This document shows, one piece after another, positions 1-26,527 of a stretch of DNA of 26,527 nucleotides. This stretch comes from Candidatus Dadabacteria bacterium (GTDB lineage: Bacteria; Desulfobacterota_D; UBA1144; Nemesobacterales; JADFKM01): contig JADFKM010000026.1 of the NCBI GenBank assembly GCA_022564935.1, positions 1-26,527 of the forward strand, written 5' to 3'. Position 1 is the stretch's first letter, and each line of letters opens with the position of its first letter. The notes under the pieces were generated by a model. The model was given only the letters and a program-made list of their open reading frames with translations, did not search any database and was not told the origin of the DNA. The translations under genes were made by a program, and so were the position numbers.

Positions 1-45
1 GAGGGGTTTTCAATCCATTACCGCAGGAGAGGGAGCCGCCACAGG

Positions 46-2859
46 TCACATCCAGCTCCCGAAATAAACGAAAGGAGCCCAGAAAAAGGGCTGGCCGTAA
101 CGGTCATCGCGCTTAATCAACGCAATCTGAGCTTTGCGGAAAGCCTCATATATAGGTTCTCCCCCCTTGATTCCCTTGTAAAACTCCTCCATAAGAGTGG
201 AGGTAGCCTCATCATGTATCTCCCACAACGTGGCCACAACGGACTGAGCGCCCACCCACGTAAAGGCTAGCGCCAGGCTTGCGAGCTGTGTCTCGGCGGT
301 CTGACCGCTGGAATGCTCCAGGGCGGTCTCGCACGCCGACAGCACCACCAGCTTTTTGTCGTCGATCAGAGGTAGTCCCGTAATGTCGAAAGTGCTGAGA
401 CTGCCCACATCGTGCGGGGCCAGCAGTATCTGCGGCCCCTCCTCGGAGAAAATACCGTGGGCCGCGAGGTGCGTTATCTGGTTATTCCCCCATGTTTTTA
501 TAAAGTTGGCCTTGGTCGCATCGCTCTCAACAAACACGCGCGTGTCGGGAAAGACGTCCTTTATGGTGAGCACCTCCTTTTTGGAGTGCGGGATATCGAG
601 CTTCGGGTCGTTGAGAGCCGGGTTGCCGAAGGCGACTATCTTATTTGCCCCGGTGCTTGAGGAGCGGCCTAGCACGACGTTGAGGTAGTTCGTGTTTGTC
701 ATGTAAACGATGTTTTTCTGCTCCAGGAAGAACTGGAGTCCTCCACCGGGCATCTCGCGGGCAAGCGCCTGAAACGGCAGGTAGTGGAGAACGGAAAACG
801 GGACAATGCCAACTGTGTCGACATCAGAAATGTCATCTAAAATGGGACCTACCAGGTATCCGTACAAACGCATCGATAACGTTTTCAGCGGGAGCACGTA
901 AGAGGAGAAATCTTCCTTGGATCCGCCCTCACCCGCCCCGCGCCAGTTGTTTGTGGCGGCGTAACGGCTCTTCCGTATTATTTTTCTGAAATCTGAGACC
1001 ATCTGCTCAAGGTCGGCCTTAGGGATGGAGACGCTCTTAATAGACAGGCCGTTTCGTTTGGCCACGAACACGTATGTCTCTGCGTCGGTGACGAAGTATT
1101 CGACAATCGCAAAACCGCGAGGGATGGCGCCGCTTTGGATAAGAGTGGAGAACGTCTGCGGTGACACGGCTAGGAGATTGTAGGCTCGGGGGTTCTCGGT
1201 CATGAGCTTAAAGGTCACCCTGTTAAACTCCTCCCGGGTTCTGGCCAGGTGTTTTGTAAGATTTGCGATCTTTTCGGGGTCGGGAAGGAATTTAGCCCTT
1301 TCCTTGGCAAGCTCGTAGCTCATCGACGTCTCTGAGGCAGAGAGCTCATCGTACTGCCTTATGAGACCCCTGGTCTTCTCGTCGAATGAATCCAGCCCGC
1401 TGTTCAGAAGGCTCTCCCTCAGTCTCTTGGATCTGCTCCTTTCAATGTAGTGGAGGGCCTGCTCTTTCTTCCCCGTCTTTACAAGCAGAGACACGAGCCT
1501 TTCGTAGAGCTTCGAGTTCACTTCACTAAACAGGCTAAGGGCCTCCTGCTCCCCGGCTATGTCCCTGCGTATGGACTCGAACACATCCACCGCTTCTTTG
1601 TAGTTCTTCTCGGCCTCAGCGAGATTGCCCCTTCGCTCCAGGTACTTGCCCTTTCCATACAGAGCCACCCGAACCCACTCCCTGTCGCCAAGCTCCCTGT
1701 AAATAGAGATGGCTTTGTCGAAGCTCGCGTAAGAAGAGTCCCAATCCTCAAGCTCCCCCTCCAAATAGCCGATGTTGTTGTATTCCCGGGCTATCCTGTC
1801 CTTAAAGCCAAGCTCATTGAAAACGGCCAGGGCGGAGTTATAAAGGGCCAGGGCATCTGAGTATTTGCCCTCAGCGTATTTGACCTCCCCCAGGTAGTTC
1901 AGGTTAACCGCTTCCATTACGCGGTCTTTGTTCTTCCTGCTCATCTCAAGTGAGCGCTCCATGTGCTTGGCTGCCAATTCGTAACTGCCGAGCTCTTTGT
2001 AAAGCTCCCCTATCACGCTCAGGTTCACAGCGGTCCTGTCCTTCAGCTTGAGCTTTTTGCTGAGTTTAAGCGCCTCTTTGTACCGCTTGAGCGCTTCTTC
2101 GAAGCTGCCCTGATGTCTGTATACGACCCCGGTTGCGGCAAGCGCCTCGGCCTTAAGCGCCTTGTCTCCGGCAGAATCCGCCGCAGAGATGGCGGAGCTC
2201 AGATAATCCAGGGATTTCCTATAGTTCCTGAGGCGGAAGTTGATGACGCCGAGGTTAAGGAATGCTCGCCCCCTCTCCTGGTCGCTGTCTATTTTTTCAC
2301 TTATATCAAGGGCGCGTTCAAGAATGCCTATCGCCCCGTTATAGTCCCCCATGTAGCTGGTGAAAACTGCGACGTTGCTGAGGTTTCGGGCCTCCCCGGC
2401 CATGTCGCCTATCTCTTGTTGTATAACAAGGGCTTTATTGAACAGCTCTATGCCTTCGGGGTACTCGCCGCGGTCGGTGGAGATGATGGCTAGGAAGCTA
2501 AGGCTTTGGGCGAGGCCTTCCTTATTGCCTAGGGCTTCGTTTATATCAAGGGCTGAAGAAAAATAAGCGAGGGAGTCCTCGAGGCGTCTTTTGCTGTAGA
2601 GCAGGCGTCCGCCGTTGGCAATTATAGCTGCGATCTCCGCCCTGTCCTCCCCGGTCGCAGCCTGCGACGTCTCTACGAGCTCGTCGAGCGCAGCAGAGTA
2701 GTCTTTCTTATCGAAAAGCTTTGCAGCATCTTTGGCCAGGCGCGCAATACGTTTTTCTTTTATCTTACCCTGAGCCTCTTGCCCGCCCGAGGGCAAAAGG
2801 ACGAAAAACAGGGGAATCAAAAGGCAAATTAGGGCCACTCTGGAATTAAGGCGTCTCAT
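46..2859 (-). CDS. Exported TPR-CHAT protein (caspase-like protease family)
   Basis: About 937 aa. The N-terminus from the ATG at 2859 is a clear signal peptide (Arg-Arg, then a long Leu/Ile/Phe stretch ending near Pro-Ser-Gly-Gly), so the mature protein should be outside the cytoplasm. Residues from roughly 40 to 430 are tandem ~40-residue TPR repeats of the A-x-x-x-L-G/A-x-x-x-x-x-G-E-Y/D-x-x-A type, with a coiled-coil-like spacer after them. The last ~300 residues form a CHAT domain with the His-Cys dyad visible: His801 in HLAAHG and Cys843 in LSACET, followed by the typical SVVATLWEI block and a FWAPFVYFG ending. CHAT domains belong to the caspase/separase clan of cysteine peptidases. TPR-CHAT proteins are widespread in bacteria and mostly lack assigned substrates. 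The frame continues upstream to a TTG at 2928, but that start lacks a close SD and would bury the signal peptide. No obvious partner gene lies beside it. Family assignment is firm; the substrate is unknown. Confidence 0.93.
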   Translation of the reverse strand: MRRLNSRVALICLLIPLFFVLLPSGGQEAQGKIKEKRIARLAKDAAKLFDKKDYSAALDELVETSQAATGEDRAEIAAIIANGGRLLYSKRRLEDSLAYFSSALDINEALGNKEGLAQSLSFLAIISTDRGEYPEGIELFNKALVIQQEIGDMAGEARNLSNVAVFTSYMGDYNGAIGILERALDISEKIDSDQERGRAFLNLGVINFRLRNYRKSLDYLSSAISAADSAGDKALKAEALAATGVVYRHQGSFEEALKRYKEALKLSKKLKLKDRTAVNLSVIGELYKELGSYELAAKHMERSLEMSRKNKDRVMEAVNLNYLGEVKYAEGKYSDALALYNSALAVFNELGFKDRIAREYNNIGYLEGELEDWDSSYASFDKAISIYRELGDREWVRVALYGKGKYLERRGNLAEAEKNYKEAVDVFESIRRDIAGEQEALSLFSEVNSKLYERLVSLLVKTGKKEQALHYIERSRSKRLRESLLNSGLDSFDEKTRGLIRQYDELSASETSMSYELAKERAKFLPDPEKIANLTKHLARTREEFNRVTFKLMTENPRAYNLLAVSPQTFSTLIQSGAIPRGFAIVEYFVTDAETYVFVAKRNGLSIKSVSIPKADLEQMVSDFRKIIRKSRYAATNNWRGAGEGGSKEDFSSYVLPLKTLSMRLYGYLVGPILDDISDVDTVGIVPFSVLHYLPFQALAREMPGGGLQFFLEQKNIVYMTNTNYLNVVLGRSSSTGANKIVAFGNPALNDPKLDIPHSKKEVLTIKDVFPDTRVFVESDATKANFIKTWGNNQITHLAAHGIFSEEGPQILLAPHDVGSLSTFDITGLPLIDDKKLVVLSACETALEHSSGQTAETQLASLALAFTWVGAQSVVATLWEIHDEATSTLMEEFYKGIKGGEPIYEAFRKAQIALIKRDDRYGQPFFWAPFVYFGSWM

Positions 2860-3195
2860 CTCTTTGTACCGTCGGTGTGTCTTACATCGAAAATATATAA
2901 GAGGTCTAATATTAAGTTTAAGCCACAAGCGCTTCAGTTAAAAGCCTCCCCGCTAAATCAAGCCCTAATAACGGTTATGAAAAGCGGCATGGGATTCCTA
3001 AGGGCTTTGCGCTCCCATACGGCGGGCGACCTTCGTTGTCGGAGGAATTTTCGGGGGACGGACTCACTACACATGCCAATGACCTGCATCGCCACCTCTA
3101 TCCTTACACGCCCACAAAGGCGCGCAGACAGCGCCGCGGGCTACTCAGCCCCGAAATCGGCGACGAAAAGACCAACTGGAAACGAGAGTCCGGTG
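2860..3195. other. Intergenic stretch, no supported gene
   Basis: This region lies upstream of the TPR-CHAT gene. It is A+T-rich near 2880-2920, where that gene's promoter should lie, but I see no convincing -35/-10 pair. A plus-strand frame (about 3070-3208, ending in TAG) is open without an SD or recognisable domain. I cannot assign it. Confidence 0.4.
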
Positions 3196-3459
3196 TCATC
3201 TCCAATTAGGAACCTGAGTGGGGTCATACTTCCGTTGCTCGATAACGGTTCTGCCCGCAAACTCGAAAGAAGTGAGGCCGAGACCGCCGCCGGGAACGAC
3301 CAGGATTGCCGCAAGGGGAAGCAGCTTGGGACTGAGTAAGGCTAGAAGACCCGCGGCGCATGATACGAACGACAAAGATAAGATAAGGAGCTTAAACCTT
3401 AGGCTCGATTTCGAAACAAAGCGCCTGAATTTAGAAAGTCCCATCCCCTTTAGCCTCAC
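3196..3459 (-). CDS. Small hypothetical membrane protein
   Basis: About 87 aa from a GTG at 3459 that has AAGG roughly ten bases upstream; an internal ATG at 3444 (MGLSKF...) is an alternative start. A basic N-terminal segment (Lys/Arg/Ser rich) is followed by two closely spaced hydrophobic stretches (LLILSLSFVSCAAGLLALL and LLPLAAILVVPGGGLGL), consistent with a helical hairpin in the inner membrane, then a short polar tail. No family recognised. It sits alone between the TPR-CHAT gene and the alpha/beta hydrolase, all on the same strand. The membrane-protein composition argues for a real gene, but a weak start and lack of recognised homology keep confidence moderate. Confidence 0.4.
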   Translation of the reverse strand: MRLKGMGLSKFRRFVSKSSLRFKLLILSLSFVSCAAGLLALLSPKLLPLAAILVVPGGGLGLTSFEFAGRTVIEQRKYDPTQVPNWR

Positions 3460-3655
3460 CGCTAGAATCCTTGCCCTACTATAATATTCATAGCAAATAT
3501 TAATACAATATGTCAATACAAAACAGGCTGTGCGCCGGAATTGTCTTTAAAATTCTGGTTTCTAATAAAGGGCAACTGCGTGTCTATATGAACAGCGCAA
3601 CGGGGCGGCGATGCCGGAAACTCAAGGAGAGGCGCTCAGGGAGGGGGGCCGGGTA

Positions 3656-4726
3656 TTACGGCCGCGGCTCGGGGGCTTTATCGCCTTTGCCCGTAGCTAG
3701 GGAGACCGCAAGCCTTACTCCCGAGGCTGCAAGGGCGGGGTCGTTTAAAAGCACGTTGTTACTTGCGCGGGTGGAAACGAGGCCCACGCCTTTTTTCGAT
3801 ATGCCGGGAATTTCGCTCTGCAGTCTCATCCACCGTGAGTTCACCTCCTGGAGATTGAGCTCAGGCGGGAGCACCTCGTCGGATACATACAGCTTCCTGG
3901 CGGATATCGTAACGAAGGGGAGGTTTCCAAGGCCGCCCGCCTTTCTTGAGAGGTCGGCAACTTCAAGGAGATGGGATTTCTCGCTCAGCACCGTTTCGTA
4001 ATATGAAGGTATCGACATCTGTGCGGTGTACAGGGGCTCGTCACTTTTAATGACGTTTTCCGTCAGGCCGTGATAGTTTCTGAAAATGGTTCTGAGAAGG
4101 CCGAGACGCGAGCCGAATATTATCATTGGGTATAGGTCGTCGATGTTGTAAGAGAGGACTTGTTCGAGCACCGGAATAAAATCCTCGTGGGGCGTGTCTA
4201 TCAACACCAGGCCGAGCACATCGAGAGGGTAGTTCTTCGCATATATCTTCATGGTCAATCCGGCAACCGAATGCCCAACGAGCAATACGGGCTCTTTTAT
4301 CCCCGCCTTTCTTAGAAGCATATGCAGGTTCTCGACCGTATTTATTCCCATGCCCGCACCGGGGTCGGGCTCGCTCCAGCCGTATCCAGGCCTGTCGTAC
4401 ACACATACCCTGTTGGTCTTGGAAAGCTCTGTTTGCAGATTGGTCAAAAATATCGACCAGGAGCCGATGCCGGAGTCCATAATAATGGTCGGCTCCCCCT
4501 CTCCAATGCAGCTCATGTGGAGATATATCAACCCTACTTTATACAGACGGCCCGGTGGGGGGAATCTTAAGGCGTCTCTGGCGGTTAAGACACGCTGATA
4601 GACCATGCCTGCAGCGGCCAGCAGCATAAACAGCATGAGAGTCACTAGCACTATAAGAGCCGTCCACCACCAGAAACTGCGAAGAGCCTGGGCAGTTTGG
4701 CTTGGATGCAGGGGGCGGTCAGTCAT
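3656..4726 (-). CDS. Membrane-anchored alpha/beta hydrolase-fold protein, catalytic His apparently lost
   Basis: 356 aa. A short cytoplasmic N-terminus is followed by one strong transmembrane helix (residues ~18-42, Trp-rich entry), then an alpha/beta hydrolase domain. Visible motifs: the oxyanion-loop region MDSGIGSWS (83-91), YDRPGYGWS (110-118) and the nucleophile elbow GHSVAG with Ser153. These match the large alpha/beta hydrolase-1 group. In that group the catalytic His falls in a late S-G-H-x-x-x-x-D-x-P motif; here the corresponding stretch reads S-N-N-V-L-L-N-D-P, with Asn324 where His is expected. The protein may therefore be inactive, or use another His. The ATG at 4726 has no strong SD. 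The C-terminal ~25 residues are Ala/Gly/Lys/Pro-rich. Substrate unknown. Confidence 0.88.
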   Translation of the reverse strand: MTDRPLHPSQTAQALRSFWWWTALIVLVTLMLFMLLAAAGMVYQRVLTARDALRFPPPGRLYKVGLIYLHMSCIGEGEPTIIMDSGIGSWSIFLTNLQTELSKTNRVCVYDRPGYGWSEPDPGAGMGINTVENLHMLLRKAGIKEPVLLVGHSVAGLTMKIYAKNYPLDVLGLVLIDTPHEDFIPVLEQVLSYNIDDLYPMIIFGSRLGLLRTIFRNYHGLTENVIKSDEPLYTAQMSIPSYYETVLSEKSHLLEVADLSRKAGGLGNLPFVTISARKLYVSDEVLPPELNLQEVNSRWMRLQSEIPGISKKGVGLVSTRASNNVLLNDPALAASGVRLAVSLATGKGDKAPEPRP

Positions 4727-5081
4727 ATCTAAACTTGCCGGGTAAGGGAGAAAAACTTCCCAGTAGGAATTGCAGAGGTGCTACACGGTGAATCAGCGCA
4801 TCTAGAAGAGGTATTCCCCCGAAATCAATTCCATTCCTCACAGCGCATCAAAATTATATCATAACAACGGCTACGGAGGTAATCACCCGGCTCTCCGTAA
4901 ACCCGTCATATGAAGAAGGAATTTGGATGAAATGTTTACCGGGTCCATCAATTGGCATAATATCTCATCCGAATCATTACCATTGATTAGACGAAACATT
5001 CATTCGATAATTTCCCATAAATAATGAAATAGCGAATTATGAAGTATACTTTTTTAGATAATCTATTCCGTCGAGGTTTAA
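4727..5081. other. Intergenic region with one hairpin and the DUF4124 gene leader
   Basis: No gene seen. A perfect 7-bp inverted repeat (TACGGAG at 4872-4878 and CTCCGTA at 4893-4899, 14-nt loop) could form a hairpin; it has no T-run, so it is not an obvious terminator. From about 4950 the sequence becomes A+T-rich and should hold the promoter of the gene starting at 5082; TATACT at 5045-5050 is a candidate -10, without a good -35. GAGG at 5073-5076 is the SD for that gene. Confidence 0.45.
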
Positions 5082-5633
5082 ATGAAGGGTCTTCTCAGTA
5101 CGGCATTCGCCACAGTCTTGTTTATTTCGCTTGTCCTCACGCTTTCAACCTGCCCCGGTGCCGCCGAACAGCTTTTCTGGTGGGTCGATGACCAGGGGAT
5201 TATTCACTACACAAACCAGCTTTTCACAATACCCGCTGAAAAGCAGCTCGAATCCTTCAATGACAGGATTGAAGGGGTGGTAGTCGAGGACAGGTTTGAT
5301 GAAGAAGTTGAAGAGGGGCTTGAGGAAGGCGCTCAACCTACGGCAGCCGCCCCCGCTCCGGCAAACCCGACAACCGGGCCGCCGACCATGACCGAAGATG
5401 ACGCTCTCAGCGCTAGAAACCAAATAAGGGCGCTGGCAGCCAACGAGAAGGCGATCCGAAAAATCATAGAAGAGAAAGAGGATAAGCTTGAAAAATACAG
5501 GGACGATGGATACGGGCCGAGCGACATAGCATACCTGGAGCAGGACATCAAAACCCTCCATAGACAGCTGCAGCCGCTGCAAGAAAAAAGGGCGGAGATG
5601 GAAGCCGCCCTCGCCTCGACAAGGCCGAAGTAG
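5082..5633 (+). CDS. DUF4124-domain exported protein with C-terminal coiled coil
   Basis: 183 aa. Residues 1-28 form a signal peptide (MKGLL..., hydrophobic core, then GAAEQ); Cys24 sits near the cleavage region but the surrounding residues are not a convincing lipobox. Residues ~32-56 match the DUF4124 core: a Trp pair, then D-x-x-G-x-x-HYTN. An acidic segment (DRFDEEVEEGLEEG), an Ala/Pro linker (~85-105) and a charged heptad-rich helix (~110-180, many Glu/Lys/Leu) follow, probably a coiled coil. DUF4124 proteins are envelope proteins of unknown function, common in Proteobacteria. The start is supported by GAGG five bases before ATG. It is transcribed divergently from the hydrolase and looks monocistronic. 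Confidence 0.85.
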   Translation: MKGLLSTAFATVLFISLVLTLSTCPGAAEQLFWWVDDQGIIHYTNQLFTIPAEKQLESFNDRIEGVVVEDRFDEEVEEGLEEGAQPTAAAPAPANPTTGPPTMTEDDALSARNQIRALAANEKAIRKIIEEKEDKLEKYRDDGYGPSDIAYLEQDIKTLHRQLQPLQEKRAEMEAALASTRPK

Positions 5634-5772
5634 CGCCCTCGCCCTCAAATATAACTCCACTTATATATATGCCGCGCAGGAATATAAACTCACTCCGTGC
5701 ACCCTGTGTCGTACCCTATTACTGTCACTACCAATAGCTGAACTCAAGTGCGGTGGAGCGGCGGCAAACTCC

Positions 5773-5952
5773 TCAATACACTTCGAACCCGTTTAAGAAC
5801 TCGGTAAAATCGTTATAGAAACTTCTAAAGAGTCCTTGTGTAGTGAACGTGATGACCTGATAGGTGCCATTATCGTGGGAGTAATAGTAACCGTAGTAGG
5901 TTATCGGAATCCCCTCTACGGTGCAGCCCCTTGTTAGCGCTGTGTTTCTCTA
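5773..5952 (-). pseudogene. 3' remnant of an unidentified gene
   Basis: Reading the minus strand from an in-frame TAG near 5952 down to TGA at 5773-5775 gives about 58 codons that look strongly protein-like: a G-I-P-I-T-YYGYYYS stretch, then TYQVITFTTQGLF and a D-F-x-E-F-L-N-G-F ending. This reads as the C-terminal end of a larger soluble or exported protein, possibly with a beta-strand then a final helix. There is no start codon with an SD, and the frame is closed upstream exactly where a transposase relic begins on the other strand. I infer that an insertion and later deletion removed the rest of the gene. The family is not recognised. Confidence 0.5.
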
Positions 5953-5955
5953 GTC

Positions 5956-6190
5956 ATGTTTTACCTTAATCTCATACCGTTTGACGTGCTCCGAGAAGAA
6001 GTTGCGTCCCCATCCGACGAGTTTTCCGGATTCATCGAAAACTTTTGGGGTTTCGCAAAAACCAAGCTCAAAAGGTACTATGGAGTAAGCAGGAAGCATT
6101 ACTATTCGTTCTTGAAAGAAATGAAGATTCAAGGGTGCTTACAAGGAATATTTTGAAAAGAAGTTAGTGTTCTTCTATACAAGCTCCTAA
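5956..6190 (+). mobile_element. Relic of an IS1595-type transposase (C-terminal end), frameshifted
   Basis: From about 6028 the plus strand encodes G-F-IENFWGFAKTKLKRYYGVS followed by RKHYYSFLKEM, the conserved C-terminal block of ISXO2/IS1595-family DDE transposases (typical form IESFWSFAKRRL...GV...F..HLKE.EFRFN). After the Glu-Met near 6123 the homology jumps to another frame (RFKGAYKEYFEKKL, about 6125-6166, stop TAA at 6188-6190), so there is an indel at about 6121-6125. The catalytic N-terminal two thirds and both ends of the element are missing. No terminal inverted repeats or target duplication were recognised. This is a dead fragment, not an active element. Confidence 0.72.
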
Positions 6191-6324
6191 TATTAACACC
6201 ATTAACGAGTTTTAAAACACCCAGGCTGTTTAAGGGTTAAATCATCCGTACGAGGACTGCCGACCCGGCCCGGAAAGCGTAAAGACATACTAACAAGGTT
6301 GACCCCTTTGACCCACCCATCCGC

Positions 6325-7566
6325 TCACTCCCCAGCGCCCGCGATTAAGTACTTCACGGTTAGGCCCTGCACGAGGATTGAGAACACAACGACGGAGTAG
6401 GTCATCGTGAGTATTACGTCCCTCTCCGGCCCTGTGGGAAGGGAAAGAGCAAGAGCCACCGAGATGCCGCCCCTGAGGCCTCCCCAGGTGAGTATCTTAA
6501 TGGCGTTGGGGCTGAATGTGCGCCTCAGGAACTTAAAGAGCCATATTGGAATTCCAATAACTGCGAACCGGGCCAAAAGCACTATGGGAATCGAGAGCAG
6601 CCCGGCGGCGAGAAACGTTCTTGAGAGCGTGACGAGCAGTATCTCGAACCCGATCAGCACGAACAGCACGGCGTTGAGCACCTCGTCGATAAGCTCCCAG
6701 AAGGTGTCGAGGTTCTTGCGCGTCTCTTCGCTCATCCCGAACTGCCGCCCGTGGTTGCCTATCAAAAGGCCCGCGAACACTATTGCTATCGGGCCCGAGA
6801 CGTGAAGAGAAAGGGCGAGCGCGTATCCCCCGGTCACGAGCCCCAAGGTGAGCAGAACCTCCACCTGGTAGTTGTCAACGCTCTTTATCATCAGATATGT
6901 GAGCCAGCCGAGCGCCAGGCCGAGTGCCGCCCCGCCGAAGATCTCCTCGGCGAACAGAAGCCCGACCTCACCCGGATGGACTTCATTGCCGCCGCTCAAC
7001 GCAACGGCAAGGATGGTGATGAACACCACAACGCCAATGCCGTCGTTAAACAGGGACTCGCCGGTAATCTTGGTCTCAAGGCTCTTGGGGGCGTTGTAGC
7101 GCTTCAGTATGGAGAGCACCGCAATCGGGTCGGTCGGGGATATGAGGGCGCCGAAGAGAAGGCAGTAGATAAAGGGAAGGCCGAGGCCCAGCCACAGGGA
7201 GAGGGCGTAGGAGACGCCGCCCACGATGAGAGTGGAGAGCAGAACCCCCAGGGTGGCGAATGTGCCTATCTCCCACTTCTTCTCGAGGAGGTCGTTTACG
7301 TTCACGTGCAGCGAGCCGGCGAAGAGCAGGAAGCTCAGCATCCCATGCATAAGGGCCCGGCTGAAGTCTATGCCGCCCACCAGGGCCTCGGCCTGCTCCC
7401 GCACGGCACTTATGCCAGCAGCGCCAAGGATTATGAGCACGAGGGAAAGCACGAGGGATATAAGCATCACCCCAATGGCTGTGGGGAGCTTTATGTAGCG
7501 GTAGTTCAAGAAGCTGAACAGGGCGGCTATTGTGATTACGACCGCCGCAATGTCAAATATATCCAT
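6325..7566 (-). CDS. Na+/H+ antiporter, CPA1/NhaP type
   Basis: 413 aa, highly hydrophobic with about 12 predicted transmembrane helices. The family signatures are clear: LISPTDPIAVLSILK (ion-translocation region, Asp146) and TGESLFNDGIGVVVF with the Asn174-Asp175 pair typical of electroneutral CPA1 exchangers. The C-terminus (ILTWGGLRGGISVALALSLP) carries the conserved WGGLRGG motif. It exchanges Na+ (or K+) for H+ across the inner membrane, serving pH and salt homeostasis. ATG at 7566 is preceded by GGAAAG. It lies 17 bp downstream of a small membrane protein gene on the same strand, suggesting co-transcription. There is no long cytoplasmic C-terminal regulatory domain. The ion specificity cannot be read from sequence. 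Confidence 0.95.
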   Translation of the reverse strand: MDIFDIAAVVITIAALFSFLNYRYIKLPTAIGVMLISLVLSLVLIILGAAGISAVREQAEALVGGIDFSRALMHGMLSFLLFAGSLHVNVNDLLEKKWEIGTFATLGVLLSTLIVGGVSYALSLWLGLGLPFIYCLLFGALISPTDPIAVLSILKRYNAPKSLETKITGESLFNDGIGVVVFITILAVALSGGNEVHPGEVGLLFAEEIFGGAALGLALGWLTYLMIKSVDNYQVEVLLTLGLVTGGYALALSLHVSGPIAIVFAGLLIGNHGRQFGMSEETRKNLDTFWELIDEVLNAVLFVLIGFEILLVTLSRTFLAAGLLSIPIVLLARFAVIGIPIWLFKFLRRTFSPNAIKILTWGGLRGGISVALALSLPTGPERDVILTMTYSVVVFSILVQGLTVKYLIAGAGE

Positions 7567-7583
7567 AACTTTCCGTCTGAGCT

Positions 7584-7838
7584 TCAGCCGGTGAAATCAG
7601 CGGCCAAGAGTATACTACAATCTGTAATGTCCCCGCCGACCCCTGCCTTATCGAGATACACCAAAATCGGGGCTTCGGGGCTACCCGGCTCGTAGACGAC
7701 CATCGCCCCGGCCACGCCGCCGATACAAAACCCCTCCGAGCGCTTCGGGCCGTAGAACGACGTGCCGAAGTGTGACACAAGAGCTAACAGTCCAAGCACC
7801 AAGAGCGCAGCTACGACGTCAAGAGCTATGACCGCCAA
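7584..7838 (-). CDS. Small single-pass membrane protein upstream of the antiporter
   Basis: 84 aa starting with TTG at 7838, which has a near-perfect SD (GGAGGTGA, six bases before the start); this decides the start. One transmembrane helix near the N-terminus (ALDVVAALLVLGLLALVSHF) is followed by a ~60-residue domain with two Cys (FCIGG and ITDCS) and Gly/Pro-rich segments. No family recognised. It ends 17 bp before the ATG of the CPA1 antiporter and probably shares its transcript, so it may be an accessory or regulatory partner, but that is inferred from position only. Its 5' side abuts the gene scar at 7915-8672. Confidence 0.6.
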   Translation of the reverse strand: MAVIALDVVAALLVLGLLALVSHFGTSFYGPKRSEGFCIGGVAGAMVVYEPGSPEAPILVYLDKAGVGGDITDCSILLAADFTG

Positions 7839-7914
7839 TACTGCTCACCTCCAGATATTCTCCCAGCATTGATGTAAACCGCCCTTACAGTTTCAGCCAA
7901 GAGCAAGCCCCTAT

Positions 7915-8250
7915 TATACTCGTTTTGAAGGCGTAATCCTCGAAGACCAGGTGTGGCCCAAGCGCTGCGGTTACTTCGAGTGAAAGCGCGTAATCCCGGC
8001 CGAGGAGCACATAGAAAATATTCACGCCGCCAGAGAGGCGGGTTACGAAAGCGCGCTCGTCATAATAGCGCGCACCGATGCGCTGACCCCTCTGGGGATG
8101 GAAGAGGCGCTCCGCAGGGGGAGGGCGTACGTCGAGGCGGGCGCGGACGTGCTGTTCGTAGAGGCTCCGCGCTCCGTAGATGAGCTTTCGCAGATCGCCG
8201 AGGCGTTTCCCCATACGCACCTGTTCGCCAACATGGTAGAGGAGCCGTAA
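7915..8250 (+). pseudogene. Internal fragment of an isocitrate lyase/PEP mutase-family gene
   Basis: The plus strand reads, in one frame, FEGVILEDQVWPKRCGYFE, a TGA at 7981-7983, then KRVIPAEEHIENIHAAREAG, later IIARTDALTPLGMEEALRRG, then AYVEAGADVLFVEAPRSVDE and LFANMVE, closing with TAA at 8248-8250. This is the middle of the isocitrate lyase/phosphoenolpyruvate mutase superfamily, closest in style to methylisocitrate lyase or oxaloacetate decarboxylase: the catalytic-loop K-R-C-G and the A-R-T-D-A strand are both visible. The TGA occupies the conserved Gly codon of G-H-x-E-G-K-R. The N-terminal ~110 and C-terminal ~70 residues are absent. No SD or start. It runs antiparallel into the broken DUF945 gene, so both were damaged by one rearrangement (inference). 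Confidence 0.78.
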
Positions 8251-8672
8251 CCTCCAATCTTCACCGTTGTGTCTAAGCTAACGGGCGGCACATCGACAAG
8301 AAGCCCTATCATCTCGCCCATCGCTCCGAACATCTCCCCGGCCTCCAAGCGCCACTGCGACTTAATCACGGCTTGAACTGGGCTGAGATCGAACTCACCC
8401 TTCAGTATGTTTGAGATGGGGAAGGGGCCGTGCTCGATCCTGTCGGTTTGAACAAATTTGTAATATGATTTGCTGGGTGGCCCCACCATGGCTTCCAGAG
8501 TCGCCGTGGAGCTGAATAGACCCTTGTTATACTCCTTATTTACCGTATAACCCGAAGATTCGTTGAATTCTACAAAGCCCTCATAGAGCTTCTCGGTCTT
8601 AAGACCCAACCAGTAGTACGCTCCAAGTACCAAAAGGACAATTACGAGCAGTATCGATAGGACGAGCCTCAC
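8043..8672 (-). pseudogene. 5' half of a DUF945-family gene fused to foreign sequence
   Basis: GTG at 8672 with GGAG nine bases upstream starts a protein whose first ~140 residues parallel the intact DUF945 protein encoded upstream at 8758-10170: N-terminal transmembrane helix ending YYWLGLKTEK, then Y-N-K-G-L-F-S-S-T-A, D-R-I-E-H-G-P-F, ILKGEFDLSPVQA and V-S-L-D-T-T-V. Homology stops near 8245-8252. Downstream the frame stays open to 8043 only by reading the antisense strand of the isocitrate lyase-family fragment (Ala/Ser/Arg-rich, no domain). About 300 residues of a DUF945 protein are thus missing. Tandem position next to the intact copy suggests an old duplication. A longer TTG start at 8690 is possible but less likely. 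Confidence 0.72.
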
Positions 8673-8757
8673 CGTAGTACACTCCGACAAATATCAGCTC
8701 AATGGAGCATTCTAACTCACATGCTCACTGGATGCGGCAGCAGGCTACAGGGACGCT

Positions 8758-10170
8758 TTAAAACCCGACCATCGGAATAGGCTTGTCCTCACCGTTAACG
8801 GTAAGCTGCCCTCCTTTGTAGGCGACTTCTATAGTATAGTGGTCGTTTTTTACCCTAAACATCCCCTGCTCTACAAACTGCTGCATACGCTCGGCCACGG
8901 CCTCTTTGGCCAGTATCTGGAGCTCGACTTCCATCGGCGGGGTCCTGCCTTCGGCCTCGTAATTTTCTAAAATTTTGTCCCTTTCCATGTCTTCCAGGAT
9001 TTTCTCAAGGTCAAGGGCGGGCATGGAGAATTTCAGCTCCGCATTAATGGCTCCAATAAGGAGGAACAGGTTTTTAAGGGTTTCGGGGCTGCTGTCGCTC
9101 AGATAGATCTTCGCCCACCCGCTCATTTCCCCTTCGGAGGTCTTGAATGAAAGCTCGGTCAGCTCGATCTCCGGGGAGTTCTTCAGCAGATCGGGCAGCA
9201 TTTTCATTATGGTTGAGTTTGTCATCTTGGAGCGCTCATAATCCGAGATCTTCTTTTTGTCCAGCTTATCCATCTCTTTCTTGATCTTTATCCAGGTCTT
9301 AGAATCTATGTTCCTTATAGCCAGGACGAACGAGCCGGGTCCATAGACCGTTTCGTCCAGACTGATTTCATTTAGCTTCACATCCAGCTTGAACTCGATA
9401 TTGCCCTTTTTTTCAACGACATGAGATTTGAAGATCAGATCATCGAGATTAAAGTCCTTCCCGTCATCTGTAAGTATATGAAATTTGCTCATCGAGAACG
9501 AGGCACTGCCAAGCGGAGGGCCTAGGCCGTCCTTGCCCTTGTCCACATCGTAATCGAAAGCAAGGTTGGTGAAATTCAAATTCGCATCTTCGCCGCTTAT
9601 GTCAAGAAGCGGCATCTTGAGGGCCCCCTTCCCCTTGGTAAGCTGCGCGTTGGAGGAAAACTTCCCCTTTATTCCCTTAAAATCGACGGTTATTTCGTTC
9701 TCCTTAAACGTTTTTTTGAACGGGGTCAAGGACAGAGTAGAGACGAAATCTCCCGACATCGCCACCACCGAGTTCAATTTAACGGGGGGCAGCTGTTTAA
9801 GGATTTTGTTGAAGCCCTCATCGGAAGTGGCAGTCAGGGTGAGAGTGTTCTCGATCAGAGCCTGATTGAGATTGAAGCTGAATTTGCCCTTTATCATATT
9901 GGCAAGTCCTATAGGGCCGTGAACGATCTCGTCTTTAGAAATCACGCGAAATCCGGCTTTGCCCGATCTGGACTTAACTGAATACTCCACTTCCGCAGCG
10001 GAGCTTAGAAAGCCGCGGTCATAAGATTTCTGTTTTACCTCCAAACGACCGATATTGTTTGCGCTTTCAATCATCACCGTATACTTCTTTTCCACCCCCA
10101 TACCAAACCAGTATGTAGCCCCGAGCAATCCCAAAACCAAAACAACAATAATGCCTATTATAACTCTCAT
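8758..10170 (-). CDS. DUF945 (YdgA-like) family envelope protein
   Basis: 470 aa. N-terminal signal anchor (MRVIIGIIVVLVLGLLGATY) followed by the diagnostic DUF945 beginning: YWFGMGVEKKY, Y-D-R-G-F-L-S-S-A-A, D-E-I-V-H-G-P-I and MIKGKFSFN. The body is a long beta-rich region with repeated strand-like segments and several Lys/Glu patches, and the C-terminus ends with a compact VAYKGGQLTVNGE motif. Members of this family (for example E. coli YdgA) are inner-membrane-anchored periplasmic proteins of poorly defined role. The ATG at 10170 has a strong SD (AAGGAG, seven bases spacing). Codon use is more A+T-rich than in the antiporter. A truncated paralogue lies directly downstream on the same strand. 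Confidence 0.9.
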   Translation of the reverse strand: MRVIIGIIVVLVLGLLGATYWFGMGVEKKYTVMIESANNIGRLEVKQKSYDRGFLSSAAEVEYSVKSRSGKAGFRVISKDEIVHGPIGLANMIKGKFSFNLNQALIENTLTLTATSDEGFNKILKQLPPVKLNSVVAMSGDFVSTLSLTPFKKTFKENEITVDFKGIKGKFSSNAQLTKGKGALKMPLLDISGEDANLNFTNLAFDYDVDKGKDGLGPPLGSASFSMSKFHILTDDGKDFNLDDLIFKSHVVEKKGNIEFKLDVKLNEISLDETVYGPGSFVLAIRNIDSKTWIKIKKEMDKLDKKKISDYERSKMTNSTIMKMLPDLLKNSPEIELTELSFKTSEGEMSGWAKIYLSDSSPETLKNLFLLIGAINAELKFSMPALDLEKILEDMERDKILENYEAEGRTPPMEVELQILAKEAVAERMQQFVEQGMFRVKNDHYTIEVAYKGGQLTVNGEDKPIPMVGF

Positions 10171-10183
10171 GATTAGCTCCTTA

Positions 10184-10198
10184 TAAAACTAGGTTTTA
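10184..10198. promoter_or_regulatory. Inverted repeat in the DUF945 gene leader
   Basis: Perfect 6-bp arms TAAAAC and GTTTTA separated by three bases, ending just upstream of the AAGGAG SD of the DUF945 gene. It could be an operator or a small leader hairpin that occludes ribosome binding; the minus-strand TATAAG overlapping it is a possible -10. Function not demonstrable from sequence alone. Confidence 0.3.
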
Positions 10199-10561
10199 TG
10201 AAGATCCCGCGCTCCGCTCACCCCTCCAGCTACGAAAAACTCAAAGTCTGCTAATGTAAGGAGAACAATATGACGGCTCCTAACAAAGTCCGTCACAGTA
10301 CGGAATTATACACCTGCCCTCGGTATTGAGCAACCCAGCGCAGAGGAGGTAAACGCACACATTTTTGTTATCGCTACTGCAGGGAGAGGAGTGTGTTTGG
10401 GGTGGGTGTAAAGTTGCTGCTGCTTGCGCTCAGACAGTCCCTATAAAGCGGCGAGGGAAGGCGAAGCGGCCGATTTCTCTATGGCAATAAAACGGAAGGC
10501 GAAAACCTAGAGACGGGGTCATATCACGCTCGGAGTTGAATCGGATACTCCCGCTTCACTT
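10199..10561. other. Intergenic region, at most a 19-codon mini-ORF
   Basis: No full gene seen between the response regulator and the DUF945 gene. A plus-strand mini-ORF at 10270-10329 (ATG with AAGGAG six bases upstream, 19 codons, stop TGA) has a good SD but no recognisable product. The rest (10330-10560) shows no open frame, strong hairpin or repeat that I can support. Confidence 0.35.
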
Positions 10562-10960
10562 CTAATCTCCGATAACCTCATCAAGGGTCTGTTTTAAACC
10601 ATCGAGATCGTAAGGTTTCATAACAGCACCCGCAAATCCATGGGCCCTGTAGTCCTTGACTTCATAAGCACCGGTGTGTCCACTCGACACTATCACCTTA
10701 GCAGACGGGTCGATTTCCAGGATTTTTTTCGTCGCTTCCATCCCGCCCAATCCGCCTGGGACGGAAAGGTCTAAAATTAACGCAAGAACCGGCTCGCCGG
10801 AATCCTTAGCCCTAAGAAACAGATCTATTGCCCGTTGACCTTCTTCGGCGGACTCGGCCTCGTAGCCCAGAATATCGAGCATCTCAGACAAAATATCCCT
10901 GACCATAGCTTCATCGTCCATAACTATGATCTTACCCTTAGTTCTCTCACCGATATCCAA
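10562..10960 (-). CDS. Single-domain response regulator (CheY-like receiver)
   Basis: 132 aa, the length of one receiver domain with no output domain. The conserved phosphorylation-site residues are all visible: acidic pair Asp15/Asp16, phospho-acceptor Asp64 (LILDLSVPGG), Ser92/Ser93 switch residue (VIVSSGHTG) and Lys115 followed by Pro (MKPYDLDGL). The sequence resembles receiver modules attached to hybrid histidine kinases. TTG at 10960 is set by a strong SD (GGGAGG, seven bases spacing). No histidine kinase is in the window, so its partner is encoded elsewhere. It may act as a phosphorelay intermediate or by protein-protein contact. Confidence 0.93.
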   Translation of the reverse strand: MDIGERTKGKIIVMDDEAMVRDILSEMLDILGYEAESAEEGQRAIDLFLRAKDSGEPVLALILDLSVPGGLGGMEATKKILEIDPSAKVIVSSGHTGAYEVKDYRAHGFAGAVMKPYDLDGLKQTLDEVIGD

Positions 10961-11257
10961 ACCGATTCCTCCCTATTCTCTTTTCTGCGACAAGCCTCAT
11001 CAGGAAAGCAAAAAACCGTTCAACTCAAAACAACATCGCAGGTCGTCATTACAGCTAACGAAACACAAGCAAAAAGTGGGTAACTCGTGCAATTTATATA
11101 TTATGAATTAAGTCGATCTCCAATGAATATCCGAAAATGCTTAACCGTTTATGCAAAATCTTCTCAAAATTTATTTTTTATACACATTTATACTACCGAA
11201 TCAATCTTTTTGTTACTAAGATTCAACTCATGTTTGAACCGCCTGCCCGCTTACCGG
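10961..11257. other. A+T-rich spacer, no gene
   Basis: The A+T-rich stretch from 11090 to 11230 lies between the exporter gene's stop and the response regulator start. It should hold the response regulator promoter, but no clear -35/-10 pair was recognised. No hairpin with a T-run was found for termination of the exporter transcript. Confidence 0.35.
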
Positions 11258-12010
11258 TTAAAACACACCGTAAAGTTTGGCCGCCATAGCCAGAACGGCG
11301 GCAATAACCACCCCCTTAATCCACCTATCCCCTTTTTTGACCGCAAAATGAGAGCCCCCCCAGGCCCCGATGGCCATACCTAAGGCGAGAACAAATCCCA
11401 GCACCCAGTTAACGTTCCCGGAAACTACGAACACGATCAATGAAGGAACAAGATAAACCCCTACCACAAATAGCTTGACGCTATTTATGTTAACAAGCGA
11501 GAGCCTCGTGATAGTTGACAGAACGGCTATGATAATGAACCCCACGCCTGCCTGAATGAACCCGCCGTACAAACCCACGAAAAAAAAAGCGACAACCGTA
11601 ACAACCCTCCTAAGGCCGCTCATACGGGCGGGGACGGGAGCCGGGTTCTTGCCAGGGTTTTTAATTATTGCAGCGAGTGCGACTATCATCACGACGGCCA
11701 AAATCTTATTGAACAGCTCATCGGGTATCTTAAGGGCTATCCGAGCTCCTATAATCGCTCCCGCAACGGCGGGAACAGAAAGCAGCAAGCCGAGCTTCGG
11801 GTCGAAAAAACCCCTCTTCCTGAAGCTCTCAATGCCTACGGCCGCCTCAACCATGAGCCCTATGCGGTTGGTGCCGTTAGCCACAACCGAGGGCTGCCCC
11901 AGCAGTATGAGGACGGGAATGGAGATTAGCGAGCCCCCGCCGGCCACGACGTTGAGAAAGCCGGCCGCGATGCCTGCAACAACAACCACAACGACATCAA
12001 ATGCACACAT
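11258..12010 (-). CDS. TauE/SafE family (DUF81) membrane exporter
   Basis: 250 aa, about 7-8 transmembrane helices. The N-terminal hallmark of the family is present: AGIAAGFLNVVAGGGSLISI, followed by P-V-L and A-N-G-T-N-R-I, and a second half-repeat with GLYGGFIQAGVGFI. TauE/SafE proteins export sulfite, sulfoacetate or other organic anions, but most members are functionally unassigned, so substrate is not called. ATG at 12010 lacks an SD; instead a TGA-TACAAT extended -10 lies nine bases upstream, suggesting a nearly leaderless transcript. It appears monocistronic. Confidence 0.92.
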   Translation of the reverse strand: MCAFDVVVVVVAGIAAGFLNVVAGGGSLISIPVLILLGQPSVVANGTNRIGLMVEAAVGIESFRKRGFFDPKLGLLLSVPAVAGAIIGARIALKIPDELFNKILAVVMIVALAAIIKNPGKNPAPVPARMSGLRRVVTVVAFFFVGLYGGFIQAGVGFIIIAVLSTITRLSLVNINSVKLFVVGVYLVPSLIVFVVSGNVNWVLGFVLALGMAIGAWGGSHFAVKKGDRWIKGVVIAAVLAMAAKLYGVF

Positions 12011-12019
12011 AGACGAACT

Positions 12020-12028
12020 ATTGTATCA
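12020..12028 (-). promoter_or_regulatory. Extended -10 promoter of the TauE/SafE gene
   Basis: On the minus strand TGA-TACAAT matches the extended -10 pattern TGn plus a 5/6 TATAAT hexamer. The hexamer ends nine bases before the ATG, which would place transcription start within about three bases of the start codon. No good -35 is seen, as is common with extended -10 promoters. Confidence 0.45.
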
Positions 12029-12242
12029 GAACTGAAGTTATTTAGCAGGCAGCCCCAGTGTGAATGTGGGGTGAGCGCTTTGTTGCGGAGAGGGGGCTAT
12101 ACCCGCTCTGTTTGCAACAAACAAAGGCAACAGATACAACCCATATACACTCACCTAAGTGAGGGCATAAAAAGACAGCGAATCACTTAAAAGCCATGGG
12201 TTACCGGAGTGAGAAAACTACAGCGCCACGAGCCGGAGCCCT

Positions 12243-12869
12243 TTACTCTTCAACCAATATTTTTATCAGTTTGAGCGTAAACGGAGGCTTGAAAATCTTC
12301 GCCAGGTCGACGACGGCAACGGCCGTGGTCAGCTCAAGACCCTCGATGCTCTGCCTCTCGCACCCCCCAGCCTCCGAGTTAAAAGTAGAGCCGGTGATCA
12401 TGTCAAGAGGTTCCTGTTCTGGATTCACCTGTATATAGACAGTGCTTCCGGGAGGAGACACCGCCACAAGCGCCGACAGGGTTTTCTTGTGTATTATAAA
12501 CGGGGTTCCGGTACAATTTGTAGAGCGGAAAAAAACTCCGCCAGTGTTTCCTATGAAGCCCTCGTCCCCAACTTCTACAACAAACTGAATTCCATCCACA
12601 TCGAAGCCCACGAGCGCCGAATCCCCTACACCCCTAAGTCCGATGAAGTCACCTACGGTGTTCGAATTTGAATCCAAGACACTCCATTGCTCAACTTCCT
12701 TCAAGACAGTAGCGTCCTGAGCTTTGGCTACCGTTGTGCCTGCAAGCTCAGCCTCCGGGTATAAAAACGGAGTCTGAAATATAGAGGCACTAAAAAAAAC
12801 GAACAGCGCAAAGAAAAGGACGGTCGCGCCGCTGCAGCGCTTAGTTAAATGAGCAGAAATTAATTCCAT
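12243..12869 (-). CDS. Hypothetical secreted protein
   Basis: 208 aa. The N-terminus has a basic start and a Phe/Ala/Leu-rich hydrophobic core (ATVLFFALFVFFSAS) with a probable cleavage after AKA, so export is likely. The mature part looks beta-rich: repeated short Val/Gly strands (GDSALVGFDVDGIQFVVEVG), then a segment with two Cys (STNCTG and GGCERQ) that could form a disulfide, and a final hydrophobic helix. No family recognised. ATG at 12869 is supported by AAGGGGGG a few bases upstream and by a near-consensus promoter (12891-12919), giving a short ~18-nt leader. The gene stands alone, so no function is suggested by context. Confidence 0.75.
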   Translation of the reverse strand: MELISAHLTKRCSGATVLFFALFVFFSASIFQTPFLYPEAELAGTTVAKAQDATVLKEVEQWSVLDSNSNTVGDFIGLRGVGDSALVGFDVDGIQFVVEVGDEGFIGNTGGVFFRSTNCTGTPFIIHKKTLSALVAVSPPGSTVYIQVNPEQEPLDMITGSTFNSEAGGCERQSIEGLELTTAVAVVDLAKIFKPPFTLKLIKILVEE

Positions 12870-12890
12870 CGTTGCACCCCCCTTAATTTA

Positions 12891-12919
12891 ATTTTACGGA
12901 AAACGGCGGGGTAAGTCAA
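12891..12919 (-). promoter_or_regulatory. Near-consensus sigma70-type promoter of the secreted protein gene
   Basis: Minus strand: TTGACT (-35, complement of 12914-12919), 17-bp spacer, TAAAAT (-10, complement of 12891-12896). Both hexamers match consensus at 5/6 positions with ideal spacing. Predicted transcription start lies about 15 bases before the ATG at 12869, leaving room for the SD. Confidence 0.7.
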
Positions 12920-13286
12920 TTGATTTTTTCGCACGCACTCACAATAAAATCTCATTTCCCGAATACACGCAGACACCGTTACATCTCTAGGCCGTGATGA
13001 GGCAAAATCAACACCTAAACGTTGAACAGCCATGAATAATTACGGCTGCCGCCATTGGGCTCCCGAACTTCAACGCCGGTATACCGGCCGGGGAAAACTG
13101 AAATTTCAATTGCTTATAGCTTAAATTGGCATTAAAATTACTATTGAAACCTATCTCGGGCAGAGAGTGTTTACATAACATATATAGTTCGTATTCAAAC
13201 TGAACAGGTATTTAGAAGACTAAATTCAAATTGACAATGGGATTGTTCAATAAAAACAATCAACTCATGATTGAGGAGGGAGATTT
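12920..13286. other. Divergent intergenic region with hairpin at the miniprotein SD
   Basis: No gene seen. It becomes A+T-rich from about 13090. Near its right end a TTGACA (13231-13236) has no well-spaced -10, and it is part of an imperfect inverted repeat (TTGACAAT / ATTGTTCAA, 13231-13250). A second, perfect 6-bp inverted repeat (CAATCA at 13257-13262 and TGATTG at 13268-13273, 5-nt loop) ends just before the GAGGAGGG SD of the miniprotein. These may be operator or leader hairpins controlling it. Confidence 0.4.
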
Positions 13287-13562
13287 ATGAGAAAGTGGTT
13301 TTTCACAATCGTAGCGGCGCTGATCCTGACTGCCGGCTTCGGCGCTTTCCCAACAATGGACGCTATAGCGGGAGCGGACTGCAAAACCAGCAGAGACACC
13401 TCGGTAAAAGACGGCACGTGCGGGTGCGGCACTGTTGACGGTAAGGTCAAGTGTGAATGCTGCAAGAACGGGGAATTTAAAGAAGTTAACCCCGATGACG
13501 TTCCCGACGATGTGGAAGTTCCCGAACCAAAAGACAACGAAAGTAATGACGAGCTACAGTAA
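13287..13562 (+). CDS. Cysteine-rich exported miniprotein with acidic tail
   Basis: 91 aa. Residues 1-28 are a signal peptide (MRKWFF, hydrophobic core, AIA cleavage site). The mature ~63 residues hold six Cys (32, 45, 47, 56, 58, 59) in the pattern C-x12-C-x-C-x8-C-x-C-C, separated by Gly/Lys, then a tail from about residue 68 that is almost all Asp, Glu, Pro, Asn. The paired CxC and CxCC motifs suggest metal binding or a disulfide knot; no known family recognised. Start is supported by GAGGAGGG six bases upstream, and the gene is followed by an intrinsic terminator, so it forms a complete single-gene unit. Confidence 0.78.
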   Translation: MRKWFFTIVAALILTAGFGAFPTMDAIAGADCKTSRDTSVKDGTCGCGTVDGKVKCECCKNGEFKEVNPDDVPDDVEVPEPKDNESNDELQ

Positions 13563-13587
13563 CAGATAGCTCATTTTCAGCAAAGTC

Positions 13588-13639
13588 CAGGCCGGACGCA
13601 TGCTCTAAGAGGGATTGTGCTTCCGGCCCTGTTTTTTTT
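13588..13639 (+). terminator. Intrinsic terminator after the Cys-rich miniprotein gene
   Basis: A 7-bp G+C-rich stem (GGCCGGA 13590-13596 with TCCGGCC 13622-13628), an unusually long 25-nt loop, and a run of eight T residues at 13632-13639. It lies 26 bases after the miniprotein stop codon. Confidence 0.7.
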
Positions 13640-13703
13640 GATCGATATGTCCAGCGCACCCTGCCCCGACCCGACGTCATTTCGTCCTTAATCCCCGCCC
13701 TAC

Positions 13704-13733
13704 TTGAACAACGCAGCTCTTGCGGCCTATACT
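13704..13733 (+). promoter_or_regulatory. Predicted promoter of the NrtS-like gene
   Basis: TTGAAC (13704-13709), 18-bp spacer, TATACT (13728-13733). The -10 matches consensus at 5/6 and the -35 at 4/6. The predicted start near 13740 gives a leader of about 90 nt before the ATG at 13830. Confidence 0.5.
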
Positions 13734-13829
13734 TATCTAACCTTTATCGAAGAGGCTGAATTTACCGCACAGACGCAGTGTGTTGAGATTTAGCAAAAGC
13801 TACGCTGCCCTACAAGGAGAGCTCTTAAT

Positions 13830-14051
13830 ATGAAACAATGGCTTAGTATTGCTGGTGAAAAATCCGTTGTACTGAGAGGGCTTAAGTACGCCGTAATTGT
13901 CGGCGCGATCCTCATCTTCATCAACCATGGAGACAACATCATCGAGGGAACCGTTACCGCCGTCAACGTAGTTAAAATGGCAGTTACCGTAGCGGTGCCC
14001 TACCTCGTGTCAACGTTTTCGAGCGTGAGCGCCATCAGGGAATTGAGGTGA
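13830..14051 (+). CDS. nrtS: NrtS-like small nitrate/nitrite transporter family protein
   Basis: 73 aa with two hydrophobic helices. The sequence follows the NrtS pattern: L-K-Y-A-V-I-V-G-A-I-L in helix 1, then F-I-N-H-G-D (typical form I-N-Q-G-D), then a second helix with VPYLVSTFSSVSA (typical form P-Y-x-V-A-T-Y-G-A-x-S). NrtS proteins are ~70-residue inner-membrane proteins reported to support nitrate/nitrite transport. AAGGAG lies ten bases before the ATG. No nitrate or nitrite reductase gene is nearby, so a role in nitrogen metabolism rests on family resemblance alone. The call is made by eye on a short protein. Confidence 0.68.
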   Translation: MKQWLSIAGEKSVVLRGLKYAVIVGAILIFINHGDNIIEGTVTAVNVVKMAVTVAVPYLVSTFSSVSAIRELR

Positions 14052-14145
14052 GAACCTAGTAGCCTATGCAACACATCATCCGGCAAGCCCCAGGCCGTGC
14101 ATAACTGCGCTTGAGGGCCTGTACCGGGCGCAGACTCCCCTGAAA

Positions 14146-14961
14146 TCACAGCCGCTGCACACTCCGGGGGTCTAAATAGTCCCTCAATCCTTCCCCCAGA
14201 ATGTTGAATGAAAAAGCCGTTACGAATATGGCCAGGCTGGGGAAGAACAGCAGGTGTGGAGACGTGCGTATCCCCTGCCACCCGGAGCTTGCGAGAGTCC
14301 CCCAGCTGGCCTCAGGCGGCGTTATCCCTAGTCCCAGGAAGCTCAAAGTGGACTCGGCCAGTATCGCGTAGGGCACAGAAAAGGTAATGGTCACGAGCAG
14401 CGGGCTGAGGATGTTGGGTAGTATGTGGCGGGCGAATATGCGGGTGTGAGAGGCCCCGAGGCTTCTGGCCGCATCCACATAGGTAACGCCCTTTACCTGC
14501 AGCACGCTCCCCCTCACTACCCTCGCCACTCTCATCCACGCGGTTAGCCCGAGGGCGATCACAATGCCCACGGTCCCCCTTCCGATGACCAGAGACACCA
14601 GCACTATGAGGAGCAGGTCGGGAAGGGAGTAAAACACGTCCACCACCCTCATCAAACCCTCGTCCACCCTGCCTCCGAAATATCCCGAAAACGCACCGTA
14701 CACTGTGCCGATCACAAGCGCGAGACATGCCGTGCCGAGGGCAACTGCCACCGACACCCTGGAGCCGTAAATCACGCGGCTGAGCAGGTCTCTTCCCAGC
14801 TGGTCAGTTCCCATCGGGTGCTTAAGGGAAGGCGGTCTGAGTGCGTTCCCGAAATCGGTCTCGTCGAAGCGGTGGGGCGCAATCCAGGGCGCCAGTACCG
14901 CCATTGCGATTATCGCGGCTATTACCAGAGCCGAGGCCGTAATCTGAGCTTTCAGTAGCAT
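14146..14961 (-). CDS. ABC transporter permease, DppC/OppC type
   Basis: 271 aa. An N-terminal transmembrane helix and periplasmic loop (HPMGTDQLGRDLLSRVIYGS, the DppC/OppC signature) precede the five-helix binding-protein-dependent permease domain. The EAA motif that contacts the ATPase is present (DAARSLGASHTRIFARHILPN), and the C-terminus holds SFNILGEGLRDYLDPR, typical of this subfamily. Family members move di-/oligopeptides or nickel as a heterodimer with DppB/OppB. Here no DppB-type permease, ATPase or binding protein is adjacent: upstream is a non-coding region and downstream a convergent gene. ATG at 14961 has GGGGTGAG upstream. Confidence 0.93.
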   Translation of the reverse strand: MLLKAQITASALVIAAIIAMAVLAPWIAPHRFDETDFGNALRPPSLKHPMGTDQLGRDLLSRVIYGSRVSVAVALGTACLALVIGTVYGAFSGYFGGRVDEGLMRVVDVFYSLPDLLLIVLVSLVIGRGTVGIVIALGLTAWMRVARVVRGSVLQVKGVTYVDAARSLGASHTRIFARHILPNILSPLLVTITFSVPYAILAESTLSFLGLGITPPEASWGTLASSGWQGIRTSPHLLFFPSLAIFVTAFSFNILGEGLRDYLDPRSVQRL

Positions 14962-15176
14962 ATCTCACCCCGCCGAAAATCTAAATATAATCGCTCACCA
15001 CACGGTTCACAAATGCTTTATACAACCCAGAAGACATTAACGGGCCGTCGGAAAATCCCCGCAATGACAACATTCATAAGGAGTTTAAAAAATTTAAATC
15101 TCCCTCCGGGTATTGAACTATTTCGCGCAAATGGTTAATATAGCAACTTCGTTTTAAATATTTTGAGGTGTTATCA

Positions 15177-15275
15177 GTGAGTTGCAATCTAATTCTTAAA
15201 GGAAATTCTTCAATTTTAGCAACCGTACCCACAAACTACTTCTCTGAAGCCATAACCCCTTCAAAAAAGCCATGA
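15177..15275 (+). CDS. Possible small ORF, 32 aa
   Basis: GTG start with GAGGTG six bases upstream, 32 codons, stop TGA at 15273-15275. The peptide (begins SCNLILKGNSSILATVPTNY) has no signal peptide or recognised family. A candidate promoter (TTGAAC-17-TAATAT) lies about 35 bases upstream of the GTG. The good SD and spacing make translation plausible. It could be a small protein, a leader peptide, or the stub of a truncated gene. Confidence 0.25.
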   Translation: MSCNLILKGNSSILATVPTNYFSEAITPSKKP

Positions 15276-15378
15276 GAGCGGTGTATAATAATTGTAAACG
15301 GGGTGGAACCTTCTGCAGCGTGGCGGAGCGGGCCGCTCGGCTCGCCGCATCCGTCACCAAACGGAGCACGTCATAGAG

Positions 15379-15384
15379 TAGAAT
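15379..15384 (+). promoter_or_regulatory. Putative -10 for a leaderless slt transcript
   Basis: TAGAAT (5/6 match to TATAAT) ends seven bases before the slt ATG at 15392, so transcription would start about one base before the start codon. There is no SD and no good -35, so this is suggestive only. Confidence 0.3.
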
Positions 15385-15391
15385 ACTTTAA

Positions 15392-17470
15392 ATGCCACAA
15401 GTAAGCAGAGCTTTCGTTACAATCTTTATGGTCTCTGTTTCACTCCTCGTGCCACTGCTCGCCGGGGCGCATCAGGCTCGAAACGAAAAGATTAACTGCA
15501 AAGAGGTTGTGAAAACCCCTTACTCCAACGACCCTGTAGAGAGGTACAAAAAAGGGTACTGTCACTTCAAGCGCAGAAACTGGACCGAAGCCTACCAGAT
15601 GCTCCTGGGACTCGAAAAGGAGCTTTACCACGCTGCGGGCTACGTCAACTACTACTCTGGGATTGCTCTAATGAAGCAGGGGAAATGGCCCGGAGCCGCG
15701 GAGCGCCTCTACACCGCGCTGAACTCACAACCCTCCGAGGGGCTTAGGAACAACATCCTGAGGCACCTCGGTCTCACCTACTTCGAGTTGGAGGAGTATG
15801 AGCGCGCCGTCTACACCTTCAGGCTACTCGGGCCAAAGGACACAAGGCCGTGGATAAAGGCGCTGTCGCTAAAGAAGATAGGCGACTCACTCGCCGCCCT
15901 CGGAAGGGGAGGCGAGGCGGTATCGGTATACAAAAAGCTTTGGCTTGAGTACCCCGAATCCGAGCTTGCCGAGACCGCCTTAAAAAAGGCGCGCAGGCTC
16001 GAGAGGCGCCACGGTATTCGCCTGAGCATCACGGCTTCGGACTACAGGGGTAGGGCGGACAAGCTGTTCGAGCTAAGGCTCTGGAAGGCGGCGTACAACA
16101 ATTACAGGAAGTCGAAGCAAACTTCATACGTTAAGATCAATATGGCCAAGTGCAAGTACCGACTGAGACGCTACCAGGACTCTTACAGGCTGCTCGAGGG
16201 GCTAAGCTCCCCCAAGGCCATGTGGTGGAAGGCGAAGAACAAGCAGAGGCTCGGAAGGGAAAGCGAGGCGATAAGCATATTCGCCTCGATTCACAAGACA
16301 CACCCCAAAAGCGGCCTGGCGGCCGACGCCCTTTACATGGCCGCAAGGCTTGAGCAGATTGAGGAGAACTACAAGCAGGCAGCAAAGCTCTACGACAGGC
16401 AGCTGCGGAAATACCCCAAGCACGAAACGGCTGACAAGGCGCACTGGCAGCTAGGATGGATGAAATACCGCGAGGGCAAGTTCGGCGAGGCCGAAGCCAA
16501 GTTTGCCAGGCTGTCCACACACGAAGGCCTCTACTGGAGGGCGAGGTCGGTAGAGAAGCAGGGTTTTGCCGCCAAAGCGCTGCTCCTTTACAAACGGCTA
16601 GCCGAAAGGAGCGTACCATCCTATTACTCACACCTTGCGCAGGATAAGACGGGCATAAAGAACGACAGAGCCAACCCCCTGCCCGAAATCAAAAACTCTG
16701 CGCTGGACAAAATAGAGCCGGTGAGGCGCAAGCGCATACAGTTCTTCTTAGATTTGGGCATATTCGAGGACGCCCGCGCCGAGCTTACGGGCATCGAGCG
16801 CTCAGCAAGAACAAAGAGGGAGCTTCTCGAGGCAAGCGCCCTTTACGCCCACGCACGCGACTACAACACCTCCATCAGGCTCGCAATCCGCTCCGGCTCG
16901 GGCGGCGCTAACGGCCTGGCCTACCCCAGGGGGATGAAGGAGCTCGTGTCGTCCTACGCAAAGCAGTACGGAGCCGACGAGCACCTCATCTACTCCATCA
17001 TACGCGAGGAGAGCCTTTTCCAGCCCGACGCCGTATCGATGTCGGGCGCCATCGGCCTCATGCAGATAATGCCCGCCACGGGAAGGGCCGTTGCCAGGAA
17101 GGAGAGGGTAAAGCGCTACAGGACGTCGTTCCTCTACTCGCCTGAAGTGAATATCAGGCTCGGCATCTCGTATTTCACTTCCCTCCTCGAAGATTTCGAC
17201 GGCGCCGCTCCCTACGCGCTGGCCGGATACAACGGAGGGCCGCACAACGTGAACAAATGGCGGAGCGAACACAGAAACCTCGACGTAGACGAGTTCGTCG
17301 AGGAAATCCCGTTCCGCGAAACTCGCAGATATGTAAAGCGTGTGCTAAGAACCTACGGGGTGTATAAATCGCTGTATTCCGGGGACGCCGGGAACGAAAA
17401 ACAGCCCGCCACACTGGGGCGCCAAGACCCGGCTGCCCCAATCATAAAGGCGCTTGAAGGGCTCTACTGA
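15392..17470 (+). CDS. slt: Soluble lytic murein transglycosylase
   Basis: 692 aa. Signal peptide at residues 1-27 (ends LLAGAHQA), a long superhelical region of TPR-like repeats (roughly 45-500) with many Tyr/Lys/Arg-rich helices, and a C-terminal SLT goose-type lysozyme domain (about 515-655). The catalytic acid is Glu540 in YSIIREESLF, followed by the conserved SGAIGLMQIMPATG and later APYALAGYNGGPHNV, matching Slt70-type enzymes. These cleave the MurNAc-GlcNAc bond of peptidoglycan in the periplasm to form anhydro ends, supporting wall turnover and insertion of machines. Length is close to Slt70 family members. No SD precedes the ATG. It converges with hisH. Confidence 0.96.
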   Translation: MPQVSRAFVTIFMVSVSLLVPLLAGAHQARNEKINCKEVVKTPYSNDPVERYKKGYCHFKRRNWTEAYQMLLGLEKELYHAAGYVNYYSGIALMKQGKWPGAAERLYTALNSQPSEGLRNNILRHLGLTYFELEEYERAVYTFRLLGPKDTRPWIKALSLKKIGDSLAALGRGGEAVSVYKKLWLEYPESELAETALKKARRLERRHGIRLSITASDYRGRADKLFELRLWKAAYNNYRKSKQTSYVKINMAKCKYRLRRYQDSYRLLEGLSSPKAMWWKAKNKQRLGRESEAISIFASIHKTHPKSGLAADALYMAARLEQIEENYKQAAKLYDRQLRKYPKHETADKAHWQLGWMKYREGKFGEAEAKFARLSTHEGLYWRARSVEKQGFAAKALLLYKRLAERSVPSYYSHLAQDKTGIKNDRANPLPEIKNSALDKIEPVRRKRIQFFLDLGIFEDARAELTGIERSARTKRELLEASALYAHARDYNTSIRLAIRSGSGGANGLAYPRGMKELVSSYAKQYGADEHLIYSIIREESLFQPDAVSMSGAIGLMQIMPATGRAVARKERVKRYRTSFLYSPEVNIRLGISYFTSLLEDFDGAAPYALAGYNGGPHNVNKWRSEHRNLDVDEFVEEIPFRETRRYVKRVLRTYGVYKSLYSGDAGNEKQPATLGRQDPAAPIIKALEGLY

Positions 17471-17553
17471 GCCTATCACTATTCAATATACCCTCCGGAT
17501 CTGGATTTATCGGGGTGGAGGAGAAAAATGACAAAAGGAAAAGTGGAAAAACT

Positions 17554-18195
17554 CTATGTTTTAATCCCTTCCACCATCTCCCCAAAGTTCTTGAGGATGC
17601 GGAGCCCTATGGCACCGCTCTTTTCCGGGTGGAACTGCGAGGCGAAGAGGCTGCCCTTCTGCACGGCTGAGGCGAACTCCACTCCGTACTCCGTAACCCC
17701 TGCGACCACGTCTTCGTCTGCAGGAGCGGGGTAGTAGGAATGGACGAAATAGAACCAGCTCCCCTCGGGGACGCCGTCCAGGGCTGGGCTGGGCATATCG
17801 TACCGTACACGGTTCCAGCCCATGTGCGGGATTATGAGCTTGCGTGTGCCGTTCCCGGGGTGTACGGACGGGAACCTGAGCACCTTGCCCCTCAACACGC
17901 CGAGGCCGCGCACACCGGGCGACTCCTCGCTCTCCTCGAAGAGCAGCTGGAGCCCCAGGCATATTCCCAGGAATGGTTTGCCGCTCTCGATATGCTCGAC
18001 TATGGGGCCTGTAAGGCCGTATTCTGTGAGGTTGTCCATGCACCTTCCAAAGGCGCCGACACCTGGAAGCACAACAGCGGGAGACGACGCAATCAACTCA
18101 GGGTCGCGGGTCACGGTCGCGTCGAAGCCCAGCTTATGAAACGCTTTCTCGACGCTCCGCAAATTCCCCATACCGTAATCTACTATGACTATCAT
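17554..18195 (-). CDS. hisH: Imidazole glycerol phosphate synthase, glutamine amidotransferase subunit
   Basis: 213 aa, full length. Class I glutaminase: opening IVIVDYGMGNLRSV, nucleophile Cys79 in FLGICLGLQLLF, and His189/Glu191 in QFHPEKSG complete the triad. HisH releases ammonia from glutamine and channels it to HisF, which builds imidazole glycerol phosphate and AICAR in histidine synthesis. It begins two bases after the hisB stop codon, so the two genes are translationally coupled. hisA and hisF, often next in line, are not downstream; instead the gene converges with slt, so the remaining his genes must lie elsewhere. Confidence 0.97.
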   Translation of the reverse strand: MIVIVDYGMGNLRSVEKAFHKLGFDATVTRDPELIASSPAVVLPGVGAFGRCMDNLTEYGLTGPIVEHIESGKPFLGICLGLQLLFEESEESPGVRGLGVLRGKVLRFPSVHPGNGTRKLIIPHMGWNRVRYDMPSPALDGVPEGSWFYFVHSYYPAPADEDVVAGVTEYGVEFASAVQKGSLFASQFHPEKSGAIGLRILKNFGEMVEGIKT

Positions 18196-18197
18196 AC

Positions 18198-18785
18198 TTA
18201 AAGCCTGCCCTTTGTGGACGGCACGTCGTTCGAGCGCGGGTTGAGGGCCATCGCTCCGTCGAGAGCGCGCGCAACGGACTTGAACATCGCCTCGATGATG
18301 TGGTGCAGGTTGCCGCCGTACTTAAGCTCTATGTGCAGGTTGCACTGCAGGGTGTTCGAGAAGGACTTGAAGAACTCCTCGCAAAGCTCCGCGTCGAAGT
18401 CCCCCACCTTTCCTGAAAGCTCCTTCGCGTTGAATACGAAATAGGGCCTGCCGCTCAGGTCGACGGCTGTGTTCACAAGGGTCTCGTCGAAGGGGAGGAG
18501 ACAGTCGCCGAAGCGCGTTATGCCGCTCTTTTCGCCGAGAGCCTTGGAGACGGCCTCTCCGAGCGCGATACCCACGTCCTCGACGGTGTGGTGGTGGTCC
18601 ACCTGCAGGTCGCCGAGCGCGCGAATCCGCAGGTCGAAGAGCCCGTGCTTTGCGAACTGAGCGAGCATGTGGTTGAAGAACGGGATGCCGGTCTCTATGT
18701 CGTAGCTCCCTGCGCCGTCGAGAGTGATATCGACGTTGACTTTCACCTCTGAGGTCTTCCTCGTTACTTTCGCTTTCCTCGCCAT
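18198..18785 (-). CDS. hisB: Imidazoleglycerol-phosphate dehydratase
   Basis: 195 aa, the usual size of monofunctional HisB (no histidinol-phosphatase domain). Metal-binding motifs of the family are visible: His39 in PFFNHML, the H64-H65-H66-T-V-E-D cluster, and His161-His162-x-x-E165 (NLHHIIEAMFKS); the C-terminus ends with NDVPSTKGRL. It uses two Mn2+ ions to dehydrate imidazole glycerol phosphate to imidazole acetol phosphate. It is the first gene of a two-gene hisB-hisH unit. The ATG at 18785 has only a weak SD (GGGAT). Upstream lies the marR relic, so no hisD or hisC accompanies it. Confidence 0.97.
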   Translation of the reverse strand: MARKAKVTRKTSEVKVNVDITLDGAGSYDIETGIPFFNHMLAQFAKHGLFDLRIRALGDLQVDHHHTVEDVGIALGEAVSKALGEKSGITRFGDCLLPFDETLVNTAVDLSGRPYFVFNAKELSGKVGDFDAELCEEFFKSFSNTLQCNLHIELKYGGNLHHIIEAMFKSVARALDGAMALNPRSNDVPSTKGRL

Positions 18786-18891
18786 CGGTATGTATCCCGG
18801 ATTTGAATCGACAAAGTAGGATAGCCGAAAATCGCCTTATATCCAACTCTGCGCTTCAGGCACGAAAACAGCAGGCTGCAAGGGCAGGGCA

Positions 18892-19178
18892 TCACGACGG
18901 GAAGCACTTTCCGAACTTCATCAGCAGCATGGGCGAGCCCCACAGCCTCAGATTCCTCGTGAGCGTGGTGTTGTCCATGCCCAGAACCTCCGCAAGACGG
19001 GTAAGGGGGACCGGGGCCCGACAAGCGCCGTTGCGACGAGCACCGGGAACTGAGTGGCCTTGATGCCCGTGGGGCGGAACGCCTCGTCGAAGACCTGTGT
19101 AACGGCACGCGTGGTCTTCCTCAGGATGGTGCACATGCAGCCCCGGCACTGCATCAGAAGCCCTTTATCTATACTCAT
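18892..19178 (-). pseudogene. marR-family regulator, frameshifted and truncated
   Basis: ATG at 19178 has a textbook SD (AAGGAGGTGAT at about 19185-19195). The first frame gives a MarR N-terminal helix (CMCTILRKTTRAVTQVFDEA) then F-R-P-T-G-I-K-A-T-Q-F-P-V-L, but the wing-helix recognition part (VPLTRLAEVLGMDNTTLTRN) is in another frame. The switch lies near 19015 in a G/C run; one extra G would rejoin both halves. After the recognition helix the frame ends at 18892 without the wing and dimerisation helices, so even a corrected protein would be ~95 aa instead of ~145. The intact SD suggests recent decay. A sequencing indel could explain the first break but not the missing C-terminus. Confidence 0.7.
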
Positions 19179-19199
19179 CTGCTAATCACCTCCTTTCAC

Positions 19200-19209
19200 T
19201 AGAATTCTA
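19200..19209. promoter_or_regulatory. Palindrome upstream of the marR relic
   Basis: A perfect 10-bp palindrome (TAGAATTCTA) sits just upstream of the marR relic's SD, where a MarR-type autoregulatory operator would be expected. It is short for a MarR site and may be coincidental. Confidence 0.3.
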
Positions 19210-19409
19210 CGAATAGTACAAACAGCGGCTCTGCGGCAAGCAACTTTGCTGTATATGCATTAATGCTCGCGATGAACTACCCCTGGAGGTGAAACCTTTC
19301 ATCGGTTCGATTGTCGTATTCAGGAAATTATGAGGGGAAGAGGGGGCGGACTAAGTCGACCCCCAGAGGGCAAAAACTTCCCCCTACCCCATGCCTAGAA
19401 GGATCAATT

Positions 19410-19733
19410 TCAGTTCAGCACGTTTTCAAGTGCGTCTTGAATCTGTCCCTTGGGCACGGCGCCCACGATCTTACCAACTTCGGTTTGTCCGTTGAAAATG
19501 ATCAAAGTCGGGATGCTCCTGACGCCGAATCTTGCAGCTGTCTTGGAATTTTCATCTACGTTGAGCTTCACCACCTTGACCTTCCCCTCGTAATCCCGCG
19601 CGATTTCCTCTACTATCGGTCCGAGGGCTTTACAAGGCCCGCACCATTCAGCCCAGAAGTCTACTAGTACCGGACCCTCTGATTTTAAGACGTCATCGAA
19701 AGTCTTGTCCGTAAGCTTTATCACGCTGCTCAT
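19410..19733 (-). CDS. trxA: Thioredoxin
   Basis: 107 aa, classic thioredoxin. Active site Trp30-Cys31-Gly-Pro-Cys34 in VDFWAEWCGPCK, cis-Pro75 in RSIPTLIIF, and the buried Asp25. It reduces protein disulfides in the cytosol with electrons from thioredoxin reductase; there is no signal peptide. The ATG at 19733 is fixed by a strong SD (AAAGGAGGT, seven bases before it), although the frame is open further upstream to 19862. No thioredoxin reductase is adjacent. Confidence 0.97.
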   Translation of the reverse strand: MSSVIKLTDKTFDDVLKSEGPVLVDFWAEWCGPCKALGPIVEEIARDYEGKVKVVKLNVDENSKTAARFGVRSIPTLIIFNGQTEVGKIVGAVPKGQIQDALENVLN

Positions 19734-19898
19734 GTGAACTACCTCCTTTGTGTATTTGCCATTTTCTATGATTAGATGTATCGCTAAAGGAAAAGATTCA
19801 TTTTCCTCCTCAAAATATACGAAAGCCCGGCGCTGCCCCTGTAATCCCTCACATGCCCCCACTAATTTCCACTCCGGGAGCCGCAGCTAAAAAATTGT

Positions 19899-19928
19899 TT
19901 GGATTAATTAGAAACAGAGCAGTATAAT
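19899..19928 (+). promoter_or_regulatory. Promoter of the Lon-N domain gene, predicting a leaderless mRNA
   Basis: TTGGAT (19899-19904), 18-bp spacer, perfect TATAAT (19923-19928). Six bases later comes the ATG at 19935, so standard -10 to start spacing puts +1 on the A of ATG. The gene has no SD, which agrees with leaderless translation. Confidence 0.6.
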
Positions 19929-19934
19929 TTAGTT

Positions 19935-20639
19935 ATGGAAACCATTTCATTACCCCTTGACGAGGTTGTCGCACTGGAGGATTTTTCAGGGGTAATACCC
20001 CTGTTTCCGCTCTCCACGGTGGTTTTCTTCCCGCACACACTCCTCCCTCTTCACATATTCGAGCCTAGGTACAGGGAGATGGTAAACGACGTCATCGACA
20101 ACGAAAAGATAATCGGCATGGTGCTCCTCAAGCCGGGCTGGGAGAAGGACTACGCCGGTAACCCCGAGATCTTCGATGTGGCGGGCATGGGAAGGATCAT
20201 AAACGTCGAGCCGGCAAAGGACGGCAGGATGAACATCGTCCTCTACGGTCTGAAGCGGGTTAGAATAGTGGATATTGTAAAAGAGCACCCCTACAGGTCG
20301 GCGAAAGTGGAGATAATGGACAACGAGCACACCCGGAATGATAAGCAATACAGCAAGAGACTGGACGAGCTGGTAGCGAGCTGGAACAAGCTGCTCGGCA
20401 AGGAGTACGAATCGAAGAGGATCAGACTGCAGCGGGACTTCGGCCTCGAACAGGCCGTTGATTTCATCGCCTCTTCCGAGATATCAAACGTATTCGAGAA
20501 GCAGGACATTCTGGAGGAAAAAAGCCTGCATAAAAGGGCCGAAAAGGTGATCAGCTACCTCGAAACCAGGTACGAAATAGTCTCCATAATGGAAGGGAAA
20601 AGGCCCGATCAGATCTTAGAAAAACGAAATCTTAACTAA
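19935..20639 (+). CDS. Lon N-terminal (substrate-binding) domain protein
   Basis: 234 aa consisting of a stand-alone Lon N-terminal domain (LON_substr_bdg) without ATPase or protease parts. It opens with VIPLFPLSTVVFFPHTLLPL, then HIFEPRYREMV, and a central G-x-G-R-I-I-N-V-E-P-x-x-D-G-R-x-N strand, followed by a Lys/Glu-rich helical C-terminal half. Such proteins are common in bacteria and are thought to bind peptides or partner proteases, but function is unproven. The first ~19 residues precede the conserved domain. There is no SD; a perfect TATAAT six bases before the ATG supports a leaderless transcript and this start. Its stop codon overlaps that of the convergent hydrolase. Confidence 0.92.
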   Translation: METISLPLDEVVALEDFSGVIPLFPLSTVVFFPHTLLPLHIFEPRYREMVNDVIDNEKIIGMVLLKPGWEKDYAGNPEIFDVAGMGRIINVEPAKDGRMNIVLYGLKRVRIVDIVKEHPYRSAKVEIMDNEHTRNDKQYSKRLDELVASWNKLLGKEYESKRIRLQRDFGLEQAVDFIASSEISNVFEKQDILEEKSLHKRAEKVISYLETRYEIVSIMEGKRPDQILEKRNLN

Positions 20640-21424
20640 CCCAATAAAAAATCAAGGACGATGTCGTCGACTTCGCTCTGCTTCTCCCTCCAGAACCCGT
20701 GTCCAACCCCCTCGAACTCAACAAGGCGCGAGCCGGGAATCAGCCTGGAAAGCTCTCTTGAGCGCCGGGGAGCAACTATCAGATCCCTCTCGCCGAGCAT
20801 GATGAGCGTGGGGCAGCTTATACCTCCAACAAGCTCCGAGGTGTCGTGCCTCTGGCAGGCACGGTTCTGCCGCAAGTAACCGGCGACGGCTTCGGGGCTT
20901 TCCCTGATCATCGACATTGCGTTCTTTATCGACGAAAGGTTCCGCTCGATGTACTCCCTTGTGTAGCCCCAGAACAGCGCGCACATCCACACAGAACCGA
21001 ACCCGAGCTTGGCGGCGGTCTCCCGGCCGAGTCGTAGGATCTCATCTCCTACTTCGTCCCTCGAGGCGCAGGTACAGCCCAGCACAAGCTTGCTTACCTT
21101 CTCCGGGTGCTTTATGGCTAACCACTGCCCTATCATCCCGCCCATGGACTTGCCCGCAACACGGGCCGACTCGATACCGAGGTGCTCTATCAAAGCGGCA
21201 GTATCGTCGGCCATCTGCTCGATTGAGTACGGCTCGTCGGGCTTGTCCGTTTTGCCCGCACCCCGGTTGTCGAGCACGACCACCTTGAAGTGCCTAGAAT
21301 AAAGCGGCACCTGCGTCGCCCAGCTCTGCGTCTGACTCCCCAGCCCGCCTATCAATACCACTGGCTCGCCCTTACCGTGAACCTCGTAGTACATCGTTAT
21401 ACCGTTTACTTTCGCAAAAGGCAC
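20636..21424 (-). CDS. Alpha/beta hydrolase
   Basis: 262 aa, with the complete catalytic triad visible: nucleophile Ser93 (VAGKSMGGMIGQ), Asp214 (MLGERDLIV) and His242 (EGVGHGFW). The HG-type oxyanion region reads LIGGLGSQTQSW, and LDNRGAGKTDKP is typical of the 3-oxoadipate enol-lactonase/haloperoxidase-like group. Substrate cannot be assigned. The start is taken as GTG at 21424, since GAGAGGG then sits eight bases upstream and the protein begins PFAKVNGITMYYEVHG as relatives do; a GTG at 21433 would leave no room for an SD. No signal peptide, so cytoplasmic. Confidence 0.92.
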   Translation of the reverse strand: MPFAKVNGITMYYEVHGKGEPVVLIGGLGSQTQSWATQVPLYSRHFKVVVLDNRGAGKTDKPDEPYSIEQMADDTAALIEHLGIESARVAGKSMGGMIGQWLAIKHPEKVSKLVLGCTCASRDEVGDEILRLGRETAAKLGFGSVWMCALFWGYTREYIERNLSSIKNAMSMIRESPEAVAGYLRQNRACQRHDTSELVGGISCPTLIMLGERDLIVAPRRSRELSRLIPGSRLVEFEGVGHGFWREKQSEVDDIVLDFLLG

Positions 21425-21475
21425 CTTATACACCCTCTCAATAATTCGCCCATCAACCTCGCAGACAACACCCCA

Positions 21476-21916
21476 TCATTTCCCCTCAGTTCCCCCGCCG
21501 GGCTTGTCCCTGATGCTCTCAAGGTACTCCTTCAAAATCACGACCGCCGCCATCTTGTCCACCACCTTTCTGCGCTTCTCCCTGCTCACATCGGCCTCGA
21601 TGAGCGCCCGCTCGGCCTCGAATGTCGAGAAGCTCTCGTCCCAGTGCACGACGCTGACGCCCAGCTCGGCGGCCACCCGCTCGGAAAACCTGAGTATTTC
21701 CTTCCCCCTGCCTCCCACAGTGCCGTCACCCACATACGGCACTCCGACCACTATCTCGCCCGGTCTGTACTCGGCCACTATCTTCGCGAGCTCCTCGATG
21801 TCCCGCTCCAGCGTTTTTCTCCTCAGCGTGACGAGGCCGTTCGCGGTGATGCGAAGCTCGTCGCTCACCGCCACGCCTATGGTCTTAGTACCTACATCCA
21901 GGGCGAGAACCCTCAT
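21476..21916 (-). CDS. ruvX: RuvX/YqgF family nuclease (pre-16S rRNA processing)
   Basis: 146 aa. RNase H-like fold with the conserved start MRVLALDVGTKTIGVAVSDE (Asp7), the central IVVGVPYVGDGT motif, WDESFSTFEAERAL, and the late Asp in VDKMAAVVILKEYLES. YqgF/RuvX proteins are near-universal in bacteria and process the 5' end of 16S rRNA; the older label is putative Holliday junction resolvase. The start at 21916 fits the conserved N-terminus, although the frame is open upstream to 21988. No SD; a TACAAT lies seven bases upstream. Confidence 0.95.
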   Translation of the reverse strand: MRVLALDVGTKTIGVAVSDELRITANGLVTLRRKTLERDIEELAKIVAEYRPGEIVVGVPYVGDGTVGGRGKEILRFSERVAAELGVSVVHWDESFSTFEAERALIEADVSREKRRKVVDKMAAVVILKEYLESIRDKPGGGTEGK

Positions 21917-21923
21917 CGAAAAA

Positions 21924-21929
21924 ATTGTA
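21924..21929 (-). promoter_or_regulatory. Putative -10 for a leaderless ruvX transcript
   Basis: TACAAT on the minus strand (5/6 match) ends seven bases before the ruvX ATG, placing +1 about one base before the start codon. No well-spaced TTGACA is present. Confidence 0.35.
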
Positions 21930-22060
21930 CCTGAAGTACACCGAGGCCAATAACGGGGTATGTGAGGGATTTGAGCTCCGCCGCACACAGTCCCGACTTA
22001 CAAGGGTTCATAAATTTATCGCATACTCGTCTTTAGTGGAGGGCAGTATACTACAAAATT

Positions 22061-23263
22061 TTATCCTTTTTCTTTCACAATGTATCCGTTTTTTCTTAGA
22101 AGTTTATGGATTTCCTTCTGATGCTCGAAGCTTTTAGTTTCCAGGCTTATTTCCACGATTGCTTTATCGATCGGAATGTCTCTTGAAAACCTGTCGTGGA
22201 AAATCTGAACAATATTTGCCCTTACCGTCCCAAGCAGAGAAGCGAGCTTCCCTATTGAGCCTGGAACATCGGGCAGCTCCACTATAAACCTTATAAATCT
22301 TCCGCTCTTTACCAGTCCCCTCTCTATAATTCTTGCAAGTATGTTTACATCTATATTCCCGCCGCTTACTACGATCACGGTTTTCTTCCCGCGAAACTCC
22401 TTTTTTCTTTTAAAAAGCCCCGCAAGCCCCACAGCGCCCGCGCCCTCTGCTACGATTCTCTTCCTCTCGGTTAAATGCAGAAGCGCGTCTTCGATTTCGT
22501 TTTCGTCAACCGTAAAAATATCGTCCACATATTTTTTAACAACCTCAAAGGTGAGCACTCCAGCCTTTTTAATTGCAATTCCGTCGGCTATCGTCTGCAA
22601 CGAACCGCCCTCCACAATATGTCCTTCCTTAATAGAAAGAAACATGGACGGCGCACTGCTCGATTGTACGCCTACTATCCTAACTTTGGGATTAATCTCT
22701 TTAAGAGCAACAGATATTCCCGAAATTAAACCACCGCCTCCAACGGGCACAAAAACTACTTCCACATTCTTCAGTGAATCCATAATTTCAAGTCCGATGG
22801 TGCCCTGTCCCGCTATAACGTCCGGGTCGTCAAAGGCGTGAATGAAAGAGTATCCTGAACCCTCTTCGAGCTGCTTTGCAAATATGTAGGCCTCATTAAA
22901 CGTATTTCCGGAAAGAATTACTTCCGCCCCATAATGTTTAACGGCAAGTATTTTATTTATTGGACTCGATTCCGGCATGACCAAAGTCGCCCTCATACCG
23001 AGGAGATTTGCGGCAAGGGCTACCCCCTGCGCATGATTCCCGGCCGATGCTGCAATAACGTTTTTCGTCTTTCCACGCAATTTATAAAGCTTATTATAAG
23101 CCCCGCGAATCTTAAACGAGCCGGTTCTTTGAAGGTTTTCGAGTTTAAGGTACACATTTATTCCCGTAAGCTCGCTCAATGAATATGAGTAAACAACAGG
23201 CGTATTGTATGCTACGTCTTTTAACCTTTTTGCCCCTTCTTTTATTCCGTTCATTGTAATCAT
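22061..23263 (-). CDS. ilvA: Threonine ammonia-lyase (biosynthetic-type, with ACT domain)
   Basis: 400 aa. PLP-dependent fold II enzyme: Lys51 in RTGSFKIRGAYNKL binds PLP, SAGNHAQGVALAAN and the Gly-rich phosphate loop VPVGGGGLISG are canonical, and SGGNIDVNILARIIERGL marks the end of the catalytic domain. Residues ~330-400 form an ACT-like regulatory domain (VELPDVPGSIGKLASLLG...). It deaminates threonine to 2-oxobutanoate, the entry to isoleucine synthesis; the ~400-residue TdcB-with-ACT layout is common outside enterobacteria. Codon use is clearly A+T-rich compared with ruvX and the methyltransferase around it, hinting at a different origin. A TATAAT (complement of 23306-23311) about 42 bases upstream may be its -10. 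The SD is weak. Confidence 0.94.
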   Translation of the reverse strand: MITMNGIKEGAKRLKDVAYNTPVVYSYSLSELTGINVYLKLENLQRTGSFKIRGAYNKLYKLRGKTKNVIAASAGNHAQGVALAANLLGMRATLVMPESSPINKILAVKHYGAEVILSGNTFNEAYIFAKQLEEGSGYSFIHAFDDPDVIAGQGTIGLEIMDSLKNVEVVFVPVGGGGLISGISVALKEINPKVRIVGVQSSSAPSMFLSIKEGHIVEGGSLQTIADGIAIKKAGVLTFEVVKKYVDDIFTVDENEIEDALLHLTERKRIVAEGAGAVGLAGLFKRKKEFRGKKTVIVVSGGNIDVNILARIIERGLVKSGRFIRFIVELPDVPGSIGKLASLLGTVRANIVQIFHDRFSRDIPIDKAIVEISLETKSFEHQKEIHKLLRKNGYIVKEKG

Positions 23264-23334
23264 GAAATGATTCTCAAATTAAATACTCTTGGGTTTATAG
23301 CTTAAATTATACAGCGAGTGTAAAAACACCGTGC

Positions 23335-23919
23335 TCACCACTTAAGAAAGTACCCAGCCTGTGTGAAACAACCCAGAAACGATTGATACTGTGCGTCGAC
23401 AAGCTCTAATCCCAACCGTTTGAAAAGCTCCCTCCACACCCCGTCCGTTTTGTTGTTGTGCGGATGTTCTAAGAATTCCAGATTGACCAGGCTGTCGGCG
23501 AAATATGTTAGGTGCTTTTGAAGCGCAGTAGTATAAATATCCTCAATCACAACCATCCTACGAGCTACTCTCTTCGCTTCGAGCAGTACCCTTTCGGGGT
23601 CGCGTGCGTGGTGGAGGACGGTCAGCATGAGCGCGACGTCGAACTCGCCATCATCGAACGGGAGCCTCACCCCATCGTAAATCCGGGGGCCTGCCTCATC
23701 GGTGAGGGTCAAGTTACGCACATCCACCGGGGTCACGTCGCAGCCACTCTCCCTCAAAAGCAGCGTCACGCTCCCGGAGCCGGAGCCTATGTCAATGATC
23801 TTCTCGTTTTTGCGAAGGTACCGCTCGATGCGGCGGAGCTTGCTCCTCGCGTCCCAGAGCCACAGCTTGAATACAAGCGCTTTTAAGAGCGGGATATGGC
23901 GGACAAGCTCAAGGCTCAT
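23335..23919 (-). CDS. Class I SAM-dependent methyltransferase
   Basis: 194 aa. Rossmann-fold methyltransferase: motif I IIDIGSGSGSVTLLL (41-55), acidic end of strand 2 near DVTPVDV, then LPFDDGEFDVALMLTVLHHA, the motif following the Methyltransf_11 pattern. The C-terminus contains a variable region (HNNKTDGVWRELF) common in these enzymes. Acceptor unknown. The N-terminal Leu/Lys-rich helix could associate with the membrane surface. It lies 39 bp downstream of the ZIP transporter gene on the same strand and is probably co-transcribed. Confidence 0.9.
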   Translation of the reverse strand: MSLELVRHIPLLKALVFKLWLWDARSKLRRIERYLRKNEKIIDIGSGSGSVTLLLRESGCDVTPVDVRNLTLTDEAGPRIYDGVRLPFDDGEFDVALMLTVLHHARDPERVLLEAKRVARRMVVIEDIYTTALQKHLTYFADSLVNLEFLEHPHNNKTDGVWRELFKRLGLELVDAQYQSFLGCFTQAGYFLKW

Positions 23920-23958
23920 TGTCTGGAACCGGATGCCGTCATGCCGATCAACTCACCC

Positions 23959-24747
23959 CTAACCGCCGAGCACGTAGCGCACAAGCGCCGTGAGCACAAC
24001 CCCGGTGAGCATAGCCGCAAACCCGTCCGCCCGGGAGCAGCCCTCGATGAGCGGGCTTCTCCGCAGGCCGTGCATCGTGCTCATAAACAGGAACGTGCCC
24101 GAAGCAAGGGACAGTACTATGGCCTTGATCACCACCATCTCCCTTCCGGCGAGGTACTGGTGTATGTCCTCGCCCAGCAGGATGCCCAGCGGAGTCATGA
24201 GCGCAAACGCTATAAATATAGCGTACGCCTGCGCGTCGGCAAGCCTGCTGCGCACGAGGTTGAGCGCTATGGCGAAGCTGGCCGAGCCTTTATGGACTAC
24301 GACGGCAATGAATATCGTCAATACAGACGCCGCGCTCTCCCCCACGCCGAGCGCAACGCCCAGCAGGAACGAGGGTATAGCGATCATCACGGTCATAATG
24401 ATGGCGATGACGGGAGAATCACCCTCCTCTACCGCACCGGCTTCCCGATGCGTGTCCAGCCTTTCGCTCCAGTGCTCGATAAAAAGCAGCGTCAAAAACG
24501 CCAGGATCACCACCGCTGAAGCCAGCGGGTAATCGACGCCGTGAAAGGCCTTGGCATAAAGCCCGGCCGCCGCCGGGAGCATGAGAGTGAGCGAGAGCGC
24601 TAGGAACACCCCTGCGCCAAACGCCTCGCCCAGAGGGAAGCCGCCACCGGCGCGCGCCTTCTCCCTCTTCAGGAGCGGGTAAAACCCACTGCCCACGCTG
24701 ATAAGGAATATCACCACTATCGCAATATGTTTGAATTCTTCAAGCAT
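23959..24747 (-). CDS. ZIP-family metal transporter, divergent metal site
   Basis: 262 aa with eight likely transmembrane helices. ZIP features: GAGVFLALSLTLMLPAA in helix 2, a His-containing loop (EHWSERLDTHREAG), IFIAVVVHKGSASFAIALNL in helix 4, FALMTPLGILLGED in helix 5 and ASGTFLFMSTMHGL in helix 6. ZIP proteins bring Zn2+, Fe2+ or Mn2+ into the cytoplasm. In classical members helix 4 carries H-N/S-x-x-E-G; here it reads H152-K-G-S-A-S, so the Asn and Glu ligands are missing and metal selectivity or direction may differ. ATG at 24747 has a strong SD (GGGAGGAGGAG). Followed by the methyltransferase gene. Confidence 0.85.
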   Translation of the reverse strand: MLEEFKHIAIVVIFLISVGSGFYPLLKREKARAGGGFPLGEAFGAGVFLALSLTLMLPAAAGLYAKAFHGVDYPLASAVVILAFLTLLFIEHWSERLDTHREAGAVEEGDSPVIAIIMTVMIAIPSFLLGVALGVGESAASVLTIFIAVVVHKGSASFAIALNLVRSRLADAQAYAIFIAFALMTPLGILLGEDIHQYLAGREMVVIKAIVLSLASGTFLFMSTMHGLRRSPLIEGCSRADGFAAMLTGVVLTALVRYVLGG

Positions 24748-24976
24748 GGCGCGCTCCTCCTCCCATTATTTATATAGGAATTTGCGGGGGATGGAAAGGC
24801 GCATCAATCACTTATCTTTATTCTCAACCTACCTCCAGCATTTACATTCCACACTAATTATGTACAGTTAGCGCACAGAAGCCCCGTACATCTACAAAAC
24901 GATTTGACAAATCCCGACCGTGAACTCAAAATGTTGTGTCTGGTGTAGACCACTCCTGAAAGGTAAGGAAAAGCGC
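24748..24976. other. Divergent spacer between the ZIP and ferritin genes
   Basis: No gene seen. The ZIP side has a minus-strand A+T-rich TATATAA about 20-25 bases before its ATG, a possible -10. I saw no Fur-type palindrome that I could support. Confidence 0.35.
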
Positions 24977-25005
24977 TGGACACGGCTTAATTAAAAAGAT
25001 ATACT
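24977..25005 (+). promoter_or_regulatory. Ferritin promoter
   Basis: TGGACA (24977-24982), 17-bp spacer, TATACT (25000-25005), each matching consensus at 5/6. Transcription should start near 25012, giving a ~30-nt leader containing the GGAGG SD. Confidence 0.65.
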
Positions 25006-25041
25006 ATATGGTAATAATTTCCATTTAGGAGGACTTGACCC

Positions 25042-25551
25042 ATGCTCAGCCAACACATTCAGGACATTATCAACGAACAGATAAAGAGCGAGATGTACTC
25101 GGCTCACCTCTACCTCTCGATGTCCGCATACTGCGAGACCATCAATTTAAGCGGCTTCGCTAAGCTCCTGAGGGAACATAACGAAGAAGAAATGAGCCAT
25201 GCAATGAGGCTTTTCGACTACATACTGGACCGCAACAGCAAGGTCGAGCTCGGCGCCATAGACAAGCCTCCCTCAGACTTCCCTTCGCTGCTTGCGGTGT
25301 TTGAGAAGGTGTACGAGCACGAAAAAGCCGTTACAGAGATGATAAACAACATCTACGCCCTGTCGGTGAAGGAAAAGGACTACCCCACCCAGGTTGAGAT
25401 GCAATGGTTCATCTCAGAGCAGGTCGAAGAGGAAAAGACCGCCCTCCACGTCCTCGAGCGGGTCAGAATGGTCGGAGACAGCGGCCCCGCGCTCCTGTTC
25501 CTCGACACACACATTATCAACGAGGATGAAGAGGTGGAAGAGATAAGGTAG
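25042..25551 (+). CDS. ftnA: Ferritin (FtnA type, non-haem)
   Basis: 169 aa. All ferroxidase-centre residues fall at E. coli FtnA numbering: Glu17, Glu50, His53, Glu94, Gln127 and Glu130, in the contexts SEMYSAHLYL, EEEMSHAMRLF, YEHEKAV and SEQVEEEK. Four-helix bundle ferritins assemble into 24-mers, oxidise Fe2+ and store it as a mineral. There is no haem-binding Met at the bacterioferritin position. ATG at 25042 is preceded by TTTAGGAGG (about nine bases spacing). The C-terminal tail is acidic. Iron regulation is likely, but I did not identify an operator. Confidence 0.97.
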   Translation: MLSQHIQDIINEQIKSEMYSAHLYLSMSAYCETINLSGFAKLLREHNEEEMSHAMRLFDYILDRNSKVELGAIDKPPSDFPSLLAVFEKVYEHEKAVTEMINNIYALSVKEKDYPTQVEMQWFISEQVEEEKTALHVLERVRMVGDSGPALLFLDTHIINEDEEVEEIR

Positions 25552-25717
25552 CTTATCCCCGGAGTCCCTTCCTCGCCGAACTCCCTTTCCCTCAAATATA
25601 AGGTCGCCGTGCAGAGCTACGGAGGTCACACCCGCCGCTCTTCAGCCCATGAGCATTCCCCTCGCCTTCACATTATCGACAAGCAAGCCCCGGAGGCACA
25701 TTTAGGGATACTAAGTC

Positions 25718-25746
25718 TTGACAATCCCACCCGATTTTCGTAAAAT
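25718..25746 (+). promoter_or_regulatory. Strong promoter driving the riboswitch leader
   Basis: Perfect TTGACA (25718-25723), exact 17-bp spacer, TAAAAT (25741-25746). Predicted start near 25753, just ahead of the riboswitch aptamer; the full leader to the ATG at 26030 would be about 277 nt. Confidence 0.8.
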
Positions 25747-25769
25747 AAGGGTTAGAATCGATCTAAAAT

Positions 25770-25858
25770 GAAAGGTCAAACCGCCCGAAAGGGTGGGATG
25801 TAAAGCCATCGGCCTAAGGGGGGGTGACTCTCCTAGGGCGGCAGGGTTGCCAAATGAG
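25770..25858 (+). promoter_or_regulatory. Cyclic di-GMP-I riboswitch (GEMM)
   Basis: The aptamer's conserved blocks appear in order: AGGTCAAACC, a first hairpin CCGCCC-GAAA-GGGTGG with the GNRA tetraloop, then GGATGTAAAGCC (consensus GGACGCAAAGCC), ATCGGCCTAAG with the tetraloop-receptor-like CCTAA, a variable second stem, and the closing GGCAGGGTTGCC. This matches the c-di-GMP-I class, which binds c-di-GMP and controls genes for motility, pili, adhesion and exported proteins. It lies between a near-consensus promoter and an exported protein gene. The switching direction (on or off) is not settled by the aptamer alone. Confidence 0.93.
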
Positions 25859-25871
25859 GATTAGTCGTTTA

Positions 25872-25898
25872 CGGTAGCAATTCGGCTACCGCCGTTTT
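25872..25898 (+). terminator. Hairpin downstream of the riboswitch, possible expression platform
   Basis: Perfect 7-bp stem CGGTAGC (25872-25878) and GCTACCG (25885-25891) with a 6-nt loop, followed by CCGTTTT. It is terminator-like, but the T-run is only four, so it may be weak or part of an alternative fold. Its position just after the aptamer fits a transcription-attenuation platform. About 130 nt of further leader precede the ATG. Confidence 0.5.
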
Positions 25899-26029
25899 CC
25901 CCATCACAATCCTGTGAAATTTTCCCTTTCAGATTTGGGTCGGAAGGAAGAACGAAGCATTTTGGCTCCGGTTTCCTCAATAAGATGCTTAGGTTCAGCT
26001 TTCGAACAGCACCGTAGAAGAGAAATACA

Positions 26030-26527
26030 ATGCATTACGCGCTAAAGCTCTTTTTTGCATTTTCGCTTGCGGCTCTAGCCGTCGACGTCGCAAACCCCGG
26101 TTTTTATGCATCGCTCATAAGCGGCGATAACATCGGCTGGGTCGAGCACAAAGAGCCCAAACCCGTTAACTTGAAAGCGGCTAAAATCACAGCCCCCGCT
26201 AAAGCTGAAGAAATATCCAAACCGGTAGAAAGTGAGCCTCTCTCCCCAATCAACTTGCAAATACAGCCCGTGCAAGCTCCGCCTCAGGCGCACGAGCCTG
26301 AGCTCGTGATAAACCACGAGCTCCCGTACAATGAGGCCGGACCGTTATGGTCGAATTCGTACGAAATCACAAACTATTCCACAGAATCCTACGAAATCGC
26401 ACAAAAGCACGACGTCAAGGAATTGAGGAACAAGACCGAGCAATTGAGGCGGGAATACCACCGGGCTATGAAAACAAGCGGTAAACGCAAGCGTAAGGAA
26501 ATCAATTACGAAAGGGACAGAACCTAC
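26030..26527 (+). CDS. Exported protein under c-di-GMP riboswitch control (partial, runs off the window)
   Basis: ATG at 26030 opens a frame that stays open for 166 codons to the window end. The N-terminus (MHYALKLFFAFSLAALAVDV) is a signal peptide or membrane anchor. Residues ~45-105 are Pro/Lys/Glu/Ala-rich and probably unstructured; about 105-135 carry a Tyr/Asn/Ser segment (LWSNSYEITNYSTESYEI, with Y-E-I repeated); the rest is a charged, Lys/Arg/Glu-rich helix. No family recognised in the visible part; a domain may lie beyond the edge. SD is weak (GAAGAG about eight bases upstream). Placement behind the riboswitch implies expression tuned to c-di-GMP, as for adhesins, matrix or pilus-related proteins (inference). 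Confidence 0.75.
   Translation, partial: MHYALKLFFAFSLAALAVDVANPGFYASLISGDNIGWVEHKEPKPVNLKAAKITAPAKAEEISKPVESEPLSPINLQIQPVQAPPQAHEPELVINHELPYNEAGPLWSNSYEITNYSTESYEIAQKHDVKELRNKTEQLRREYHRAMKTSGKRKRKEINYERDRTY

What the first reader, a model, noticed from the sequence alone, without database searches (positions are those of the whole stretch)
7915..8672. Antiparallel fusion of two gene fragments: half a DUF945 gene and the middle of an isocitrate lyase-family gene
The minus-strand DUF945 homology ends at about 8245-8252, exactly where the plus-strand isocitrate lyase/PEP mutase fragment ends. The latter lacks both termini and has a TGA in place of a conserved Gly codon. The long minus-strand frame to 8043 is therefore misleading: its C-terminus is antisense to a former enzyme gene.
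Basis: partly seen in the sequence, partly recalled or inferred. Interest (0 to 1): 0.6.

Follow-up and report, generated by a model that had tools for sequence, protein, structure and literature searches.

The report
Decayed gene pair joined by deletion
Two neighbouring genes that normally face each other tail to tail lost about 1.25 kb across their shared tails, leaving two broken pieces fused head-on; this is ordinary genome decay, though a gene finder would be fooled by the open frame across the join.

Summary
Plus-strand 7927-8241 encodes residues ~106-211 of an isocitrate lyase/PEP mutase-family enzyme (methylisocitrate lyase-like), with TGA (7981-7983) for an invariant Gly and the catalytic-loop His changed to Tyr. 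Minus-strand 8672-8241 encodes the first ~third (not half) of a DUF945/YdgA-like protein. The join lies at 8235-8244. In the same GTDB order (members deposited as Ca. Dadabacteria/Thermodesulfobacteriota), the enzyme and DUF945 genes are convergent neighbours in 15 of 15 other genomes holding both; in 13 the gap is -17 to +35 nt. The two breakpoint positions lie 1.23-1.29 kb apart in relatives and touch here, so one ~1.25-kb deletion across the tail-to-tail boundary made the 'fusion'. The enzyme also lost its N-terminus, and no other copy is in the (88.6% complete) genome. An intact DUF945 paralogue (10170-8758) lies next door. The minus-strand ORF's tail to 8043 is misleading antisense: codon-position GC flips at the join. 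One relative (G013) has an independent in-frame stop in its enzyme gene, and two keep DUF945 without a detected enzyme gene. Ordinary pseudogene formation; low interest.

The parts
7927..8241 (+). Fragment of an isocitrate lyase/PEP mutase-family enzyme gene (methylisocitrate lyase-like), ~residues 106-211 of the 290-aa intact relative; N-terminus and C-terminus missing
   Evidence: Pfam PF13714 E 7e-20; 66-70% aa identity to relatives; only copy above cut-off in own genome
7981..7983 (+). In-frame TGA replacing the invariant Gly of the ...KKCGHFEGK... segment
7972..7974 (+). Tyr codon replacing the invariant His of the KKCGH catalytic-loop motif
   Evidence: the motif's role is known from the isocitrate/methylisocitrate lyase family, not tested here
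8235..8244 (.). Deletion junction between the enzyme fragment and the DUF945 fragment; ~1.25 kb missing relative to order members
8241..8672 (-). N-terminal third of a DUF945 (YdgA-like) gene, with GTG start and GGAG ribosome-binding-like site retained
   Evidence: PF06097 profile 7-152/460; alignment; start region
8043..8240 (-). Spurious C-terminal part of the minus-strand ORF: antisense of the enzyme fragment, open to 8043
   Evidence: no DUF945 match beyond profile position 152; codon-position GC flips; the same antisense stretch matches the antisense of intact enzyme genes in relatives
8758..10170 (-). Intact DUF945 paralogue, upstream in the same direction; 33% identical to the truncated copy
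   Evidence: PF06097 E 8e-85, profile 6-458/460; identity

Best explanation
This is a decaying gene locus with no active mechanism. The ancestor had an isocitrate lyase/PEP mutase-family gene (+) meeting a DUF945 gene (-) tail to tail with almost no gap. In this lineage a second DUF945 gene lies just upstream. One deletion of about 1.25 kb removed the 3' part of the enzyme gene and the 3' two-thirds of the adjacent DUF945 gene, joining the two truncated genes head-on (shown by comparison with relatives). The enzyme gene also lost its first ~105 codons and gained a TGA (shown). The order of these lesions is not known. The intact DUF945 paralogue presumably carries on that protein's role, and the enzyme function was dispensable (inferred).
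For: Convergent enzyme/DUF945 neighbours in all 15 other order genomes holding both, gap -17 to +35 nt in 13; homologous breakpoint positions 1231-1289 nt apart in those measured, touching here. In named records the pair recurs in 10 loci deposited as Ca. Dadabacteria, Thermodesulfobacteriota/-ales or Deltaproteobacteria (several are the same genomes) and in none of the other 54 enzyme loci. No second enzyme copy above cut-off in own genome. Further lesions in the enzyme: TGA, His to Tyr, missing N-terminus. Enzyme loss recurs: G013 has TAG at the conserved Glu of NMVEGGKTP; G008 and G016 keep DUF945 with no enzyme gene detected.
Against: No genome from the same family was available, so the immediate ancestor is not seen and the nearest enzyme is only ~70% identical. 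What lies left of 7927 and caused the N-terminal loss is unexplained. The truncated DUF945 copy keeps its start, frame and 11 of 12 invariant residues, so it could still be translated.
Confidence: 0.93

Rival explanations
1. Assembly chimera: the contig was misjoined inside two intact genes.
For: The genome is a fragmented draft (104 contigs, 88.6% complete), and no reads could be checked.
Against: A random misjoin would not pick exactly the two conserved convergent neighbours in native order and orientation; there is no repeat at the join; the TGA, the His to Tyr change and the missing N-terminus are separate lesions; neither missing half is found elsewhere in the assembly.
Confidence: 0.04
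2. The 209-215 aa minus-strand ORF is an expressed new chimeric membrane protein: DUF945 N-terminal anchor plus a tail born from the antisense of the enzyme gene.
For: Start codon and GGAG retained, frame open to 8043, conserved residues of the N-terminal third largely kept.
Against: The tail has an antisense codon signature; the open antisense frame is also seen over intact enzyme genes; two-thirds of the domain is missing; no second genome is available to show conservation.
Confidence: 0.03

Closest known systems
Pseudogene pairs made by deletion between adjacent convergent genes
   Same: Two truncated genes fused head-on, each intact in relatives at the same adjacency
   Different: Nothing fundamental; here a neighbouring intact paralogue of one partner is present
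Isocitrate lyase/PEP mutase superfamily (methylisocitrate lyase PrpB, petal death protein 1zlp)
   Same: The intact relative matches TIGR02317 (275 bits) and petal death protein over its full length, with a KKCGH motif
   Different: The intact relative is below the prpB cut-off (354 bits), so its substrate is uncertain; the window copy is a fragment with a stop and an altered motif
DUF945 (PF06097, YdgA family)
   Same: The first ~150 profile positions, including the N-terminal anchor, are present
   Different: The C-terminal two-thirds is missing in the truncated copy

Membership tests
Functional isocitrate lyase/PEP mutase enzyme | Full-length barrel domain (~285-295 aa) | tested here: not met
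   Only profile positions 101-193/240 matched; nothing of the N-terminal part
Functional isocitrate lyase/PEP mutase enzyme | Open frame and KKCGH catalytic-loop motif (lyase branch) | tested here: not met
   TGA at 7981; motif reads KRCGY
DUF945 family member (8043-8690, -) | Full PF06097 domain (460 positions) | tested here: not met
   Positions 7-152 only; the neighbour at 8758-10170 covers 6-458
Pseudogene pair by deletion between convergent genes | Relatives hold both genes intact, adjacent and convergent, with the missing stretch between the breakpoints | tested here: met
Pseudogene pair by deletion between convergent genes | Junction supported by sequencing reads | not testable with these tools
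   No reads available

The most novel reading that the evidence does not exclude
The truncated DUF945 gene is still translated into a membrane-anchored protein whose 66-residue tail was created from the antisense strand of a dead enzyme gene, i.e. a new protein end born by deletion and overprinting.
Probability: 0.04. Interest if true: 0.45.

Novelty: new member of a known kind. Interest (0 to 1): 0.15.

Why it matters
It is a clean example of how a single deletion across a tail-to-tail gene boundary creates an open reading frame that annotation pipelines would call as one protein. It also shows that an isocitrate lyase/PEP mutase-family gene has been broken or lost more than once in this little-cultured order while DUF945 is kept. 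Otherwise ordinary.

Tried and rejected
Repeats at the junction: none found. A second enzyme copy in the own genome: none above cut-off; two weak hits (C101, C75) are partial and below it. Residual enzyme N-terminus left of 7927: no match above noise. The 84-aa ORF at 7584-7838 as a known family: no Pfam match, and no homologue beside seven related antiporter genes. DUF945 as a single-protein scan of genome contigs: found nothing. Phylogeny of the two window DUF945 copies: both on long branches, joined with weak support 68/64; lineage-specific duplication is neither shown nor rejected. Literature: no paper on this locus or pair found.

Full report
What is there. The window is a whole 26.5-kb contig of a 1.99-Mb draft genome (104 contigs, 88.6% complete). 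On the plus strand, 7927-8241 encodes ~105 residues of an isocitrate lyase/PEP mutase-family enzyme (PF13714, E 7e-20, profile positions 101-193 of 240). An in-frame TGA at 7981-7983 replaces a Gly that is invariant in the relatives compared, and the KKCGH motif reads KRCGY. On the minus strand, ORF 8690-8043 matches DUF945 (PF06097) only over profile positions 7-152 of 460 (E 4.5e-20). An intact DUF945 gene (6-458 of 460, E 8e-85) lies next to it at 10170-8758.

Where the join is. In the residue alignments the enzyme matches through NMVE (ending 8241), and the DUF945 copy matches through GYGSS (8252-8238). The join is therefore within 8235-8244. The base composition by codon position gives the same answer without homology: 0.53/0.36/0.64 in the DUF945 part, 0.42/0.71/0.77 in the ORF's tail, 0.69/0.41/0.76 for the enzyme read on the plus strand. 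The long open antisense frame is not special to this locus: the same antisense stretch is found over intact enzyme genes of relatives.

What made it. None of the genomes held is from the same family, but 42 others from the same order are. Eighteen of the 43 have DUF945 above cut-off and eighteen have an enzyme match (both counts include this genome). Wherever both occur outside this genome (15 genomes), they are neighbours on opposite strands, tail to tail. In 13 of these the gap is between -17 and +35 nt; G037 (about 1.1 kb) and G013 (about 0.56 kb) have larger gaps. In relatives, the residues homologous to the two sides of the join lie 1231-1289 nt apart. Here they touch. A single deletion of about 1.25 kb, taking the last ~80 codons of the enzyme and the last ~325 codons of DUF945, explains the junction completely. 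No repeat was found at the junction.

How far decay has gone. The enzyme fragment differs from its relatives at 6 of 49 positions invariant among them, including the stop and the motif His. An intact homologue of similar overall divergence (G017) differs at 6 of 55, with the motif and frame kept. Most of the fragment's divergence thus looks like it accumulated while the gene worked, so inactivation is probably not ancient (inference). The truncated DUF945 copy keeps 11 of 12 invariant residues, its GTG start and a GGAG. The enzyme's N-terminal ~105 codons have left no trace to the left of 7927, which needs a second event whose nature is unknown. No intact enzyme copy is present elsewhere in the assembly, with the reservation that about 11% of the genome is missing.

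Context. The same enzyme gene is failing elsewhere: G013 has a TAG in place of the conserved Glu of NMVEGGKTP, and G008 and G016 keep DUF945 with no enzyme gene detected. The intact relative's enzyme is closest to petal death protein and methylisocitrate lyase but scores under the prpB cut-off, so its substrate is open. The two DUF945 copies of the window are 33% identical and both sit on long branches; whether they arose by duplication in this lineage is unresolved.

Verdict. It is a well-explained pseudogene pair. The open points are the absent read evidence, the cause of the N-terminal loss, and whether the open minus-strand frame is ever translated.

Noticed in passing
L015:8346-8349 and order relatives: The enzyme and DUF945 genes are conserved tail-to-tail neighbours across the order, their ends overlapping by 4 nt in G001, G007, G021 and G027 and by 11-17 nt in G012, G024 and G029; why this pairing is conserved is unknown.
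   Followed up: partly
L049 (G013:C5:5853-6713): A second, independent in-frame stop (TAG for the conserved Glu in NMVEGGKTP) in the enzyme gene of another genome of the order, with a ~0.56-kb gap to DUF945.
   Followed up: partly
window 18890-19170 (-): Two overlapping minus-strand frames look by eye like a frame-shifted remnant of a MarR-type regulator; neither frame reaches a Pfam match.
   Followed up: partly
window 7584-7838 (-): 84-aa ORF with a hydrophobic N-terminus between the antiporter gene and the broken enzyme gene; no Pfam match and no homologue found beside related antiporter genes.
   Followed up: partly
window 14146-14961 (-): A lone OppC-type ABC permease gene with no partner permease or ATPase gene apparent next to it.
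   Followed up: no

Follow-up and report, generated by a model that had tools for sequence, protein, structure and literature searches.

At the end of a contig from Candidatus Dadabacteria, an RNA element of the c-di-GMP-I riboswitch type is followed by a gene that an earlier note on this DNA could place in no recognised family. Which protein has come to stand behind such a switch, and what might the pair do in this organism? The window, that is, the whole stretch of DNA analysed (26,527 nucleotides), is an entire contig; the gene is indeed cut by the window edge, as the earlier note had it, since position 26527 is the contig end. An ordinary riboswitch class is found here before an undescribed, conserved and narrowly distributed protein family. 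The features are as follows.

19935..21988, no strand given: genes of a LON_substr_bdg protein, an alpha/beta hydrolase and RuvX (Pfam; tblastn of window genes to the G003 and G002 loci)
25718..25746, + strand: sigma-70-type promoter, TTGACA-17-TAAAAT (consensus scan, 11/12, and position upstream of the aptamer)
25765..25854, + strand: c-di-GMP-I (GEMM-I) riboswitch aptamer, RF01051 (cmscan, full length)
25855..26029, + strand: expression platform, 175 nt (folding)
25872..25891, + strand: 7-bp hairpin CGGTAGC-AATTCG-GCTACCG, then TTTT at 25895-25898 (sequence and fold)
26030..26527, + strand: 3'-truncated gene of a small, probably membrane-anchored protein (profile, AlphaFold, family search)

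Identity of the aptamer

The leader matches RF01051 over its full length (model positions 1-87 of 87) with 65.8 bits and an E-value of 4.9e-11, the curated gathering cut-off being 35 bits. The GEMM aptamer proposed in the earlier note thus passes the Rfam check. It is the sole c-di-GMP-I element of its own genome (G000; 1.99 Mb, 104 contigs). Residues G20, C22, A23, A25, G42, G45, A47-A49 and C92 are kept, as is the GAAA loop; G20 was scored by script, and A47-A49 and C92 were read via the same mapping on the RF01051 alignment. The ligand-contact bases G20, A47 and C92, whose roles have been described (PMC3764141), are all present. The full-length match, the GNRA loop, G20, C22, A47-A49 and C92 are shared with the c-di-GMP-I class, and so is the location in front of a membrane or export-type gene, within its 5' leader.

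There are departures from the class at the base of P2. Position 21-46 is a U-U mismatch, where 62 of the 69 relatives' aptamers that could be read have G-C, and position 44 is U, where 63 of the 69 have C44. The conserved base of P2, with its 21-46 pair and C44 pairing with G83, is therefore absent in its usual form, and a U-G wobble of U44 to G83 is possible. Unlike in the usual c-di-GMP-I leader, P1 is weak (-4.4 kcal/mol) and the expression platform is not recognisable. As the base of P2 lies outside the Rfam cut-off criteria, the affinity becomes less certain and the assignment to the RF01051 class is unaffected. In another genome, the base of P2 shows a compensatory change: a GEMM-I aptamer (L110; G008:C662:22241-22331) has A21-U46 instead of G21-C46.

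Promoter and expression platform

The promoter was described earlier as near-perfect, and 11 of its 12 consensus positions do match. The sigma-70-type consensus scan gave one site against a mean of 0.6 in shuffles, so that by itself the promoter is not significant; it is made credible by its position, 18 nt before the aptamer. The downstream hairpin of the earlier note is likewise present, both in the sequence and in the two predicted folds. An intrinsic terminator is not supported here: the scan flagged none on the + strand, and the hairpin was not scored as one. No clear sequestration of the ribosome site was seen in the predicted folds of the leader either. The leader folds more stably than its shuffles (z -3.7), and the aptamer stems alone could account for this stability. 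By folding, GCAGGGUUG (25841-25849) can pair with CAAUCCUGU (25907-25915). Helices that compete with the 3' end of the aptamer do exist, yet they are no better than those of shuffled sequence; anti-P1 switching helices were rejected for the window leader and for those of genus 2, as 8-85% of shuffles match them, and no claim of an ON or OFF switch is thus made.

It may be asked whether this copy of the aptamer is in decay or binds with low affinity and, with its low-P2 changes and weak P1, would not regulate at normal c-di-GMP levels, leaving the gene expressed regardless. U21-U46 and U44 are unusual among the 69 readable aptamers, P1 is weak, the platform is indistinct, and no other GEMM-I is present in the genome, all of which would agree with decay. 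However, the element still scores 65.8 bits; P2, P3 and the GAAA loop are intact, and so are G20, A47-A49 and C92 of the pocket (for their roles, see PMC3764141). The aptamer of a GEMM-linked homologue in G001 is likewise altered at positions 44 and 46. Decay is thus considered unlikely, and a working riboswitch is the preferred reading.

The gene and its protein family

The reading frame runs from the ATG at 26030 to 26527 and remains open over 166 codons; a TAG precedes the ATG in frame by 5 codons. Its coding score (+0.084) exceeds those of the other two forward frames (-0.50 and -0.62) and is lower than those of the other genes of the window (0.15-0.37); it is supported as a gene because it belongs to a protein family. 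No usable match was obtained in Pfam, NCBIfam or PHROGs. Pfam matches to a Bap31 coiled coil and to spectrin were below the cut-off and were set aside as helix-composition matches.

In searches of 60 relatives, the protein proved to be a divergent member of a small unnamed family found in 18 genomes. Outside the own genome, the first search returned a single weak match, in G025 (29% identity, E 0.002). With this 148-aa protein of G025 as the query, matches at E up to 0.1 appeared in 19 genomes; the weak match in G024 (L082) was discarded, its sequence being that of an unrelated longer protein, and the profile search leaves 18. When left out of the family profile, the window protein is still retrieved from 2338 targets, at E 7.7e-5; of 2000 versions of it shuffled locally, the profile reports none. 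The named records matched by the family are mostly from Candidatus Dadabacteria, plus one each from Deltaproteobacteria and Desulfobacterota. Two tandem paralogues (G000:C69:266-718 and 1047-1502; L076) lie at the end of another contig of the own genome, without a riboswitch.

The window protein is 15-20% identical to its relatives. The members share a hydrophobic helix at the N-terminus, a linker that varies, an LW..sY motif and, at the C-terminus, a helical domain in which a Tyr is conserved. The window protein has the hydrophobic helix, a low-complexity linker, the LW.nsY motif and the C-terminal helical domain in common with L147, L145 and P0002; it differs from them in lacking both METIGK at the N-terminus and the YW motif, and its linker is longer and Pro-rich. 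In the AlphaFold model of the full-length homologue L147, a helix (3-26) is followed by a disordered linker and by helices 99-113, 116-136 and 139-163; this three-helix domain (99-163) is mostly above pLDDT 90, and the block means are 93-97 in the greater part of it. The truncated window protein is modelled with the same layout at lower, moderate confidence. In the Pro-rich and then charged body of the earlier note, the charged C-terminal stretch is the helical domain conserved across the family.

The absence of a recognised family, as claimed earlier, holds for Pfam, NCBIfam, PHROGs and the PDB. Three further members have no fitting Pfam family, and the family profile matches no PDB chain by sequence. 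Foldseek against the PDB gave no match at E < 0.001; the best were generic helical bundles such as MazG-like ones, which were rejected as structural relatives at that threshold. From the METIGK start and the conserved hydrophobic stretch that follows it, the homologues are read as probably anchored N-in, C-out, with a cleaved signal peptide as the alternative. Of the signal peptide claimed earlier for the window protein, the N-terminal hydrophobic segment stands, and a cleaved peptide or an anchor would both fit it. The central claim, a riboswitch before an uncharacterised exported protein, is supported, with a strong Rfam match, in the wider form of an exported or membrane protein.

Genomic surroundings

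The family gene adjoins ruvX and the alpha/beta hydrolase gene in G003 and G002; in G002 the LON_substr_bdg gene belongs to the same group, and in G003 the hydrolase and RuvX genes are at the matching place. In G003 and most other relatives, the family gene is convergent with mlaE. The LON-domain, hydrolase and RuvX genes of the window are located 4 kb before the frame. Another contig of the own genome, C91, closes with a lipoprotein-mlaE pair; behind it lies the 3' end of an oppositely oriented family gene (...TELTYERYRTYSDALKIKNSF-stop). The last 34 bases of the window are identical to the C91 end at 29 positions; with five mismatches in 34, the two ends are not claimed as one gene, and the C91 end would be either the window's neighbour or a tandem copy. 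Taken together, the gene order and the C91 end suggest for the window gene a place at the ancestral ruvX-family-mlaE locus, or in tandem there, with the frame closing some 11 codons past the window edge. The earlier note had named early closure without conservation in relatives as grounds against its reading; the frame probably does close soon, but the protein is conserved in relatives.

Two other genes of the window may be recorded here. A ferritin-like gene (PF00210; 25042-25548, + strand) lies directly upstream of the riboswitch transcript, and a TPR-CHAT protein of 960 aa (PF12770, E 3.8e-47) is encoded at 46-2928 on the - strand.

Linkage of riboswitch and gene in relatives

The relatives comprised an order of seven numbered families and, from the same class, one further family whose genomes are small, and GEMM-I was found in 21 of the 60 genomes searched. 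In four of them (G001, G007, G021 and G027), which form one genus of another taxonomic family, the aptamer stands directly before the family gene on the same strand, and 208-210 nt separate the aptamer start from the ATG of the homologue. The same aptamer is thus present upstream of homologues, as the earlier note had proposed to look for. Control by c-di-GMP is not universal across the family: no riboswitch was found at E up to 0.5 at the family loci of 12 other genomes or before the two paralogues on C69, and no other Rfam element precedes the GEMM-less homologues. Either two gains or frequent losses would account for this distribution of the linkage.

At the level of genomes, GEMM-I occurs in 17 of the 18 with the family and in 4 of the 42 without it (Fisher p 2.5e-10, kinship not corrected); by genus of the order, the table of family against GEMM-I is 11/1/2/3 (p 0.05). 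GGDEF domains are encoded in all 18 genomes with the family. The other GEMM-I leaders of the order lie before pilM genes (by matching coordinates) and, from translations read by eye, before pilus ATPase, polysaccharide-export, transglycosylase and PilZ genes, in keeping with a surface-attached programme. As pilM is far more widespread than the family, the pattern does not simply follow pili. At L133, L134, L139 and other loci, large proteins with a PilZ-like start (by eye) were observed directly behind GEMM-I leaders, and c-di-GMP may act there on both RNA and protein.

Could the repeated linkage be a coincidence, frequent GEMM-I leaders having landed before the family gene twice? Up to nine GEMM-I elements occur per genome in the order, and most family members have none before them. 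Against this, there is one aptamer per about 2,000 genes in G000 and 5-9 per genus-2 genome, and still the same rare family was met; if independent, such an outcome has a probability of about 1e-5 to 1e-6 by hand estimate. Coincidence is thus held to be very unlikely. Since the same switch stands before the same kind of gene in relatives, the link between riboswitch and gene is probably functional.

Ligand of the aptamer

The equivalent of G20 is known to be a selectivity factor and not a hard filter, and mutations low in P2 alter both affinity and selectivity (PMC9262584). The cGAMP riboswitch has A at this place, numbered A14 in the described structure (PMC6274999). The cGAMP-sensing GEMM-Ib riboswitches of Geobacter share their overall fold with the window aptamer but have A at the position of G20, so that the mark of GEMM-Ib is absent from the window. 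With G20 kept where the cGAMP riboswitch has A, c-di-GMP is the best guess for the ligand.

Ser at the GD..L place is a mark of Hypr enzymes. An S347D mutant of GSU1658 is named in the literature. One of the five own-genome GGDEF proteins (L055; G000:C89:17486-17959) has Asn for Asp in its GH..GD..L motif and is otherwise a GGDEF protein; the other four have Asp. It is very improbable that the low-P2 changes have shifted the aptamer towards another cyclic dinucleotide such as 3',3'-cGAMP, for which the Asn of L055 might speak, as the main selectivity base G20 is unchanged where the cGAMP riboswitch has A (PMC6274999), and Ser at the GD..L place is seen in none of the GGDEF proteins read.

Proposed mechanism and significance

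It is proposed that the promoter at 25718 would give an mRNA with the GEMM-I aptamer in its leader. Cellular c-di-GMP would bind the aptamer and change the fold of the 175-nt platform, and this refolding would tune how strongly the gene at 26030 and its small protein are expressed; five GGDEF genes are present in the own genome, which also encodes PilZ domains. The N-terminal helix would hold the protein in the inner membrane, so that linker and helical domain face the periplasm; in the surface-associated state the protein would have an adaptor or structural role, not that of an enzyme. Such c-di-GMP-dependent tuning of a membrane-anchored adaptor is regarded as reasonably probable. The term effector, used in the earlier note, strictly means a protein that binds the messenger; here the binding would be done by the RNA. 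A part in biofilm, pili or adhesion, gene types tied to GEMM-I in that note, is a conjecture for this protein.

In the literature, as far as the incomplete coverage goes, no paper joins Dadabacteria with c-di-GMP riboswitches. A bolder proposal, considered quite unlikely, is that lineage-specific, riboswitch-controlled, periplasm-facing adaptors form an undescribed c-di-GMP arm in Ca. Dadabacteria, with the U21-U46/U44 aptamer retuned in affinity or ligand. The altered base of P2 provides a natural test of how far the affinity and specificity of GEMM-I can drift. An unannotated family, repeatedly under c-di-GMP-I control and found almost only in genomes with such riboswitches, thus offers a short list of targets for the study of surface life in the uncultured Dadabacteria.
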